A stretch of DNA of 64,000 nt from Halarcobacter anaerophilus (lineage in GTDB: Bacteria > Campylobacterota > Campylobacteria > Campylobacterales > Arcobacteraceae). Under the pieces are notes generated by a model. That model saw nothing but the letters and a program-made list of their open reading frames with translations, was not told the DNA's origin and did no database searches. Every line of letters begins with the position of its first letter. The first letter of the stretch is position 1. This document shows, one piece after another, positions 1-64,000 of the stretch. The translations under genes and the position numbers were made by a program. The stretch lies in assembly GCF_006459125.1 (NCBI RefSeq), contig NZ_CP041070.1, positions 1,116,001 through 1,180,000 on the forward strand, read 5' to 3'.

Positions 1-564
1 TAAAATCTCCCATTTGCTTTTTGGAGCTTGATGATTTTTTAATTTTTTATAAATATAATTGATATCATCACTTACAATAAGAGAGTCTAAATGTTCTTGC
101 AGCAAAAATCCCTCATCTTTACAAAACTTAAGATAATCTATTAATTTATCGAAATATCCGTTGATATTGAATAAAGCACAAGGTTTGTTTGTAGTTCCTA
201 CTTGTATTGCAGTAAAAATCTCTGAAACTTCTTCTAATGTACCGAAACCTCCAGGAAGGGCAATAAACGCATCTGCTAACTCTTCCATTCTCTCTTTTCT
301 CTCTCTAATTGTAGCAACTTTTTCAAGTTTTGTGATATTGGTATTTTCTATCTCTTGTGTTGCAAGAGTATATGTAATAACACCGTATACCTTCATATTC
401 AAACTCATGGCTTCATTTGAAATCAAGCCCATAAGTCCTGATTTACTCCCTCCGTAAACAATTGAAACATCTTTTTTACTTAAGTAGTCTATTAAATTTA
501 TAGCTTTTTCTTTATAAATCGGATTATCTCCGAAAGATGTCCCACAATATATCGCAATATTCAT
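1..564 (-). CDS. LOG-family protein (TIGR00730-type), C-terminus cut by window edge
   Basis: Reading left from an ATG at 562-564, the frame stays open for 188 codons to the window edge. The protein begins MNIAIYCGTS and contains YGGSKSGLMG near residue 40 and LPGGFGTLEEVSE near residue 103. The last is the PGGxGTxxE nucleotide-binding signature of LOG/lysine-decarboxylase-like proteins. Family members are Rossmann-fold enzymes that cleave nucleoside 5'-monophosphates to base and ribose phosphate (the cytokinin riboside phosphoribohydrolase reaction in plants). The bacterial substrate is usually unknown. The usual length is about 185-200 residues, so only the last few residues are probably missing. 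It is cytosolic, with no signal peptide. It is separated by 114 bp from the end of the RND gene and reads in the same direction. Confidence 0.85.
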   Translation of the reverse strand, partial: MNIAIYCGTSFGDNPIYKEKAINLIDYLSKKDVSIVYGGSKSGLMGLISNEAMSLNMKVYGVITYTLATQEIENTNITKLEKVATIRERKERMEELADAFIALPGGFGTLEEVSEIFTAIQVGTTNKPCALFNINGYFDKLIDYLKFCKDEGFLLQEHLDSLIVSDDINYIYKKLKNHQAPKSKWEIL

Positions 565-678
565 TTTAAATTTTATTCCTTTTTTATAACTAAAATATTT
601 TAATTTGATTGTATTAAAACTCTATTTGATTCTAAGCATATCATTTGGTATATAGGCTGTTTCCATATTGAAAAAACA

Positions 679-3156
679 TTAAGAAAGATGTTTTTTCTTA
701 TATGGCTTAAATATAATTAAAAGTCTTGGAAGTAACAGTAAATCGGCAGCTAATACCGTAATCATAACAATAACCGTTAATAATCCAAAATATATGGTCG
801 GTATAAGATTAGACAATACTAATATAGAAAATCCTAAAATAATTGCAACTGAGGTATAAACCATTGCATAACCTATTGTTTCATGTGATCTTCTCATTGC
901 ATTTAGATAATCGTGATCTTTTTTCAACTCGTCATGGAATCTATGAATATAGTGAATAGTGTCATCAACACCGATACCTATTGAAATTGCAGCAATAGTA
1001 ATTGTCATAATATCAAGAGGAATATTTAACCATCCCATTATTCCAAAAAGTATTGAAATAGGAACAACGTTTGATATCATTCCTATAAAAGCAATTAACC
1101 ATGATCTAAATAGAATCAAAAACATAAAAAATAGAATTACAACAACAAAGCCCAAAGTTTTGATTTGAGAATCAAAAAGAGATTGAAGCAAGTTATTATA
1201 CAAAATCATCAAATTTGATAATCTAAATTTAATTGTAGAATCGTTTATTACGGCAGGTAACTCTTTGTTTATTCTATTTATTAATTCATCTCTTCTAAGT
1301 TTTTGATTGGAATCAATAATTCTTGTAGTGATTCTTGCTTGATTATACTCTATATTTACATAAGGAGTAAGAATCAAATCTTTATAATTTTTCGGAAGTT
1401 TTTCATACAATAAAGCTAAAGTAAAACCGTCTAAATCTTTACCTTTATTTAATGTTTTTCCTGCTTTTAAAAGAGTTGCCAATGATGAAACTTTACCGAT
1501 TTCGGGAATAGATGCCAAATAGTCGTGAACTCTTGTAATAGCTTGCATCTTATCTACAGTAAACCAATATTTTTCATCATCTTCATTTTGGGCAAATTCA
1601 TCTTCAAAGTCTGAAAATTCATCGCTGTTTTTAGAAGAAGGTTTTTTCTCTTTTTTTGTATCAAAAGTTAAAACTACATCCAAAGGAGTTGTTCCTCCTA
1701 ATTGATTATCAATAACTTCCATCCCTTTGTATATTTCAGTAGATTTTTTAAAATAGTTGATAAAGCTGTTTTCTACAATAAGTTTTGAAGCCCCCGTCAA
1801 TGAAAAGAGAACTAAAATAAAAGAAGTTAAAAATATCCATTTTCCTTTTCTTTCAACAATTATTGATAGTTTTGGCATAACTCCTAATTTGAACTCTGAG
1901 CCTTTTTTTATATCAACTCTTTTCATAGTAATTAATATAGCCGGAAATACGATAAATGCAATAATCAAAGATATTGAAATCCCCGTACTCATCATCCAAC
2001 CTAAGTTTTTAACAGGTTCAATTCCGGATAAAACCAAAGAGCCGAAACCTGCAACAGTTGTGATGATTGCAAAAAATGAAGGGTTTAGTTTCGATAAAAT
2101 CGTATTTATAACCAACTTATATTGAGAAGCATGTTTATAATCTTTTGTTAACTCCCTATATCTTACTATTAAGTGAAGTACTATTGAAATAGTTATAATA
2201 AGCTGCAAAGATATAAAATTTGAAGATATAACGGTTACTTCCCAGCCAAACAGACCTAAAGCTCCTGTTGTGGAAATTACGGATAAAGTACAAATTATCA
2301 AAGGTAAAATAATCCAGATTATTTGTCTGAATATAATCCATAAAACTAAAATCAAAATAATAATTAATGTTGTTCCGTAAATCAGTAAATCATTTTTTAC
2401 AAAGCCGATTATATCATCGGCTATCATAGTTACCCCACCAAGAAAAAGCTGACCTCTGTTTTGATACTCTTCTATTATTTTTCTTACTTGTTGTACGCTT
2501 TTATGATCTTTTTCTCTTAATTGGTCTCTATACTCTTTAAACTCTTTACTAACAATTTTTAATTGTTTTAACTCTTCTTTAGAGGCACTTCCTTCACGTT
2601 TTTTGGCTAAAAGTGCATTTCTTTTATAAAGTATTTCAAAATATTTTTTATCATCTTTTAAATTAACCACTATTGAAGTAGTTTTAAAATCGGGACTGAC
2701 AAGACTATTTTTATATAATTCAGAACTTAAAAACTCTTTTTTTACTAAAGTTTTATCAACTTCGCTATTTTCCAAAGTTCTAACCCCGTCTAAAAGTTTT
2801 GTTAACTCTTGTAGGGGTGATTCAAGTAAAGGAACAGTTAAGATTGAAGTAACATTGGTTACTCTGTCAAGTTTCTCAAATTCATTGCTTATATCTTTTA
2901 TTGTTTTTAAACTTTTTTTTGATAATAAATCTTCTTCGGGTTTAAATGTAACAAGTAAAAAATCGGGAGAATGATATCTTTGATGAACTTCTCTGTAAAA
3001 TTTTAGATCTTTATCATCATCTAAAAGAAGAGTTTCTGATGAAGCATCGATTTCTAATTTTGTAGCATAAAAAGCTAAAATGGAAACTCCTAAAAAGAGT
3101 GCTATAAGTATTCTTATAGGATGTTTTAAAATAATATTATCAAAAAACGATTTCAT
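679..3156 (-). CDS. RND-superfamily (MMPL/HpnN-like) transporter
   Basis: An 825-residue membrane protein of two similar halves. Each half has one N-terminal membrane segment (near residues 12-32 and 445-465), a large periplasmic loop, and a cluster of five further segments (near 255-415 and 675-820). The second cluster contains a GIGVDDTIHYIHRF motif typical of MMPL/Patched-like RND exporters. At about 825 residues it is shorter than HAE1 drug pumps and matches the hydrophobe/lipid exporter branch that includes HpnN. It is the last gene of an operon, 9 bp after an MlaC-like gene and next to mlaA. Inference: it moves lipid between the inner membrane and the MlaC/MlaA carriers, replacing the MlaFEDB ABC transporter, which is not present here. 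A proton-driven mechanism is inferred from the family; the substrate is unknown. Confidence 0.85.
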   Translation of the reverse strand: MKSFFDNIILKHPIRILIALFLGVSILAFYATKLEIDASSETLLLDDDKDLKFYREVHQRYHSPDFLLVTFKPEEDLLSKKSLKTIKDISNEFEKLDRVTNVTSILTVPLLESPLQELTKLLDGVRTLENSEVDKTLVKKEFLSSELYKNSLVSPDFKTTSIVVNLKDDKKYFEILYKRNALLAKKREGSASKEELKQLKIVSKEFKEYRDQLREKDHKSVQQVRKIIEEYQNRGQLFLGGVTMIADDIIGFVKNDLLIYGTTLIIILILVLWIIFRQIIWIILPLIICTLSVISTTGALGLFGWEVTVISSNFISLQLIITISIVLHLIVRYRELTKDYKHASQYKLVINTILSKLNPSFFAIITTVAGFGSLVLSGIEPVKNLGWMMSTGISISLIIAFIVFPAILITMKRVDIKKGSEFKLGVMPKLSIIVERKGKWIFLTSFILVLFSLTGASKLIVENSFINYFKKSTEIYKGMEVIDNQLGGTTPLDVVLTFDTKKEKKPSSKNSDEFSDFEDEFAQNEDDEKYWFTVDKMQAITRVHDYLASIPEIGKVSSLATLLKAGKTLNKGKDLDGFTLALLYEKLPKNYKDLILTPYVNIEYNQARITTRIIDSNQKLRRDELINRINKELPAVINDSTIKFRLSNLMILYNNLLQSLFDSQIKTLGFVVVILFFMFLILFRSWLIAFIGMISNVVPISILFGIMGWLNIPLDIMTITIAAISIGIGVDDTIHYIHRFHDELKKDHDYLNAMRRSHETIGYAMVYTSVAIILGFSILVLSNLIPTIYFGLLTVIVMITVLAADLLLLPRLLIIFKPYKKKHLS

Positions 3157-3165
3157 TTTGCCGTA

Positions 3166-3750
3166 CTATTTAGTATTTGTAGGTTCGATTGATAAATTTG
3201 CCATCAAATCTTCAAAACTTTTATCTTTTAGAAAACCTGCAAATTGTTGTCTATACGTTTGGATAATGCTAACTCCAAGTAAATTTACATCATAAATTAA
3301 CCAATTATCATCATTTTTTCTATAGAATTTATAATCAATACTGTATTTATCCTCTTTCCCCACAATTTGAGTTTTTAAAATTATTCTATTGTTTTTTGGC
3401 TCTTCTGTTCCTAAAATTTCAACAAACTGATCTGTATACAAATCAAGTTTGTCTAAATATGAGGTTCTAAGTTTATTTGTAAAAAGTTTTATAAATTTCT
3501 CTTTTTGTTCATCTTGCAATGTGGACCACATTCTGCCTAATGAGAGTCTTGACATTAAAGAGTAATCGAATATTGAATTCATTATAGATAAAATTTTCTC
3601 TTTTTTTTGATCTTTTTGAAGTTGGTCATTTTTTAAAATTAGTAAAACTTTATCTATTTTAGTGCTCATTTTAGGTTTTATTTCATCTTTTGTTAAAGCA
3701 AAAGAGTATGATACTAAAAGTAGTAATGTTAAAATTAATTTTTTTATCAC
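3166..3750 (-). CDS. MlaC/Ttg2D-family periplasmic lipid-binding protein
   Basis: 194 residues with a Sec signal peptide (MIKKLILTLLLLVSYSFA, cleavage near residue 18). The body contains FDYSLMSRLSLGRMW near residue 62 and a YSIDYKFYRKNDDNWLIYDV stretch near 134, the characteristic Ttg2D/MlaC fold region. MlaC shuttles phospholipid between the outer-membrane MlaA complex and an inner-membrane machine. HpnM, found next to HpnN in hopanoid producers, belongs to the same superfamily. The gene lies 4 bp after mlaA and 9 bp before an RND transporter, so the three are almost certainly co-transcribed. The family call is firm. Whether it carries phospholipid or another lipid cannot be read from sequence. 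Confidence 0.85.
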   Translation of the reverse strand: MIKKLILTLLLLVSYSFALTKDEIKPKMSTKIDKVLLILKNDQLQKDQKKEKILSIMNSIFDYSLMSRLSLGRMWSTLQDEQKEKFIKLFTNKLRTSYLDKLDLYTDQFVEILGTEEPKNNRIILKTQIVGKEDKYSIDYKFYRKNDDNWLIYDVNLLGVSIIQTYRQQFAGFLKDKSFEDLMANLSIEPTNTK

Positions 3751-3754
3751 TTTT

Positions 3755-4609
3755 TTATTCCTTAATCATTTTTTCTCTATTTTGAGTATATATGTCTCTA
3801 AAGAAAGGGTATAAATCTATAGCATCTTTCTTTAAGTTTTCATATTTCCCTAAATTTAAAGAGGTTCTGTTTATTATTTCAAATGTTGTTATTCCTAAAG
3901 ATTTCTCAGGATTATCCGGTATTTTATATTGTAAATCATTATATCCCGTATCATTTATAGGACTTACATATAAATCAGCCACTAATCCCATAATATCTCT
4001 TATATTTGACGGTCCGTAAAAAGGTAATACAATATGGTAACCGCCTGAAAATCCATAATAACCTAAAGTTTGACCGAAGTCTTCATCATGTTTTTCTATA
4101 TTTAACTTTTCTGTTGCCGGGTCCATAAAACCTAATAATCCAAAGGTTGAATTTATCAAAAATCTTTCGCTCTCTTCTAAAGCATTATAAAATTTAAATT
4201 GTAATAAATTATTAATAAATCTTATGGGGAAAGTGATATTGCTAAAAAAGTTTGAAATAGCAACTCTTCCGTCTTCGGGAATTATTTTCGCATAACCTTC
4301 TGCTACAGGGTTAAGTATATTCATATAAAAGTAATCATTAAAAGAAGTCATAACTCTGTTGTATCCTTCAAAAGGGTCTGAAATCTGCTCTTGAGCTTCA
4401 AACTCATCGTCAAAAGATTGAAAATCTTTCTCTTCTTTAATCTCTTTTATAAATTGTTCTTTACCGAAAACTTCATAAGTTTTTCTTTCAACTTTCGGTA
4501 TGTATTCATATTCTAAATTAGAATTAACTTTGTAATGACTTGTTACTGTACAGCCATTAAACCCGATAATAACTAATGTTATAAAAATTACAATAAGTGA
4601 ATTTTTCAT
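3755..4609 (-). CDS. mlaA: MlaA (VacJ) family outer-membrane lipoprotein
   Basis: 284 residues. The N-terminus is a lipoprotein signal with Cys at about residue 20 (IIGFNGC). Residues 75-240 contain the VacJ hallmarks: DPFEGYNRVMTSFND, LNPVAEGYAKIIPEDGR, FGLLGFMDPATE, DFGQTLGYYGFSGGYHIVLP and GPSNIRD. MlaA forms a ring in the inner leaflet of the outer membrane and removes mislocalised surface phospholipid, handing it to MlaC. It is the first gene of the mlaA-mlaC-RND operon. The M23 peptidase gene lies 66 bp upstream in the same direction. About 50 residues between the lipobox and the VacJ domain are acidic and probably unstructured. Confidence 0.92.
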   Translation of the reverse strand: MKNSLIVIFITLVIIGFNGCTVTSHYKVNSNLEYEYIPKVERKTYEVFGKEQFIKEIKEEKDFQSFDDEFEAQEQISDPFEGYNRVMTSFNDYFYMNILNPVAEGYAKIIPEDGRVAISNFFSNITFPIRFINNLLQFKFYNALEESERFLINSTFGLLGFMDPATEKLNIEKHDEDFGQTLGYYGFSGGYHIVLPFYGPSNIRDIMGLVADLYVSPINDTGYNDLQYKIPDNPEKSLGITTFEIINRTSLNLGKYENLKKDAIDLYPFFRDIYTQNREKMIKE

Positions 4610-4675
4610 GGTTAATTTCTGCCTTGCGTGTTGTGTGTAAATAGCAATATTATCTGATTTTTTTATAAAAATTAC

Positions 4676-5527
4676 TTAATAAAGATGGTTTTTATTTAAT
4701 AAAGTGATAGCCTGTAGAGGATCTACTTGAACACCGTTAATTCTAAAAGCAAAATGCAGATGCGGTCCTGTAACTCTTCCTGTACTTCCGCTTAGTCCTA
4801 TAATTTCTGATTTTTTTACTCTATCTCCTACTTTAAAATTCATTTTACTTAAATGAAAATAGCAAGAGTAGATACCTTGACCGTGATCTATTACTATTGA
4901 GTTCCCTGCATAAAATCTATTTTGAGAGATAACCACGATACCGTCGTTTACTGCTTTGACTTTTGTTCCTACTGCAGCTTTAAAGTCCGTACCGCTGTGA
5001 TAGGATTTAAGAGTATTGTTATAGACTCTTTTTTTCCCGAAAGAGCTTGTTATTTTTGAATTCATCGGTTTTATAAAGGCACCATTTAAATAAAGTTCAG
5101 GTGTAACGGTATTATAAATTTTCATAGCTTCTTTATACTCTTTTTCAACTCTTTTTTTATTTTTTGGGGAGAGTGAAACTTTTCCTTTTGGAACGTTTAT
5201 TGTTTCACTTTTGTATTTTCCGTCAATTACATTTAAAGTAATTCCTTTAAAAATCTTTTTATTATTTTGAAAATAAGAGACAATAACCCTGTAAGCTTTT
5301 TTATCTTTATAATAAGATACTGGAATCAAAGCATAATAAGACTCTTTTTTTGAAGGGTATGGAAAAAAGTTGATATTATGTTTATCAAAAGTGAGTTTTG
5401 GATTTTGAATATTTTTTTGGTTTAAAACTATTAAAGAAGTATTAGCATTTTTTACATTTTTAGGAGTGATTTCCAGAGCATTTATAATTGCCGTAAAGCT
5501 TAATATAATTAGTAATATTTTTTTCAT
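4676..5527 (-). CDS. M23-family metallopeptidase, periplasmic
   Basis: 283 residues with a Sec signal (MKKILLIILSFTAIINA). An N-terminal beta-rich region of about 130 residues is followed by a LytM/M23 domain. The zinc ligands are present: H and D of YHSGTDF (about 178-183) and the HLHF motif (about 257-260). It should therefore be an active murein endopeptidase, unlike the EnvC-like protein at 48067-49371. Related Campylobacterota proteins trim peptide cross-links and affect cell shape (Csd/Pgp proteins), but which one this corresponds to is not clear. It reads away from yebC with a 92-bp divergent gap and may be the first gene of the mlaA operon. Confidence 0.85.
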   Translation of the reverse strand: MKKILLIILSFTAIINALEITPKNVKNANTSLIVLNQKNIQNPKLTFDKHNINFFPYPSKKESYYALIPVSYYKDKKAYRVIVSYFQNNKKIFKGITLNVIDGKYKSETINVPKGKVSLSPKNKKRVEKEYKEAMKIYNTVTPELYLNGAFIKPMNSKITSSFGKKRVYNNTLKSYHSGTDFKAAVGTKVKAVNDGIVVISQNRFYAGNSIVIDHGQGIYSCYFHLSKMNFKVGDRVKKSEIIGLSGSTGRVTGPHLHFAFRINGVQVDPLQAITLLNKNHLY

Positions 5528-5619
5528 TTTTCAATTGTATCAAAATAACTCTTTTTGTATCTTAATTACAATCTTGGTATAATCCCCCAAAAAATTGAGA
5601 AATAAATCGGAGAATATAT

Positions 5620-6327
5620 ATGGGTAGAGCCTTTGAATATAGAAAAGCGGCAAAAATGAAAAGATGGGGAAATATGTCAAGAGTTTTCCCTAAACTTGCA
5701 AAAGCGATTGAAATTGCAGCAAAATCAGGCGGCGGTGATCCTGATATGAACCCGGCTTTAAGAACGGCAATTCTTAATGCAAAAGCACAAAATTTACCGA
5801 AATCAAATATTGAAGCGGCTATTAAAAGAGCTTCAGGAAAAGATGCAAAAAACTATTCTGATGTAAATTTTGAGGGTAAAGGACCTCATGGAGTATTGAT
5901 TTTTGTTGAGTGTGCAACAGATAACAATACAAGAACCGTAGCAAATATAAAAATGCATTTTAATAAAAACGGCGGACAAGTTGTACCTACTGGTTCATTG
6001 GAATTTATGTTTGATAGAAAAGCTATTTTTGAGTTTAATAAACCTGAAATGGATTTAGATGAATTAGAATTAGAACTAATAGATGCAGGACTTGAAGAGC
6101 TTGAAGAAGAAGAGGGTGTTGTAATTGCTTTTGCAGATTATACCGACTTTGGAAATATGAACAATAAATTTGAAGAGTTAGGAATTGAATTAACAAAAGC
6201 AGAACTAAAAAGAGTTCCTAATAATCCGCAAGAATTTACAGAAGAACAGCATGATGAAATAGCTAAACTTTTAGAAAAACTTGAAGAAGACGACGATGTT
6301 CAAGCTGTATATACCAATATGGCATAA
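5620..6327 (+). CDS. YebC/PmpR-family protein
   Basis: 235 residues beginning [16 protein letters not shown]. This N-terminus, followed by [24 protein letters not shown], is diagnostic of the YebC/PmpR/TACO1 family. Members have been described as DNA-binding regulators and, more recently, as factors that relieve ribosome stalling at proline-rich stretches, so either role is possible. Length is slightly below the E. coli protein (246). The SD is a weak purine-rich GGAGAA about 8 bp before the ATG. It is monocistronic and ends in a shared hairpin with the convergent M48 gene. Confidence 0.92.
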
Positions 6328-6347
6328 AAAGGGAACTTTCCCTTTTT
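6326..6347. terminator. Bidirectional hairpin between yebC and the M48 protease gene
   Basis: A perfect inverted repeat AAAAAGGGAA-CT-TTCCCTTTTT starts inside the yebC stop codon and runs to the last bases of the convergent M48 gene. A-rich and T-rich flanks let it act as an intrinsic terminator in both directions. The two-base centre must open to form a loop, leaving a stem of about 8 bp. Confidence 0.65.
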
Positions 6348-7149
6348 AATGTATTTTCTTACCTAAAATTTCGTTATTATAAAGTTTTCCTAATCTTTTC
6401 TCTTCATTTTCAATCTCTTTTATTACTCTTTTTATATTATCTATTCTTGTTTTTGAACTTGGGTGTGTAGAGAAAAATTCATTTTGTTCTTTTTCTCCTT
6501 TACTCATATTTTCCCAGAATTTTAAGGCTTCATGAATATTATACCCCGCTTTATACATAAGATGAACTCCTATCTCATCTGCTTCATTTTCTTGAAGTCT
6601 TCCGTAAGGAAGCATTACTCCGTAAGTGGAACCCAATCCGTAAGCTATATTAAAACTGCTTAATAAATGAGAATGATTGCTACTTAAAATTATATTACCT
6701 ATAAACTGGACACTTTGTGTTACTAATCCCGAACTCATTCTTTCTGCTCCGTGACGAGCTAGGGCGTGTGCAATTTCATGGGAAATAACCGTAGCTAACT
6801 GGTCATCATTTTTAGCAATATCCAAAATACCCGTATAAACTGCAACCTTACCTCCTGGAAGACAAAAGGCATTTTTACTCTTATTTTCTATTAAGTTGAA
6901 TTCCCATTTATAACTTGGAATATTTGCTACTCTTGCAATATTTTTCCCTATTGTTTTTACTCTTTTTGCATCTTTTGTATTTTTTATAACTTTTGATTTT
7001 TTTAGAACTTCTTCATAAGACTGTTCTCCTAGTGCCAACTCTTGAGATTGTGAGATTATAATAAATTGATCTCTATTTGTAATTGGTGCTTTACTGTTAC
7101 ATCCTGAAAATAGCAATAATAAAGATAATAATAAGATTTTTTTAAACAC
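6346..7149 (-). CDS. M48-family metalloprotease lipoprotein
   Basis: 267 residues with a lipoprotein signal ending LLLFSGC (Cys about residue 17). The zinc motif is complete: HEIAHALARH near residue 125 (HExxH) and a downstream glutamate in RLQENEADEIG near 187. The C-terminal STHPSSKTRIDNI is typical of M48C proteins such as LoiP/YcaL and BepA-like enzymes. Expected place: periplasmic face of a membrane, with a role in envelope protein quality control. It lacks the TPR domain of BepA. Convergent with yebC, divergent from the EamA gene. Confidence 0.88.
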   Translation of the reverse strand: MFKKILLLSLLLLFSGCNSKAPITNRDQFIIISQSQELALGEQSYEEVLKKSKVIKNTKDAKRVKTIGKNIARVANIPSYKWEFNLIENKSKNAFCLPGGKVAVYTGILDIAKNDDQLATVISHEIAHALARHGAERMSSGLVTQSVQFIGNIILSSNHSHLLSSFNIAYGLGSTYGVMLPYGRLQENEADEIGVHLMYKAGYNIHEALKFWENMSKGEKEQNEFFSTHPSSKTRIDNIKRVIKEIENEEKRLGKLYNNEILGKKIH

Positions 7150-7270
7150 TTTTTATGCTCCTAAAAAGTTTATGATTTCCTAAGCCTTCATTTTATCAAT
7201 TTTTTAATTAGTATAAAAATCGGAAATTAAGATAAGCAGAGGTATAATTTCCAATTTTAAGGAAATATAA

Positions 7271-8167
7271 TTGAATCAAGCACATATAAGAGGTAATATT
7301 TTAGGTTTAGCAACAATATTTTTGTGGTCAACCTTAGCTTTATTTACGGTACTCTCAGGTAATATTCCCCCTTTTGAATTACTCTCAATCTCTTTTTTTA
7401 TTGCATCATTTATCGGTTTAGTTATGTTAAAAAAACAGAAAAAATCTTTTAAGGATTTATTTAAAATTCCTCTAAAAATATATTTTATCGGTATTTACGG
7501 ACTTTTCGGTTATCACTTTTTTTATTTTGTAGCTATTAAAAATGCTCCCGCTGTTGAGGCAAATTTATTAAATTATCTTTGGCCTTTGTTAATTGTTGTT
7601 TTTTCTGCATTTTTACCCAATGAAAGACTTAGATGGTTCCACATTTTAGGAACCTTGTTAGCTTTATGCGGAGCTTTCTTACTTGTATCAAAAGGTTCTA
7701 GTCTGGATTTTGAAGAAGAGTTTACAAAAGGATATACTTCTGCAATCGTTGCAGCATTAATTTGGTCATCATATTCCGTAATTTCGAAAACTTTAAAACA
7801 TATACCAACTTATGCGGTTGCCGGATTTTGTCTTCTTACTGCAATTCTTTCTTTAATAGCTCATTTAGCTTTGGAAGAGACTGTTATTCCCTCTTATTCT
7901 CAGCTTTTTGCTTCTATTATGCTAGGACTTGGACCTGTAGGAGGAGCATTTTATTTATGGGATTATGCGGTAAAAAACGGAGATATTAAAATTTTGGGTT
8001 CATTAGCTTATTTAGCTCCCCTTTTATCTACTTTAATATTAGTTTTTATCGGAATTTCAGATCTTACCGTTTCCGTAATCTTAGCTTGTATTTTTATAAT
8101 TTTAGGTTCAATAGTAAGTTCAAAAGAGTATATAAATACAATAAAAAGATTTTTTATTAAATCTTAA
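7271..8167 (+). CDS. EamA/DMT-family permease
   Basis: 298 residues with about ten hydrophobic segments arranged as two EamA repeats (about 10-140 and 155-290). The first repeat contains NYLWPLLIVVFSAFLPNERL, typical of the DMT superfamily. Members export or import small metabolites, often amino acids or purines; the substrate cannot be predicted. The start is TTG at 7271, chosen because AAGGAAAT lies just upstream and the N-terminus NQAHIRGNILGLATIFLWST then fits the family. Its 3' end overlaps the convergent thioesterase gene by 11 bp. Confidence 0.85.
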   Translation: MNQAHIRGNILGLATIFLWSTLALFTVLSGNIPPFELLSISFFIASFIGLVMLKKQKKSFKDLFKIPLKIYFIGIYGLFGYHFFYFVAIKNAPAVEANLLNYLWPLLIVVFSAFLPNERLRWFHILGTLLALCGAFLLVSKGSSLDFEEEFTKGYTSAIVAALIWSSYSVISKTLKHIPTYAVAGFCLLTAILSLIAHLALEETVIPSYSQLFASIMLGLGPVGGAFYLWDYAVKNGDIKILGSLAYLAPLLSTLILVFIGISDLTVSVILACIFIILGSIVSSKEYINTIKRFFIKS

Positions 8168-8597
8168 CGACATATACCCCTTTGTACTCAACGCACAATT
8201 TATCGTCTTGAACTATTTTTGATTCTATTTTTATTGAACCGCTTTTTTTCTCTTCTAACTTTCTTTTTAAAAGATTTAGTTGCTCTACTGTAGGAACTTT
8301 TGTTTCACAGATTAAATCTTTTGTAACAGGAGCTCTGTATGCCGTGTCGCTTTTAATAACGGCAATCATACAATTATCAAATCCCATCTCTTTGAGTTTT
8401 AAGTAACATATACTCCAAGCAGAAATAGTAACCAAAGTACTTAAACTACCTGCAAATGCAGTACTTTTATCATTTATATTAGGATTAAGAGGGGCTTTTG
8501 TTATAAGGAAATTTTCATTTAATTCTTTTACCTTCAATTGCATATATTTTGTCAAAGGAATTTCCGAATGTAATTTTTTTTCTAACTCATTAAGCAT
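8157..8597 (-). CDS. YiiD C-terminal-type thioesterase (hotdog fold)
   Basis: 146 residues. LHSEIPLTKYMQLKV at the start, PLNPNINDKSTAFAGSLSTL near 60 and SDTAYRAPV near 107 match the YiiD C-terminal/putative thioesterase family. The family has a hotdog fold and presumably hydrolyses an acyl-CoA or acyl-ACP. In gamma-proteobacteria this domain is fused to an acetyltransferase; here it stands alone. Overlaps the EamA gene tail to tail. Its promoter must lie in the 330-bp gap shared with acnB. Confidence 0.75.
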   Translation of the reverse strand: MLNELEKKLHSEIPLTKYMQLKVKELNENFLITKAPLNPNINDKSTAFAGSLSTLVTISAWSICYLKLKEMGFDNCMIAVIKSDTAYRAPVTKDLICETKVPTVEQLNLLKRKLEEKKSGSIKIESKIVQDDKLCVEYKGVYVVKI

Positions 8598-8672
8598 ATT
8601 GTCTCTTTAGTTTATATTGTTTATTCATATTTTATATAAAAAATATAAAAATAAAATTATAATTTCAAACTA

Positions 8673-8908
8673 TGTACATTTTAAGGTTTAATGTACAATT
8701 TTTGTACATATAAAGTTCTTTATCTCAAAAACTACATAGATATATTTTATTAAACTTAATTTATATAATTACATTATAATTTGGCTATTTTAACAGAATA
8801 TTTATTTTATTACTTTTAGTAACTTTTGAGTTAATTATAAAAAATTGTGACCTTGTAAACAAAAATTGTACATTGGATGAAATAAAGATTATGATATACT
8901 TGTGTACA
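8673..8908. promoter_or_regulatory. Five TGTACA sites in the acnB leader
   Basis: The 330-bp gap 8598-8927 contains five copies of the palindrome TGTACA at 8673, 8692, 8703, 8867 and 8903 (first bases). The second and third form a larger perfect inverted repeat, ATGTACA-ATTTT-TGTACAT, at 8691-8709. The last copy lies 8 bp before the acnB Shine-Dalgarno sequence. In AT-rich DNA this density is well above expectation and suggests an operator cluster, most simply for acnB. The binding protein is unknown. The rest of the gap is AT-rich with no gene visible. Confidence 0.5.
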
Positions 8909-8927
8909 AATTTTATAGGAGATGTAT

Positions 8928-11501
8928 ATGAGTTTATTAGCTACTTATAAAGCACATACAGAAGAAAGAATAGAAGAGGGTGGATTGCCTCCGTTAGCTT
9001 TAACAGCTGAGCAAACAGCAGAGCTTGTTGAACTATTAAAAGCAAATCCAGTAGAAGAAACTGAATATTGTTTAGACTTATTTAAAAACAGAATCAATCC
9101 GGGTGTTGATGATGCAGCATATGTAAAAGCTGCTTTTTTGAATGATATTGTACAAGGAAATGTTACATGTTCTGTAATTTCTAAAGCAGATGCTATAGAA
9201 ATTTTAGGAACTATGATGGGTGGATTTAACGTTACACCTCTAATTGAAGCATTAAAAGTTGAAGAAGTTGCTGAATTAGCTGCTACTCAATTAAAAAACA
9301 CTATTTTAGTATATGATGCTTTTAATGACGTAAAAGAGTTAATGGACTCTGGAAATGCAAAAGCTAAAGAGATTATTGAGTCTTGGGCTAATGCAGAGTG
9401 GTTTACAAACAAACCTGCTTTAGAAGAAGAAATTAAATTAACTGTTTACAAAATCCCTGGTGAAACAAACACAGATGATTTATCTCCTGCAACAGTAGCA
9501 TTTACTAGACCTGATATCCCGTTACACGCAACTGCAATGTTACAATCAAGAATGGAAAAACCACTTGAAACAATGGCAAAACTTAAAGAAAAAGGTAATC
9601 CTTTAGCTTACGTTGGAGATGTTGTCGGTACAGGTTCATCAAGAAAATCAGGTATTAACTCTGTTCAATGGCACATGGGTAGAGATATCCCGGGTGTTCC
9701 AAATAAAAGAACAGGCGGTGTAGTTATTGGTTCTATTATTGCTCCGATTTTCTTTAATACAGCAGAAGATTCAGGGTGTTTACCTGTTGTAGCTCCTGTT
9801 GATGAATTAGAAACAGGTGATGAAATTGTATTAAAACCTTATGCAGGTGTAATTGAAAAAAACGGAAAAGTTGTTTCTGAATTTAAACTTTCTCCAAATA
9901 CTCTAACAGATGAAATGAGAGCAGGAGGAAGAATTCCTCTAATTATCGGTAAAGGACTAACTGCAAAAGCTAGAGAAGCTTTAGGTTTAGGTGCTTCTGA
10001 TATGTTTATTGCTCCTGAGCAACCTGAAGATAACGGTAAAGGTTATAGTCAAGCTCAAAAAATGGTAGGTAGAGCTTGTGGAATTGAAGGTGTAAAACCT
10101 GGAATGTATGTTGAACCGATTGCAACTACTGTTGGTTCTCAAGATACAACAGGACCTATGACAAGAGATGAGATCAAAGAGCTTGCTGCATTATCATTCG
10201 GTGCAGATATGGTTATGCAATCTTTCTGTCACACAGCTGCTTATCCAAAACCTGCGGATATTAATTTAAGACACACTTTACCTGACTTTATTAACTCAAG
10301 AGGCGGTGTTACATTAAAACCTGGTGACGGTGTTATTCACTCATGGTTAAACAGACTTTGTTTACCTGATACAGTAGGAACAGGTGGAGATTCACATACA
10401 AGATTTCCTATAGGTATCTCATTCCCTGCAGGATCTGGACTTATCGCATTTGCAGCCGTTACAGGTATGATGCCTTTAACAATGCCTGAATCAGTGCTTG
10501 TTAAATTTAAAGGTGAAATGCAACCTGGAATTACTTTAAGAGACCTTGTAAATGCAATTCCTTATTATGCAATCAAACAAGGATTGTTAACAGTTCCTAA
10601 GAAAAACAAAAAAAATATCTTTGCAGGTAAAATTATTGAGATTCAAGGATTACCTGATCTTAAAGTTGAGCAAGCATTTGAATTATCTGATGCATCGGCA
10701 GAAAGATCTGCGGCAGCTTGTTCTGTTCAATTAGATAAAGAACCGATTATTGAATATTTAAGTTCAAATATTGCATTAATCGAAAAAATGATTGAAGAGG
10801 GTTATGAAGATAAAAGAACTCTTCAAAGAAGAGCTGACAAAATGAAAGAGTGGTTGGCAAATCCTGAATTAATTCAACCTGATGCCGATGCAGAGTATGC
10901 AGCAGTTATTGAAATTGATTTAAATGATGTTAAAGAGCCTATTTTAGCTTGTCCAAACGATCCTGATGATGTTGCTACTTTATCTGAAATTTTAGCAGAT
11001 GATTCAAGACCAAAAAATATCGATGAAGTATTCGTTGGTTCTTGTATGACAAATATCGGTCTATTTAGAGCTTTAGGTGAAGTTCTTAAAGGTGAAGGTG
11101 TAGCACCTGCTAAATTATGGGTTGCTCCTCCAACAAAAATGGATGAAGCACAATTAACTGAAGAGGGATATTATTCAATTTTTGCAGCAGCAGGTGCAAG
11201 AATAGAAATTCCTGGATGTTCTTTATGTATGGGTAACCAAGCTCAAGTAAACGAAGGTGCTGTTGTATTTAGTACAAGTACAAGAAACTTTGATAACAGA
11301 CTTGGTAAAAACTCAAAAGTATACTTAGGTTCAGCAGAAGTTGCAGCAGTTGCGGCACTTCTTGGAAGACTTCCAAGTGTTGAAGAGTATATGAAAATTG
11401 TACCTCAAAAAATTACTGAGAAAAACAGAGACGGAGTTTATAAATATCTTAACTTTAACAAAGTTACTCCAGAGCAACTAACTAATTTAGTTCATTCTTA
11501 A
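8928..11501 (+). CDS. acnB: Aconitate hydratase B / 2-methylisocitrate dehydratase
   Basis: 857 residues from the ATG at 8928. An ATG two codons earlier (8922) directly abuts the TAGGAG at 8916-8921, so the second ATG has the correct spacing. The protein starts [14 protein letters not shown] like other AcnB N-terminal HEAT-like domains. The aconitase swivel domain (about residues 165-300) precedes the catalytic part, the AcnB order. Fe-S ligands are visible in [20 protein letters not shown] and [12 protein letters not shown]. The enzyme interconverts citrate and isocitrate in the (reductive or oxidative) TCA cycle and binds a labile [4Fe-4S] cluster. Monocistronic, closed by a strong terminator. 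Confidence 0.97.
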
Positions 11502-11509
11502 AAAACAGG

Positions 11510-11540
11510 ATATAAAGAGGGTTTCCCCTCTTTATATTTC
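11510..11540 (+). terminator. Rho-independent terminator of acnB
   Basis: Perfect 12-bp stem ATATAAAGAGGG (11510-11521) with CCCTCTTTATAT (11526-11537), loop TTTC, followed by a short T-rich run. It lies 9 bp after the acnB stop. Confidence 0.85.
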
Positions 11541-11592
11541 TTCTAAATCTTTACTTTTACGTAACAATTAACTATAATAATTAATTTATCTT

Positions 11593-11608
11593 ATGAATTT
11601 TCATTCAT
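11593..11608. promoter_or_regulatory. Putative H2-regulon operator 1 (tetR-hupUV promoter)
   Basis: ATGAAT-TTTC-ATTCAT, a perfect 6-4-6 inverted repeat 55 bp before the tetR start. A TATAAT lies on each side (11573-11578 and 11627-11632), so the site falls in the -35 region of one possible promoter or just downstream of the other. The same motif recurs before hydA1, hydA2 and hypB. Autoregulation by the TetR protein is inferred. Confidence 0.6.
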
Positions 11609-11663
11609 GCTTAATAGTTTTAATAATATAATTAAAAATAAAACTTAACATTAAGGATAGATT

Positions 11664-12257
11664 TTGTCAACAAAAGAGGAAAAAAAGAACAACATAATTG
11701 AAAACTCTTTAAAGCTGTTTTCAAAAAACGGTTTTTATAATACAACGATTCCTGATATAGCAAAATCAATGAAGATGAGTGTCGGTAATATGTATAATTA
11801 CTTTAAGTCAAAAGAGGAGTTAGCAAAATATGCTATTAAATACTCGACAAATATTTTGGCAAAAGAGTTAAAAACTATAAATCAGATGAATATCTCTTCA
11901 AAAGAAAAAATATATCTATTTACAGAAAAATATTTAGAAAATGTAAAAAAATCTCCGGAAGTTATTGAATATTTTTTAAGAGTATATCTTTCAAACAGAG
12001 AAGTCTTTGCAAAAGGATGTGAAGGTTTTTTATGTGTTAGCGAATTTGTTACCGAAGTAATGATTTTACTTGATGAAGGTGCATCAAATAAAGAGTTTAG
12101 ACAACAAGATTTTTTTCCTGCATTTGCAGTAATAATGGGTGCTCTTGGAGGATTTGCTTTTCTTTCGGGAGAAAAAGTTTTAGAAAAAGATATTATGGAA
12201 TATTCAGATGAAGTTGCAGAAAATATCTATAGAGCACTTAAGTATGAAGAAGGATAA
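11664..12257 (+). CDS. TetR-family transcriptional regulator of the hydrogenase region
   Basis: 197 residues, TTG start at 11664 preceded by AAGGAT. Residues 7-55 form a TetR helix-turn-helix (IIENSLKLFSKNGFYNTTIP, then IAKSMKMSVGNMYNYFKSKEEL). The remaining all-helical domain should dimerise and bind a ligand; it contains two cysteines (119 and 124) four residues apart. The gene overlaps the hupU-like gene by 14 bp and so is translationally coupled to it. An inverted repeat that recurs at three other hydrogenase promoters lies upstream. Inference: it is the local repressor or switch of the hydrogenase/hyp regulon. The effector is unknown and nothing in the sequence identifies it. Confidence 0.88.
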   Translation: MSTKEEKKNNIIENSLKLFSKNGFYNTTIPDIAKSMKMSVGNMYNYFKSKEELAKYAIKYSTNILAKELKTINQMNISSKEKIYLFTEKYLENVKKSPEVIEYFLRVYLSNREVFAKGCEGFLCVSEFVTEVMILLDEGASNKEFRQQDFFPAFAVIMGALGGFAFLSGEKVLEKDIMEYSDEVAENIYRALKYEEG

Positions 12258-13140
12258 AAAACCAAAAGTCTTGTGGCTTCAAGCCATAACTTGCAATGGG
12301 AATACGCACTCTTTTTTAAGTGCAAATAATAATAGAATGAGACTATTTTTAAATAGTTTCGATTTGATTTATCATCCCTCATTAACTACAGATATTACAA
12401 TTAAAGAGATTATTGAAAAAAAAATTAACTTTGATTTTTTATTAGTTGAAGGGGCAATTTCCTCAAACAAAGAATTTTTCTCTATTTCAGGATATTCTCC
12501 CTATGAAATGCTTAATATTTTAGTTAAAAGAACAAAATATCTTATAGCCGTAGGCTCTTGCGCTTCTTACGGAGGTTTACATGCAAAGTTTGAACAAAAT
12601 AGCGATATACAAGGTATAGGAGACTCTTTAAGTGCCGAAAATCTTTATATCTTAAAACATCCAGTTGTAAATCTTACTGGGTGTCCTGCCCATCCCGAAT
12701 GGATAATCCAAACTCTTTTTTCCCTTAAAGATTACGGAAAAATGGCTTTAGATGAAAAAGGAAGACCAAAAGAGTTATATTATGGATTGGCTCATCACGG
12801 CTGTACGAGAAATGAATATTTTGAATGGAAAGTTGAAGTTAAACATTTTGGCTTAAAAGAGGGATGTCTTTTTTACGAACAAGGCTGTAGAGGACCAATG
12901 ACTCATTCAAATTGTAATAAAATATTATGGAATGACGTAAGTACTAAAACAAGAGCAGGAATGCCTTGTATAGGATGTACGGAATTTGATTTTCCAAGAG
13001 AAAATATGCTAGAAACCAAAAAAAATATAGGTATTCCAAATGAAGTTCCTTTAGAAGTAAGTAAAAGAGCATACTTGTCTCTAACTGGTGTTGCAAAAAC
13101 ATTTAAAATAGGAAGACTTAATAAAAAACTTATAGATTAA
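12244..13140 (+). CDS. hupU: Cytosolic [NiFe] hydrogenase small subunit, HupU-like (group 2 type)
   Basis: 298 residues from ATG 12244, which puts the first cluster motif at residue 17 as in group 2 proteins. An in-frame ATG at 12208 is an alternative. There is no Tat signal and no C-terminal membrane helix, so the protein should be cytosolic. Fe-S residues: Cys17 with Asn20 in place of the usual second Cys (CNGN), VGSCASYGG, TGCPAHP for the proximal cluster; HHGC and GCLFYEQGCRGP for the distal; SNC and CIGC for the medial cluster. The symbol follows the H2-sensing HupU/HoxB proteins, but a catalytic group 2 role is not excluded. It sits between a TetR gene (14-bp overlap) and its large subunit (18-bp gap). 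Confidence 0.85.
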   Translation: MKKDKKPKVLWLQAITCNGNTHSFLSANNNRMRLFLNSFDLIYHPSLTTDITIKEIIEKKINFDFLLVEGAISSNKEFFSISGYSPYEMLNILVKRTKYLIAVGSCASYGGLHAKFEQNSDIQGIGDSLSAENLYILKHPVVNLTGCPAHPEWIIQTLFSLKDYGKMALDEKGRPKELYYGLAHHGCTRNEYFEWKVEVKHFGLKEGCLFYEQGCRGPMTHSNCNKILWNDVSTKTRAGMPCIGCTEFDFPRENMLETKKNIGIPNEVPLEVSKRAYLSLTGVAKTFKIGRLNKKLID

Positions 13141-13158
13141 GTTTTAAAAAGAGAAAAC

Positions 13159-14514
13159 ATGAGAACAGTTGATATAGTTGAAAGAATAGAGGGTGAAGCC
13201 AAATTAGTTTGCACTTGGGATGATAAGATTATCACAAATGCACAAATAGAGTTTTTAAATTTTAGAGGTTTTGAATATATTTTGGAAAAAAAAGCTCCCC
13301 TTGATGCTTTGATTTACACCCCTAGAATTTGCGGAATCTGTGGACAGGCACATCTAAAAGCAACTGTTGAAGTTCTGGAAAATATTTATAAAAATCTTAA
13401 TTACGAAATAGAATTGACAAATAAAGCAAAACTTTTAAGAGAAATAGGTTTGAATATCGAGATTATAGATTCTCATATTAAATGGTTTTATATGTTTATA
13501 ATGCCCGATATTACTGCTTTGTCTTCAAAAGATTTTAGTTCTTATAAACCTTTAAAAGGTGAGAAATGGCTTAAATCTTCATTTATTACCAGTGAAATTA
13601 TAAAATCATTAGCAATAATAGGAGGTCAGTGGCCTCATACTTCTTATATGGTTCCAGGCGGGGTAGTTAGTGATCCGACTCTGTTAGATTTAACTACTAT
13701 GAAAAATTATTTAGATAGTGCAATAAACTTTTTTGAAGATGATTTTGCAGGTGTGTGTATTGACGATTATCTTAGTTTTTCAAAAGCCGAAGATCTTGAT
13801 AAAATAGGCAAAGATTTAAAAGATTTTATTGATTTGTGTTTTGAGCACGGTTTTGACAAAATAGGTAAAAGTTATAACAGACATTTAGTTCTTTCAAGCA
13901 CCGAACTTTTTAAAGTAGGGAAAAGTAATAAAAGAGTTATAAACAGAGTTGATTTAGAAAGAATTGAAGAGAGCTGTGAATATACTTTTAATATTGATAA
14001 AAACAAACAGTCTAAAGAAGCATATACATGGGCTAAAAATGTAAGATATGCCGATAACTTTTTTGAAACGGGACCTTTATCCAGAGCAGTTATTTCAAAA
14101 AGAGCTTTTATCTCAAAACTTCATGAAAAGTTTGAAGATTCTGTTTTAACTAGAGTAATGGCAAGAATGGACGAGTTTGTTCATCTATTGTATATAACAA
14201 AAAATCTAATCTCAAAAATCGATATAAGCGAAGAATCTTTTGTAAAACCTAAAATTTCGTTAAATGAAATAAAAAATGCAGAAGCCAAATCAGTTGTAGA
14301 AGCAAGCAGGGGTTCTTTATTCCACGATATATCAATAAAAGACGGGAAAATCAGTAAATACAATGTTATTACTCCTACAGTTTGGAATTTGGGTCCTGGA
14401 AATAAAAGTGAACCTTCAGTTGCACAAAAAGCAATTATAGGATTGGATTCAATCGAAAAAGCTGAAATTACTTTAAGAAGTTTTGATATCTGTTCTGTTT
14501 GTACTACACACTAA
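13159..14514 (+). CDS. hupV: Cytosolic [NiFe] hydrogenase large subunit, HupV-like, no C-terminal extension
   Basis: 451 residues, shorter than the 576-578 of HydB1/HydB2 below. The N-terminal Ni-site motif is RICGICGQAH (about residues 56-65). The C-terminal one is FDICSVCTTH, after which the protein stops at once. The four Ni/Fe cysteines are intact, but the usual Pro of DPCxxC is Ile, and there is no C-terminal peptide for an endopeptidase to remove. Absence of that peptide is a known trait of H2-sensing hydrogenases (HupV/HoxC). It is the last gene of the tetR-hupU-hupV operon. Known sensors signal through a histidine kinase (HupT/HoxJ); none is nearby, so the output partner here may be the TetR protein (inference). 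Confidence 0.87.
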   Translation: MRTVDIVERIEGEAKLVCTWDDKIITNAQIEFLNFRGFEYILEKKAPLDALIYTPRICGICGQAHLKATVEVLENIYKNLNYEIELTNKAKLLREIGLNIEIIDSHIKWFYMFIMPDITALSSKDFSSYKPLKGEKWLKSSFITSEIIKSLAIIGGQWPHTSYMVPGGVVSDPTLLDLTTMKNYLDSAINFFEDDFAGVCIDDYLSFSKAEDLDKIGKDLKDFIDLCFEHGFDKIGKSYNRHLVLSSTELFKVGKSNKRVINRVDLERIEESCEYTFNIDKNKQSKEAYTWAKNVRYADNFFETGPLSRAVISKRAFISKLHEKFEDSVLTRVMARMDEFVHLLYITKNLISKIDISEESFVKPKISLNEIKNAEAKSVVEASRGSLFHDISIKDGKISKYNVITPTVWNLGPGNKSEPSVAQKAIIGLDSIEKAEITLRSFDICSVCTTH

Positions 14515-14720
14515 TATATGTTTCTTTAAGTAACAAATAAAAAATAAATTTTTTCTTAAAATATAATACTATAAGATTATATTTAAATAGGATAAATTTA
14601 CTCAACTTTCTGTATAGCAGATAAAATAACCCTTTCAATAAAAAAACAATATAAACTTAAAATTATATTAAGATCAGTGCTTTTTCATTAGTTTTATTTA
14701 TTAAGTTTAGCTTAAGTGCC

Positions 14721-14740
14721 TAATAGATAATTTTCTATTA
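14721..14740. repeat. Inverted repeat in the hydA1 promoter region
   Basis: TAATAGA-TAATTT-TCTATTA, a perfect 7-6-7 inverted repeat five bases before the shared operator at 14746. It covers the expected -35/-10 region (TATTAT at 14736-14741). It could be a second binding site or chance in AT-rich DNA. The rest of the 269-bp gap 14515-14783 is AT-rich with no gene visible; another TATAAT is near 14563. Confidence 0.35.
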
Positions 14741-14745
14741 TTAAT

Positions 14746-14761
14746 AAATGAATGTTCATTT
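14746..14761. promoter_or_regulatory. Putative H2-regulon operator 2 (hydA1 promoter)
   Basis: AAATGAA-TG-TTCATTT, a perfect 7-2-7 inverted repeat, 22 bp before the hydA1 start and immediately after a TATTAT -10-like box. It shares the ATGAA...TTCAT core with sites 1, 3 and 4. A protein bound here would cover the transcription start. Confidence 0.62.
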
Positions 14762-14783
14762 AAATAAGACAAAGGAGATATGC

Positions 14784-16025
14784 ATGGCTGATTCGCATGA
14801 CATGGTAAAAAAAGTTTTTACCACAAATTCTGCAAGAGTCGAAACAAATAAGGGTGATGCTTATTATGACTCGCTTTTTGAAAAAGCGAAGTTGAGATTA
14901 AAAGCATTAAAAAAACAACGACCTCTTAAAGATATCGATATGATGGATATTGTTGAGAGTGAAGGGGTAAATAGAAGGGATTTTATGAAATGGGCAAGTG
15001 CAACAACAGCTACATTGATGCTGCCGCCTATGTTTACTCCGTTGGTTGCCGAAGCTACTGAACTTATGAACAGAGTTCCGGTTGTTTGGATAGAGTTGCA
15101 AGATTGTGCAGGAAATTCAGAAGCACTTCTTAGAAGTTCTGCTCCTACAGTTGATGATTTGATTTTTGACGTATTAAGTTTGGAGTTCCATGAAACTATT
15201 ATGGCAGCATCTGGACATCAGGCAGATGCACAACTAGAAGATGCTATTGAGCATTTTAAAGGTAAATATCTACTTTTTGTTGAAGGTGCAATTCCAACAG
15301 CAATGAATGGTCAATACGGAACAATAGGTGCAAGCGGTGAAACTTTTCAAGAACACTTAGAAAGACTCTCTAAAGATGCTGCTGCCGTTGTTGCAGTAGG
15401 TACCTGTGCTACCTTTGGAGGTATTCCTGCGGCTGCTCCAAATCCAACGGGTGCTGTTGGTGTTATGAATATTGTTAAAGGTAAACCTGTAATCAATATT
15501 CCTGCCTGTCCTGCGAATCCTGCTAATATGGTCGGTGTTGTTCTTCATTATGTATTAACAGGGCAAATTCCCGAATTAGACTCTCTTCTTAGACCTAAAT
15601 TTGCATTTGGTTACAGAATTCATGACAATTGTGAGAGAAGGGCTCACTTTGATGCGGGTGAATTTGTTGAAGAGTGGGGAGATCATGGAGCGCAAAACAA
15701 TTTCTGTTTATATAAAGTAGGGTGTAAAGGTCCTATGACTTTTAATAACTGTTCTATTATAAGATATAACGAAGGTGCAAACTGGCCTGTAGGTGTGGGT
15801 AGAGGATGTATCGGGTGTTCGGAACCTGATTTTTGGGATAAATATGCGTATGAAAGACCAATGGCTGATGCAAATATTAAAGCTCCTACAGGAGGAGTTG
15901 AAAAAACAGTTGATCAATTCGGTCTGGGTTTATTAACTGCAACAACTATCGGTATAGGTGTACATGCCGTTACAAGTGCAATGGTCGGTAAAAAAACAGT
16001 TCATACTAAAGATGGAGAAGAGTAA
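14784..16025 (+). CDS. hydA1: Membrane-bound [NiFe] uptake hydrogenase small subunit 1 (atypical CxxN proximal motif)
   Basis: 413 residues from ATG 14784, placed 6 bp after AAAGGAG; an upstream in-frame ATG at 14748 lies inside the operator and is rejected. A Tat signal (NRRDFMKW, then a hydrophobic stretch) appears only after about 60 charged residues. A C-terminal helix (about 385-405) anchors it in the membrane. The proximal-cluster motif is DCAGNSEA (Cys108, Asn111), where the paralogue HydA2 has ECTGCSES, so one of four Cys ligands is Asn. The others (GTCATFGG, PACPANP) are present, as are distal (HDNC, NFCLYKVGCKGP) and medial (NNC, GCIGC) ligands. It should pass electrons from HydB1 to cytochrome HydC1 at the periplasmic face. 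Its stop overlaps the hydB1 start. Confidence 0.92.
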   Translation: MADSHDMVKKVFTTNSARVETNKGDAYYDSLFEKAKLRLKALKKQRPLKDIDMMDIVESEGVNRRDFMKWASATTATLMLPPMFTPLVAEATELMNRVPVVWIELQDCAGNSEALLRSSAPTVDDLIFDVLSLEFHETIMAASGHQADAQLEDAIEHFKGKYLLFVEGAIPTAMNGQYGTIGASGETFQEHLERLSKDAAAVVAVGTCATFGGIPAAAPNPTGAVGVMNIVKGKPVINIPACPANPANMVGVVLHYVLTGQIPELDSLLRPKFAFGYRIHDNCERRAHFDAGEFVEEWGDHGAQNNFCLYKVGCKGPMTFNNCSIIRYNEGANWPVGVGRGCIGCSEPDFWDKYAYERPMADANIKAPTGGVEKTVDQFGLGLLTATTIGIGVHAVTSAMVGKKTVHTKDGEE

Positions 16026-17761
16026 TGAGTAAACATGTAGTAATAGATCCGATAACAAGGATAGAAGGACACTTAAGAATTGAAGCAGTTATTGATGAAA
16101 ATAATGTGATAAAAGAGGCTTTTAGTTCTTCTACAATGTTCAGAGGGATTGAAGAGATTCTAAAAGGCAGAGATCCTAGAGACTGCGGTCTTTTGGCTAT
16201 GAGAATCTGTGGCGTTTGTACAGGTACTCATTATCAAAGAAGTATAGAAGCCGTTGAACATGCTTTTGGTGTAACAATTCCAAAAAATGCAAGACTTGTA
16301 AGAAATTTAATGCAAGGTGCTTTATATTTGCATGATCATATTGTTCACTTTTATCATCTTCATGCACTTGATTGGGTTGATATTACAAAAGCTTTGGAAG
16401 CAGATCCTAAAAAAGCAGTCGAAGAAGCACAAAAATGGGCTAAAATAGCAGGAACCAGAGCTTGGAATGCAAGTGAAGACAACTATAAAGAGGTTCAAGA
16501 CAGAGTAACAAAATATGTAAAACAAGGAAGACTTGGTGTATTTGGAAATGCTTACTGGGGAAGCAAAGCTTATAAACTAACTCCTGAGCAGAATTTAATA
16601 GGTCTTTCTCACTATTTAGATGCACTTGACTTACAAAGAAGAATTGCAAAAGCTCAAGCAATTTTCGGAGGTAAAAACCCCCATCCACAATCAATAGTAG
16701 TAGGTGGAGTAACTTGTGTTCAAGATATTAAAAATCCTGCAAGAATTGCAGAGTTTAAAGATATTATCCAATTAGCACAGAAATTTACTAAACAAGCATA
16801 CCTTCCTGATGTATATATGGCTGGAACAATGTATGCGGATGAAGCTTTAGCAGGTGTTGGAGGCGGTTTAGGAAACTTTATGTGTTACGGTGATTTTAAT
16901 CTTGATGATACACCGTTTTACGAAGCAAAAAAACTTTTCCCAAGTGGAATCGTATTAAACAAAGATTTATCAAAAGTTTATGATTTAGATCAATCAAAAA
17001 TTACAGAAGACGTAACACACTCTTGGTATGAAGGAAATGATAATCTTCACCCCTTTGATGGGAAAACAAATCCTAACTATACAGGTTTTAAAGAGAAAAA
17101 AGAGGGTATTGCATATTTAGATACGGATAAAAAATACTCTTGGATAAAATCTCCGCTTTATGACGATCAAAGAATGGAAGTAGGTCCACTTGCAAGAATG
17201 ATAGTCGGAGTTGCCAGAGGAGATGAAAGAATTACAAAATATGTAACTACCTTTTTGAAAAACGGAAATCTTCCTACAAAAGTTTTATTCTCAACAGTAG
17301 GAAGAACGGCAGGTCGTGCTATTGAAAGTGAAATGATGGCAGATGTGATAATTCAATGGTGTGACGAATTAGCCGCAAACGTGGCAGCAGGTGATTTATC
17401 TACTTGGACAGAGTTTGATTTTGACAAAGTATCAAAAGATGCTCAAGGTTACGGAATGGCAGAAGCTCCAAGAGGTAGTTTGGGGCACTGGGTTAAAATA
17501 AAAGACGGAAAAGTCGTAAATTATCAAGCAGTTGTTCCTTCAACTTGGAATGCGGCACCAAAAGATTATAAAAATAGAATGGGAGCTTATGAAGCTTCAT
17601 TGGTAGGAACAAAAGTGGTTGACCCTGATCAACCTTTGGAAATTATTAGAACAGTGCATAGTTTTGACCCTTGTATTGCTTGTGCAGTTCATATTGTAGA
17701 TACAAAAGGTAAAGAACTTGCGGTATATAAAGTAGATCCATTAGGAGGATGCCGTGCCTAA
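16025..17761 (+). CDS. hydB1: [NiFe] uptake hydrogenase large subunit 1
   Basis: 578 residues. Starts HVVIDPITRIEGHLRIEAV, the large-subunit signature. Ni-binding motifs are RICGVCTGTH (about 60-69) and SFDPCIACAVH followed by a C-terminal tail of about 22 residues (IVDTKGKELAVYK...) that a HydD-type protease removes after the His once the Ni-Fe site is complete. The protein carries no signal of its own and is exported by riding on the Tat signal of HydA1. It oxidises H2 at the periplasmic side (group 1b-like by overall architecture). The start abuts the hydA1 stop (ATGA-type coupling) and the end overlaps hydC1 by 8 bp. Confidence 0.96.
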   Translation: MSKHVVIDPITRIEGHLRIEAVIDENNVIKEAFSSSTMFRGIEEILKGRDPRDCGLLAMRICGVCTGTHYQRSIEAVEHAFGVTIPKNARLVRNLMQGALYLHDHIVHFYHLHALDWVDITKALEADPKKAVEEAQKWAKIAGTRAWNASEDNYKEVQDRVTKYVKQGRLGVFGNAYWGSKAYKLTPEQNLIGLSHYLDALDLQRRIAKAQAIFGGKNPHPQSIVVGGVTCVQDIKNPARIAEFKDIIQLAQKFTKQAYLPDVYMAGTMYADEALAGVGGGLGNFMCYGDFNLDDTPFYEAKKLFPSGIVLNKDLSKVYDLDQSKITEDVTHSWYEGNDNLHPFDGKTNPNYTGFKEKKEGIAYLDTDKKYSWIKSPLYDDQRMEVGPLARMIVGVARGDERITKYVTTFLKNGNLPTKVLFSTVGRTAGRAIESEMMADVIIQWCDELAANVAAGDLSTWTEFDFDKVSKDAQGYGMAEAPRGSLGHWVKIKDGKVVNYQAVVPSTWNAAPKDYKNRMGAYEASLVGTKVVDPDQPLEIIRTVHSFDPCIACAVHIVDTKGKELAVYKVDPLGGCRA

Positions 17762-18488
17762 AATGAAGCGGGTTGAAAGAATGACTCCAATCATGCGAAC
17801 CATTCACTGGTCGAATGCCGTTTGCATGCTTGTGGCAGTTATAACCGGGCTATATATAGGTCATCCGTATTATCAAACTTTTATAGCTGATCCTGCAGTT
17901 GATAAATATGTGATGGCATGGAACAGATGGGGGCATTTAATTGCCGCAATCGTATTTGACGTAACTGCTATTTTAATCGGTTACTTATATCTATTTTCAA
18001 GATTTGAAAAACCATATAAAAAGATACTTCCTACAAAGAAAAACTTTATAGAGTTTTGTGAAGTATTTTTTAACTTAATAACGTTTAACAGAAGAAAAAA
18101 GTTTAACAGTGAATACAGTGATAGTTACAATATTATGTTTTTCACGCTATTTCATATTCTTTTAGTATTTATGTTATTAACAGGTCTTCAAATGTATGTA
18201 CACGGTTTAGCGTCAGGAGAGAGTTCTATAGGAGCATGGTGGCCTTGGATATTGCATTTGTCTACTGATTGGACTTTAAGCGTATTCGGTGGAAACATGG
18301 GCGTTAGAATTGCTCATCATACAGCAATGTATATATTGATTATGTGGGTTATGTGTCATATTTATTATCAAATCTGGAGAACAATCTTTTGGAAAGAGGG
18401 TGATATAAATATTGTATTCGGCGGTTATAAATTTGCTAATAAAAATTCAATTGAGGCAAAAAATAATTTAGAAACCCAAGGAAAATAG
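17754..18488 (+). CDS. hydC1: Hydrogenase cytochrome b subunit 1
   Basis: 244 residues, GTG start at 17754 a few bases after GGAGGA, overlapping the end of hydB1. Four to five membrane helices carry histidines placed for two b hemes and quinone contact: TIHWSN near residue 17, NRWGHL near 60, FHILL near 131 and RIAHHTAMY near 190. It anchors HydA1B1 to the membrane and passes electrons to (mena)quinone. A terminator 20 bp downstream ends the hydA1B1C1 unit, so hydD1E1 probably has its own promoter or relies on read-through. Confidence 0.93.
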   Translation: MPKMKRVERMTPIMRTIHWSNAVCMLVAVITGLYIGHPYYQTFIADPAVDKYVMAWNRWGHLIAAIVFDVTAILIGYLYLFSRFEKPYKKILPTKKNFIEFCEVFFNLITFNRRKKFNSEYSDSYNIMFFTLFHILLVFMLLTGLQMYVHGLASGESSIGAWWPWILHLSTDWTLSVFGGNMGVRIAHHTAMYILIMWVMCHIYYQIWRTIFWKEGDINIVFGGYKFANKNSIEAKNNLETQGK

Positions 18489-18507
18489 CAAAAGTGTTTC
18501 TTATGGT

Positions 18508-18544
18508 AATAGGCTGCAACAATTTAGTTGCTGCCTATTTTTTT
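18508..18544 (+). terminator. Rho-independent terminator after hydC1
   Basis: AATAGGCTGCAAC (18508-18520), a six-base loop, then GTTGCTGCCTATT (18527-18539) with one mismatch, running into seven T residues. It separates the structural genes from hydD1E1. Confidence 0.82.
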
Positions 18545-18619
18545 ATAAAAGTTTATTTAAGATAAAATATTAAAAGTAAATATTTATTTTAAATAAATTT
18601 TTAAATTACAGGGAATTAT

Positions 18620-19195
18620 ATGAAAAATATTCTTATAGGTGTAGGAAATGTACTATTTAAAGACGAAGGAGTAGGAATCTATGCCTCTAAATATTTACAA
18701 AAAAATTTTGATTTTGGTGAAGAATTAGAAATTATCGAAGGCGGTACTTTAGGTTTTAAATTGATGACTTATTTTCAAGAGTATGATAATGTTATTATTT
18801 TAGATACTGTTTCTATTGAAGATAAAGCAGGTGAAATCTACAGATTACCTTCTGACGTTCTTTTAGGTCTTGGACAATATAGAAAAACTGCTCATGAAGT
18901 AGAAATAGTAGAGATGCTTGAAATATGTTCTGTTTTGGAAAAACATGCAGAAGTTACTATTTTAGGAATAATCCCCGAAGATATACAAAGTGTAGAAATA
19001 GGATTAACCCAAAATATTGAAAATAGATTTGATGAATATATAGCTCAAGCTTTAAAAGAGTGTGAAAGCATAGGAATAAAACCTAAAAGAAAAGATAATA
19101 AAAGCATTAAAAATATAGCTCAAGAGTTAATAGGAAGCTATAACGGGGAACACTTAAATAGAATCCCCAATGAGGAAGATACTACATGGAACTAA
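18620..19195 (+). CDS. hydD1: Hydrogenase maturation protease 1 (HyaD/HybD family)
   Basis: 191 residues. The N-terminus IGVGNVLFKDEGVGIYASKY has the conserved Glu that senses Ni; a Asp in ILDTVSIEDKAGE (about 56-60) and the His in KTAHEVEIVEM (about 93) complete the Ni-contact residues of the HybD family. It cleaves the C-terminal tail of the hydrogenase large subunit. The C-terminal 35 residues are an extension rich in K and N. Follows a terminator by 75 bp and overlaps hydE1 by 10 bp. Its likely client is HydB1, by position. Confidence 0.93.
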   Translation: MKNILIGVGNVLFKDEGVGIYASKYLQKNFDFGEELEIIEGGTLGFKLMTYFQEYDNVIILDTVSIEDKAGEIYRLPSDVLLGLGQYRKTAHEVEIVEMLEICSVLEKHAEVTILGIIPEDIQSVEIGLTQNIENRFDEYIAQALKECESIGIKPKRKDNKSIKNIAQELIGSYNGEHLNRIPNEEDTTWN

Positions 19196-20721
19196 TTTAT
19201 AAAATAGAGTTTAACAGTACAAATTTTTATTTTAAAGATATAATTGACGAGATAATAAAAGCTTCGGCAGTAAATGCCGTATCAAAAATGTATAGAGGTT
19301 TTATTTTATTGGTCTGCAATGATACTGAAGAAAAAATTAAAGAGTTTTTTGAAGCTTTGGAACAAAAACTTCCTTTATCTATCTTTTTATCTAAAGCAGA
19401 AGTATTGGATAGTTTTGATTATGAAAAAAACAAAGAGCTTGAAGATAAACATATAAAAGTAAATTTATCACTGCTCACAAATGAACAGATAAAAAAGATT
19501 CTTGAATTAAACAGCATTGATTTTTCAAATGATATAAATAAAATAAAAGAGGGTGGAGTTTCACGTTTTGAAACACACAACGGATTAAAAGATTTTTTTC
19601 TTCCTTCACGAGCTTTAAGAGAAGATTTTGAAGCAAAAGGGTACGAAGTTAAATTACTTATTACTGATATAAATAAAATATCGGATCTTTTAGAAATTTC
19701 ACAAAAAGATTTACAACTATTATGTTCTATAGAAAGACCCTTAGTCAAATTAAAATTCAAACTTCTTTATAATAAAAATAAAGAGTATTCCGATACTAGA
19801 TTTATTTATGCCAAAATTCCCGATGATAAAGAGACTATTCTTTTTGCACATGCTTTAAAAAACAGCGGTCTAAATTATCTTTTATATGTAAATGACGATG
19901 TTTATCAAAACGGTTTAAAAGTTACATATAATGATAAACAAAATATTGTAGTTTACGGAGATAAAACACTTTTTCCTAAATATGATTATAAGTTAAATAG
20001 AAAAGTAAACTCTTCTGCTGATTATTTTGAAGAGTACGGTTGCGTATATAAAGCAGTTCTTTGTCAGCTTAATAAAAAAGATGTTCCTACTGTAGGAGTA
20101 TATTTTTCATATAAGAGTGATGAATCTTCAATAAGAGTTAATATACCTGATATAGGGCAAAAAGAGATTATATATATTCCAAATGTTTTAAACAGCGTGG
20201 ATAACTGCTTGGAAGATATAAAATCAATTGATGAAAATACGGATAGATTGGTTGAAAACTATGTTAAAAAATTTCCTCAATTCTTTGAAAAAGAGTTTTT
20301 AGACAAAAATAGCGACGGCTTTGCATCAATTTTAAATATCCTAGCTTATATTTTAGGAATGAAAGATTATAAAGAGTTTGAAGATACGGCACTTTTATAT
20401 AGAGCTAAAAGCGGACTTCAAATAGATATGAACGTGCTTAAAATTGATGGGAAAAATTATTTGGATTATAGAAAAATTATCCAAAGTTCTATGAGTTATA
20501 AAATGGCTGATGTTGAAGATAGTATGATTGCCTACTCTTTTTATGAGAGTTTATGTGACTTTATAGCAGAACATGTTAATACAATATCAAAAGAGATAGG
20601 TGCAAAAGATTTAATCCTTTGCGGAAATATGTTTGCAAATTCGATTCTTCTTTCCAAAATAGATAAAAACTTAAAAAATATTAATATAATACTTCCTAAA
20701 GAGTATCCTTTAGATTACTAA
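19186..20721 (+). CDS. hydE1: HydE-type hydrogenase maturation factor 1, degenerate HypF-like
   Basis: 511 residues. HydE is required for hydrogenase activity in Helicobacter but its biochemical role is unknown. Compared by eye with the HypF at 27666-29885, residues 1-75 resemble the HypF acylphosphatase-like domain without its VQGVGFRP loop. The C-terminus LILCGNMFANSILLSKI lines up with HypF IVLTGGVFQNKTLLELV, and the protein ends at EYPLDY exactly where HypF continues PLNDGGIALGQL. The Zn fingers of HypF are absent. It therefore looks like a HypF paralogue without the usual catalytic motifs. Start ATG 19186 overlaps hydD1. Inference: scaffold or chaperone specific for hydrogenase 1. Confidence 0.78.
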   Translation: MELIYKIEFNSTNFYFKDIIDEIIKASAVNAVSKMYRGFILLVCNDTEEKIKEFFEALEQKLPLSIFLSKAEVLDSFDYEKNKELEDKHIKVNLSLLTNEQIKKILELNSIDFSNDINKIKEGGVSRFETHNGLKDFFLPSRALREDFEAKGYEVKLLITDINKISDLLEISQKDLQLLCSIERPLVKLKFKLLYNKNKEYSDTRFIYAKIPDDKETILFAHALKNSGLNYLLYVNDDVYQNGLKVTYNDKQNIVVYGDKTLFPKYDYKLNRKVNSSADYFEEYGCVYKAVLCQLNKKDVPTVGVYFSYKSDESSIRVNIPDIGQKEIIYIPNVLNSVDNCLEDIKSIDENTDRLVENYVKKFPQFFEKEFLDKNSDGFASILNILAYILGMKDYKEFEDTALLYRAKSGLQIDMNVLKIDGKNYLDYRKIIQSSMSYKMADVEDSMIAYSFYESLCDFIAEHVNTISKEIGAKDLILCGNMFANSILLSKIDKNLKNINIILPKEYPLDY

Positions 20722-20749
20722 AAATAATAAATTCTTCTTCTTTTTGAAT

Positions 20750-20790
20750 AATAAGTTTAATTATAAATAAAAGTTATAATTAAACTTATT
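20750..20790. repeat. Perfect 17-bp inverted repeat after hydE1
   Basis: A 17-bp arm (20750-20766, beginning AATAAGTTTAATT) pairs perfectly with 20774-20790 around a 7-base loop. It begins 29 bp after the hydE1 stop. The stem is nearly all A-T and lacks a T-run, so it may be a terminator substitute, an mRNA 3' end stabiliser or a protein site. The rest of the 347-bp gap 20722-21068 is AT-rich and contains the hydA2 promoter; no gene is visible. Confidence 0.6.
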
Positions 20791-20971
20791 GATAAAATGT
20801 AAAAAAAATGTAGAAACTAAGAAGCAAAAACTATCAAAAATATTGAAAATATGGTAATTATGTCACGTTAATGTCATCTTAGAAAGATAAAATCAAATTA
20901 TATTAAAAAACTTTAAAAAAAATTTAAATTTTTAGTTAAAGTTAAGTTTAAGTCATGTAATATTCTTTATA

Positions 20972-20988
20972 TATAATGAATATTCATT
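20972..20988 (+). promoter_or_regulatory. Putative hydA2 promoter with H2-regulon operator 3
   Basis: TATAAT at 20972-20977 overlaps a perfect 14-bp palindrome AATGAATATTCATT (20975-20988). The palindrome has the ATGAA-N2-TTCAT core seen at the hydA1 promoter. Overlap of the -10 box and operator is the classic repressor layout. The hydA2 GTG lies 80 bp downstream. Confidence 0.65.
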
Positions 20989-21068
20989 CAAGAAATTGAT
21001 TTAAGTGACAAGAATTTGTCGTAAGTGGTTATTATATAATTGAATAATTGTTTAGTAAAGGAAATATT

Positions 21069-22226
21069 GTGAAAGAGAATAGTTTATTTAACAGACTTTC
21101 GAAAAGATTGGAGTCTCTTGAAAAACTTCCAAAAATAGATGAAACTAAATCTATTCCAAAAGTTTTAGAAGAGAAAGGTTTCTCAAGAAGGGATTTTATG
21201 AAATGGGCTACTGCAGTTACTGCAATGTTAGCACTTCCAGCTAATTTTACTCCTCTAGTGGCAAAAGCTGCTGAGATAAGTGATAGATTGCCTATTATAT
21301 GGCTTCATATGGCTGAATGTACAGGTTGTTCCGAATCGCTGCTAAGAACTGATGCACCTACAATTGATTCTTTGATATTTGACTATATCTCTTTAGAATA
21401 TCATGAAACATTAATGGCAAGTGCAGGGTGGCAAGCAGAAGAGAATTTAGAACATGCAATAGAAAAACATAAAGGTAATTATATCCTTATGGTTGAAGGT
21501 GGTATTCCAAGCGGTGATACCGACTTTTATCTTACAATAGGCGGTCACGGTAAAACAGGAGAACAAAATGCAAAAGATGCCTGTGAAAGTGCAAAAGCTA
21601 TTTTTGCTATTGGCACCTGTTCTTCTTTTGGAGGTGTACAAGCTGCAAATCCAAATCCTACAGGAGCGGTTGCTTTAAGCAAAGTAACTAACAGAACAGT
21701 AATAAACGTACCTGGATGTCCTCCAAGTGAAAAAAATATTGTGGGTACTTTACTTCATTTTATTCTTTACGGTACTCTTCCTGCTTTAGATCCATATAAC
21801 AGACCAAAATGGGCTTATGGCTTAAGAATTCACGATCTTTGTGAAAGAAGAGGGCATTTTGATGCAGGTGAGTTTGTTGAAGAGTTTGGTGATGAAGGTG
21901 CAAAAAAAGGTTATTGTCTTTATAAAGTCGGTTGTAAAGGACCATATACTTTTAACAACTGTTCAAAAAATAAATTTAACCAACACACTTCTTGGCCTAT
22001 TCAAGCAGGACATGGATGTATCGGGTGTTCAGAACCTGATTTCTGGGATACAATGGGACCTTTTGAAGAACCGGTTGCAGACAGATTGTATAATAGTGTA
22101 TTCGGCGGTTTAGGAGCTGATGCAACAGCTGATAAAATAGGTGTTGGACTATTAGCGGTTACAGGTATCGGTATAGCTGCCCATGCTGCAATTTCAAAAT
22201 TTAAACACCCAAAAGATGAGGAGTAA
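21069..22226 (+). CDS. hydA2: Membrane-bound [NiFe] uptake hydrogenase small subunit 2
   Basis: 385 residues from GTG 21069, 7 bp after AAAGGA; a TTG at 21048 has no ribosome site. A Tat signal (SRRDFMKW) sits near residue 38 after a charged leader. All Fe-S ligands are canonical: proximal ECTGCSES (Cys84, Cys87), GTCSSFGG, PGCPPSE; distal HDLC and GYCLYKVGCKGP; medial NNC and GCIGC. A C-terminal helix (about 357-378) anchors it. It resembles the Campylobacter/Helicobacter/Wolinella HydA more closely than HydA1 does. Three bases separate it from hydB2. It is the first gene of a complete five-gene hydABCDE operon. Confidence 0.96.
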   Translation: MKENSLFNRLSKRLESLEKLPKIDETKSIPKVLEEKGFSRRDFMKWATAVTAMLALPANFTPLVAKAAEISDRLPIIWLHMAECTGCSESLLRTDAPTIDSLIFDYISLEYHETLMASAGWQAEENLEHAIEKHKGNYILMVEGGIPSGDTDFYLTIGGHGKTGEQNAKDACESAKAIFAIGTCSSFGGVQAANPNPTGAVALSKVTNRTVINVPGCPPSEKNIVGTLLHFILYGTLPALDPYNRPKWAYGLRIHDLCERRGHFDAGEFVEEFGDEGAKKGYCLYKVGCKGPYTFNNCSKNKFNQHTSWPIQAGHGCIGCSEPDFWDTMGPFEEPVADRLYNSVFGGLGADATADKIGVGLLAVTGIGIAAHAAISKFKHPKDEE

Positions 22227-22229
22227 AAA

Positions 22230-23960
22230 ATGTCAACAAAAAGAGTAATTGTCGACCCTATAACAAGAATTGAAGGACATTTAAGAATAGAAGTAGAGGT
22301 TGATGAAAATAATGTAATTCAAGATGCTTTTTCATCTGCTACTTTATGGAGAGGATTAGAGACTATTGTAAAAAACAGAGATCCAAGAGATGCCGGTTTT
22401 TTAATGCAAAGAATTTGCGGTGTATGTACTTTTTCTCATTATAGAGCAGGAATTGAAGCTGTTGAAGATGCTTTAGGTATTGTTCCTCCTTTAAATGCAA
22501 AATTAACAAGAAGTTTGATGAATCAAGCACTTTTTATGCATGACCACGTTGTGCATTTTTATCATCTTCACGGTTTAGACTGGGTTGACGTGGTATCAGC
22601 ACTTGATGCAGATGTTGCAAAAGCTTCAAAAGAGGCATTTAAATATACAAAATATCCAATTGCAACAGGTGAAAATGATCTGTTAAAAGTTAAAGATAGA
22701 GTTAAAGCATTTGTTGACAAAGGTGAATTAGGACCGTTTGCAAACGCTTATTGGGGACATGGAACATTTAAATTTACTCCTGAGCAAAATTTAATTGCAC
22801 TTTCTCACTATTTAAAAGCTTTAGAAGTTCAAAGAACAGCTGCACAACTTATGGCAATGTTCGGAGGTAAACAACCTCACCCTCAAAGTTTAACAGTAGG
22901 TGGAGTTACTTGTGTAATGGATCTGCTTGACCCTTCAAGAATGGGTGAATATTTAACAAAATACAAAGAAGTTGCAAACTTTATTGAACATGCATATTAT
23001 GCCGATATAAAAATGGCAGGTGGTGCATACTTTAAAGAAGGAAGTGTTACTGCACAAGCAGGTACAATGAACTTTATGTCTCATCAAATGATGGAGTTAA
23101 ACAGAAGTGAATATCTTTTTGATACAGGTATTATTTTAAACGGTGATTTATCAAAAGTTTATCCTATAAATGAAGATTTAATCACAGAAGAAGCAACTCA
23201 CTCTTGGTATGCAGATAATGAACCTTTACATCCATATAACGGGAAAACAAATCCTAACTATACAGGATTAAAAGATAAAATGACAATTGGACCTGACGGT
23301 AAAGAGATTCCTTCTAAATCACTTGACGATCAAGGAAAATACTCTTGGATTAAATCTCCTAGATATGACGGTCAAGTTATGGAAGTGGGACCTTTATCTT
23401 GCTTGTTGGTTTCATATGCAAAAGGTAATACAAAAGTTAAAGCTGTAGTAGATGAATTTTTACAAGAGACAGGACTTCCAACCGAAGCTTTATTTACTGC
23501 CCTAGGAAGAACAGCTGCAAGATGTTTACAAGCTATGGCTATTATTAGAAACGGTATGGAAACATTCAATACTTTAATTGAAAACTTAAAAGTTGACCAA
23601 GAGACTTGTGCTTCATATCATATAGATAAAGATAAAGAGTATAAAGGAAGATTTATAGGAGATGTTCCAAGAGGAATGTTATCACACTGGGTTAGAATCA
23701 AAAACGGTGTTATTGAAAATTATCAAGCCGTAGTTCCTTCAACTTGGAATGCAGGACCGACAGATTCTAAAGGACAAAAAGGTCCATATGAATCAAACTT
23801 AATAGGTTTAAAAGTTGAAGATATTTCAAAACCTTTGGAAATTATCAGAATTATACATAGTTTTGACCCTTGTATTGCTTGTGCGGTACATGTAATGGAT
23901 AAAAAAGGTAATAATCTTGGTGTTTACAAAGTAGATCCAATATACGGATGCAGCTGTTAG
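22230..23960 (+). CDS. hydB2: [NiFe] uptake hydrogenase large subunit 2
   Basis: 576 residues, clearly paralogous to HydB1 along its whole length. Ni motifs are RICGVCTFSH (about 60-69) and SFDPCIACAVH followed by a roughly 22-residue C-terminal tail for HydD2 to remove. It oxidises H2 in the periplasm with HydA2, entering the Tat pathway by co-export. Position 3 bp after hydA2 and 9 bp before hydC2 supports co-transcription. This is the module closest to the hydABCDE operon known from Campylobacter, Helicobacter and Wolinella. Confidence 0.96.
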   Translation: MSTKRVIVDPITRIEGHLRIEVEVDENNVIQDAFSSATLWRGLETIVKNRDPRDAGFLMQRICGVCTFSHYRAGIEAVEDALGIVPPLNAKLTRSLMNQALFMHDHVVHFYHLHGLDWVDVVSALDADVAKASKEAFKYTKYPIATGENDLLKVKDRVKAFVDKGELGPFANAYWGHGTFKFTPEQNLIALSHYLKALEVQRTAAQLMAMFGGKQPHPQSLTVGGVTCVMDLLDPSRMGEYLTKYKEVANFIEHAYYADIKMAGGAYFKEGSVTAQAGTMNFMSHQMMELNRSEYLFDTGIILNGDLSKVYPINEDLITEEATHSWYADNEPLHPYNGKTNPNYTGLKDKMTIGPDGKEIPSKSLDDQGKYSWIKSPRYDGQVMEVGPLSCLLVSYAKGNTKVKAVVDEFLQETGLPTEALFTALGRTAARCLQAMAIIRNGMETFNTLIENLKVDQETCASYHIDKDKEYKGRFIGDVPRGMLSHWVRIKNGVIENYQAVVPSTWNAGPTDSKGQKGPYESNLIGLKVEDISKPLEIIRIIHSFDPCIACAVHVMDKKGNNLGVYKVDPIYGCSC

Positions 23961-23969
23961 GAGCATATT

Positions 23970-24635
23970 ATGATTAAAAAACATTATGAATTCTCATACT
24001 GGCTTAGAGTTACTCACTGGATTAGAGTTGTAGCAATTATTGTATTAACCGTATCAGGTTTTTATATAGCTTCACCTTTTATAACTCCTGCTAGTGGAGG
24101 CGAACCCACAAATTTTATGAATGCTCTTTTTAGATCATGGCATATAATTTTTGGATTTTTATTAATTGCAGTGACAATAGGAAAATTCTATTTGTTTATT
24201 TTTGATAAACAAAGTCAAGTAGAGAGAAAATCTTTTTGGGATTTTATTAATCCAAAAACTTGGATACAACAAATAGGATATTACTTACTTGTTTCAAAAC
24301 ATCCACATACAAAAGGAGCATATAATCCTTTGCAATTTTTAGCATATGCAGGGATTTATATCTCGCTTGTAATGATATCTTTAACAGGATTGATTTTATA
24401 TGTAAATGTTTACCATGACGGAATGGGTGGATTATTATACGATGTTATGAGAAATTTTGAAGCAATATTAGGTGGACTAGCTTGGGTTAGACAGTTACAT
24501 CATATCTTTATGTGGATTTTTATAATATTCTTACCAATTCACGTATATTTGGTAATCTTTAACTCAGTCTACGGAAAACACGGTGATGTTGATTCTATTG
24601 TAAGCGGATATAAATGGGTGAAAGAAAAAGAGTAA
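23970..24635 (+). CDS. hydC2: Hydrogenase cytochrome b subunit 2
   Basis: 221 residues, start ATG 23970 preceded by TTAGGAG. Four to five membrane helices contain the expected heme/quinone histidines: VTHWIRV near residue 13, RSWHIIF near 51 and RQLHHIFMW near 178, with FLPIHVYLV close behind. It links HydA2B2 to menaquinone. The stop TAA shares its last A with the hydD2 ATG (TAATG). Clearly diverged from HydC1, so the two modules are an old duplication or separately acquired. Confidence 0.93.
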   Translation: MIKKHYEFSYWLRVTHWIRVVAIIVLTVSGFYIASPFITPASGGEPTNFMNALFRSWHIIFGFLLIAVTIGKFYLFIFDKQSQVERKSFWDFINPKTWIQQIGYYLLVSKHPHTKGAYNPLQFLAYAGIYISLVMISLTGLILYVNVYHDGMGGLLYDVMRNFEAILGGLAWVRQLHHIFMWIFIIFLPIHVYLVIFNSVYGKHGDVDSIVSGYKWVKEKE

Positions 24636-25198
24636 TGAATATTTTAATATTAGGAATAGGAAATATCCTATTCCAAGATGAAGGTATCGGAGCTCATTTT
24701 GTACACTATTTAGATGAGAAGTATGATTATCTCTCAAATGAAAATAGCGTAACAATTGTTGATGGAGGAACATTGGCTCAAAGGCTGATTCCTCTTATCA
24801 TAAAGTTTGATAAAGTTTTTGTGATTGATTGTATTGATGCACAAGACAGTAAAGCAGGAGATGTCTATTTCTTTGATTATTTAAAGGCACCTTCAGAAGT
24901 TGACTGGCAGGGAAGTGCTCATGAAGTAGAAATGCTTCAAACTCTTAATATGATAAAAATGAATGGAGATTTGCCTGAAACTTTTGTTTTAGGGATAATT
25001 CCCAAAAGAGTTGCAGATGATACCACTTTTGATTTAAGTGAAGAGATTGTAAAAGCATCGGCAACAATGGAGCATACGATTCTTAAATCTTTAAAAGAGT
25101 TAGGAGTTGAAACAAAAATTAGAAACAGCAATATTACTATAAACGATATTGCAAAAATTTCATTTAAAAGAGAGATTATTAATGATCTTAAAATATGA
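24635..25198 (+). CDS. hydD2: Hydrogenase maturation protease 2 (HyaD/HybD family)
   Basis: 187 residues from ATG 24635 (TAATG coupling with hydC2). Residues LGIGNILFQDEGIGAHFVHY carry the Ni-sensing Glu. VIDCIDAQDSKAGD near residue 65 and GSAHEVEMLQT near 95 supply the other family residues. It removes the C-terminal tail of HydB2 after Ni insertion. Overlaps hydE2 by 17 bp. Confidence 0.93.
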   Translation: MNILILGIGNILFQDEGIGAHFVHYLDEKYDYLSNENSVTIVDGGTLAQRLIPLIIKFDKVFVIDCIDAQDSKAGDVYFFDYLKAPSEVDWQGSAHEVEMLQTLNMIKMNGDLPETFVLGIIPKRVADDTTFDLSEEIVKASATMEHTILKSLKELGVETKIRNSNITINDIAKISFKREIINDLKI

Positions 25199-26810
25199 GT
25201 TTGAATATCAATCAAATAACAACTCTTTTATTACGATTTTAGATAATCTTCTAAAATCTAAAGAGTCTGAATATAAAATTGATAAAATAGGTGACAAAAT
25301 CTTTTTATATGTAGAAGATGAAGAGAAAAGGCTAATAGAGTTATCGGACGAATTGTCAAAAGAGTTGCCTGTCTCGATATTTTTAAAAGATTTTTCATTG
25401 GAAGTTGTACCACACATACCTCCTATTGACTATCAATACACCCTAGATAGTTGCTTAAAGTCTTATTGTCCAAATTGTTTAAATGAAACTGAAAATAAAA
25501 AATCGGCAAATTATTATAATCCCTTCATAAATTGTCAGATTTGTGGTACAACTTCCAATGAAAAATCAATGCAAATTTATGAAAAAAACGAACTTTTAAG
25601 TTTTGAAAGTTTTAAAAAAAGTTTTGAATATTTAGCCTCTTCTTTAAATAATGGAAAAATTATAAAAATTAAAAACTCATCAAAAACTTTTTTTCTAAAA
25701 AAGTTTGAAAAAATAGAGTATGAAGATCAATGGTTATTATGTAATGATGTAGAAAATTTATCTAAACTAACTGTGGGGTCAAAACAAAAAAATATAGCTC
25801 TTCTTAGTTTGGAAAAGCCTGTTATTGATTTTAATATTAATGCTATTTATAAAAGAGCAAATAAAATTGATTTTGAAAAAGTAAAAATCTCATATCCTTG
25901 GGATTTGGTTTTATACCTTTTATCAAAAGAGCTTTTAGAACAAGAAATAGAGTTTCTATCAATAGAAGAGACAAAAGATGATTTTGATATAGAAGTAGTT
26001 TATGATAAAAGTCTTACTCCTCCTAATATCTCGGTAACTGAAAATAGAATTTTTCTTCTTGGCAACAGCTGCTATGACGAAAGATTGGATGAAATTTACG
26101 ATAAATTCGATGAAGCATCAAAATCTCAGTTTACAGTTCTTTTAGATGAAAATGCACTTTATGAAAAATCAATTTTAAATATCTTCTTTTCATCAAAATA
26201 TGATGACGCAATATCTCTATACTCTCCAAAAATTGACGGGATTATCGATATTGTAAAATTTAAATTGCCAAATTCAATTGAAGAACTTTTTGCAGAAATT
26301 AAAAAAAGTAAAAACGGAGAAAAACTTTTAAATAATTATAAAGAAAAATTTCCGGAAATTTATGAAAAAGCTTTACAAACAGATATTTCGACTTTACATA
26401 AAAATTCAATTTATTCTTTATGGGAAATTGCATCAACAGTTTTGGAAATAGATAATATTTATTCAAAAGCAAGCCATTGTATTTTACAAAAAGGTCCTAG
26501 AATAGATTATAAACTTAATAAAAACGATAAACTTTTTAATAATGAATTTGATTTTGTAAGTTTTATAAAAAGCGGTATAAGTTTCAAATTGGCAGGAGTT
26601 GACGAAAAAACAATATCTTTGGGATATGTAGAAAATTATATCTATTTTTTAAGTGATTTATTTGATAAAGTTAATGAAGAGTTTGAGCTTGACGGAATCT
26701 CTTTTTGCGGTGATTTTATAGGTGAAGATTTTATAAATAAACTTATAAATAAAATTTTTAATAAACAGTTAAAAATTTATTATAACAGAGATTTCCCGAT
26801 ACAAAAATAA
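25182..26810 (+). CDS. hydE2: HydE-type hydrogenase maturation factor 2, degenerate HypF-like with one Zn finger
   Basis: 542 residues from ATG 25182. Residues 1-75 resemble the HypF acylphosphatase-like domain. Residues 96-121 hold CPNC-x18-CQIC, the same spacing as the first HypF zinc finger (CEDC-x18-CTNC at HypF 107-132), and the surrounding YNPFINCQICG resembles HypF. The C-terminus ISFCGDFIGEDFINKL lines up with HypF IVLTGGVFQNKTLLEL and ends DFPIQK, just before the HypF PLNDGG motif. It is thus intermediate between HypF and the Zn-finger-less HydE1. Known: Helicobacter HydE is needed for hydrogenase activity. Inferred: a HypF-derived accessory for hydrogenase 2. Confidence 0.8.
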   Translation: MILKYEFEYQSNNNSFITILDNLLKSKESEYKIDKIGDKIFLYVEDEEKRLIELSDELSKELPVSIFLKDFSLEVVPHIPPIDYQYTLDSCLKSYCPNCLNETENKKSANYYNPFINCQICGTTSNEKSMQIYEKNELLSFESFKKSFEYLASSLNNGKIIKIKNSSKTFFLKKFEKIEYEDQWLLCNDVENLSKLTVGSKQKNIALLSLEKPVIDFNINAIYKRANKIDFEKVKISYPWDLVLYLLSKELLEQEIEFLSIEETKDDFDIEVVYDKSLTPPNISVTENRIFLLGNSCYDERLDEIYDKFDEASKSQFTVLLDENALYEKSILNIFFSSKYDDAISLYSPKIDGIIDIVKFKLPNSIEELFAEIKKSKNGEKLLNNYKEKFPEIYEKALQTDISTLHKNSIYSLWEIASTVLEIDNIYSKASHCILQKGPRIDYKLNKNDKLFNNEFDFVSFIKSGISFKLAGVDEKTISLGYVENYIYFLSDLFDKVNEEFELDGISFCGDFIGEDFINKLINKIFNKQLKIYYNRDFPIQK

Positions 26811-26816
26811 AAGATT

Positions 26817-27551
26817 TTAAGTATCTGTTTTATTTTTGTTTTCGGAATTAATCTCTTGTTTTAATTCTGCAATTTGTGAGAGCAACTCCTCTTTTGATTT
26901 ATTCTCTTTTTCAAGATCTTCTTCTAATTTTTTATTTGAAACTTTTATTTCATCGATTCTTTGAGTAATTGTAAGTTCTGCTTTACTAGCTAATTTATCA
27001 ATAGTATTAGGAACAAGTTTCTCACTAAATCCGGCAATAAAACACCAAATCATGGCTTTTAAAACATCATGATTTGTTTTAGGAAGGATTTGTTGGAAAA
27101 AGTTTAAAAAATCTCCTGAATAGTCTGCTTCTAAATTTGAAAATTCCGGGAAAAAACTTCCTTGAATAAGTCCTGAAGAAATAGTTGCATAAAAAATCAA
27201 TCCTAAAGTTCCCGAAATCAACAAAGATACATATATTTGAAGGATATTTATAATTTTTTCTTTCGGTACGAATTTATCAAGATGAGAAGAGGGAAGTTTA
27301 TTTATTCTAAGATAGTTATTAATTACTCCGCCTAACATTCCGCATAAAAAAAGTATCAACAGTAAAGGATATTTTTTCCCATCATCCCAAAAAAAATCAG
27401 GTCTTTTTATCATTAGAATCAAAAAGTTAATTGCAAGAACGGCTGCAATCATTGCATGAACTCTAAGGCTTAAAGTCAAATCTTTAAGCAGATTTTTCGT
27501 ATTTGTGGTCATTTGTTTAAAAGCTTGCATAAGATTTGCAGTTGGTTTCAT
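26817..27551 (-). CDS. Membrane protein with C-terminal coiled coil, unknown function
   Basis: 244 residues, not recognised. Three clear membrane segments (about 32-50, 62-84, 105-125) and a weaker fourth (about 165-183). Residues 190-240 are a charged heptad-like region (KLEEDLEKENKSKEELLSQI) predicted to form a coiled coil. It has no Cys or His motif tying it to hydrogenase chemistry. It is convergent with hydE2 (6-bp gap) and divergent from hypF (114 bp), so it interrupts the hydrogenase region on the opposite strand. Confidence 0.7.
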   Translation of the reverse strand: MKPTANLMQAFKQMTTNTKNLLKDLTLSLRVHAMIAAVLAINFLILMIKRPDFFWDDGKKYPLLLILFLCGMLGGVINNYLRINKLPSSHLDKFVPKEKIINILQIYVSLLISGTLGLIFYATISSGLIQGSFFPEFSNLEADYSGDFLNFFQQILPKTNHDVLKAMIWCFIAGFSEKLVPNTIDKLASKAELTITQRIDEIKVSNKKLEEDLEKENKSKEELLSQIAELKQEINSENKNKTDT

Positions 27552-27665
27552 TATAACCCCTTTGATATAATCTTTAGACTTATTTTATTATACATAAAAA
27601 TTGTCACAAACGGTGTCACAATTAATAAAAATTTTACTACAATTAGAAAAAAGATTAGGAAAAGT

Positions 27666-29885
27666 ATGAAGGCTGTTTATATTGAAGTAAAAGGTATAGT
27701 GCAAGGTGTAGGTTTCAGACCTTTTGTTTTTAATCTTGCAATTTCAAATAATCTTGCAGGATGGGTAAATAATGATGACAGAGGCGTTAATATAGTATTA
27801 GAAGGTTCTTCTTTAAATATAGAAAATTTTATTGAAACTTTAAAAAAAACTCCTCCGCCTTTGGCTAAAATAGACTCTCTTGAAACAAAAGAGATTAAAG
27901 CAAAAGAGTATAAAAAATTTGAGATAAAAAAGAGTGAAACAACTTCAAATAAAACAACAATAATCTCTCCTGATATGGCAATTTGCGAAGATTGTATAAA
28001 TGATATAAACGATAAAAACAATTTTAGATATAACTATGCTTTAACAAACTGTACAAACTGCGGACCTAGATACTCAATTATTAAAACAGTTCCTTATGAT
28101 AGATGTAATACTTCTATGAGTGATTTTATTATGTGCGAGGATTGCCAAAAAGAGTATGAAGAGCCTTCAAACAGGAGATATCATGCCCAACCCGTTTCTT
28201 GTGAAAAGTGTGGACCGAAAATTGCTTTATATGATAAAAACAATAATCTAATTTCAGAAGATAATAAAGCAATAAAAGAGATAGCTTTAAAAATAAATAG
28301 CGGAGAAATAGTCGCTATAAAAGGAATGGGAGGTTTTCATCTTATTTGCGATGCAACAAATGATAAAACTGTTGAACTTTTAAGAAAAAGAAAAAACAGA
28401 CCTGCAAAGCCTTTTGCTGTTATGTTTAAAGATATAAAGCAGTTAAAAGAGTTTGCAGACTTTACAAAAAAAGAGGAAGAGATAATTACTTCAAAAGAGA
28501 AACCTATTACTCTAATTAAAGCAAAAAGTTCATCTTTAAGTTTTTTTGTTGCACCTAATATTGACAGATTAGGGTGTTTTATTGCATATACTCCTTTACA
28601 TATAATTCTTTTTAAATATTTAAAAAATCCCATAATAGCAACAAGTGCAAATCTATCTGATGAACCGATTATCAGACAAAAAGATGAGTTGCTTGAAAAG
28701 CTTGCAAATGTGGTTGATTTTATATTAGATTATGACAGAGAGATTGTAAATGCCTGCGATGATTCAGTCGTACAAGTTGTAAATAATGAAATTTCAGTTT
28801 TAAGAAATGCCAGAGGTTATGCTCCCACATCTTTAAAAGCAGAGAAAAAAACAGCTAAAAAAATACTAGCTTTAGGCGCAAACCAAAAAGCAACAATAGC
28901 TTTGGCGTTTGAAGATAATCTGATTTTATCTCCTCATATAGGAGATTTGAATTCAATTACTTCTTTGGAGTATTTTGAAAGAACAATTGAAACTTTTAAA
29001 AGGTTTTATGATTTTGAACCTGAACTTATAGTTTGCGATAAACATCCAAATTATGAGAGTACAAAGTGGGCATTAAAACAAAATATTAAAACGGTGCAAA
29101 TTCAGCATCATTATGCCCATGCTCTTTCGACTATGGCTGAATACGGCTTAGATGAAGATGTTTTGGCTTTTTGTTTTGACGGAACAGGGTATGGCGATGA
29201 CGGAAATATTTGGGGAGGAGAGGTCTTTCTAGCAAATAAAAAAGAGTATAAAAGAGTAAATCATTTTAAATATTTTAGATTAATAGGCGGAGAAAAATCT
29301 ATAAAAGAGCCAAAAAGAGTAGCTCTTTCCCTTCTTTTTGAAACTTTTTCTTTAGATGAAGTATTAAAGCTTGATACTCCCACAGTAAATGCTTTTTCCG
29401 TAAATGAGATAAAACTTTTGCATACAGTTTGGCAAAAAGGTTTAAATGCACCACTTACAAGCTCTGTAGGAAGAATTTTTGATGCTGTTGCCTCTTTTAG
29501 TTCAATCGCCCAAACGCAAACCTATGAAGGAGAGACGGGACTTCAAATAGAGCAAGCATATGATAAAAAGATAAAAGAGTTTTACTCTTATGAAATAAAA
29601 AATGGAAATATAGATTTAACAAAAGCAGTAGAAGAGCTAATAAAAGATAAGCAAAAAGAGTTAATTTGCTCAAAATTTATAAATATGTTAGTTGATATTA
29701 TAATAACAATATCTTTAAAATATGATCTGCCTATAGTGCTTACGGGAGGAGTTTTTCAAAATAAAACTCTTTTGGAACTGGTCTGTAAAAAACTGGAAAA
29801 AGAAGGTAAAAAATATTATTACTCAAAAAGAGTTCCTTTAAATGACGGAGGAATAGCTTTAGGACAACTCTACTCTCAAATTTAA
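27666..29885 (+). CDS. hypF: Carbamoyltransferase HypF, [NiFe] hydrogenase maturation
   Basis: 739 residues from ATG 27666; earlier in-frame codons are non-coding upstream DNA and AGGAAAAG lies just before this start. Domains in order: acylphosphatase (VQGVGFRPFVFNLA at 12-25), two zinc fingers (CEDC-x18-CTNC at 107-132; a second CxxC-x18-CxxC at about 157-182), a YrdC-like domain with KGMGGFHLICDA near 220, and a Kae1-like domain with QHHYAHALS, FCFDGTGYGDDGNIWGGE and TGGVFQNK, ending PLNDGGIALGQL. It uses carbamoyl phosphate and ATP to make the thiocarbamate on HypE that becomes the CN ligands. It is separated from hypBCDEA by 3 kb. Confidence 0.96.
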   Translation: MKAVYIEVKGIVQGVGFRPFVFNLAISNNLAGWVNNDDRGVNIVLEGSSLNIENFIETLKKTPPPLAKIDSLETKEIKAKEYKKFEIKKSETTSNKTTIISPDMAICEDCINDINDKNNFRYNYALTNCTNCGPRYSIIKTVPYDRCNTSMSDFIMCEDCQKEYEEPSNRRYHAQPVSCEKCGPKIALYDKNNNLISEDNKAIKEIALKINSGEIVAIKGMGGFHLICDATNDKTVELLRKRKNRPAKPFAVMFKDIKQLKEFADFTKKEEEIITSKEKPITLIKAKSSSLSFFVAPNIDRLGCFIAYTPLHIILFKYLKNPIIATSANLSDEPIIRQKDELLEKLANVVDFILDYDREIVNACDDSVVQVVNNEISVLRNARGYAPTSLKAEKKTAKKILALGANQKATIALAFEDNLILSPHIGDLNSITSLEYFERTIETFKRFYDFEPELIVCDKHPNYESTKWALKQNIKTVQIQHHYAHALSTMAEYGLDEDVLAFCFDGTGYGDDGNIWGGEVFLANKKEYKRVNHFKYFRLIGGEKSIKEPKRVALSLLFETFSLDEVLKLDTPTVNAFSVNEIKLLHTVWQKGLNAPLTSSVGRIFDAVASFSSIAQTQTYEGETGLQIEQAYDKKIKEFYSYEIKNGNIDLTKAVEELIKDKQKELICSKFINMLVDIIITISLKYDLPIVLTGGVFQNKTLLELVCKKLEKEGKKYYYSKRVPLNDGGIALGQLYSQI

Positions 29886-29984
29886 TAGATAAAAGTTTCA
29901 AGAAAATTTTATAAAAATTCCTTAAAATGACTTTTAACTCACTTTTAGATAAAATCAATACTTCAAATTTTTACAAGGTGAGTT

Positions 29985-31331
29985 ATGTCAATAACAAGAT
30001 TTAGTAGATTAGGATTTATTTTAGCTGCAGTAGGTTCTGCAGTTGGGTTGGGAAATATTTGGAAGTTTCCCTATGTTACGGGAGAATACGGCGGTGGAGC
30101 TTTTGTTTTAGTATATTTGATTACAGCACTTTTTATAGGTATATTTGTATTAATAGCTGAACTGTTAATCGGTAAAATTGGACAAAGTGATGCTGTTTCC
30201 ATGTTTGAAAAACTTGCGGTTAAAAATAAAAAAAGATGGAAATTTGCAGGTTTTATCGTAGTTTTACCTTTAATAATTCTTTCATACTATTCTGTAGTAA
30301 TCGGTTGGATTTTTCATTATATTGCAATCTCTTTTGAAAAATTACCCACAACGGTAAAAGAATCAACCGACAATTTTATGAATCTTTTAACAACTGATTA
30401 TCAAACACAACTTTTTTATCATACTTTGGTATTTATTTTAGTTACGGCAATTGTTTTAAAAGGAATCAAAGAAGGAATTGAAAAGATAAATAAAGTATTA
30501 ATGCCTCTTCTTGGAATTATATTAGTTATTTTATTTATATATTCAATAAATATCAGTGCTTTTTCAAAAGCAGTCCATTTTATGTTTGACCCTGATTTCT
30601 CAAAACTTACATCAACAGCCGTAGTTGTAGCAATAGGTCAGGCTTTTTATACTTTATCTTTAGGAATGGGGATTATTATTACCTATGCTGCTTCTTTGCC
30701 AAAACATACGAATATCGTAAAATCTTCGGTTTTAATTGCAATTATTGATACAATAGTTGCAGTTGTGGCAGGACTTATAATCTTTACTCTTCTTTTTGAC
30801 AAAGGAGCCGAATCAACAAAAGGTGCAGGTTTGGTCTTTATCTCTTTGCCTTCTGTTTTTTACGAGTTTGGAAGTGCGGGAAAATTTTTGGCACTACTTT
30901 TCTTTATTGCTATTGCTTTTGCGGGTATTACTTCTGCAATCTCTATGATGGAACCGACTGTACTTTATTTGATTGAAAGATATAAAATGACAAGAGCCAA
31001 AGCTGCATTAATTTGTAGTGCTTTTTTCTATCTTTTAGGTATAGTAACTCTTTTTTCAAATATTACGGATTATGCCCCTTCTTTACAAGTAGGAGATAAA
31101 AGTTTTTTTGACTGGGTAGATTTTGTCTGTTCTACGATATTGGTTCCTTTTGGAGGTATTTTAGTAGCTATTTTCGTAGGATATAATATGGATAGAGAAA
31201 AAATCAAAGAAGAACTTATTCCGGTCATGGGAAAATCTCTTTTTAAAATCTGGTTTTTTATGATTAGATATATAATTCCTGTTGCACTTGTAGCGGTAAT
31301 TTTAAATGAAACAGGATTGTTTAAATTCTAA
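29985..31331 (+). CDS. Sodium-dependent transporter, SNF/NSS family
   Basis: 448 residues with 11-12 membrane helices. The N-terminal RLGFILAAVGSAVGLGNIWK and FPYVTGEYGGGAFVLVY are the Na+-site signatures of neurotransmitter:sodium symporters (LeuT-like). It should import an amino acid or related organic solute with Na+. Substrate unknown. It is bordered by hypF and by a two-way terminator and has no visible link to hydrogen metabolism. AAGGTGAG precedes the ATG. Confidence 0.92.
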   Translation: MSITRFSRLGFILAAVGSAVGLGNIWKFPYVTGEYGGGAFVLVYLITALFIGIFVLIAELLIGKIGQSDAVSMFEKLAVKNKKRWKFAGFIVVLPLIILSYYSVVIGWIFHYIAISFEKLPTTVKESTDNFMNLLTTDYQTQLFYHTLVFILVTAIVLKGIKEGIEKINKVLMPLLGIILVILFIYSINISAFSKAVHFMFDPDFSKLTSTAVVVAIGQAFYTLSLGMGIIITYAASLPKHTNIVKSSVLIAIIDTIVAVVAGLIIFTLLFDKGAESTKGAGLVFISLPSVFYEFGSAGKFLALLFFIAIAFAGITSAISMMEPTVLYLIERYKMTRAKAALICSAFFYLLGIVTLFSNITDYAPSLQVGDKSFFDWVDFVCSTILVPFGGILVAIFVGYNMDREKIKEELIPVMGKSLFKIWFFMIRYIIPVALVAVILNETGLFKF

Positions 31332-31351
31332 GAGGTTTTTCTCTTAGAATT
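31324..31351. terminator. Bidirectional terminator between SNF transporter and DUF3817 gene
   Basis: AATTCTAAGAG (31324-31334), loop GTTTTT, CTCTTAGAATT (31341-31351); perfect 11-bp stem overlapping both convergent gene ends. Confidence 0.8.
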
Positions 31352-31646
31352 AATTATTAGCTCTGACTTTTACTCTTCTTTCTATAAAAAATGCTCCAAA
31401 AGGTATTAGTGAAAGTACAAAAAGTTGAAACATAAAACCTATATTCCAGTTCTCTTTTATTTTTGCCTGAAAAAGTGAAAACATAAAAATAAGAAACAAA
31501 ATACCGTGAATCATTCCAAAAACTTTTACAGGGTAAGGATTTTGTCCTACATATTTAATAGGCATAGCAATAAAAACTAAAAGTAAAAAAGATAGACCCT
31601 CTGTTGCAGAGATTAGTCTAAATCTATTTAAAGCATTGGTAAACAT
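31350..31646 (-). CDS. DUF3817-family small membrane protein
   Basis: 98 residues with three membrane helices. The N-terminal FRLISATEGLSFLLLVFIAMPIKY and then VKVFGMIHGILFLIFM match the DUF3817 (YdzA-like) family, whose function is unknown. The two histidine/arginine-containing helices are typical. Monocistronic. Confidence 0.8.
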   Translation of the reverse strand: MFTNALNRFRLISATEGLSFLLLVFIAMPIKYVGQNPYPVKVFGMIHGILFLIFMFSLFQAKIKENWNIGFMFQLFVLSLIPFGAFFIERRVKVRANN

Positions 31647-31753
31647 AAGTATCCTTTATTTTTCTTGTAATAATAATAAGATAAAATTATATTAACTTTA
31701 TGTAAATAATAAAAATTATCTCTTTATAAAAGTTTAATATTTTATTGTATAAT

Positions 31754-32413
31754 CTATGTGTAGTATAAATCTTTTAAAATCTCTATTTGTTTGTTTTGCA
31801 GATAATTAAACTTAAATTCACACTCTTTTAAATAGTAAAAAAAGTTCTCTTCATCGACACCTTTATATTTTTTAAGACTCTCTTCTAAATATTTCCAAAA
31901 AACACTTAACGGAGTTGCATACGCATAATGGGAATATATTTTGTGCCATTTTAAATAATCCTCAAAATTCTTGCTGTCTTCACCTCTGTCGTATTTTGTA
32001 AGTTTGGGCATTAAAAGAGTAAAAACTTTTCTATTTGAGTAAAATCCTAATATATTGATTGCTTTGTATAAAGATCTTTTCTTATCTCTTTTTTGTCTTT
32101 TTGTAAAGTAGTAATACTCTTCATATGAGCTGTTGTCCAAAATCGAACTATAATGCTCATTTTCTAAAAAGTAAGCTATAAGTTTTCTAAAAAGGGAATA
32201 TCTATTTTGAATTGTTCTATAATTTACATTAAGTATTTTTGCGCATTTGTTTGCATTTATATTATTACAAAAAAGTTCTATAACTCTCAGATCCGTGTTG
32301 ATTTTCTTAGGAGAGAATTTTCTTTTACAAACACTGCATTTTTTATAGTTGTCTTTTAAGTTATAGACCCTTTTACTTTTACAATAAGGACAGTTCATTT
32401 TATATATCTTCAC
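31754..32413 (-). CDS. IS1595-type transposase-like protein, probably catalytically degenerate
   Basis: 219 residues. A zinc ribbon (CPYC-x15-CSVC, residues 9-31) is followed by a helix-turn-helix-like stretch (NANKCAKILNVNYRTIQNR, about 53-71). The C-terminus SVFWKYLEESLKKYKGV and FFYYLKECEFKFNY matches the end of the ISXO2/IS1595 transposase domain. The expected first catalytic Asp context (VDES) reads LDNS, and the middle of the domain is shorter than usual, so DDE chemistry is doubtful. No flanking terminal inverted repeats were noticed. It may be a decayed insertion or a domesticated DNA-binding protein. It is divergent from hypB across a 211-bp gap. Confidence 0.6.
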   Translation of the reverse strand: MKIYKMNCPYCKSKRVYNLKDNYKKCSVCKRKFSPKKINTDLRVIELFCNNINANKCAKILNVNYRTIQNRYSLFRKLIAYFLENEHYSSILDNSSYEEYYYFTKRQKRDKKRSLYKAINILGFYSNRKVFTLLMPKLTKYDRGEDSKNFEDYLKWHKIYSHYAYATPLSVFWKYLEESLKKYKGVDEENFFYYLKECEFKFNYLQNKQIEILKDLYYT

Positions 32414-32552
32414 TTTAAAAATTTTTTACTTTTATAATAAATACAAAAGAATTTAAACAATATAATTTTATAAGAATTATATAGTTCAAATAATACATAA
32501 GAGTACCATAATCTTAGTTTAATTTTAGGTTACATAGACTAGACTAAATTAA

Positions 32553-32568
32553 ATGAATAGATATTCAT
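32553..32568. promoter_or_regulatory. Putative H2-regulon operator 4 (hypB promoter)
   Basis: ATGAAT-AGAT-ATTCAT, a perfect 6-4-6 inverted repeat 56 bp before hypB, same layout as site 1 before tetR. It lies in the 211-bp gap shared with the divergent transposase-like gene. The rest of the gap is AT-rich; a purine-rich run before 32625 includes the hypB ribosome site AAAAGGA. Confidence 0.6.
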
Positions 32569-32624
32569 AGTTAAAAAATATAAAAAAATTCTCTTAAAAA
32601 AAAGAGAAAAAAAAGGATAAAATT

Positions 32625-33422
32625 ATGTGTAAAGATTGCGGTTGTAGTATAACAGACCATCACCATCATGATCATGAACACTCTCATGAACATTCACACG
32701 ACCATAGTCATGGAGACAGTGTTCCTCATCAAGCAGCTCATGAAACACTTCACCATAATCCACAGTTAAATGATAGCAAAACAATCTCTGTTATTCAAAA
32801 AATTTTAGATAAAAACGATCATGAAGCAGCACATAACAGAGCACATTTCAATGACTACAAAGTTTTAGGAATAAATCTTATGAGTAGTCCCGGAAGCGGT
32901 AAAACAACACTTCTTGAACATTTGATGCCTCTTGCTGATTTTAAATTCGGTGTTGTTGAAGGTGACTTGGAAACAAATAAAGATGCAGACAGATTAAAAG
33001 AAAAAAATATAAAAGCAGTACAGATTCAAACAGGAAGTGCTTGCCACTTAGATGCTTTTATGGTTCACAAAGGTTTACACGATATGCCTTTAGATGATAT
33101 TGACGTATGTTTTGTAGAAAACGTAGGAAATCTTGTTTGTCCCGCTTCATATGATGTGGGAACTCATTTAAATATTGTTTTGGTTTCTGTTCCTGAAGGG
33201 GAAGATAAAATTGCAAAATATCCCGTAATGTTTAGAGCGGCAGATTTGATTTTATTTACAAAAACAGATTTACTTCCTTATTTTGAATATGATTTGGAAA
33301 AAGAGAAAGCAGAAGCTAGAAAATTAAAACCCAACGTTGATATTTTAGAAGTTTCAATAAAAGACAAAGACTCTTTACAAGCAGTTGTAGATTGGATTAA
33401 TTATAAAAGAAAATTTAGATAA
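32625..33422 (+). CDS. hypB: Hydrogenase nickel incorporation GTPase HypB
   Basis: 265 residues. The N-terminal MCKDCGCS is the high-affinity CxxCGC nickel motif, followed by a His-rich region (residues 12-50) able to store Ni or Zn. The GTPase domain begins near 86 with the P-loop SSPGSGKTTLLE. ENVGNLVCP near 167 contains metal-site residues of the switch region, and FTKTD the guanine motif. It inserts Ni into the large subunit with HypA. First gene of hypBCD-amidotransferase-hypE-hypA. In related organisms HypAB can also serve urease; none is in this window. Confidence 0.96.
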   Translation: MCKDCGCSITDHHHHDHEHSHEHSHDHSHGDSVPHQAAHETLHHNPQLNDSKTISVIQKILDKNDHEAAHNRAHFNDYKVLGINLMSSPGSGKTTLLEHLMPLADFKFGVVEGDLETNKDADRLKEKNIKAVQIQTGSACHLDAFMVHKGLHDMPLDDIDVCFVENVGNLVCPASYDVGTHLNIVLVSVPEGEDKIAKYPVMFRAADLILFTKTDLLPYFEYDLEKEKAEARKLKPNVDILEVSIKDKDSLQAVVDWINYKRKFR

Positions 33423-33431
33423 GGGAATAAG

Positions 33432-33716
33432 ATGTGTTTATCAATACCATCAAAAATTACGAAAATAGATGAAAAAAACAATATTGCAACTGTAGATACT
33501 ATGGGAGTAGAAAGACAGGCAAGTCTTGATTTAATCGATCAAGAAGTAAATGTCGGAGATTATGTTTTGATTCATATTGGTTTTGCAATGAATAAAATAG
33601 ATGAAAAAGATGCATTATCCTCTTTGGAAGTATATAAAGAGATTATCGAAAAAATGGAAGAAGAGGATAGGCGTCAAGCTATTTTAGAGGATGATGCCTG
33701 TCCTAACAGAGGTTAA
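33432..33716 (+). CDS. hypC: Hydrogenase assembly chaperone HypC
   Basis: 94 residues beginning MCLSIPSKI; the essential Cys2 binds HypD and the large-subunit precursor. A beta-barrel core (VDTMGVERQASLDLI, VLIHIGFAMNKIDEKDA) is followed by an acidic tail. The family length is 75-95. It carries the Fe(CN)2CO unit from HypD to the large subunit. Nine bases after hypB and 2 bases before hypD. Confidence 0.95.
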   Translation: MCLSIPSKITKIDEKNNIATVDTMGVERQASLDLIDQEVNVGDYVLIHIGFAMNKIDEKDALSSLEVYKEIIEKMEEEDRRQAILEDDACPNRG

Positions 33717-33718
33717 AA

Positions 33719-34843
33719 ATGTCTGAACTTAAATTAAAAGACCTTTATGACGGGTTTAGAGATCCAAAGGCAATTAAAGCATTAAAAAAATTAATTGATG
33801 AAGAGGCAAAAAATTTACCTAAAAAAATAAGAGTAATGGAAGTATGCGGAGGGCATACGCATACGATTATGAAATACGGTTTAAATCAACTTATGCCTTC
33901 AAATATCGAGTTTATACACGGTCCTGGGTGTCCTGTTTGCGTGATGCCAAAAGAGAGAATAGACCATGCTTATATTTTAAGTTTGCAAGAGAATGTGATT
34001 TTAGTAACCTTAGGAGATATGATAAAAGTTCCCGGAAGTCATGGGAGTTTGCAAGATGCAAGAAGTAAAGGTGCAGATGTAAGATTTGTATACTCTCCTT
34101 TGGATACAATAAAAATTGCACTTGAAAACCCTGATAAAAAGATTATCTTTTTTGCGATAGGGTTTGAAACAACAACTCCAATGACGGCAGCACTTCTTGA
34201 ACATATAACAAAAAGAAAAATTGACAATATCTTTTTTCATATAAATCATATTACGGTTCCTCAACCTATGAAAGTTTTATTAGAGAGTGATGACTGTAAA
34301 ATAGATGCTTTTATAGGACCCTCTCATGTTAGCGTAATAACAGGTTCTAAAATATATGAAGAGTTTGTAAAAGATTATAAAAGACCTGTAGTTGTTGCAG
34401 GTTTTGAACCTGTAGATGTAATGCAGTCAATTTTAGCAATAGCAAAACAGTTTAATGAAAACAGATGTGAACTTGAAATAGAGTATTCAAGAGCGGTATC
34501 TCATGACGGAAATATTGCCGCACAAAAATTAATCGATAAATATTTTACAAAAGCAACACACTTTAGATGGAGAGGTTTAGGCGATATCCCGGATTCAGCT
34601 TTAAGATTAAGAGACGAATATGCCTATCTTGATGCTGAAATTATATATAAAGATATTTTGCCAAATGAAAAAATCGATGATCATAAACTCTGTATTTGCG
34701 GAGATATTATGAGAGGAGTCGCTAAGCCTCATGACTGTAAAGTTTTTGGCAAAGCCTGTAATCCTAGTTCTCCTCTAGGAAGTTGTATGGTGAGTAGTGA
34801 AGGTGCTTGCAGCGCCTATTATAAATATGGGAATCTATTATAA
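33719..34843 (+). CDS. hypD: Hydrogenase formation protein HypD
   Basis: 374 residues. Conserved motifs: VCGGHTHTIMKYG near residue 41, GPGCPVCVMP near 66, GFETTTPMTA near 148, and a C-terminal Cys-rich [4Fe-4S] region (CICGDIMRGVAKPHDC, then CNPSSPLGSCMVSSEGAC). It is the scaffold with HypC on which the Fe(CN)2CO moiety is built. Followed one base later by the amidotransferase gene. Confidence 0.96.
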   Translation: MSELKLKDLYDGFRDPKAIKALKKLIDEEAKNLPKKIRVMEVCGGHTHTIMKYGLNQLMPSNIEFIHGPGCPVCVMPKERIDHAYILSLQENVILVTLGDMIKVPGSHGSLQDARSKGADVRFVYSPLDTIKIALENPDKKIIFFAIGFETTTPMTAALLEHITKRKIDNIFFHINHITVPQPMKVLLESDDCKIDAFIGPSHVSVITGSKIYEEFVKDYKRPVVVAGFEPVDVMQSILAIAKQFNENRCELEIEYSRAVSHDGNIAAQKLIDKYFTKATHFRWRGLGDIPDSALRLRDEYAYLDAEIIYKDILPNEKIDDHKLCICGDIMRGVAKPHDCKVFGKACNPSSPLGSCMVSSEGACSAYYKYGNLL

Positions 34844-34844
34844 A

Positions 34845-35564
34845 ATGAAAAAACTTTTTATTATAAAAACAGGAAAAACTTTTAAAAATACATTAGAAGA
34901 AAACGGTGATTTTGAAGATTGGGTAATTAAAAGAATCGATAATGAAAATTTGGAAAAAAAAGTTATTGATATTCAAGCGGGACATCCTCTTCCGAATTTA
35001 GAGGAGTGTGCAGGAGTTGTTTTAACAGGTTCTCACTCAATGGTTACCGATGAAGAGCCTTGGAGTCTAAAAATTGAAAAATGGATACCATCTTTAATTG
35101 AAAATTCTATACCTCTTCTTGGTATTTGTTACGGACATCAATTATTGGCAAAAAGTATGCAGGGCTTTAGTACCTATCATAAAAAAGGTATGGAAATAGG
35201 AACGGTGAATATAAGTTTGACTAAAGAAGCAAAAGATGATGAACTCTTTAAAAATTTACCTGAAAGTTTCAAAGCTCATACAATCCATTCCCAAACAGTT
35301 GAAGAACTTCCTAAAGATACAATAAGATTGGCTTTTAATACCCATGATAAAAACCATAGTTTTAGAATAGGGAAAAATGCCTGGGGAGTACAGTTTCATC
35401 CTGAATATGATAAAAATATTATGAAATCATATATTAAAGAGGTTTCAAAAGCTAAAGAGCTGCCTTTAGAAGAGTTGTTAAACAATGTAGAAGAGACCAA
35501 AGAAGCGAATTTTGTTTTAAAAAGATTTGGAGAAATAGTAGAAAAAGAGGTTGACAATGACTAA
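34845..35564 (+). CDS. Class I glutamine amidotransferase-like protein inside the hyp operon
   Basis: 239 residues from ATG 34845, directly after the hypD stop. GICYGHQLLA near residue 99 carries the nucleophile Cys, and QFHPEYD near 183 carries the His-Glu pair, so the triad is intact. The fold is that of GMP-synthase-like class I amidotransferases without a synthetase partner domain. It overlaps the hypE start by 8 bp, so it is translated with the Hyp proteins. Known family members hydrolyse glutamine or gamma-glutamyl compounds. No amidotransferase is part of the standard Hyp pathway. A link through ammonia for carbamoyl phosphate is speculation; a chance operon passenger is equally possible. 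Confidence 0.85.
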   Translation: MKKLFIIKTGKTFKNTLEENGDFEDWVIKRIDNENLEKKVIDIQAGHPLPNLEECAGVVLTGSHSMVTDEEPWSLKIEKWIPSLIENSIPLLGICYGHQLLAKSMQGFSTYHKKGMEIGTVNISLTKEAKDDELFKNLPESFKAHTIHSQTVEELPKDTIRLAFNTHDKNHSFRIGKNAWGVQFHPEYDKNIMKSYIKEVSKAKELPLEELLNNVEETKEANFVLKRFGEIVEKEVDND

Positions 35565-36552
35565 TATTACCCTAGCTCACGGAAACGGCGGGCAAGAAAA
35601 CAATGAATTAATTACTAAAATTTTTTATAAAGCCTTTAAAAACGATATTTTGGCAAAAAGTGAAGATGCAGCTGTTATAGAAAACGGTAACTTAGCTTTT
35701 AGTACCGATTCTTTTACCGTAAGTCCAATAGAGTTTCCTGGCTCAAATATAGGAAAACTCTCAATTTGCGGAACTTGCAATGATTTAGCCATGATGGGTG
35801 CAAGTCCTAAATATCTTACTTGTTCTGTGATTATAGAAGAGGGCTTTGATGTAAAAACTTTGAAAAGATTAGTTTCAAGTATGGAAGAAGAGCTTAAAAT
35901 AAACGGTGCTGTTGTTGTAAGCGGAGATACAAAAGTAGTTCCAAAAGGAAGCGTAGATAAAATTTTTATAAACACAACAGGAATAGGAGAGATAAAACAA
36001 AAAGGTATTTCTTCAAATAATATCCAAGAAGATGACGTAATCCTTGTCTCTAACTCTATAGGAAAACACGGAGCCACTATTTTTGCAGCAAGGGAAGGAA
36101 TAGATTTTTCGACAAATTTAAAATCCGATTGTGCTTCACTTTGGCCGGTAGTAGAAAAACTTATTGATGAAAATATTCAAATAAGAGCTTTAAGAGATGC
36201 TACAAGAGGCGGAGTTAGTGCAGTTTTAAATGAATGGGCGAAACAATCGGATATTTGTATCGAAATTGAAGAAGAAAAAATTCCCGTATGTGATGAGGTA
36301 AACGGAGTTTGTGAGCTTTTGGGTTTTGAAGCTTTAAGTCTTGCAAATGAAGGAACTTTTGTTATGGCTGTTTCTAAAGAACAAGTTTCAAAAGCTTTAG
36401 AAATTTTAAAATCAATGCAGACCTCAAAAGAGGCTGTAGTAATAGGCGAAGTAACTTCAAAACATAAAGGAAAGGTTGTATTAAATACAGCTTGGGGAAC
36501 ACAAAGATTTATTGATTTGCCTACAGGTGAATTATTGCCAAGGATTTGTTAA
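35557..36552 (+). CDS. hypE: Hydrogenase expression/formation protein HypE
   Basis: 331 residues from ATG 35557 (GAGG six bases upstream). AHGNGGQENNELI opens the PurM-like ATP-binding domain. FSTDSFTVSPIEFPGSNIGK and RDATRGGVSAVLNEWA follow. The C-terminal PRIC ends in the invariant Cys that is carbamoylated by HypF and dehydrated to thiocyanate. Ends one base before the hypA ATG. Confidence 0.96.
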   Translation: MTNITLAHGNGGQENNELITKIFYKAFKNDILAKSEDAAVIENGNLAFSTDSFTVSPIEFPGSNIGKLSICGTCNDLAMMGASPKYLTCSVIIEEGFDVKTLKRLVSSMEEELKINGAVVVSGDTKVVPKGSVDKIFINTTGIGEIKQKGISSNNIQEDDVILVSNSIGKHGATIFAAREGIDFSTNLKSDCASLWPVVEKLIDENIQIRALRDATRGGVSAVLNEWAKQSDICIEIEEEKIPVCDEVNGVCELLGFEALSLANEGTFVMAVSKEQVSKALEILKSMQTSKEAVVIGEVTSKHKGKVVLNTAWGTQRFIDLPTGELLPRIC

Positions 36553-36553
36553 A

Positions 36554-36895
36554 ATGCACGAATATAGTATTGTTCAATCTTTATTAGATAGTTGTGAAGA
36601 ACACGCAAAACAAAATGATTCTACAAAAGTTACGAAAGTAGTTGTTAAAATCGGAGTTTTAAGCGGAGTTGAGCCTGATTTACTTCAAACAGCATTTGAT
36701 ACATTTAAAGAAAAAACTGTTTGTGATGGTGCCGAATTTATAATAAACCATCAAAAAGTGGTTATCAGCTGTCTCTCCTGCGGTAAAGAATCCACTTTGG
36801 AAAAAAATGAATTTTGCTGCCCTTCGTGTAACTCAAACAAAATAAAAGTAATCGACGGAGAAGATATGTTTTTAATGAGCTTGGAGATGGAATAA
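36554..36895 (+). CDS. hypA: Hydrogenase nickel incorporation protein HypA
   Basis: 113 residues from ATG 36554. The mature N-terminus MHEYSIVQSLLDSCEEHA contains the nickel-binding MHE(H/Y). The zinc site is CLSC near residue 73 and CPSC near 91. It delivers Ni with HypB. Last gene of the hyp operon; no clear terminator was seen before the transporter gene 111 bp downstream. Confidence 0.95.
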   Translation: MHEYSIVQSLLDSCEEHAKQNDSTKVTKVVVKIGVLSGVEPDLLQTAFDTFKEKTVCDGAEFIINHQKVVISCLSCGKESTLEKNEFCCPSCNSNKIKVIDGEDMFLMSLEME

Positions 36896-37006
36896 GTACC
36901 TAAAACATATAACTTTCTTGTAATTTGAACGAAATATATACAACATATACAAAAACTTTTTGCAAATTTATGATACCATTTTTGAATAAATTTACAAGGA
37001 GTATAA

Positions 37007-38122
37007 ATGAAGAAATTAATTAGTTTAGCAGTTGCTTCAGCATTAACTTGTGGGGTAGCTCTAGCAAAAGAGATTAAAGTCGGTGCATTAATGCCAATGA
37101 CAGGTACCATTGCTGCATACGGACAAACTGCTAATTTAGGAGTTGAATTAGCAAACAAACTACAACCGAAACTTAAAAACGGAGATACTATAAAATTAGT
37201 ATTATTAGATAATAAAGGGGATAAAGTAGAGACTGCAAACGGTACGACAAGACTTATCTCATCTGATAAAGTTGTTGCTATTTTAGGACCTTTAACTTCT
37301 TCAAACACAGCTCAAGCAATCTCAATTGCAGAGAAAAAACATGTTCCTATTGTTGCACCTGTTGCTACAAATGACAAACTGACTACAAAAAGAGAGTATG
37401 CAAATAGAGTTTGTTTTACTGACTCTTTCCAAGGTGAAGTAGTTGCAAATTATGCAATTTCTCAAGGGTATAAAAGTGCAGTTTTATTAGTAGATCAAGC
37501 ACAAGTTTACTCTTTAGGTTTGGCAAAAGCATTCCAAAAAGCTTTCAAAGATAAAGGCGGAAAGCTTTTAAAGAAAATAAAAATTACCTCTGGTGATAAA
37601 GATTTTAAAGCAGTTGTTTCTCAAATAAAACAGTTAAACCCTGACTTCTTATTCTTACCTTTATATCACCCTGAGGCTTCAATGATTGCAAGACAATCTA
37701 AACAATTAGGTTTAACAAAACCAATGTTTAGTGGAGACGGTGTTGCAAACCAAACTTTTATAGATTTAGGTGGAGATGCTGTTGAAGGTTATATGTTTAC
37801 CGACTTTTTTGATTCAACAAATCCTCCTTCTCAAACTTCAGCTGATTTCGTAGCATTTCATGAAAAAGAGACAGGTAAAAAAGAGGTTAACTCATTTACT
37901 GCTTTGGGAGCTGATTCATATAATATCTTGATTGATGCAATGAATAGATGTGAAGATCCGACTGACTCTGTTTGTGTTAACAAAGAGATTAAAAAAACAA
38001 AAGATTTTGACGGTGTTTCAGGTAAAATCAGTATTGATAAAAACGGTAACGCAATTAGATCGGCAGTTATCAAAGAGATTAAAAGTGGTAAAGCTGGATA
38101 TAAAGCTACAGTAAATCCATAA
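37007..38122 (+). CDS. ABC transporter substrate-binding protein, branched-chain amino acid type
   Basis: 371 residues with a Sec signal (MKKLISLAVASALTCGVALA). The mature part begins KEIKVGALMPMTGTIAAYGQ, the LivJ/LivK-type periplasmic binding fold. Ligand could be leucine/isoleucine/valine or another small amide or amino acid; this is not decided by sequence. A terminator after it suggests that it is made in excess over the downstream permease genes, as is common for binding proteins. ACAAGGAG precedes the ATG. Confidence 0.9.
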   Translation: MKKLISLAVASALTCGVALAKEIKVGALMPMTGTIAAYGQTANLGVELANKLQPKLKNGDTIKLVLLDNKGDKVETANGTTRLISSDKVVAILGPLTSSNTAQAISIAEKKHVPIVAPVATNDKLTTKREYANRVCFTDSFQGEVVANYAISQGYKSAVLLVDQAQVYSLGLAKAFQKAFKDKGGKLLKKIKITSGDKDFKAVVSQIKQLNPDFLFLPLYHPEASMIARQSKQLGLTKPMFSGDGVANQTFIDLGGDAVEGYMFTDFFDSTNPPSQTSADFVAFHEKETGKKEVNSFTALGADSYNILIDAMNRCEDPTDSVCVNKEIKKTKDFDGVSGKISIDKNGNAIRSAVIKEIKSGKAGYKATVNP

Positions 38123-38136
38123 TAACTATTTTTTAT

Positions 38137-38170
38137 AAAAAAGCCTAGTTTCTTTGCTAGGCTTTTTTTT
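38137..38170 (+). terminator. Terminator/attenuator between binding-protein gene and livH
   Basis: AAAAGCCTAG, 8-base loop TTTCTTTG, CTAGGCTTTTTTTT. Perfect stem with a long T run, 15 bp after the binding-protein stop. Partial read-through would set the binding protein to permease ratio. Confidence 0.85.
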
Positions 38171-38250
38171 TATTATAAGAAAAATAAAGTCTTTCATGTT
38201 TTTTTTCTTATGATAAAATTAGGATTTTTTAAATAATTTTGGGAGACTTG

Positions 38251-39147
38251 ATGGATATATTAACATTTATGCAACAAATGGTTAATGGATTCTCTTTAGG
38301 ATCTATGTATGCCTTAATTGCAATTGGTTATACGATGGTGTACGGTGTTTTAAGGCTTATAAACTTTGCACACGGTGATATTATGATGGTTGGTGCCTTT
38401 TTAGGTTATACTTTTATGGCAGTATTTAATTTACCTTTCTCTTTGACTATATTACTTTCTGTAGTATTCGCTGCTTTACTTGGAATTTTGATGGATAAAA
38501 TTGCATATAAACCATTAAGAGAAGCTCCTAGAATCTCACTTTTAATTACTGCAATAGGTATCTCTTTTTTCTTGGAAAATGCTTTTACGGTATTTGCCGG
38601 CGGTGTTCCAAGAGCTTTTCCTGTTCCTTCTTATATGGAAAATATTTTTAATGTTGCAGGGCTTACTTTTTCTGCCTCATCTATAACTGTTCCTATTGTA
38701 ACAATGATTCTTTTATTGGCAATTTTGTATGTATTATATAAAACAAAATACGGAATGGCAATCAGAGCTTTATCTTTTGATATAAAAACAGTTAATTTAA
38801 TGGGTGTTGATGCAAATATGATTATTGCGATTGTTTTTGGTTTAGGTTCTGCACTTGCAGCAGTAGGTGGAATTTTCTGGGCGGTAAATTATCCTTCTGT
38901 TGAACCTATGATGGGAGTTTTAGTAGGACTTAAAGCCTTTGCAGCAGCAGTCGTAGGCGGTATAGGTTCCGTAACGGGAGCTGTTATAGGAGGTTTTATA
39001 ATTGGATTTACGGAAGTTGTAGTTATTACGTTTTTCCCTGAACTTGGCGGATATAAAGATGCTTTTGCTTTTGTATTTTTAATTTTGGTATTACTGTTTA
39101 AGCCTACAGGTATTATGGGCGAAGATTTAGAAAAAAGTAGGTTTTAG
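38251..39147 (+). CDS. livH: Branched-chain amino acid ABC transporter permease LivH
   Basis: 298 residues from ATG 38251 (GGGAG five bases upstream; TTG codons at 38239 and 38248 rejected). Eight or so membrane helices. NGFSLGSMYALIAIGYTMVYG and LRLINFAHGDIMMVGAF at the start are the LivH signature, and FAAAVVGGIGSVTGAVIGG near 232 the family motif that contacts the ATPase. Pairs with LivM as the transmembrane channel. Confidence 0.92.
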   Translation: MDILTFMQQMVNGFSLGSMYALIAIGYTMVYGVLRLINFAHGDIMMVGAFLGYTFMAVFNLPFSLTILLSVVFAALLGILMDKIAYKPLREAPRISLLITAIGISFFLENAFTVFAGGVPRAFPVPSYMENIFNVAGLTFSASSITVPIVTMILLLAILYVLYKTKYGMAIRALSFDIKTVNLMGVDANMIIAIVFGLGSALAAVGGIFWAVNYPSVEPMMGVLVGLKAFAAAVVGGIGSVTGAVIGGFIIGFTEVVVITFFPELGGYKDAFAFVFLILVLLFKPTGIMGEDLEKSRF

Positions 39148-39149
39148 TT

Positions 39150-40196
39150 ATGGTAGAAAATCAAATATTTACAAAACAAAGATTAATAAACTTATCAATA
39201 ATAATTGCGGCAATTTGGTTTACATGGTTTGCACAAAATCATTTTGATGAATATACTGTTAGAATTATAAACAATGTTGCAATTTTTATTATTTTGGCAG
39301 TTTCATACAATCTGATAAACGGAGTTACAGGGCAGTTTTCATTGGAACCAAACGGTTTTGTGGCAATAGGAGCTTATGTTACGGCAATATTAACCGTAGA
39401 TGCAGAAGGAATGTTATATCAATATGATTTGGAAGATCCTGCTCAATGGGTATTGGCATTGCAAGCGGATTTTGTTTGGGCTTTACTTTTTTCGGGAATA
39501 ATTTCTGCTTTATTGGCTCTTTCTTTAGCTTTCCCCGTATTTAGAGTAAGAGGGGATTATCTTGCTATCGTTACTCTTGGTTTTGGTTTTATTATTAGAA
39601 TAATAACAATCAATGTTCCTGCTGTTACAAACGGATCTTTAGGGATAAATGATATTCCCGAACATTCAAATCTCTATTGGACTTGCGGTGCCGCAATAAT
39701 TGCGGTTGTAGTGATATTAAATGTTATATATTCAAAATACGGAAGAGCAATGAAAGCTGTAAGAGACGATGAAGATGCGGCTACAGCAATGGGTATTAAT
39801 ACTTTTAAAACAAAAACTCTTGCCTTTTCGACTTCTGCATTTTTTGAAGGTGTAGGAGGTGGTTTGTTAGCTGCACTATTAACTTCGATTTCACCTGATT
39901 TATTTACGTTTTTATTAACTTTCCAACTTCTTATTATAATAGTTCTTGGAGGTTTAGGAAGTACTACAGGAGCAATAATAGGTACGATTTTAGTTATGGC
40001 AGGACTTGAATGGATGAGATTCTTAGATGAACCGATGAATCTTTTCGGGTATCAAACAGAAGGCTTACCTGGTATGAGAATGGTTGTTTTTTCACTTATT
40101 TTAATTGTCGTAATGCTATTTGCCAGAGAAGGACTAATGGGTAAAAAAGAGCTATTTGAATTGAAAATTTTTAAGAAAAAAAAGGCAGATAAATGA
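39150..40196 (+). CDS. livM: Branched-chain amino acid ABC transporter permease LivM
   Basis: 348 residues with about nine helices. YNLINGVTGQFSLEPNGFVAIGAY near residue 55 and LAIVTLGFGFIIRI near 135 are LivM signatures; KAVRDDEDAATAMGI near 197 is the cytosolic coupling loop, followed by VLGGLGSTTGAIIGT. Two bases after livH, and overlaps livG by 4 bp (ATGA). Confidence 0.92.
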   Translation: MVENQIFTKQRLINLSIIIAAIWFTWFAQNHFDEYTVRIINNVAIFIILAVSYNLINGVTGQFSLEPNGFVAIGAYVTAILTVDAEGMLYQYDLEDPAQWVLALQADFVWALLFSGIISALLALSLAFPVFRVRGDYLAIVTLGFGFIIRIITINVPAVTNGSLGINDIPEHSNLYWTCGAAIIAVVVILNVIYSKYGRAMKAVRDDEDAATAMGINTFKTKTLAFSTSAFFEGVGGGLLAALLTSISPDLFTFLLTFQLLIIIVLGGLGSTTGAIIGTILVMAGLEWMRFLDEPMNLFGYQTEGLPGMRMVVFSLILIVVMLFAREGLMGKKELFELKIFKKKKADK

Positions 40197-40960
40197 TTTT
40201 AGAGGTTTGTAATATTACTAAAAAATTCGGTGGAGTCACTGCTATTAATAATACCTCTTTTCATGTAAAAGCAAAAGAGATTTACGGTCTAATTGGTCCA
40301 AACGGTGCAGGGAAAACAACTCTTTTTAATATAATAACGGGAAACTATGAACCCACAGAAGGAATGGTAAAGTTTCACGGACAAAGAATAGACGGAATTA
40401 AACCTTATAAAATCGTACATAGAGGAATTGCAAGAACTTTTCAAAATATTAGATTGTTTAATTCAATGACCGTATTAGATAATATTTTAATAGGCTTTGA
40501 TTATCAAGCTGAATATTCATATTTAGAAGCAATTTTAAGACTTCCTAGATTTTTTAAAGAAGAGAAAAGAATCAAAAAAAGAGCTTTTGAAATAATGGAT
40601 GTTTTAGGAATCAAAAAATATGCACAAGAGATGGCAACTTCATTATCTTACGGTCAGCAAAGAAAAGTTGAAATAGCAAGAGCCTTGGCTGCTTCTCCTC
40701 AACTTCTTCTTTTAGATGAACCAGCAGCTGGTATGAATCCCCATGAAACTGAAGAGTTGGCAAATCTGTTTTTTAAAATAAGAGATGAGTTTGACGTAAC
40801 TATTCTTTTAATAGAACATGATATGAAATTTGTAAATAAACTTTGCGATAGAGTTATGGTTTTAGATTACGGAAAAACTATTTTTGAAGGTGATATTAAA
40901 GATGCAATTAATGATCAAGAGGTAATAAAAGCCTATCTGGGAGATTTTAAACATGCTTAA
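40193..40960 (+). CDS. livG: Branched-chain amino acid ABC transporter ATPase LivG
   Basis: 255 residues. Walker A GPNGAGKTTLFN (about 34-45), signature LSYGQQRKVEIARAL, Walker B LLLLDEPAAGMNP, and the switch His in LLIEHDMKFV. The long insertion between Walker A and signature (QAEYSYLEAILRLPRF) is typical of LivG. Forms a heterodimer with LivF to drive uptake. Confidence 0.94.
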   Translation: MILEVCNITKKFGGVTAINNTSFHVKAKEIYGLIGPNGAGKTTLFNIITGNYEPTEGMVKFHGQRIDGIKPYKIVHRGIARTFQNIRLFNSMTVLDNILIGFDYQAEYSYLEAILRLPRFFKEEKRIKKRAFEIMDVLGIKKYAQEMATSLSYGQQRKVEIARALAASPQLLLLDEPAAGMNPHETEELANLFFKIRDEFDVTILLIEHDMKFVNKLCDRVMVLDYGKTIFEGDIKDAINDQEVIKAYLGDFKHA

Positions 40961-41648
40961 AGTAAAAAATTTAGAAGTATTTTACGGACTTATAAAAGCC
41001 GTAAAAGGTATTGATTTTAACGTTCAAGCAGGTCAGATAGTATCTTTAATCGGTTCAAACGGAGCAGGAAAAACATCAACCTTGCAATCAATTGTAAATG
41101 ACGTAAAGAAAAAAGGGAAAATAATTTTTAATGATGTTGATATTTCTCATCATAAAACTCATAAAATAGTAAAAGAGGGTATCTCTTTAGTTCCTGAGGG
41201 AAGAAGAGTTTTTCAAAATCTGACAATAGAAGAAAACCTTAGAATGGGTGCTTTTAACAATGATGATATTTATGAAGAGTATCAAGAAAGAATGTTCAAA
41301 CTTTTTCCTAGACTTATAGACAAAAAAGGGCAGTTAGGCGGAACTATGAGCGGAGGTGAGCAACAAATGCTTGCTATTGCAAGAGCTTTAATGTCTTCTC
41401 CGAAACTTCTTATGCTTGACGAACCCTCTTTAGGTTTGGCTCCTAAAATCGTGGGAGAACTTTTTGATACGATAGTAAGATTAAAAGAGGAAGGATTTAC
41501 TATTCTTTTAGTAGAGCAAAATGCTTTTGCCGCACTTGAAATTTCAGATTATGCTTATGTTCTAGAAAACGGTAAAGTAGCTTTGGAAGATGAAGCCTCT
41601 AAATTAATAGATTCTGATGAGATAAGAAAAAAATATTTAGGAGCTTAA
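40953..41648 (+). CDS. livF: Branched-chain amino acid ABC transporter ATPase LivF
   Basis: 231 residues. Walker A GSNGAGKTSTLQ, LVPEGRRVFQNLTIEENLRMG (typical LivF), signature MSGGEQQMLAIARAL, Walker B LMLDEPSLGLAP. Overlaps livG by 8 bp and closes the operon. A weak AT-rich hairpin follows at 41648-41665. Confidence 0.94.
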   Translation: MLKVKNLEVFYGLIKAVKGIDFNVQAGQIVSLIGSNGAGKTSTLQSIVNDVKKKGKIIFNDVDISHHKTHKIVKEGISLVPEGRRVFQNLTIEENLRMGAFNNDDIYEEYQERMFKLFPRLIDKKGQLGGTMSGGEQQMLAIARALMSSPKLLMLDEPSLGLAPKIVGELFDTIVRLKEEGFTILLVEQNAFAALEISDYAYVLENGKVALEDEASKLIDSDEIRKKYLGA

Positions 41649-41722
41649 TTCATTTATTTATGAATGATTAACCTTTTTATATTAAAATAATTATTAAGAC
41701 AAATTAATTTTATAGGATATAT

Positions 41723-42127
41723 ATGCTTTTAATGAAACTCGAGGCAAGAGAAAAATTCTCTTTTTTACAACTTGCTCACTATTTGGCAAGAATTGATAAT
41801 GATTACGGTGAAAAAGAGAGGGAAATTATTTTAGAATATTGTGCCGAGATGGGTATAGAAAATGACGAAGATTTTGATATTGAAGAGTTTTCTTTAGAAG
41901 GAACATTAAAAGATTTTAAGTCTGACAAAAGTAAAAAAATAGTAATACTAGAGTTAATGATACTAATTCATGCTGATGATAAATTTGATTTAAAAGAGAG
42001 AGAATTAATCTCAAAAATAAATGACTCTTTTAAATTATCTTCCGAAAATTTGGAGTTTTGTTCACAATGGGGAAAAGGTGTTGCAGCCCTTTATTCTCAG
42101 GGAAAACTCTTTATTAACGGTGAATAA
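41723..42127 (+). CDS. TerB-like helical protein
   Basis: 134 residues, no signal or membrane segment. The all-helical pattern with repeated acidic motifs (ARIDNDYGEKEREII near residue 23 and MILIHADDKFDLKERELI near 80) is that of the TerB/DjlA-N family, in which the acidic residues may bind metal. The family name comes from tellurite resistance; no ter operon is present here, so a general stress or membrane-associated function is as likely. Start ATG 41723 follows AGGATAT. Confidence 0.6.
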   Translation: MLLMKLEAREKFSFLQLAHYLARIDNDYGEKEREIILEYCAEMGIENDEDFDIEEFSLEGTLKDFKSDKSKKIVILELMILIHADDKFDLKERELISKINDSFKLSSENLEFCSQWGKGVAALYSQGKLFINGE

Positions 42128-42184
42128 AAAATAATTTTTGAGTTTAAACAGTTTTTCTAGGATAAATTAGATAAAATAATATGC

Positions 42185-42388
42185 ATGGAAATCATTGAAA
42201 AATTAAATATGAAAATTGATAAATTAATATATGAATATGAGCTCTTGAAAAAAGAGAATGACAACTTACGTCAAGACTTAGATAATTTAAAAAATAAAAA
42301 TGATGAATTAGAGAGAAACAATCAAGATATGCTTTTAAGAATTGATAGTACACTAACTTTCGTTGAGGCAAAAAATATTGGAAAATAA
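42185..42388 (+). CDS. Small coiled-coil protein (ZapB-like in form)
   Basis: 67 residues that are almost entirely one predicted coiled coil (KKENDNLRQDLDNLKNKNDE). Size and character recall ZapB or similar division-associated coiled coils, but coiled coils are not diagnostic. Its end overlaps or abuts the next small gene, with which it probably works. Function not assigned. Confidence 0.6.
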   Translation: MEIIEKLNMKIDKLIYEYELLKKENDNLRQDLDNLKNKNDELERNNQDMLLRIDSTLTFVEAKNIGK

Positions 42389-42587
42389 ATTGACATTTCA
42401 CATAAATAATATGGCTTATACAATTGTAGTTGATGAAAAAATTGCCGACGAGATCGGCAAATATTTGGATTTGGAAAAGAGTTTGGATACAAGAGATTTA
42501 TTGGCTGCTTATATCAGAATTGCACAAGAATTTACTTTTTTTAAAAATGATTTGGAAGAGATTTCTCAAAAGATTCCAAAACTTTAA
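42378..42587 (+). CDS. Small cytosolic protein, possibly ZapA-like
   Basis: About 65-69 residues. Start uncertain: TTG at 42378 (overlapping the previous gene), TTG at 42390 or ATG at 42411. The sequence FHINNMAYTIVVDEKIADEIGKY followed by a helix (DLLAAYIRIAQEFTFFKND) has the beta-hairpin plus long helix layout of ZapA, the FtsZ-ring-associated protein. Similarity is by layout only. Adjacent to the ZapB-like coiled-coil gene, which favours the idea weakly. Confidence 0.5.
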   Translation: MENKLTFHINNMAYTIVVDEKIADEIGKYLDLEKSLDTRDLLAAYIRIAQEFTFFKNDLEEISQKIPKL

Positions 42588-42592
42588 CTCTT

Positions 42593-43024
42593 ATGAAAAA
42601 AGCCTTTTCCTTACTTGAAATAATCTTTGTTATTCTGCTTATTTCAATTTTGGCTCTTTTTGTTATTTCAAAAGTAGAAGATAGTTTGGAATTTGGGAAT
42701 AAAGCAAAAATTAAATCGGAAATAGCCTTAATAAGAAATGCAATAGTTAAAAAACTTACTTCAAACAGGCTTTTAAATATTAATGAAACAATAAAATTGG
42801 ATAATGCATCTTTAGAGATTGAAAACAGTAATCTTTTTGAAAATATTTTAGATTTCTCTTTACTTTCGACTACAACGCAAAAAAAAGATTCGGCAAAATG
42901 GATTAAAAACTCTTCGAATGGATATAAAATTTATATAAATAAAGAACAATTTTTACAGTTTAGTTTTAAAAATAATACTTTCTTATGTGAAAGCAGTAAA
43001 GAGTTATGCGAGAGTTTTGAATGA
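42593..43024 (+). CDS. Type II secretion/type IV pilus pseudopilin-like protein
   Basis: 143 residues. The N-terminus MKKAFSLLEIIFVILLISIL has the prepilin peptidase motif (A-FSLLE; the Glu at +5) followed by a single hydrophobic helix, with a small globular C-terminal domain containing two Cys near the end (FLCESSKELCESF). Expected to be processed by a prepilin peptidase and anchored in the inner membrane. Five bases after the previous gene, and overlaps priA by 4 bp, so it is part of a mixed operon; no secretion machinery genes are nearby. Confidence 0.78.
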   Translation: MKKAFSLLEIIFVILLISILALFVISKVEDSLEFGNKAKIKSEIALIRNAIVKKLTSNRLLNINETIKLDNASLEIENSNLFENILDFSLLSTTTQKKDSAKWIKNSSNGYKIYINKEQFLQFSFKNNTFLCESSKELCESFE

Positions 43025-44868
43025 ATTATTATGAAGTAGCTATATTAAAATCTCCTTTGAGTTTTTTAACTTATGAAAGCCAAGAAGATCTTAATATAGG
43101 CGATAAAGTTTTAGTCTCTTTACGAAATAGAAAAAATCTATGCGATGCGGTTATTATAAAAGAGGTTGAAAAACCGACTTTTAAATGTATAGAAATCTCT
43201 GAATGTCTGCCTTTTTATTTTGATAAGAAAATGATTGAAATTGCAACTTTTATATCTCAATATTATGTCTGTTCTTTAGGTGAAGCTTTATCTGTGTTTA
43301 CCCCTTTTAAAAAACAAGATGAATCAAAAGAAGAGAGTGCAGCCTTTGATTCAGCTATTGTTTTATCTAAAGAACAAGAAGAAGCTTACAAGTTTTGTGA
43401 AGAAAAAAAACAGGCTCTGCTTTTTGCAAATACAGGAAGCGGAAAAACTGAAATATATATAAAAACAATAGAAGAAATTTTAAATAAAGGTGCAAATGCT
43501 ATACTTTTGATGCCTGAAATCTCTCTTACTCCTCAAATGCAAAACAGATTAGAAAAAGTTTTTAAAAAAAGTGTTGCAATTTGGCACTCTAAAGTATCGA
43601 AAAAAAGAAAAAACGAGATTTTAGAAGGTATTTACAACGGTGAGATTAAACTTATTGCAGGAGCCAGATCGGCACTTTTTTTACCTTTTAAAAATTTGCA
43701 GCTGATTATAGTAGATGAAGAGCATGACGAATCATATAAAAGTGACAGTAAACCAAGATACAATGCAAAAGATCTCTCTTTGTATATTGCAAAAAAATAT
43801 GATATGAGACTTATTTTAGGAAGTGCAACGGCATCTATAGGCTCTTTTTACAAAGTTCCTTTTTATAGATTAAAAAAGACTTTTTTTGAGACGAAAAAGA
43901 GTATTTTTTTCGATGACTCCTCTTTGGAGTTGTCCCCTAAAATCATAAATAAAATTTCAAATACTTTAGCACATCAAAATCAAGTAATTGTTTTTTTGCC
44001 TACAAGAGCAAACTTTAAATATCAAATCTGTACAAGCTGCGGTAAATCAGTAGAGTGTCCTTATTGTTCCGTATCAATGAGTCTGCATAAAAATGATTTG
44101 GCTTTAAAATGCCATTATTGCGGATATACGCAACAAATTCCTGAAACCTGTCCTTCTTGTCACAACGGAGTAATACATAATCTAAGAGTCGGAACGGCAG
44201 AGATTGAAGAAAAACTAAAAGAGTTGTTTCCTGAAAAGATTGTAAAAAGATTCGATAGAGATGAGATAAAAACAGATGCAAAATTAAAATCTGTATTAAA
44301 TGATTTTAATAATAATAAAATCGATATTTTAGTGGGTACGCAAATGCTTTCTAAAGGTCATGATTATCATAATGTAAAACTTGCCGTAGTTTTAGGAATA
44401 GATTCCGTTTTAAATATGAACTCCTATAAATCAAGAGAAAGAGCTTTGTCTTTACTTATACAAATTGCGGGAAGAAGCGGAAGAAAAGGAGAGGGCGAAG
44501 TTATCGTCCAAACTCAAAATCAAGAGTTTTTTGATTATTACTTAAATGAGAGTGATTATGAAGACTTTTTAAACGGAGAATTAGAGTTTAGAGAAGGTCT
44601 TTATCCTCCTTACGTAAAGATGGCAAAAGTTTTGTTTGCCCACACAAACGGTTTAAAAGTAAAAGATGAGATGGATAAATACGTAAAGTTGTTAAAACAA
44701 AACAAAGATATTGAAGTAGTAGGTTTCGGACAAAGTGCAATATTCAAACTGGCAAACAAATACAGATATGAAATAATTCTTCGTTCTTCCCATATCAAAG
44801 CTTTGTTAACGGCACTTCATAAGATAGATTCGCCGATGGCTGCCATTGATATGGATACGAATTTCTAA
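43021..44868 (+). CDS. priA: Primosomal helicase PriA
   Basis: 615 residues, somewhat shorter than E. coli PriA (732), as is usual in Campylobacterota. Walker A ANTGSGKTEIY near residue 138, VDEEHDESYK (DEEH) near 233. Two zinc-binding clusters are formed by CTSCGKSVECPYC, CHYCGYTQ and CPSCH (about 335-380). Helicase motif V/VI: GTQMLSKGHDY and IQIAGRSGRKG. It restarts stalled replication forks. ATGA coupling to the pseudopilin gene. Confidence 0.95.
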   Translation: MNYYEVAILKSPLSFLTYESQEDLNIGDKVLVSLRNRKNLCDAVIIKEVEKPTFKCIEISECLPFYFDKKMIEIATFISQYYVCSLGEALSVFTPFKKQDESKEESAAFDSAIVLSKEQEEAYKFCEEKKQALLFANTGSGKTEIYIKTIEEILNKGANAILLMPEISLTPQMQNRLEKVFKKSVAIWHSKVSKKRKNEILEGIYNGEIKLIAGARSALFLPFKNLQLIIVDEEHDESYKSDSKPRYNAKDLSLYIAKKYDMRLILGSATASIGSFYKVPFYRLKKTFFETKKSIFFDDSSLELSPKIINKISNTLAHQNQVIVFLPTRANFKYQICTSCGKSVECPYCSVSMSLHKNDLALKCHYCGYTQQIPETCPSCHNGVIHNLRVGTAEIEEKLKELFPEKIVKRFDRDEIKTDAKLKSVLNDFNNNKIDILVGTQMLSKGHDYHNVKLAVVLGIDSVLNMNSYKSRERALSLLIQIAGRSGRKGEGEVIVQTQNQEFFDYYLNESDYEDFLNGELEFREGLYPPYVKMAKVLFAHTNGLKVKDEMDKYVKLLKQNKDIEVVGFGQSAIFKLANKYRYEIILRSSHIKALLTALHKIDSPMAAIDMDTNF

Positions 44869-44937
44869 AGCTGCCTTTTAGTAGCTTTTATGAGAAGTTT
44901 AAGTATAATCAGCCTCAAAATTTTATAAGGAAAAGTT

Positions 44938-46125
44938 ATGGCATTTACAAAAGATGATTTTAAAAATAAAATTGAAGAGATTCAAAAAGAGTCTTGGTAT
45001 AAACAACCTTTAGGGTTTGGTATAGCAAGAGTTGATAGAGGACAATTAAATAAAGATAAAATTTTACAAGCAACATTCCCTGTAGTAAACTGGAAAGAAA
45101 ACTACGGTTCGGCAGCAGTTTTTCTTAACGCATTAAAAGAAGCGGGAATTGAAGTTGATACTTCAAAATCAGAATTTGTTTGTAGTGTTAGTGATGCATT
45201 TTTAACTTCTTGTATAGAGACTTTTAGACCATATATTCCTGAGGCAAAAGGGCAAGATCATAAAAATGTTCAAATAGTTTCAAAATTAGCTTCATTGCCT
45301 ATTGATACAGGTTTTACCGAAGATGATTATAAAGTAGTATTTATTTTTGAAGACGAAACAGTTCAGTCGGTTGAAGCGGCATATTTAAAACTTTACGCTC
45401 TTTCTTCAGGAAAAGCAGCACTTAGAAGTTTAAATTTAAATGGAATTTTCGGAACACTTCACAACTGTGCATGGGTTGGAAACAAACCTGTTGAATTGGA
45501 TTGGTTAAGAGAAAATGAAATTTCATTGAAATTGACAGGAAAATATCCTGAAATTACAATGGTTGATAAATTCCCTAGATTCTTATCTCATATTATTCCT
45601 GCTGATAACGTAAGAATTTTAGAGACTAGCAAAGTAAGATTCGGTGCTCAGTTAGCAGGTGGAACTACTGTTATGCCGGGTGCTGCATATATTAACTTTA
45701 ATGCTGGAACTGAAGGTGCAGTAATGGTAGAAGGAAGAATCTCATCTTCTGCAAAAGTCGGAGCAGGTTCTGATGTAGGGGGAGGAGCTTCTATTTTAGG
45801 TGTTCTTTCAGGAACAGACGGAGTTCCCGTTACAATAGGGGAAAATACGCTTCTTGGTGCAAACTCTTGTACCGGTACTGCTATTGGTGACGGTTGTATT
45901 CTTGATGCAGGTGTTACAATCTTGCCCGGAACAAAAATTACACTTTCTGAAAAAGCTGTAGAAGCATTAAAAGAGATAAATCCAGGTAAAGAGATATCTA
46001 CTTCAATGAAAGGTTCTGATTTCCAAGGTGTAAACGGAGTACACTTTAGAGTTAACTCTACAACAGGTCAAACAATTGCAATGAGATCTACAAGAGAAGT
46101 TAAACTTAACGCAGACCTTCACTAA
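44938..46125 (+). CDS. dapD: Tetrahydrodipicolinate N-succinyltransferase DapD (long form)
   Basis: 395 residues. The C-terminal part has left-handed beta-helix hexapeptide repeats (INFNAGTEGAVMVEGRISSS, VGAGSDVGGGASILG, IGENTLLGANSCTG). It catalyses the succinyl-CoA dependent step of lysine/meso-diaminopimelate synthesis. The extra N-terminal ~100 residues are characteristic of the long DapD type found in epsilon- and some other proteobacteria, versus 274 in E. coli. AAGGAAA precedes the ATG. Monocistronic with a terminator. Confidence 0.92.
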   Translation: MAFTKDDFKNKIEEIQKESWYKQPLGFGIARVDRGQLNKDKILQATFPVVNWKENYGSAAVFLNALKEAGIEVDTSKSEFVCSVSDAFLTSCIETFRPYIPEAKGQDHKNVQIVSKLASLPIDTGFTEDDYKVVFIFEDETVQSVEAAYLKLYALSSGKAALRSLNLNGIFGTLHNCAWVGNKPVELDWLRENEISLKLTGKYPEITMVDKFPRFLSHIIPADNVRILETSKVRFGAQLAGGTTVMPGAAYINFNAGTEGAVMVEGRISSSAKVGAGSDVGGGASILGVLSGTDGVPVTIGENTLLGANSCTGTAIGDGCILDAGVTILPGTKITLSEKAVEALKEINPGKEISTSMKGSDFQGVNGVHFRVNSTTGQTIAMRSTREVKLNADLH

Positions 46126-46155
46126 ATATAAAAGGCTTTTGCCTTTTATATAAAT
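46126..46155. terminator. Bidirectional terminator between dapD and the GGDEF gene
   Basis: ATATAAAAGGC (46126-46136), loop TTTT, GCCTTTTATAT (46141-46151). Perfect 11-bp stem placed between convergent genes. Confidence 0.83.
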
Positions 46156-46161
46156 ACTTTT

Positions 46162-48003
46162 TTAAAACAAATCTATACTGGAAACTTGTTCTTCTTTAAA
46201 TCTTTTAACATTATCTCTTCCGCTGTTTTTTGCTTCATATAAAGCTATATCTGCATTTTTTATAACAGTATCAAGATTATTTGAATCTTTTGGATACATA
46301 GAAAGACCGATACTTACGGTTTTTTTCAATTTTGTTCCCGCATAAATATCAATTTCATTTTCTCTTACTCTTTGGGCAATTTTTGAAGCAACATTTAAAG
46401 CAGCCTCTTCAGATTTGACGTTTATTAATAAAACAATAAACTCTTCTCCTCCGTATCTTATTACAATATCCGATTCTCTTACGGTGTCTTCAAGTATTTT
46501 TGCTAGTTCTTTTAAAACTTTGTCTCCGATATTGTGTCCATATTCATCGTTTACGGCTTTAAAATGATCCATATCAAGCATAAGAACACCGATATCACCG
46601 TTTTCTCTTTTTATTTGAGGAAGAAGTTTTTTGCTGTGTTCTTCTAAGAATTTTCTATTATAAAGTCCTGTTAGACTATCTTTAAAAGCCGACTCTTTTA
46701 GTGCTGCCATCAGAAGTTTTACTTCAATAACAGGAGTAGTCTCTTTTAGATAACTTTTTATAAAGATAACTTTTTCTTTTAGAGAATTTAACTCTTCTAC
46801 CGTGTTACAAGTAAAATGTACGATCAAATATATGTTTTTTGCAATATCAAAATTTATGCAGTAATAATATTTATCTTTGTTTTCATAATATTGGCAACTG
46901 TTTTGAAACTTGATTGAGACTACATCTTGATTCGTTCTGGCACATCTGCAAAGTTCAGGATTGTTTTTTATTGTCGGTTCGCAATAAAAGGATTCACCCG
47001 ATTGGGCTACTTTTCTCATCTTTTGTTTTGTCGAATCAATCTCCATAAAAGTAAAGTTTTTTAATCCGAATCTATTTTGCATAACCTCTTTTAATCTGGT
47101 ATAAATCTCTTCTAAAGTGCTGTCTAATTCAATTTGCTTTTTATATTGATAAAGATTTGACAGATTATCTACAATAAATTTCGACTCTTTTAAAGGGTTT
47201 CTTCTCATAGTAGAAGTTTTATATCCCGTATAAACTTGAAGTTTTTTATCTATATCATCTGTCGTATCTTTAAATATTTCAAGCAGATTATTATATTCTC
47301 GAGTTAAATGGATAATATCCATTGAAAGCTCTTTGGGAGGAGAAATTTTTTCAAAGTTACCTTGTATTGCATTTGATATACTGTTTTTAAAGAGTTCATA
47401 GAGTTTAAAATAGGGCATTATATATTTTTTATTATAAATCAAGAAAAATATTATCGTAAGAAGAATAAAAAGCGAAACTATATAAATTGATTCAATACCA
47501 ATCTCTTTTAAAGTATTAATATCAAGTACTAAAGAGATGGCACCTAAGGTTGTACCTTGTTCTACATTGTGGCATTTAAGACAGTTTATACCTTTATCCG
47601 CAACTGCATTATAAGGAATAGTAACTCTAACGGTAGTTTTTGTTATAGATTCATCAATCTCATAATACATTTTTCCGCTGTTTAAAACTTTTTTATCAAT
47701 ATCATCCCGAGGGATATCTCTTACATGACCGAACTGTTTATTTACATATTCACTTCTTGCCAACCAAAGCTTATCAACATTTCTCATATTTGAAACAGAC
47801 TGGATAAAAGTTCCTACTTGGTGCATATTATCGTTAACCATATATGAAGTTAAACCGCTTTTTACGGCTTCGGAAATAGAGACGGCATTATGAATAGCAG
47901 ATTTTATACCGGCATTTCTTAGATTATATAGACTTAACAGTGTAATTGACAAAGACAGAGCAATAACCATTAGCACTGAATTAAGTATAATATTTCTACT
48001 CAT
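46162..48003 (-). CDS. Membrane diguanylate cyclase with periplasmic heme-c motif
   Basis: 613 residues. TM1 (about 4-27), a periplasmic sensor region to about 170 containing CLKCH (a CxxCH covalent heme-c motif) near residue 141, TM2 (about 173-192), a helical linker, a GAF-like region (about 285-435) and a GGDEF domain (about 450-600). The active site is RYGGEEF and the inhibitory site RxxD (RESD) precedes it. It should make cyclic di-GMP in response to a redox or gas signal sensed by heme. The GAF-like part has seven cysteines within about 45 residues (FYCEPTIKN, CRCART, CQYY, YYYCIN), which may form a second metal or redox site. Monocistronic. Confidence 0.88.
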   Translation of the reverse strand: MSRNIILNSVLMVIALSLSITLLSLYNLRNAGIKSAIHNAVSISEAVKSGLTSYMVNDNMHQVGTFIQSVSNMRNVDKLWLARSEYVNKQFGHVRDIPRDDIDKKVLNSGKMYYEIDESITKTTVRVTIPYNAVADKGINCLKCHNVEQGTTLGAISLVLDINTLKEIGIESIYIVSLFILLTIIFFLIYNKKYIMPYFKLYELFKNSISNAIQGNFEKISPPKELSMDIIHLTREYNNLLEIFKDTTDDIDKKLQVYTGYKTSTMRRNPLKESKFIVDNLSNLYQYKKQIELDSTLEEIYTRLKEVMQNRFGLKNFTFMEIDSTKQKMRKVAQSGESFYCEPTIKNNPELCRCARTNQDVVSIKFQNSCQYYENKDKYYYCINFDIAKNIYLIVHFTCNTVEELNSLKEKVIFIKSYLKETTPVIEVKLLMAALKESAFKDSLTGLYNRKFLEEHSKKLLPQIKRENGDIGVLMLDMDHFKAVNDEYGHNIGDKVLKELAKILEDTVRESDIVIRYGGEEFIVLLINVKSEEAALNVASKIAQRVRENEIDIYAGTKLKKTVSIGLSMYPKDSNNLDTVIKNADIALYEAKNSGRDNVKRFKEEQVSSIDLF

Positions 48004-48066
48004 TTTATAATTGACCCTTTCAAAACCTCTATTTTATTGTAATTCTTCTTAAATTATTTATTTAGT

Positions 48067-49371
48067 TTATATTCTAAATAAATCCTTTGGATTGACGTGT
48101 TTTTCGTTTTTTGTTGCTTGAAAAGTAAGCGTATCGTTTACTCTTCCAACCACATAACCTTTTTTTATCCATCTTCCTACTTTTAAGGAAGGAGAAATCT
48201 TATCTAAATGGGAATATATTGTATGCAGACCGTTTTTATGTTGTACAATTACAACATTTTCCAACATTCCCGCATCTTTTTTTGCATATACTATTTTACC
48301 GTTAAAAATAGCTTTTACTTTTGCTTGGGGTTTTGTTGTTTTTAAAACAATCGATTCATTAAATAATTGAATTTTATAAACAGGATCATAATATTTTCCA
48401 AAGTTTTTAACGACTTTAAAAGAGTCCAAAGGAGCAATTGTTTTTCTTCCTCTGTATTTTACGATTTTAATTCCCGAGGTTGAAGAGCCTATCATTCTTA
48501 CATCTACATCAATATCTTTTGCATATCTGCTGTTTCTTGCATCTTCATCCAAAGTATAAGTACCTTTTTTTGAACTCTCTTTTTTACTTTTTCTTTTCTT
48601 TTGTGCCGCTAGTCTTCTTGCTTTTGCGATTCTTTCTTTTTTCTCTTTTTCCAGCTCTTCTTTTTTTAAGATATTTAATCTTCCCAAAAGATCTTTTAAA
48701 GACTCTTGTTTTTGTATGGTGCTTTTTAACTCTTTTTGATACTCTTTATGTTTGCTTTCAAGAGAGACCAGAGATTTGGAGTATTTTTTTTTGAGAATAT
48801 TCAGCTCTTTTTTCTTTTTCTTTCTATCTTCTATATAAGCAGAAATTTTTTTTATCTTTTTTTGATTCTCTTTTTTGTTTTGTGTTATAAGTTCATAACT
48901 GTTGTTTAATTTCAAAATCTGATCTTTTGAATTTTGGGAAAGTATTGAATATATTTCCGAATCTATAAGCTCTTGTGTTGTACTCTCTCCTGCTAGTTTA
49001 AGAGCAATAGAAGAAGAAAAATCATCTATAATAACTCGTATAATCTGCTTTTCATTCTCTTCTCTTTTTTTCATTAAAGATTTTGAATCTTCATGAAGTG
49101 AAGATAAGTTTTTTTTAGCTTCGTTTAACTGGCTTTCATGCTTTTTTATATCATCATTTACTACAGTTATAACTTCTTCTAATTTTGCAAGCTCTTTATT
49201 TTGATTTGAGATCTGTTTTGCCAATACTTTAATCTGCAAGTCCGTTTTAAACTGAGCCGTTTGGTTTTTTTTCAAGATCTCTTTATTTTGTGCTATTTTA
49301 TTATCTATATTTTTAGAAGAAGCATTTAAAAGAGTTGCTAAAACTACAAATACTATTAGAAATCTAGTCAT
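48067..49371 (-). CDS. EnvC-like murein hydrolase activator with degenerate LytM domain
   Basis: 434 residues: Sec signal (about 1-18), a long coiled coil (about 20-260), and a C-terminal LytM fold (about 315-434). The zinc ligands of M23 peptidases (HxGxD and HxH) are absent: where HLH is expected the sequence reads TFQATKNEKHVNP. The protein is therefore an activator rather than a peptidase, as E. coli EnvC is. It overlaps ftsX by 8 bp, matching the FtsEX-EnvC system in which ATP hydrolysis by FtsE is transmitted through FtsX to the coiled coil to open amidases at the septum. Confidence 0.88.
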   Translation of the reverse strand: MTRFLIVFVVLATLLNASSKNIDNKIAQNKEILKKNQTAQFKTDLQIKVLAKQISNQNKELAKLEEVITVVNDDIKKHESQLNEAKKNLSSLHEDSKSLMKKREENEKQIIRVIIDDFSSSIALKLAGESTTQELIDSEIYSILSQNSKDQILKLNNSYELITQNKKENQKKIKKISAYIEDRKKKKKELNILKKKYSKSLVSLESKHKEYQKELKSTIQKQESLKDLLGRLNILKKEELEKEKKERIAKARRLAAQKKRKSKKESSKKGTYTLDEDARNSRYAKDIDVDVRMIGSSTSGIKIVKYRGRKTIAPLDSFKVVKNFGKYYDPVYKIQLFNESIVLKTTKPQAKVKAIFNGKIVYAKKDAGMLENVVIVQHKNGLHTIYSHLDKISPSLKVGRWIKKGYVVGRVNDTLTFQATKNEKHVNPKDLFRI

Positions 49372-50182
49372 GCTTTATTTTATACTTTAATAATACCCCG
49401 ATAATTGTCAATATAGAGATACCAAAAGAGAGGAAAAAGATTTTAATCAAAGAATCCTCAACTGTTAATGTTACGGAAATAATACCTTCTAAATCATCAG
49501 GTAAAAGGATACCTATGTTTCCTACTAAGTATATAAAGATAGCCGAAACGGTAATAAATGATATTAGTGAACTGAAAATTGCATATTTTAATATAGTCGA
49601 AGAACTATATAAAATTGAAGCACCGTGCAATTTTAAGATTGTTATTTTTTCATGGTGTTCATAAAACCATATTCTAATCTGTTTTGAAATCATCATAATT
49701 GCAAAAATAGTAATAATAGAAAAAAGTATCATACTGATTCTGCTAAGAAGCAGTAATAAAAGATAGACGGTATTATGGTTTTTAGAAAAAATTTCGACTT
49801 TTCTGACATTTTTATTTTCATAAAGTTGATTTTTAATACTTTCAAGTTCACTTGTCGTGGGGAAAACTTCAAGTTTTATTTTATAAAAATGGGGAAGTTT
49901 TCTTTTCAATAAATCAATCGAAGTATTAGATAGACTTGAACTTATATTTTTTATTATCTTATCATTTTTCAAAGTTATTATTTTTTCAACACGAATATTT
50001 GCCAATTCGCTTATATTCTCTTTTATTAAAGGGGTATTTGTAATCACTACAATAGAGTAATCATTTGCTATTGTTTTTTTATAGTTATCTAATATATTCG
50101 TTGAAAAAATATAGATAATAAAAGAGATTAACATTGCTGTTAAGGGAATAACAAAACCAAATGTATTTTTAAGAAACTTCAT
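49364..50182 (-). CDS. ftsX: Cell division protein FtsX
   Basis: 272 residues with four membrane helices (about 12-30, 143-165, 197-222, 244-265) and a periplasmic loop between the first two, the FtsX/ABC3 layout. It links FtsE to the periplasmic activator encoded by the next gene. The start overlaps ftsE by 14 bp and the end overlaps the envC-like gene, so the three are translationally coupled. Confidence 0.88.
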   Translation of the reverse strand: MKFLKNTFGFVIPLTAMLISFIIYIFSTNILDNYKKTIANDYSIVVITNTPLIKENISELANIRVEKIITLKNDKIIKNISSSLSNTSIDLLKRKLPHFYKIKLEVFPTTSELESIKNQLYENKNVRKVEIFSKNHNTVYLLLLLLSRISMILFSIITIFAIMMISKQIRIWFYEHHEKITILKLHGASILYSSSTILKYAIFSSLISFITVSAIFIYLVGNIGILLPDDLEGIISVTLTVEDSLIKIFFLSFGISILTIIGVLLKYKIKHD

Positions 50183-50831
50183 AAATTATACCGTCTTCAA
50201 TGGAAAGCTGTCTAAATCTTATACCGAAATTTTTTGGAACTCTATGGGTTACAACAACAACGGTAATTCCTAATTGTTCATTTGCCCCTTTTAACAAATT
50301 CCATACAACTTCGGCAGAATAATCATCAAGATTCCCCGTAGGTTCATCTGCAATAATGATTTTAGGGTTATGAGCCAATGCTCTTGCAACTGCAACTCTT
50401 TGCTGTTCTCCTCCACTTAGTTCATTTGGATAATAACCTTGCCTGTGAGAGAGTTTAACATGTGCAAGAAGTTTGATTGCCTGCTCTTTTGAAACATCTG
50501 AAGAGTAGCCGTTTATTTTTAGAGGAATCATAATATTCTCTTCAATAGTCCACTCTTTTATAAGTTTATAATCTTGAAAAATAATACCGATATCTTTTCT
50601 TAATCTTCTAAGAGGTTTACTCTTTATTCCAAAAACCTCTTGTCCGGCAATATTTAAACTTCCGTGCTTTAAGGGAATTTCTCCGTAAAATGATTTTAAA
50701 AGAGTTGATTTTCCGCTACCGCTTGTTCCGCCTATAAATATAAATTCTCTCTCTTTTATAGAAAAGTTTCCTTTTTTTATGATATATTTATTCTCATCAT
50801 AAGAGAGATATATATTTTTAGCTTCTATCAT
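50169..50831 (-). CDS. ftsE: Cell division ATP-binding protein FtsE
   Basis: 220 residues. Walker A GGTSGSGKSTLLKS near residue 34, Q-loop IGIIFQDYKLI, signature LSGGEQQRVAVARAL, Walker B IIIADEPTGNLDD, switch VVTHR. The order and length match FtsE, the ATPase of the FtsEX complex that regulates septal murein hydrolysis. Overlaps trmB by 14 bp upstream and ftsX by 14 bp downstream. Confidence 0.92.
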   Translation of the reverse strand: MIEAKNIYLSYDENKYIIKKGNFSIKEREFIFIGGTSGSGKSTLLKSFYGEIPLKHGSLNIAGQEVFGIKSKPLRRLRKDIGIIFQDYKLIKEWTIEENIMIPLKINGYSSDVSKEQAIKLLAHVKLSHRQGYYPNELSGGEQQRVAVARALAHNPKIIIADEPTGNLDDYSAEVVWNLLKGANEQLGITVVVVTHRVPKNFGIRFRQLSIEDGIIYEVS

Positions 50832-52023
50832 CTTTTAATATCTCTTTTAGTTTTTTATGTGCTTTTATATTTGCACTTGAAGGTAGGGGCAGGTCTTGAA
50901 AATATCCGGCTTTTTTATCTTCAACTAAAATATATTTATTTAAAGGTCTGTCAAAACTTCCGAATGTAACTTGTATCAATCCTGAATTTGTTCTGTTTTC
51001 AATAATAAAAATATCCTCAATATGAACAAAATAATCATCTTCGATTATTGCTTTGCTAGGAAGATTTTTAATAATATTATCAAATTGAATATCTTCATCA
51101 AAATTAAAATCATAATTAAGATCGATATCTTTATCTTCTTGATCGCAATAAAGAGTCACATCATAAATATTTTTTCCTTGTTTTTTCCATCTGTCTTCAT
51201 ATTTACTGGATATTTGCAGATCTTTGTTTATATCTATAACTATTTTCCCTTTTGGAAGATTTGTTAAAAGATTTGTGCAATAATCAAAATATTTTCTGCT
51301 ATCTGTTCTAAGTTCTAAAGTTCCATCTTTTTTTAAAACTCTTAAAGCTTCATTTATAAAAGCATTTGAATAGATTCTTCTGTGAGGTTTTTTATCCCAA
51401 GGTACGGGAAAATGAACAAAAATTCTTCCTACTTTATTAGAGTTTATAAACTCCATAAAAAGTCTTGCATCATAACTTACTACTAAGATATTTTCTATAT
51501 TTTGTATTCTAATCTGTTTTAAAAGCTGTTCAATAGAGGGTGTATGAATCTCTAACCCGATAAATTGTATATGAGGATTTGTTTTTGCTTGATGAAGAAG
51601 GTGTCTTCCGCTTCCAAATCCAATCTCGATTTGAAGCTCTTTGTCGGTTTTAAAATCATTTATAAAAAAATCAATATCTTTTAGGTATTTTTCATCAGGT
51701 TTGATTTTTTGGTTAAAATTTTGAGTGTTGCTGAAAACAATATTTGCATCAACGACTTTTGCATAAGAGTTTATAGCATCTTTTACTATTTGAACAGGAG
51801 AGATTCTTGTAACTTTATCAACTTTTAAAAGAGAGTTTTCACCTTTTTGTTTAAGGGTTAAAAAAAACTTTTTATTATCTTTTTTTACGGCAATTTTATA
51901 TTCGGGTTTTCTTGGTTTATTTGTGAAATCGTAAGATTTAGCAACAAAATCAAAAGAAAAATCTTCATATTTTGAAGGCGTTACTAATTCTCTATTTTTT
52001 TTATCAAAAACTATATGTGGCAT
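50818..52023 (-). CDS. trmB: tRNA (guanine-N7-)-methyltransferase TrmB, long form
   Basis: 401 residues, against about 240 in E. coli. The catalytic core is at about 130-290: IEIGFGSGRHLLHQAK (SAM site), IGLEIHTPSIEQLL, FVHFPVPWDKKPHRRI. There is an N-terminal extension of about 120 residues and a C-terminal one of about 100, as seen in Campylobacterota TrmB. It makes m7G46 in tRNA. The gene follows the FN3 lipoprotein gene by 4 bp and overlaps ftsE, so tRNA modification and division genes share one transcript. Confidence 0.92.
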   Translation of the reverse strand: MPHIVFDKKNRELVTPSKYEDFSFDFVAKSYDFTNKPRKPEYKIAVKKDNKKFFLTLKQKGENSLLKVDKVTRISPVQIVKDAINSYAKVVDANIVFSNTQNFNQKIKPDEKYLKDIDFFINDFKTDKELQIEIGFGSGRHLLHQAKTNPHIQFIGLEIHTPSIEQLLKQIRIQNIENILVVSYDARLFMEFINSNKVGRIFVHFPVPWDKKPHRRIYSNAFINEALRVLKKDGTLELRTDSRKYFDYCTNLLTNLPKGKIVIDINKDLQISSKYEDRWKKQGKNIYDVTLYCDQEDKDIDLNYDFNFDEDIQFDNIIKNLPSKAIIEDDYFVHIEDIFIIENRTNSGLIQVTFGSFDRPLNKYILVEDKKAGYFQDLPLPSSANIKAHKKLKEILKDDRS

Positions 52024-52027
52024 AGAC

Positions 52028-53308
52028 TTATTTTAACTCTTTTAATTTTGGTAATACTAGTTCTGTTTTGCTTGTGATTTCCGAAACAATTCCGTATTGA
52101 TCGACTGATTGTATAGCATAACTGTATTCTACGCCTCTTGCTATATCTTTATCTTCAAATCTTAAAGCATTGATGTTCTCAAATTTAACAGTTTTTTCTT
52201 TGAAAAATCCCTCTTTTACTGTTTTATAAACATTATAAGAGACCGCTCTGCTGTCGCCTGGTTGCCAATTTAAAATTGCTTTTTGACCTTGAATTTGAGC
52301 CAAAGTAATAATAGGTTTTTCTAATTTGCTTAAAGTAGAACCCATCACTGCGTTTACATGTTCACTGCTTTCCAAACCGTCTTTGTCTACAGCTCTTACT
52401 TTGTAAAAATATACTTTTCCGTCTTCATTAATAAAATCTTCAAATTTAAAAGTATTTGCACCTACAGAATGAATTTTGCTAAATCCAGATGTTGCACTGC
52501 TGCTTCTGTAGATATTGTATCTTACCACATCAGAAGATTTTGAAGCTTGCCATGACAGTGCAATTTTTCTAGGAAGGTCTCTTGAAGCATTTACTTTAAA
52601 TGCAGGATCGGGAAGAGGTTTAGTTTGTGCCTGAACTATTTTGCTTGGAAGAGATTCCAAATCATCAAAAGTTAAAGCAGTAACTCTGTATTGATAAATA
52701 ACATTATCTTCTAAATCCATATCGATATATTCAGCTTGAAGTCTTCCTTTTACTGTTTCAAGTTTTTTCCATTCACTTGTTTCGGGAGAACTTCTCTCTA
52801 TTTTATAAGATTCTACTCTTTCATTTGGATGTGGTCTCCAGATAATTTTAATCTGTTTTGGAAGATTTGAAATAGCTTGAACAAAAGATATTCCTTCGAT
52901 TTGAGGAAGAGTAGAAACCATATAATCATTTGTTGTTTTTGACTCTACTTCACCTGCTGTTGCAGCTGAAATTTTATAAACATATTTTGTGTTAGGTTCT
53001 AAATCTTTATCTACGTAGTGAGTAGCATATCTATTTTCAATTGTATCGATATATTTTAATTTTGTACCGTCTTTTTTCATATTTGCTCTGTAAAAGTGAT
53101 ATCCCGTAACTCTTGGGTCATCAACTTTTCTCCATTCAAAAGCGATAGCGTCTACATCTGAAATTGATCTAATAGAGGCTGAATCAACGCTTTCTAAACT
53201 CTCATCTACTTTAGGTGTTTTAGGTTCATTTAAATTATTTTTTAAACTACAGCCGCTAACTAATAAAATCAAAGCTGTTAATGATGCTATTTTCATCAAT
53301 CTTGTCAT
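52028..53308 (-). CDS. Lipoprotein with four fibronectin type III repeats
   Basis: 426 residues with a lipoprotein signal ending LILLVSGC (Cys about 20). The rest is four FN3-like domains of about 90-95 residues (near 45-135, 140-230, 235-325, 330-420). Each has the Trp/Leu strand pattern (FEWRKVDDPRVTGYHFYRA, IKIIWRPHPNERVESYKIER, IALSWQASKSSDVVRYNIYR, AILNWQPGDSRAVSYNVYK). Predicted to be periplasmic or at the cell surface, mediating protein or polysaccharide contacts; no enzyme motif. The start ATG 53308 has GGAGAG upstream and lies 53 bp inside the end of the pseudouridine synthase gene. Confidence 0.83.
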   Translation of the reverse strand: MTRLMKIASLTALILLVSGCSLKNNLNEPKTPKVDESLESVDSASIRSISDVDAIAFEWRKVDDPRVTGYHFYRANMKKDGTKLKYIDTIENRYATHYVDKDLEPNTKYVYKISAATAGEVESKTTNDYMVSTLPQIEGISFVQAISNLPKQIKIIWRPHPNERVESYKIERSSPETSEWKKLETVKGRLQAEYIDMDLEDNVIYQYRVTALTFDDLESLPSKIVQAQTKPLPDPAFKVNASRDLPRKIALSWQASKSSDVVRYNIYRSSSATSGFSKIHSVGANTFKFEDFINEDGKVYFYKVRAVDKDGLESSEHVNAVMGSTLSKLEKPIITLAQIQGQKAILNWQPGDSRAVSYNVYKTVKEGFFKEKTVKFENINALRFEDKDIARGVEYSYAIQSVDQYGIVSEITSKTELVLPKLKELK

Positions 53309-54242
53309 CTACTCTCTCCATATTAAAATTACTGTATAAATATTTCTGCATGTCTTGACTTAGGTTTCCTTTGAAACTCATTTTTTCATTTGTAATTGGG
53401 TGATTTAAATATAATATATATGCATGCAAATAAAATCTATTAATTTTATTTAATTCGCCCTTAAAACCATATAAATTATCGCCTAATATATGCCTATTTA
53501 TCGAACTTAGATGTACTCTTATCTGATGAGTTCTCCCTGTAAAAAGTTTGCAGGCAATTAACTCATTTTTTTGATTATTCGACACTTCTAATTTTGCAAA
53601 TGCGGATTTGGCATATTTTCCGTTATCTACAACTGCCATCTTAAGACGATTATTCGGGTTTCTAGCTATGGGTTTTTCAATAATGCAGTTATCTTTTAAA
53701 GGAAGATCGATTATTGCAAGATAATATCTTCCCATACTTTTGTTTTCAAGTTGTTTTGATAAATTTACATGAGCTTCATTTGTTTTTGCAATAACCATAA
53801 CACCGCTTGTTCCTTTATCCAACCTGTGTACTATACCGTGTCTTTCTTCTCCGCTTATTGTAGATAAAGAGATTTTATTTAATTTAAGCCAGTCTACAAG
53901 TGTTGCATCTTTTACACTAGGAGCATCATGAACGGTAAGATTATAGGGTTTATTTAAAACCATAATATACTCATCTTCATAAATAATTTCTATGATTTTA
54001 TCTTTAAGGGATTCTTTTATAAATTCGGGATTTTTTACATCTTCCAAAACAGCTTGGGGAAACTCTACTTCGACCTTTTGTTCGGGCTTTAGCTTTAAGC
54101 CTCCTTTGGTAACGGTTTTACCGTCAACTTTTACAAACTCTTTTTTTATAAGTTGTTCTATTTGATTTCTTGAAGCTTCAATATGCAAAGTTAAGAATTT
54201 ATCTAATCGATTTGCTTCAAAAACAATAAAATTTTTATACAT
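53256..54242 (-). CDS. RluA/RluD-family 23S rRNA pseudouridine synthase
   Basis: 328 residues from ATG 54242 (an upstream TTG at 54260 is possible but poorer). S4 RNA-binding domain at about 8-65 (RLDKFLTLHIEASRNQIEQL), catalytic motif HRLDKGTSGVMVIAKT (Asp) near 140, GRTHQIRVHLSSI near 232 and ILGDNLYG. Presumed to isomerise uridines of 23S rRNA; the exact positions depend on the subgroup. Head-to-head with rodA (19 bp between starts); the tail overlaps the FN3 gene by 53 bp in a different frame. Confidence 0.9.
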   Translation of the reverse strand: MYKNFIVFEANRLDKFLTLHIEASRNQIEQLIKKEFVKVDGKTVTKGGLKLKPEQKVEVEFPQAVLEDVKNPEFIKESLKDKIIEIIYEDEYIMVLNKPYNLTVHDAPSVKDATLVDWLKLNKISLSTISGEERHGIVHRLDKGTSGVMVIAKTNEAHVNLSKQLENKSMGRYYLAIIDLPLKDNCIIEKPIARNPNNRLKMAVVDNGKYAKSAFAKLEVSNNQKNELIACKLFTGRTHQIRVHLSSINRHILGDNLYGFKGELNKINRFYLHAYILYLNHPITNEKMSFKGNLSQDMQKYLYSNFNMERVDDKIDENSIINSFDFIS

Positions 54243-54261
54243 TTTTGGATACTCTTTCAAT

Positions 54262-55368
54262 ATGCGTTTATTTGATAAAAGAATTATATCTCATTTTGAT
54301 TATTTACTTATTATATTTATTCTACCTTTGGTACTGCTTTCATATAATTTAATTAGTGAAACAAACGATACCTTGGCGAATAAACAACTTATATATTTTT
54401 CTTTGTCGGTTGTGGCATTTCTTATTGTTTTTATTTTTCCTATTAGACGAAATATTAGATTAATACCGCTTCTTTACTGGATTGGAATATTTTTGCTTTT
54501 AGCAGTTGAATTTTGGGGCGTAACCAAGCTTGGAGCCAAAAGATGGCTAAGTATTCCTTTTGTAGGAACAACAATTCAGCCAAGTGAACTTTTTAAACCC
54601 GTTTTTATTCTTATGCTCGGACATTTAATACAAAACAGACAACCAGAAGAGGGCGGTTATAAGTTAAAAGATTTTATATACTTCTCTTTTTATATAATAT
54701 TGCCTTTTGTTCTAATTGCAAAAGAGCCTGATTTAGGTACTGCACTTGTACTTTTGCTTGTAGGTTACGGAATACTTTTTATTATAGGAGTAAACTGGAA
54801 AATTTGGTTTACTATTCTTCTTACAATAGTTTTGGCTTCTCCTTTGATTTATACTTATTTAATAAAAGATTATCAGAAAAAAAGAATTAAAGATTTTCTT
54901 TCAGAAAAACCTAGTTATCAGGTTCAGCAGTCAATTATTGCTATAGGAAACGGAGGTTTGCTCGGAAAAGATGCGGAAGATGCAACGCAATCCCAGCTAA
55001 AATTTTTACCTATTGCAACAAGTGATTTTATTTTTGCATATTTTGTTGAAAGACATGGATTTTTAGGAGCTTTTGGACTTATTTTTATATATGCACTGCT
55101 TATTTTTCATCTTCTGTCCTTGAATTACTATTTTCATGATGATTTTGTAATCCGTAGTTTTGCCTCCGGCTTGGGGCTTCTAATCTTTTTTAATATGAGT
55201 GTAAATATCTTAATGGTAATAGGATATGCTCCCGTTGTAGGTTTGCCTCTTCCTTTGTTCTCCTACGGTGGAAGTTCTTTTATCAATTTTATAGTACTAT
55301 TTGCTATTTTAGAAAATCTATTGGCTTTTAGATTTATGGATATGTATAGTTTTGAAAGGAGATTATAG
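54262..55368 (+). CDS. rodA: Rod shape-determining glycosyltransferase RodA (FtsW/RodA/SpoVE family)
   Basis: 368 residues and about ten membrane helices. Conserved RODA motifs: KLGAKRWLSIPFVGTTIQPSEL (about 90-111), KEPDLGTALVLLLVGYG (about 155), YQVQQSIIAIGNGGLLGK (about 215) and PLPLFSYGGSSFINF (about 330). Polymerises lipid II into side-wall peptidoglycan with a class B PBP. RodA is preferred over FtsW by length and by the absence of FtsW-specific tails; no division cluster surrounds it. Starts 19 bp from the divergent pseudouridine synthase. Confidence 0.88.
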   Translation: MRLFDKRIISHFDYLLIIFILPLVLLSYNLISETNDTLANKQLIYFSLSVVAFLIVFIFPIRRNIRLIPLLYWIGIFLLLAVEFWGVTKLGAKRWLSIPFVGTTIQPSELFKPVFILMLGHLIQNRQPEEGGYKLKDFIYFSFYIILPFVLIAKEPDLGTALVLLLVGYGILFIIGVNWKIWFTILLTIVLASPLIYTYLIKDYQKKRIKDFLSEKPSYQVQQSIIAIGNGGLLGKDAEDATQSQLKFLPIATSDFIFAYFVERHGFLGAFGLIFIYALLIFHLLSLNYYFHDDFVIRSFASGLGLLIFFNMSVNILMVIGYAPVVGLPLPLFSYGGSSFINFIVLFAILENLLAFRFMDMYSFERRL

Positions 55369-55370
55369 TT

Positions 55371-56222
55371 TTGCAAGCACAAAATAGCTGCTTTATAGGT
55401 TTTGAAAATAGTTTTGAGGAGTCAACGGCAGTCCTTTTCGGAGCTCCTTTTGACGGAACAACCTCTTTTAAACCGGGAGCAAGATTTGCACCTAGTGCTA
55501 TGAGAGAAGATTCTTGGGCTATTGAGAGTTACAGTCCTTATTTAGATAAAGATTTAGAAGAGTTGAAACTTTTTGATTACGGTAATTTGGAACTTCCTTT
55601 CGGGGACAAAAAGAGAGCTTTGAGAATGATACAAGAGACAACTCAAGAAATTATCGATGCAGGGAAAGTTCCTATTATGATAGGTGGAGAACATTTAGTC
55701 TCTTTGGCTCCTGTAAAAGCATTATCAAAAAAATATAAAGATCTGCATATCATTCATTTTGACGCACACACTGATCTAAGAGAAGATTATTTGGGAGAAT
55801 CTTTAAGTCATGCAACGGTTTTAAGACGTATTTACGATCAAGTAGGGGATGGAAAGGTAAATCAGTTTTGTATTCGTTCAGGACTTAAAGAGGAGTTTGA
55901 ATGGGCAAAAAAACATACCCATTTGGAAAAATTTACTTTTAATACTTTAGAATCTTGTGTTAGAAGACTAAAAGAGAAACCTGTTTATATAACTATTGAT
56001 TTAGATGTTTTAGACCCTTCTGTTTTCCCGGGAACAGGAACACCAGAACCTGGAGGAATTGATTTTCATCAAATGATGGAAATAATCAAAATCTTAAGTA
56101 GTTTACAAAATGTAGTAGGGCTTGATTTAGTAGAACTTAGTCCAAAATATGATGCAAGCGGGGTTTCTACAGCAGTTGCTTGTAAGACACTTAGAGAGCT
56201 TGTTTTAGCTACAGTAAAGTAG
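55371..56222 (+). CDS. speB: Agmatinase (ureohydrolase family)
   Basis: 283 residues, TTG start at 55371 after AAAGGAG. All manganese ligands are visible: GGEHLV (His), HFDAHTDLR (Asp, His, Asp) and TIDLDVLDPSVFPGTG (two Asp). The usual agmatinase length is about 290-305. It hydrolyses agmatine to putrescine and urea. Two bases after rodA, so co-transcribed. No arginine decarboxylase in the window. Confidence 0.9.
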   Translation: MQAQNSCFIGFENSFEESTAVLFGAPFDGTTSFKPGARFAPSAMREDSWAIESYSPYLDKDLEELKLFDYGNLELPFGDKKRALRMIQETTQEIIDAGKVPIMIGGEHLVSLAPVKALSKKYKDLHIIHFDAHTDLREDYLGESLSHATVLRRIYDQVGDGKVNQFCIRSGLKEEFEWAKKHTHLEKFTFNTLESCVRRLKEKPVYITIDLDVLDPSVFPGTGTPEPGGIDFHQMMEIIKILSSLQNVVGLDLVELSPKYDASGVSTAVACKTLRELVLATVK

Positions 56223-56259
56223 TGGTGAAGTAACGTTTGACTTCAGTGATGCTGTGCGT

Positions 56260-57030
56260 TCACTGCGAGGACTTGTTAGACATTCCTAAGTTATTCAAAG
56301 TTTCAACCAATATGTGAACTTTTGTTGCTGGATTGTCTTGTTCAGGATTATGAGAGCTACCATGAAAACTTAAAAGATTTTTTGCATTATTAATTGCAAT
56401 TTCTTGTTTGTCTAATAAGGTATCAAAAATCATTTGTGTGTAGTTTTTTTCTTTGATATTATCTTTATTTAATTTAGAAAATTTATGTGGTTCAACCTTT
56501 TTTAACTTTTCAATAACTTTTTTGATAATTTCATCTCTTAAAATTGCAGTACTTCTATAGTCAAAATGCAATAAATACCATAGTTCAAAAGAATCATTAC
56601 TGTAGGCAACTTCAATATTTAAATCTTTTCTTTTACTTTTTGCATTTTTTATAGCATTATTGAAATCTTCTGCTGTATGTCCTCCACCGTTTACTCTTTC
56701 CATATCTCTATCTATTACAATCCACTTGTGTTCAAAATCTGTATATTTTTTATTATTTTCGTCTGAATAGTTTTTTAAATCTTCTAAAACGCCCGTGGGA
56801 TGTGTTTTCCCACTATGAGAGACAATGATAAAAGAATCTTGAGTGATTCTCTTATCTTCAATAAGTTTATCTATGATTTTTTGAAAGTAAGTTGGTGATG
56901 ATACACTATCTTCACAAGCTATAATTACATCAGGTACAGTAGCTTTATCATTTGTTTTTCTTTGAAAATCTTTTTTTTCTAATTCTTTCTTTTTATTATG
57001 TAGTTTGTCTCCACCTCTTCTTCTACCCAT
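56260..57030 (-). CDS. rloB: RloB/AbiLii-family TOPRIM-like protein, putative defence effector
   Basis: 256 residues. A basic N-terminus (GRRRGGDKLHNKKKELEKKD) precedes a TOPRIM-like fold: the acidic IIACEDSVSSPTYFQ near residue 36, the DxD of WIVIDRDMERV near 106, and the family-specific NDSFELWYLLHF near 146 followed by helical Lys-rich parts. RloB pairs with the ATPase RloA in abortive infection systems (AbiL: AbiLi/AbiLii), where the toprim-like protein is thought to attack nucleic acid. It is the second gene of a two-gene unit, 8 bp after rloA. The insertion lies between the speB end and the MetF-like gene. Confidence 0.83.
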   Translation of the reverse strand: MGRRRGGDKLHNKKKELEKKDFQRKTNDKATVPDVIIACEDSVSSPTYFQKIIDKLIEDKRITQDSFIIVSHSGKTHPTGVLEDLKNYSDENNKKYTDFEHKWIVIDRDMERVNGGGHTAEDFNNAIKNAKSKRKDLNIEVAYSNDSFELWYLLHFDYRSTAILRDEIIKKVIEKLKKVEPHKFSKLNKDNIKEKNYTQMIFDTLLDKQEIAINNAKNLLSFHGSSHNPEQDNPATKVHILVETLNNLGMSNKSSQ

Positions 57031-57038
57031 AATAATTC

Positions 57039-58313
57039 CTAAAACTCAAATTTTCCAAGATATGGAATTGCACCATATTTGCCATGAATGTATTGCTTTT
57101 CAAAATCTTCATTTTTTCTAACATTCTTAAATTGTGCCAATGAATATAAATCAGTTGAACCGTATTTATCTTTTTCGCTTAGCCAAATTTGATCTCTTCT
57201 GAAAATTGTTCTTTTCAAGAGATTTGTATCATGTGTAGCAAAAATTAATTGAGCATTATTTCTATTGATATTTTCATCGTGGAAAAGTTTAATTAAATGT
57301 TGTGTTAATATAGGATGTAAACTTGCATCTAACTCATCAATAATTAAAACTTTTCCATTTTTTAATGTATCTAAGATTGGTGCAGACATAGCAAAAAATT
57401 TTCTAGTTCCTTTTGACTCTTCTTTTTCTAGTTCAAAAATAACATTGTCTACTACATTACCATTACTATCAAATTTTTGATGTAATGTGTTTAAAGTGAT
57501 AGATTTAAATCCCCCTTCTTTAATCATTTCATCTTTTAGAAATTCAGGTAATTGTAATTTTTCAATAACTTCTAATGGTACATCTTCCTCTTCAACTTGA
57601 ATATCATCAATTCCAATATCAGCTGTTTTGACAAGGTCTATAATTTTTTCTTTAAAGTCTTCATTATCCATTTTTTTCATAGTGAAATTAATATATCCAT
57701 TGTGATCCATACCATCAATCATGTTAAATCGATTAAACCAATTTAGTATAGCTTTTGAAATCTCTCCATTCTCCTGATCACATTTCCAAATAAAAAGTTG
57801 ATTAGTAGATACATTAATTTTTTCATCTTTTTTATTAAAAAAGCTATACCCCTCTACAAATTTATTTGGATTGACATACTCTTTTTCTTCTAAGTCTCTA
57901 TAAAATAATTTCGCCTCTTTCCCTTTTTCATCAGCGTATAACCATTCTGAATAAACTAATTCATTATCAATTTCAAAACCATATCGATATTTGATATCAT
58001 CAATAAAAAATACAATTTCAAAGCTACTTGAAGCGTCTTCAGTTTCGGTAGATAATCGAAAAGGTTCATGTGGAAGTTTGTCCGTAGATTGAATGATTTT
58101 GTATTTATTTAATACAAATCTACTCATAAATGCCATTGCTCTTAAAAAATTACTTTTACCACTCGCATTAGCACCATATAAAATGGCGCTTTTAAGTAAA
58201 TTGTACTTTCTTTTTTCAAAGCTATTACCTTCATCTTTTGAGGAAGTAAGCATACTGAATCTAACAGTATCTTTAATTGACTTAAAATTATTTACTGTGA
58301 ATTCTACTAACAT
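57039..58313 (-). CDS. rloA: RloA/AbiLi-family AAA_15 ATPase, putative defence sensor
   Basis: 424 residues. Starts VEFTVNNFKSIKDTVRFSML, typical of OLD/AAA_15 ATPases. Walker A is GANASGKSNFLRAM near residue 46; the signature-like region EESKGTRKFFAMS near 305; Walker B VLIIDELDASLHP near 325; switch LIFATHDTNLL near 360. Such SMC/ABC-type ATPases act as the trigger of abortive-infection or nuclease systems (RloA/B, OLD, PARIS AriA). With RloB it forms a likely anti-phage or anti-plasmid pair. It reads toward speB; its promoter lies in the long non-coding block to the right. Confidence 0.85.
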   Translation of the reverse strand: MLVEFTVNNFKSIKDTVRFSMLTSSKDEGNSFEKRKYNLLKSAILYGANASGKSNFLRAMAFMSRFVLNKYKIIQSTDKLPHEPFRLSTETEDASSSFEIVFFIDDIKYRYGFEIDNELVYSEWLYADEKGKEAKLFYRDLEEKEYVNPNKFVEGYSFFNKKDEKINVSTNQLFIWKCDQENGEISKAILNWFNRFNMIDGMDHNGYINFTMKKMDNEDFKEKIIDLVKTADIGIDDIQVEEEDVPLEVIEKLQLPEFLKDEMIKEGGFKSITLNTLHQKFDSNGNVVDNVIFELEKEESKGTRKFFAMSAPILDTLKNGKVLIIDELDASLHPILTQHLIKLFHDENINRNNAQLIFATHDTNLLKRTIFRRDQIWLSEKDKYGSTDLYSLAQFKNVRKNEDFEKQYIHGKYGAIPYLGKFEF

Positions 58314-58456
58314 AATATATCCAAATTATTAATTTTAAGTAATTTTAGCATAATAAACTTCATTTTTGCATAAATTATACAAAAAATGCAAATAAAATGA
58401 TTGTAGTCTAACTATTTATTAGTATTACATTATATATAAATAATATATAAAAACAT

Positions 58457-58489
58457 CTAATATCTTAACATTGTTAATGTAAAGATATT
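58457..58489. repeat. AT-rich inverted repeat upstream of rloA
   Basis: TAATATCTTAACAT (58457-58470), 5-base loop, ATGTAAAGATATTA (58476-58489), 13 of 14 paired. It lies 144 bp upstream of the rloA start, in its likely promoter region. Confidence 0.5.
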
Positions 58490-58785
58490 AAATTGATTTG
58501 AGGTTTTAACTAGGTTAAATTTAATTAACAACAAAATATCTAATATTTTTATGTTGGATTATCAAGGTATATCTTTAATATCTTATCCTTTAGTATTACT
58601 ATTGGATGAAAATTTTGATAGTTTAAGAAAATGATAAATATATGAAGCTTGTAATTGCATTTTAAAAACTATTAGATACTCAAAACTTTTTACTGTGCTT
58701 TATATTCTTTATCGACTTTCTTTTGTGAAGAAAGAAAGTAGCAAAGAAATCACCAACGGCTTCAGAACCCTAAAGGGTACCTTCC

Positions 58786-58891
58786 GATTTTTAAAATATT
58801 TACTGCGTTGCGGAACTCGTCGAAAAAGTGCATTTAGCACTTTTCTCTCCTCAAACAATCCTCACTTTTCATCGTAAATATTTTAAAAATC
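58786..58891. repeat. 18-bp inverted repeat enclosing a second hairpin
   Basis: The 18 bases from 58786 (GATTTTTAAAATATTTAC) pair perfectly with 58874-58891. Between them, AAAAGTGC-ATTTA-GCACTTTT at 58824-58844 forms an inner 8-bp hairpin. Together they make a long-armed structure of 106 nt. Confidence 0.75.
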
Positions 58892-59069
58892 TCCAGTTCT
58901 TGCAGAGGTTGGAGAGGATAAGGATGTTTTATTTTAATACCATTTTATTTGAATTGGTGTCGCATTAAATCTATGTAATAAAGTTTATGTTTTTTTACAG
59001 TCCAGACTTTGTTGAAGCCGAAAGTTTTCTAATTATTTCCGAAAAAGACCGAGGACTGTTTGACTGGAT

Positions 59070-59092
59070 AAAAGGTACTAAATGTACCTTTT
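59070..59092. repeat. 9-bp hairpin
   Basis: AAAAGGTAC-TAAAT-GTACCTTTT, perfect stem with five-base loop, part of the hairpin chain in this non-coding block. It is followed by TAGGAAGGAG. Confidence 0.75.
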
Positions 59093-59179
59093 AGGAAGGA
59101 GTTTCGCAGGTCAGGAAAGAATTAGCAAACTGTAGGGAAGCTTTGCCTTCAACAATACGTCTAGTTGTTTTTTGCCATA

Positions 59180-59254
59180 CTTTTTTCAACAAAAAAGCAT
59201 GAAAACGTACTCACGAAGTGAGTACAAAAGACCAAGAGGAGTGTAAAACTCCTC
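59180..59254. repeat. Three consecutive hairpins before the MetF-like gene
   Basis: CTTTTTT-CAAC-AAAAAAG (59180-59197), GTACTCAC-GAA-GTGAGTAC (59207-59225) and GAGGAGT-GTAAA-ACTCCTC (59236-59254), all perfectly paired. The last is 35 bp from the end of the minus-strand MetF-like gene and could serve as its terminator. Confidence 0.7.
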
Positions 59255-59289
59255 AAAAATAAAATAAAAGATAAACTATCTTTTATATA

Positions 59290-60213
59290 TTAAGAATACT
59301 TTTTAATAATAGCTTTTATTTCATCCAAAAGCTTAACGGAAGCATCAATCTCGGCTTTTCTTATAGCTACACTTTCGATATTGCAGCCTATTGGTATTCC
59401 TCTTTTTAGTCCAAAACTGTAAAGTTCTTCAAAAATATCTCTTGAAAGTTTAATTGAAGCATCTAAAATATCTCCTGATTCTTTTAAATCCTCTTCAAGA
59501 TAGTTTGGAATATTTATACCCAGCCATTTCATGAAATCAAGTGTTTTACTACTACCGCAAGGAGTAAGAGTTAAGATAATAGGAACCATTTCATAGTTAT
59601 GCTCTTTTGCATATTTTGCATAATCTGTTAAAAATATTTTTGCAGCTTCCAAATCGTAAATACATTGGGTAATAAAATATTCGCAAGAATCATCTATTTT
59701 AGAAAATACTCTTAAGTGTTCATCCCCTTTTTTCGTATGTCTTTCAGGAATTGCAATACCTCCTAAACAGAGATTGTCATTTACTTCTCTTTTTAGTTTA
59801 TACGCCTCTTTTAGGCTTAAAGGATTTTTTTGCTCATAAGACGCCGCCCCTACAAATACTGAGTGAACTTGCGTAGGTCTAGTCTCTTTTAGCCACTCTT
59901 TAAATCTTTTAGCAGTGTAATTCCCTACTGCCCTATAGACGATTCTTGGAGTTTTTAACTCTTGTAGATAGTTTTTGGAGTATTCGCAAGGATTCATTGT
60001 TTTTATAAAAGGGAAAGGTCTTTTTTCATTTGTTCTGTCTGATTCGTCTTGAATATCATAAAGAACGAGTCCGTCCACATCAAGTTTTGAAATTCTTTCA
60101 ATATGTTTTTGGGCAATCTCTTTTATCTTCTCTTCTGTATTGTTGGCTTTGGGAGGCGTAATACCGTAAAGTAAAATGCCTTTTTCTCTATTTCTGATCT
60201 TGTCGGTCAACAT
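59290..60213 (-). CDS. Methylenetetrahydrofolate reductase-like protein
   Basis: 307 residues with a TIM-barrel pattern. LLYGITPPKAN at the start, DGLVLYDIQDESDRT near 47, and FITQCIYDLEAAKIFLTDY near 185 resemble the MetF (PF02219) barrel, in which the Q-x-x-Y/F segment contacts folate and FAD. The classical MetF opening (SFEFFPP) is replaced by GITPPK, and TPCGSSKTLDFMKWLGI and the following region match the barrel end. It is probably a divergent MetF homologue, perhaps with another C1 or non-folate substrate. It is monocistronic, with about 68 bp to tonB. Confidence 0.6.
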   Translation of the reverse strand: MLTDKIRNREKGILLYGITPPKANNTEEKIKEIAQKHIERISKLDVDGLVLYDIQDESDRTNEKRPFPFIKTMNPCEYSKNYLQELKTPRIVYRAVGNYTAKRFKEWLKETRPTQVHSVFVGAASYEQKNPLSLKEAYKLKREVNDNLCLGGIAIPERHTKKGDEHLRVFSKIDDSCEYFITQCIYDLEAAKIFLTDYAKYAKEHNYEMVPIILTLTPCGSSKTLDFMKWLGINIPNYLEEDLKESGDILDASIKLSRDIFEELYSFGLKRGIPIGCNIESVAIRKAEIDASVKLLDEIKAIIKKYS

Positions 60214-60281
60214 TAAAAATCCTAATAATATTTATAAAATTGTGTAATTCTACTTTTTTTATTGTTAAAAATATGTAAAAG

Positions 60282-61064
60282 TTAATAAACTCTATAAGTA
60301 ATGTAAAATTTTATTTTAGTTGCCTCTTTAGGTCTTGGGTAATCTTTATATGCGTATTGAATGGCTTCTAAAATTGATTTATCGTAAAAAGAGTAATTCC
60401 CCGGTTGTACAATTCTCAAACCGCTTATATCTCCGTTTGGATGAAGAGTAAATTCAACAATATTATAATCATTTTTTCTAAGTTTTAAGGCAATAGAAGG
60501 AAAGCTATAATAACTTCTAGTAATCTCAACAATAGATTTTATACTGTTTTGAATAAAAACTTTTTGTACATTCGTAAGTTTTTCATACTCTTTCCCGTAT
60601 AATTTTAAATAACTTTGGGTTATCTCATCAAGCATTGATTTATCAAGAGGTACGGGTTCACTTAATAAAAAGTTTTCAAGATTTTTTTGGGGAATTGTTT
60701 TTCTTTTTTCTTGAGGTCTCACCGTAACGCTTTTTTTAGGAGTAAATTTTTTTACGATTTTTTTAGGAGCGGTAGCGGGAATTTTTTTTGCTCTTCTTTT
60801 TTTGCTGATTTTCTTTTGGGGAACTATTTTTCTTTTTTTTACAATTTTATAATTTTTTGGTTTTTCTACTTTTTTTACAACTTCTTTTTCAGTCTTAGGT
60901 TTAGGCACTATTTTAGGCTGGATTTTTACATATCTTACGGAAGATTTTTTCTCAACCTTGGGTACAACCTCTTTTTTGGGTACATCTTTTTCAAACTTAA
61001 AAGGAACAAAAAGAAGTAAGTGTAAAATAATTGATAAAACAAGAGCTAATATAATTGGTTTCAT
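60282..61064 (-). CDS. TonB-family energy transducer
   Basis: 260 residues: a short cytosolic tip, one membrane helix (about 3-20, ILALVLSIILHLLLFV with the His seen in TonB), a Lys/Pro-rich periplasmic spacer (about 25-125) and a C-terminal domain (about 165-260) with LHPNGDISGLRIVQPGNYSF and DKSILEAIQYAYKDYP, the TonB fold. It transmits proton motive force from ExbB/ExbD to outer-membrane receptors. No exbBD or receptor gene is in the window. The role could also be TolA-like, but the C-terminus fits TonB better. Confidence 0.85.
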   Translation of the reverse strand: MKPIILALVLSIILHLLLFVPFKFEKDVPKKEVVPKVEKKSSVRYVKIQPKIVPKPKTEKEVVKKVEKPKNYKIVKKRKIVPQKKISKKRRAKKIPATAPKKIVKKFTPKKSVTVRPQEKRKTIPQKNLENFLLSEPVPLDKSMLDEITQSYLKLYGKEYEKLTNVQKVFIQNSIKSIVEITRSYYSFPSIALKLRKNDYNIVEFTLHPNGDISGLRIVQPGNYSFYDKSILEAIQYAYKDYPRPKEATKIKFYITYRVY

Positions 61065-61128
61065 ACCGGAATTATAGTAGAATAATGCTTTTAAAAAATA
61101 AATAAAAACTTTTTATAGGAATGAAATA

Positions 61129-62412
61129 ATGTTTGAAAATTCGATTAAAGCTTATGAAGATGCAAAAAAAGTTATTCCCGGAGGAGTTGATTCACCGGTT
61201 AGAGCATTTAAATCTGTGGGAGGAACGCCTCCTTTTATCCAAAAAGGTGAAGGGGCTTATCTTGAAGATATAGACGGAAACAGATATTTAGATTTTGTAC
61301 AAAGCTGGGGACCTCTTATTTTTGGACATTGCGACAGTGATATTGAAAATGCGGTTTTAGAAACCGTAAAAAAAGGTTTGTCTTTCGGTGCGCCGACTGT
61401 ACTTGAAACAGAACTTGCTTCTGAAATTGTCGATATGTATGATAATATAGACAAAGTAAGATTTGTAAGTTCGGGAACTGAAGCTACTATGTCGGCAATA
61501 AGACTGGCTCGCGGTGTAACAGGGAAAAACGATATTTTAAAATTTGAAGGATGTTATCATGGACATTCAGATTCACTTTTAGTGCAAGCAGGTTCGGGAT
61601 TGGCTACATTTGGAACTCCAAGCTCTCCGGGAGTTCCCGCTGATTTTACGAAACATACTATTGTTTGCGAGTATAACAATATTGAAAGTTTAAGAAAATG
61701 TTTTAAAGAGTCAAATGATATTGCTTGTATTATTATTGAGCCGATTGCAGGAAATATGGGATTAGTTCCCGCAGATGAAGAGTTTTTAAAAGAGTGTAGA
61801 AAACTTTGTGATGAAAACAATACTCTTCTTATCCTTGATGAAGTTATGTCAGGTTTTAGAGCATCATTAACAGGTGCCCATGGAGTTATTGAGACCAAAG
61901 GCGATATCGTAACTTTCGGTAAAGTAATCGGTGCCGGTATGCCTGTAGGTGCATTTGCCTCTAACGATGAGATAATGTCGCATCTTTCTCCTGAAGGTGA
62001 AATATACCAAGCAGGAACACTAAGCGGAAACCCTGTTGCTATGGCAGCAGGACTTGTAAGTTTGAAAAAACTTAAAGCAAATCCTTCTATATATGATGAA
62101 TTGAGTGCAAAAGCTTTAAAACTTGTTAATGGATTAAAAGAGGTTGCTTCAAAAAACAATGTTGCTTTACAAGTTAATACAAGAGGAAGTATGTTTGGAT
62201 TCTTCTTCGCAGAGAAAGAACCTAAAAACTTTAAAGAGGTAAGTCAATTCTGCGATTTTGACAGATTTGCAAAATTCCATCATGAAATGTTAAAAAAAGG
62301 TTTCTATTTTGCTTGTTCTCAATACGAAGTAGGATTTATGTCAACTGTAATTACAGAGGAAGAGATAAACAGATGTATAGAAGCAGCAGATGAAATAATG
62401 AAAAATTTCTAA
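61129..62412 (+). CDS. hemL: Glutamate-1-semialdehyde 2,1-aminomutase
   Basis: 427 residues. [16 protein letters not shown] at the start, [17 protein letters not shown] near 118, [11 protein letters not shown] near 145, and the PLP lysine in [14 protein letters not shown] near 265. It makes 5-aminolevulinate for heme from glutamate-1-semialdehyde. It starts an operon with ppnP and atpZ (gaps 10 and 12 bp). Heme supply fits the cytochrome b and heme-sensor proteins elsewhere in the window. Confidence 0.97.
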
Positions 62413-62422
62413 GGAGATAGTT

Positions 62423-62740
62423 ATGAGTTTTATTGAAAAAGATGTTGATTTATTAAAAAAAGCAAATATCTATTATGACGGAAGAGTTACAAGCAGAAAC
62501 TATACAGATAAAAACGGTGTCGTAAAATCACTTGGTATAATGTTACCCGGAGAATATATCTTTAATACAAAAGCTGCCGAAAAAATGGAAATCATATCAG
62601 GAAAACTTGAAGTTCTTTTATCAGGAATGGAAAGTAACTGGGAAACATTTTCTATGGGTAGTGAGTTTGAAGTTCCTGCAAACTCTAGTTTTGAAGTTAA
62701 AGTTGATGAAATAACAGATTATTGTTGTACTTATCTGTAA
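62423..62740 (+). CDS. ppnP: Pyrimidine/purine nucleoside phosphorylase PpnP (cupin)
   Basis: 105 residues. NIYYDGRVTSRNYTDKNG, SLGIMLPGEYIFNT, EIISGKLEVLL and GSEFEVPANSSFEVKV are the conserved blocks of the UPF0345/PpnP cupin family. The E. coli protein cleaves nucleosides to base and ribose 1-phosphate. SD AAGGAG 7 bp upstream. Confidence 0.9.
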   Translation: MSFIEKDVDLLKKANIYYDGRVTSRNYTDKNGVVKSLGIMLPGEYIFNTKAAEKMEIISGKLEVLLSGMESNWETFSMGSEFEVPANSSFEVKVDEITDYCCTYL

Positions 62741-62752
62741 AATTGGAGATTA

Positions 62753-63064
62753 ATGGAAAATAAAGAAGAGAAAAAAGTACCTAAACACAGAGGTAAACTT
62801 GAAGCTTTAGATAATCTATCTTTAGGAATATCTATAGTTGCTGCCGTTGCCATAGGTTTTGGTATAGGATATGGTTTAAAACAACTGACAGGTTATACTT
62901 GGACTTTGTGGCTGGGACTTTTTTGGGGATTAGCAGCTGCGGGGCTTAATATCTACAGAGCCTACAAAAGAGCTCAAAAAGAGTTTGAAGGCTTGGAAAA
63001 CGATCCTCGATACTCTTATAGAGCTAAACACGGTGATAAATCTTACGACGACGAAGATGAATAA
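62753..63064 (+). CDS. AtpZ/AtpI-like membrane protein
   Basis: 103 residues with two membrane helices (about 27-45 and 52-72) joined by a short turn: IVAAVAIGFGIGYGLKQLTG and WLGLFWGLAAAGLNIYRAYK. This is the AtpZ/AtpI family, which accompanies F-type ATP synthase and may help c-ring assembly or Mg2+ handling. No atp genes follow in this window. The stop overlaps the next start (ATGAATAA). Confidence 0.78.
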   Translation: MENKEEKKVPKHRGKLEALDNLSLGISIVAAVAIGFGIGYGLKQLTGYTWTLWLGLFWGLAAAGLNIYRAYKRAQKEFEGLENDPRYSYRAKHGDKSYDDEDE

Positions 63065-63605
63065 AATTCTACCATTTGCAAAGGTCTTTATCATTGTAGA
63101 TCTTTGTCTTATATTATATTGTCTTGTTTTTCAAAATAACATATGGCTTCTAAATACACAGGTAGCTTTTTTAGGTTCGCTTTTTGTTACGCTTGCCTCT
63201 TTTTTTTCATATAAAAGAAATGTACAAAACAGGCTCTCTAATTTGGATCTATCTAAACAATTAAAAGACGAGAGAGATAAAATTGATGAAATAGATGATC
63301 CTTTTGATCTTTATAGTGAAAATGAAGAGATTCCCGAAGAAGAGTTAACTGCCCAAAAAATTAAAGAGATTATAAAAGAAGAGAAAACAAAAGTAAAAAG
63401 AGACTCTTTTAAAAATGCAGTTTTTTCAGCAGGCGGTTTTGTATCTATTTATAGAATATTAGGATATGCTACTTTGGTATTGGGATTTTTTGCTTTAAAT
63501 AACAATAAGATTCTTTTACCAATCCCATTTTTAATAGGATTGGCTATTGTTCCTATTTCGGTTCTAATTTCAAAGATTACTTTAAAATCAGGGGAAGATC
63601 AATAG
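63057..63605 (+). CDS. Membrane protein of unknown function
   Basis: 182 residues from ATG 63057, overlapping the atpZ end by 8 bp. Four likely membrane segments (about 6-22, 30-48, 130-147, 155-175) surround a charged cytosolic stretch (about 55-125) rich in Asp, Glu and Lys with coiled-coil character (LKDERDKIDEIDD). No recognised family. The last 29 bp overlap the convergent gene. Confidence 0.75.
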   Translation: MNKILPFAKVFIIVDLCLILYCLVFQNNIWLLNTQVAFLGSLFVTLASFFSYKRNVQNRLSNLDLSKQLKDERDKIDEIDDPFDLYSENEEIPEEELTAQKIKEIIKEEKTKVKRDSFKNAVFSAGGFVSIYRILGYATLVLGFFALNNNKILLPIPFLIGLAIVPISVLISKITLKSGEDQ

Positions 63606-63987
63606 TGATCTTATTTTCATCTTTTGTAACTATAAAAGATGCATTTTCATCTTTATAATCAAATTTATCAATATCACATTTAGTGCTAGATAAAACTTCA
63701 ACACTTATAATAGAGTGTTTTTCCCCTTCTATTCTTATATATTCACCGATTTTTAAAATAACAGAAGTAGTAAGCATTTCCGAATTGTTAAAATTGTCAT
63801 ATATAAGATTCAATACTTTTATAAACTCACCTGCATTTATTTTAAACTCAGGAATTGAAGGATCATAGTTTTTTATATATCTAGTAGTAGATTTTATCTT
63901 TTTTGTAGATATTGCTAAATCAACAAGAGTAAAAATATTTGTAATATTGGTATTTTTCGTACTAAGTTTAGAATCTCTTTTTACCAT
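63577..63987 (-). CDS. Unknown protein, start possibly beyond the window
   Basis: 136 residues if it starts at ATG 63985-63987; the frame is open to the window edge, so the true start could lie further right. Not recognised. A soluble mix of helices and strands, with no signal peptide or membrane segment. It overlaps the convergent upstream gene by 29 bp at the 3' end, unusual but possible in this compact genome. Confidence 0.55.
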   Translation of the reverse strand: MVKRDSKLSTKNTNITNIFTLVDLAISTKKIKSTTRYIKNYDPSIPEFKINAGEFIKVLNLIYDNFNNSEMLTTSVILKIGEYIRIEGEKHSIISVEVLSSTKCDIDKFDYKDENASFIVTKDENKITIDLPLILK

Positions 63988-64000
63988 TGCGCTTTTGTAA

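Follow-up and report, generated by a model that had tools for sequence, protein, structure and literature searches.

The two HydE proteins of Halarcobacter anaerophilus, HydE1 and HydE2, are full-length paralogues of HypF in which acylphosphatase-like, zinc-finger, YrdC-like and Kae1-like parts can be recognized from the sequence and the predicted fold. Their descent from HypF together with the death of its catalytic functions can be regarded as practically certain, and HydE probably serves as a dedicated assembly chaperone of the HydABC hydrogenase. The fuller description, that a catalytically dead HypF acts in the assembly or export of the Tat-exported hydrogenase, is on balance probable.

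The window analysed is a stretch of 64,000 nucleotides (NZ_CP041070.1, positions 1,116,001 to 1,180,000), and the following features of it, all on the forward strand, are considered:

14784..16025, forward strand: hydA1, small subunit with Tat signal, hydrogenase type 1
16025..17761, forward strand: hydB1, large subunit, type 1
17754..18488, forward strand: hydC1, cytochrome b subunit, named by similarity to annotated records
18620..19195, forward strand: hydD1, maturation protease, overlapping hydE1; an annotated relative bears the name HyaD/HybD
19186..20721, forward strand: hydE1, 511 aa, HypF paralogue of hydrogenase type 1 with no zinc finger
20341..20709, forward strand: HydE1 residues 386-508, what is left of the Kae1-like subdomain at the C-terminus of HypF (Pfam HypF_C_2, 5e-9)
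21069..22226, forward strand: hydA2, small subunit with Tat signal, type 2
22230..23960, forward strand: hydB2, large subunit, type 2
23970..24635, forward strand: hydC2, cytochrome b subunit
24635..25198, forward strand: hydD2, maturation protease, overlapping hydE2
25182..26810, forward strand: hydE2, 542 aa, HypF paralogue of hydrogenase type 2 with one zinc finger; its start codon is the ATG at 25182
25467..25544, forward strand: HydE2 zinc finger C96-C121, C-x2-C-x18-C-x2-C, spacing read off the sequence (Pfam zf-HYPF, 2.4e-4)
27666..29885, forward strand: hypF, the active paralogue and sole full hypF of the genome, in which both fingers and every catalytic motif are present (NCBIfam TIGR00143, 1.1e-250)

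Descent of HydE from HypF

The initial annotation had proposed that HydE1 and HydE2 are related to HypF, and both the profile-profile and the structural comparisons bear this out. A profile of the long HydE proteins was aligned to the HypF profile over 594 collinear columns with an E-value of 1.7e-37, whereas eight control profiles reached a probability of 7.8% at best in the same comparison, and a chance likeness is therefore excluded. When the PDB was searched with the HydE profile, HypF was the best match (2e-27) and nothing else fell below E 0.03. The predicted folds match the HypF crystal structures end to end, with a Foldseek E-value of 7e-22 over 483 residues for HydE2 and of 5e-18 over 477 residues for HydE1; superposition on 3vti gave VIA Z 18.3 and rmsd 5.4 for the former (483 aligned) and VIA Z 18.6 and rmsd 4.7 for the latter (477 aligned). 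For both models the top Foldseek match is the HypF chain of a HypE-HypF complex.

Domain searches agree in part with this picture. The HypF_C_2 match at the C-terminus of HydE1 lies above the curated cut-off, and the zf-HYPF match of HydE2 lies just below it. TIGR00143 has a cut-off of 466.1 bits, and the two HydE proteins of the window score 26.5 and 14.4 against 833.8 for its HypF. The acylphosphatase-like N-terminus suggested earlier is invisible to Pfam even at E 1, but it is supported by both predicted folds, which show a beta-alpha-beta-beta-alpha-beta order aligned to HypF from residue 1. As stated in the initial annotation, the finger of HydE2 (C96-x2-C99-x18-C118-x2-C121) has exactly the spacing of the first HypF finger and HydE1, which contains no CxxC, has no finger; the C-terminal blocks TGGVFQN (HypF), CGNMFAN (HydE1) and CGDFIGE (HydE2) also align, and the first Gly of this block is retained in 69 of 71 HydE sequences. 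The statement that both proteins end exactly before the PLNDGG motif has to be corrected, as both stop inside it (HydE1 at YPLDY and HydE2 at FPIQK, compared with VPLNDGG in HypF). Nor is such an ending general, since other HydE continue past the motif, among them long relatives of 636-650 aa which have also retained both HypF zinc fingers.

Loss of the HypF active sites

A comparison of 71 HydE with 22 HypF sequences shows that HydE has lost the residues of each of the three active sites of HypF, which agrees with the earlier proposal of a non-catalytic protein. The acylphosphatase Arg is present in 5/71 HydE and 22/22 HypF, and a GFRP-type motif, sought without an alignment, in 0/71 and 19/22. 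The YrdC motif is given as KxR...SxN in PMC9654439. Both the YrdC Lys and the Asn of SxN are absent from every HydE and present in every HypF, and the same holds for a KxRxxKP-type motif in an alignment-free search (0/71 versus 22/22 in all three cases). At the Kae1-like metal/nucleotide site, the first His of HxxxH remains in one HydE and the second in none, and the Asp of NDGG in 3/71, whereas the second His and the Asp are found in all 22 HypF. An HxxxH string does occur somewhere in 14 of the 71 HydE, but its first His coincides with that of HypF in a single case and its second never does.

Two HydE lineages with separate hydrogenase types

The two proteins had been described as successive stages of decay, and this part of the earlier reading is not upheld, as they belong to two lineages, each tied to its own hydrogenase type, with repeated finger loss and low dN/dS. 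HydE1, without a finger, groups with hydrogenase type 1, in which the long HydE are mostly two-fingered (21 of 28 rows); one-fingered HydE2 groups with type 2, where fingerless rows are the majority (25 of 39). Two fingers are seen in 21 of the 71 HydE in the tree, one in 15, half a finger in 6 and none in 29, and the finger state has changed at least eight times on a quick HydE tree built without the finger columns. A linear series leading from HypF through HydE2 to HydE1 is rejected on the tree and on the pairing with hydrogenase types. HydE and HydB are of the same type in 103 of 104 operons, after the tree had corrected two BLAST mislabels. The HydE and HydB trees split in the same way, which suggests that the HypF duplication predates the separation of the two hydrogenase types. 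On the median dN/dS of HydE (0.08 versus 0.13 for HypF in the same loci, from pairs of which only one is of type 2 and none of the HydE1 group), a decaying gene is rejected.

Occurrence of HydE with the hydrogenase

The survey covered 200 genomes, all within the order of the window's own genome, and the presence of HydE was defined as a profile match at E 1e-40. HydE1 as the sole query was too insensitive, missing the HydE of G035, G051, G080, G151, G169 and G198, which were caught by the profile. HydE was matched in 189 of the 200 genomes, every one with HydB; HydB itself was matched in 191, the difference being two genomes whose only HydB belongs to a fused variant, in which flavoprotein domains take the place of the Tat export signal on the small subunit. 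These two and the nine genomes without HydB, in which the profile search found no whole HydE, make up the remaining 11 genomes. Relics of hydE persist in three of the nine, as a 94-aa piece in one genome and as copies with ten stops each in the other two; a full-length HypF above the cut-off is retained by two of these three. In G036, which has HydB, hydE is broken into two reading frames (337 and 262 aa). This co-occurrence and the pairing of types support the hydrogenase specificity that had been suggested for HydE. HypF was found without a whole HydE in G126, G129, G142 and G179, and no HypF was found in the HydE-bearing G099, perhaps through a gap in an assembly of 150 contigs. The gene hydE is mostly directly downstream of the protease gene and directly upstream of hypF, and the coupling to hypF is usual (within 3 kb in 81 of 121 cases, with a median overlap of 22 bases).

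Link to export and possible role of HydE

A Tat motif is present in 94 of 95 unfused HydA from the fetched loci. On the small subunit of the fused variant, Pyr_redox and BFD domains replace the Tat signal, and in G126 and G129, where this hydrogenase stands alone, HydE is absent and HypF is present. The large subunits of these two genomes are 46-50% identical to HydB1 and HydB2 of the window, and hence a related large subunit, assumed to be active, appears to do without HydE. This points to the exported small subunit or the heterodimer as the client of HydE. HydC is likewise missing from the fused hydrogenase, which forms one clade, and the effects of Tat, HydC and HydE are therefore inseparable in this comparison. 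Distance correlations gave no consistent partner across the types; HydE tracks HydA in type 1 (partial 0.51-0.79) and HypF in type 2 (partial 0.46-0.64), and shows no specific tracking of HydB (partial -0.04 to 0.26).

On this basis, HydE would no longer produce carbamoyl adenylate and may act in the cytoplasm as a chaperone that assists assembly of the Tat-exported HydABC. It would retain the HydA(-HydB) precursor pending insertion of the NiFe site and clipping of the large subunit by HydD, and by this holding step only finished hydrogenase would be exported. Such gating through the small subunit has close to an even chance of being the main job of HydE. A corresponding duty toward the E. coli hydrogenases is ascribed to HyaE/HyaF and HybE. 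More tentatively, HydE could recognize the Tat small-subunit/large-subunit precursor, free it only once mature and replace HyaE/HyaF/HybE across the Campylobacterota, including gastric and gut pathogens.

The initial annotation had suggested a partner that holds HypE or the large-subunit precursor, and as a docking adaptor of this kind HydE would bind HypE (or HypCD) in the manner of HypF and deliver the Fe(CN)2CO donor to its own large-subunit precursor. In HypF, the Kae1-like domain naturally accommodates the cysteine tail at the C-terminus of HypE, according to PMC4506123. The fold of this domain is retained in the HydE models, whose best structural match comes from the complex with HypE, and HydE is specific to its hydrogenase type. 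However, the HydB relatives of G126 and G129 occur with HypF and without HydE, so that HydE as such seems dispensable for the cofactor line, and the lack of specific HydB tracking also speaks against an adaptor, which we consider rather unlikely. A role as activator or stabiliser of HypF, a pseudoenzyme-enzyme pair arising from tandem duplication, would suit the position of hydE immediately upstream of hypF with often overlapping ends, and the type 2 distances that track HypF best; but four genomes have HypF without a whole HydE, and the window's genome combines two operons and two HydE with one full HypF, so that the HydE number there follows the hydrogenase and the HypF partner becomes quite improbable. 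A new catalytic activity within the old fold is highly improbable, as the examined HypF catalytic residues are nearly all lost and the only residues invariant in the diverse HydE alignment A5, one Glu, one Ser and one Gly, match no motif known to us, even though HydE is under strong purifying selection and has conserved positions in its YrdC and Kae1 parts.

Comparison with known systems

HydE shares with HypF (TIGR00143; PDB 3vth, 3vti, 4g9i, 3tsp) the whole-length fold and domain order, in many cases one or both zinc fingers, the first Gly of the TGG block and an adjoining place in the operon, whereas it differs in the lost active-site residues, the shorter length and its following of the hydrogenase type. 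HyaE, HyaF and HybE are hydrogenase-specific maturation proteins and partly chaperones of the Tat small subunit. With these E. coli proteins HydE would share the proposed role and the tie to exported hydrogenases, and their genes stand directly after the protease gene like hydE. The families are unrelated. HydE is longer by a factor of about two to four, and neither HydE1 nor HydE2 matched PF07449, PF11939 or PF04809 at E 1. Among 61 Campylobacterota genomes searched, the HybE family and the HupH/HyaF family (HupH_C) were found in none. Matches to HyaE (PF07449) in 58 of the 61 were weak, with 2e-7 as the lowest E-value; most of them covered the second half of the model in short frames, and they were taken for thioredoxins. 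Two weak PF07449 matches in the window's genome fall outside the window.

The HydE of [FeFe]-hydrogenases is a radical SAM protein and has the name alone in common with HydE1 and HydE2, neither of which has a Pfam radical-SAM match at E 1. HydE of Helicobacter pylori (HP0635) is the same gene by operon position. PMC7695850 and PMC5557546 describe it as the last gene of hydABCDE, needed for hydrogenase, and these papers of 2020 and 2017 state that the function of HydE is unknown or "not fully understood". No link between HydE and HypF descent was apparent among the open-access papers listed, seen mostly at the level of the beginnings of abstracts. Identification of HydE as a dead HypF linked with the exported hydrogenase rather than with a cytoplasmic relative provides an exact structural model and a list of lost residues, and narrows its partners to a short list of candidates. 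If true, this would be a clear case of a cofactor-pathway enzyme reused whole as a client-specific chaperone. On the more tentative reading given above, a dead cofactor-making enzyme would have become the export gate of the enzyme once built with its help.

Relatives on other replicons and contigs

HydE2 had no relative in a scan of viral contigs. Only two plasmid records, both from Campylobacterota, match a long HydE over at least 80%, and in two annotated plasmids the relatives are labelled "hypothetical protein". Among the best 80 of 240 relatives in the contig scan, the titles name Campylobacterota, with one title reading only "bacterium".

Hydrogenase region of the window

The Halarcobacter anaerophilus genome (G000) is a single closed chromosome of 3.02 Mb, in which the window carries a tandem pair of complete operons, hydA1B1C1D1E1 and then hydA2B2C2D2E2. 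Downstream of both lie a minus-strand gene, hypF and the genes which we take, by similarity, to be hypB, hypC, hypD, hypE and hypA, with other genes interspersed; these names agree with the annotated records of relatives. Full HypF (739 aa; 833.8 bits against the NCBIfam HypF model) is present in single copy in the genome.

19186-20721, plus strand: hydE1, 511 aa
25182-26810, plus strand: hydE2, 542 aa
26817-27551, minus strand: 244-aa reading frame between hydE2 and hypF, with no Pfam match; it interrupts the usual hydE-hypF coupling

HydE is a paralogue of HypF

Of the window's HydE proteins Pfam detects the ends only: HydE1 has a HypF_C_2 match (5e-9), whereas HydE2 matches the HypF finger family at 2.4e-4, below cut-off. 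A search of 200 Campylobacterota genomes, all of the window's own order, supplied relatives bridging the gap between HydE and HypF. Thirteen of the 30 first-extracted HydE proteins have 636-650 aa and both zinc fingers (C-x2-C-x18-C-x2-C-x24-C-x2-C-x17-C-x2-C), and they continue beyond the stop point of the window's HydE (...YPIGKENAVVGGVYL vs ...VPLNDGGIALGQLY in HypF). Pfam finds zf-HYPF in 9/9 and HypF_C_2 in 8/9 long HydE, and in 10/43 and 18/43 of a diverse HydE set, respectively.

The HypF kinship proposed in the initial annotation was borne out by profile-profile search, in which long HydE matched HypF with E 1.7e-37 over 594 collinear columns, the HydE2 group over 516 columns (5e-18) and the HydE1 group over just the C-terminal 136 columns (4e-7). 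The HydE1 and HydE2 groups matched the long form over 491 (2e-54) and 533 columns (2e-62), respectively. Control profiles (HydA, HydB, HydD, HypB, HypD, HypE, HupL and reversed HypF) gave 0.1-0.7% probability, with a maximum of 7.8% for reversed HypF with the long form. Against all PDB sequences, a profile of 43 HydE recovered HypF (3vth 2e-27, 4g9i 6e-18, 3tsp and 3tsq 1e-7), the next matches being unrelated (E 0.03 and 0.09).

Template-free AlphaFold2 models, built on alignments of 55 family members, reached pLDDT 83.4 and pTM 0.64 for HydE2 and pLDDT 86.8 and pTM 0.86 for HydE1. The top nine Foldseek matches of each model were HypF chains (3vti: 7e-22 for HydE2, 5e-18 for HydE1). VIA-align gave Z 18.3 and rmsd 5.4 over 483 residues for HydE2 and Z 18.6 and rmsd 4.7 over 477 residues for HydE1; HydE1 residues 90-511 aligned with E. 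coli HypF over 371 residues at 3.6. Since both alignments span from one protein end to the other, the predicted folds are HypF-like throughout, and the divergent central fold that the initial annotation had named as a refutation is not seen.

Dead active sites under constraint

HypF has three active sites arranged as a chain (PMC6022934, in part), and its motifs are described as KxR...SxN in the YrdC part and HxxH...D in the Kae1 part (excerpt of PMC9654439). Residues were counted across 71 HydE aligned with 22 HypF, with our own assignment of motifs to columns and the acylphosphatase Asn column, which was off by one, left out. Three residues present in 22/22 HypF occur in 0/71 HydE: the Lys of YrdC, the Asn of SxN and the second HxxxH His. 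HydE retains the first His of HxxxH in one of the 71, the YrdC Arg in two, the NDGG Asp in three, the acylphosphatase Arg in five and the SxN Ser in seven; the Kae1 acidic positions are partly retained (DGTG Asp, 15/71). TGG keeps its first Gly in 69/71, and the RP/KP pair of YrdC keeps its Pro in 70/71. Judged from these residues, the active sites of HydE are dead and the retained positions structural.

In a quick tree with the finger columns removed, all 71 HydE fell on one side of a branch and the 22 HypF on the other (100*). With six HypF from other bacteria as outgroup, HydE groups with Campylobacterota HypF; the date of the duplication is uncertain because the HydE stem is long (2.29). 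Three groups separate within HydE: type HydE2 with 39 rows, a long group with 28 and a HydE1 group with 4. Fingers are absent from 4/4 of the HydE1 group; the long group has two in 21, one in 2 and half in 5, and type 2 has one in 13, half in 1 and none in 25. Among 23 close pairs, almost all of the type 1 lineage, median dN/dS was 0.08 for HydE (21 usable), 0.133 for HypF (11) and 0.051 for HydB (16); the sole type 2 pair (loci L143/L144) gave 0.125 for HydE vs 0.287 for HypF. By this measure, and mainly for type 1, catalytically dead HydE is under tighter constraint than active HypF. The proposal of successive stages of decay from HypF through HydE2 to HydE1 is therefore not upheld, as the HydE tree requires at least eight finger-state changes, fingerless HydE1 shares its HydB type with the two-finger form, and the HydE median is low.

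HydE follows the hydrogenase type

The order hydA-hydB-hydC-(hydD)-hydE, mostly followed by hypF, is found in named loci (including Sulfurimonas, Sulfurovum, Sulfuricurvum, Hydrogenimonas, Poseidonibacter and Arcobacter) and in most of 40 regions examined, with hydD after hypF in some loci. HydB lies within 6 kb upstream for 104 of 121 HydE. HydB1 and HydB2 form distinct clades, and the types of HydE and HydB agree in 101 cases by BLAST labels and in 103/104 after L150 and L178, mislabelled loci lying in the type 2 clade of the tree, are reassigned; the sole mismatch is L125, a long HydE behind a type 2 operon. In the family to which the window belongs, type 1 alone occurs in some genomes and type 2 alone in others, and both occur in the window genome and G122; thus HydE tracks the hydrogenase and not the species.

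Genome G163 has the hydE-hypF region twice (C1:252425 and C1:1327069), one hydE match lying within a frame of just 315 aa. On a Sulfurovum mangrovi plasmid (L188 11593-13834) the annotation divides hypF in two, with one gene for the acylphosphatase and another for a shortened HypF.

Presence and loss of HydE

A HydE match (broad profile, E 1e-40 or better) occurs in 189/200 genomes. A HydB match (1e-20) is present in precisely these genomes plus G126 and G129, 191 in all. The latter two encode a related hydrogenase whose small subunit, of about 805 aa, has Pyr_redox_2 and BFD domains replacing the Tat signal; its large subunit and protease are present, HydC and HydE were not found near it, and the HydE-profile matches of both genomes are HypF alone.

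L210:9118-11538, minus strand: fused NiFe hydrogenase small subunit behind flavin Pyr_redox_2 and BFD [2Fe-2S] domains
L211:3714-6122, plus strand: the same

The fused type occurs in 11/200 genomes, the remaining nine of which also have a HydE match. Four fused-type HydB sequences form one clade that lies closer to HydB2 than to HydB1, a placement with modest support (89). The fused enzyme is probably a cytoplasmic form of the HydE-associated hydrogenase, linked to NAD(P)H. In the examined loci the Tat motif is present in 94/95 unfused HydA, the remaining one being a frame missing its N-terminus, and in 0/50 HupS.

Whole HydE was not found in any of the nine HydB-less genomes among the 200, three of which keep relics. 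Those of G142 and G179 have ten stops each, with no other hyd gene found in the surrounding 14-15 kb and HypF above cut-off in both genomes; G196 has a 94-aa hydE piece close to a hydD match.

hydE relics of HydB-less genomes (full-length hypF kept in two of the three)
L212 6936-7351
L213 7291-7513
L214 9238-9450

Eight weaker HydE matches were checked, of which seven are whole frames and one (G036) is split. The latter (L219 822-2578) consists of frames of 337 and 262 aa adjoining hypF in a genome with hydB, by sequencing error or recent break.

Possible role of HydE

In E. coli the protease gene is directly followed by hyaE (annotation: putative HyaA chaperone) and hyaF (protein HyaF), or by hybE (hydrogenase-2-specific chaperone); hydE mostly occupies the equivalent position. 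HyaE and HybE act in Tat proofreading. Both are listed as maturation proteins in part of PMC4464133. HybE and HupH_C each gave 0/61 genomes, with E. coli positive as control, and the HyaE matches in the genomes searched were weak and thioredoxin-like. The place of hydE, combined with the lack of HydE where hydABC has been lost or where the hydrogenase has neither Tat signal nor HydC, points to HydE as a putative chaperone of the exported HydA-HydB pair.

It is also possible that HydE serves as an adaptor for HypE or HypCD, in line with the HypE-holding partner suggested in the initial annotation, as the Kae1-like domain of HypF holds the HypE tail (PMC4506123, in part) and the models predict that HydE retains this fold. 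Distance correlations, in which HydE tracks HydA in type 1 and HypF in type 2, do not decide between the partners. An export chaperone would fit a table of PMC7695850, which credits HydE with a part in the membrane localisation of the hydrogenase complex; the consulted parts of that paper and of PMC5557546 describe HydE as required for hydrogenase, with function unknown. No HydE-HypF link was apparent in the open-access literature searched, mostly titles and abstract openings among the matches listed, and the portions seen of PMC6155014, PMC5357620, PMC4794192, PMC9633730 and PMC10066037 held nothing further on it. An excerpt of PMC4794192 reports HydE in eleven Sulfurospirillum genomes and all of HydE, HydF and HydG in just three; we would guess that this count may confuse the NiFe-type HydE with its radical-SAM namesake from [FeFe]-hydrogenases.
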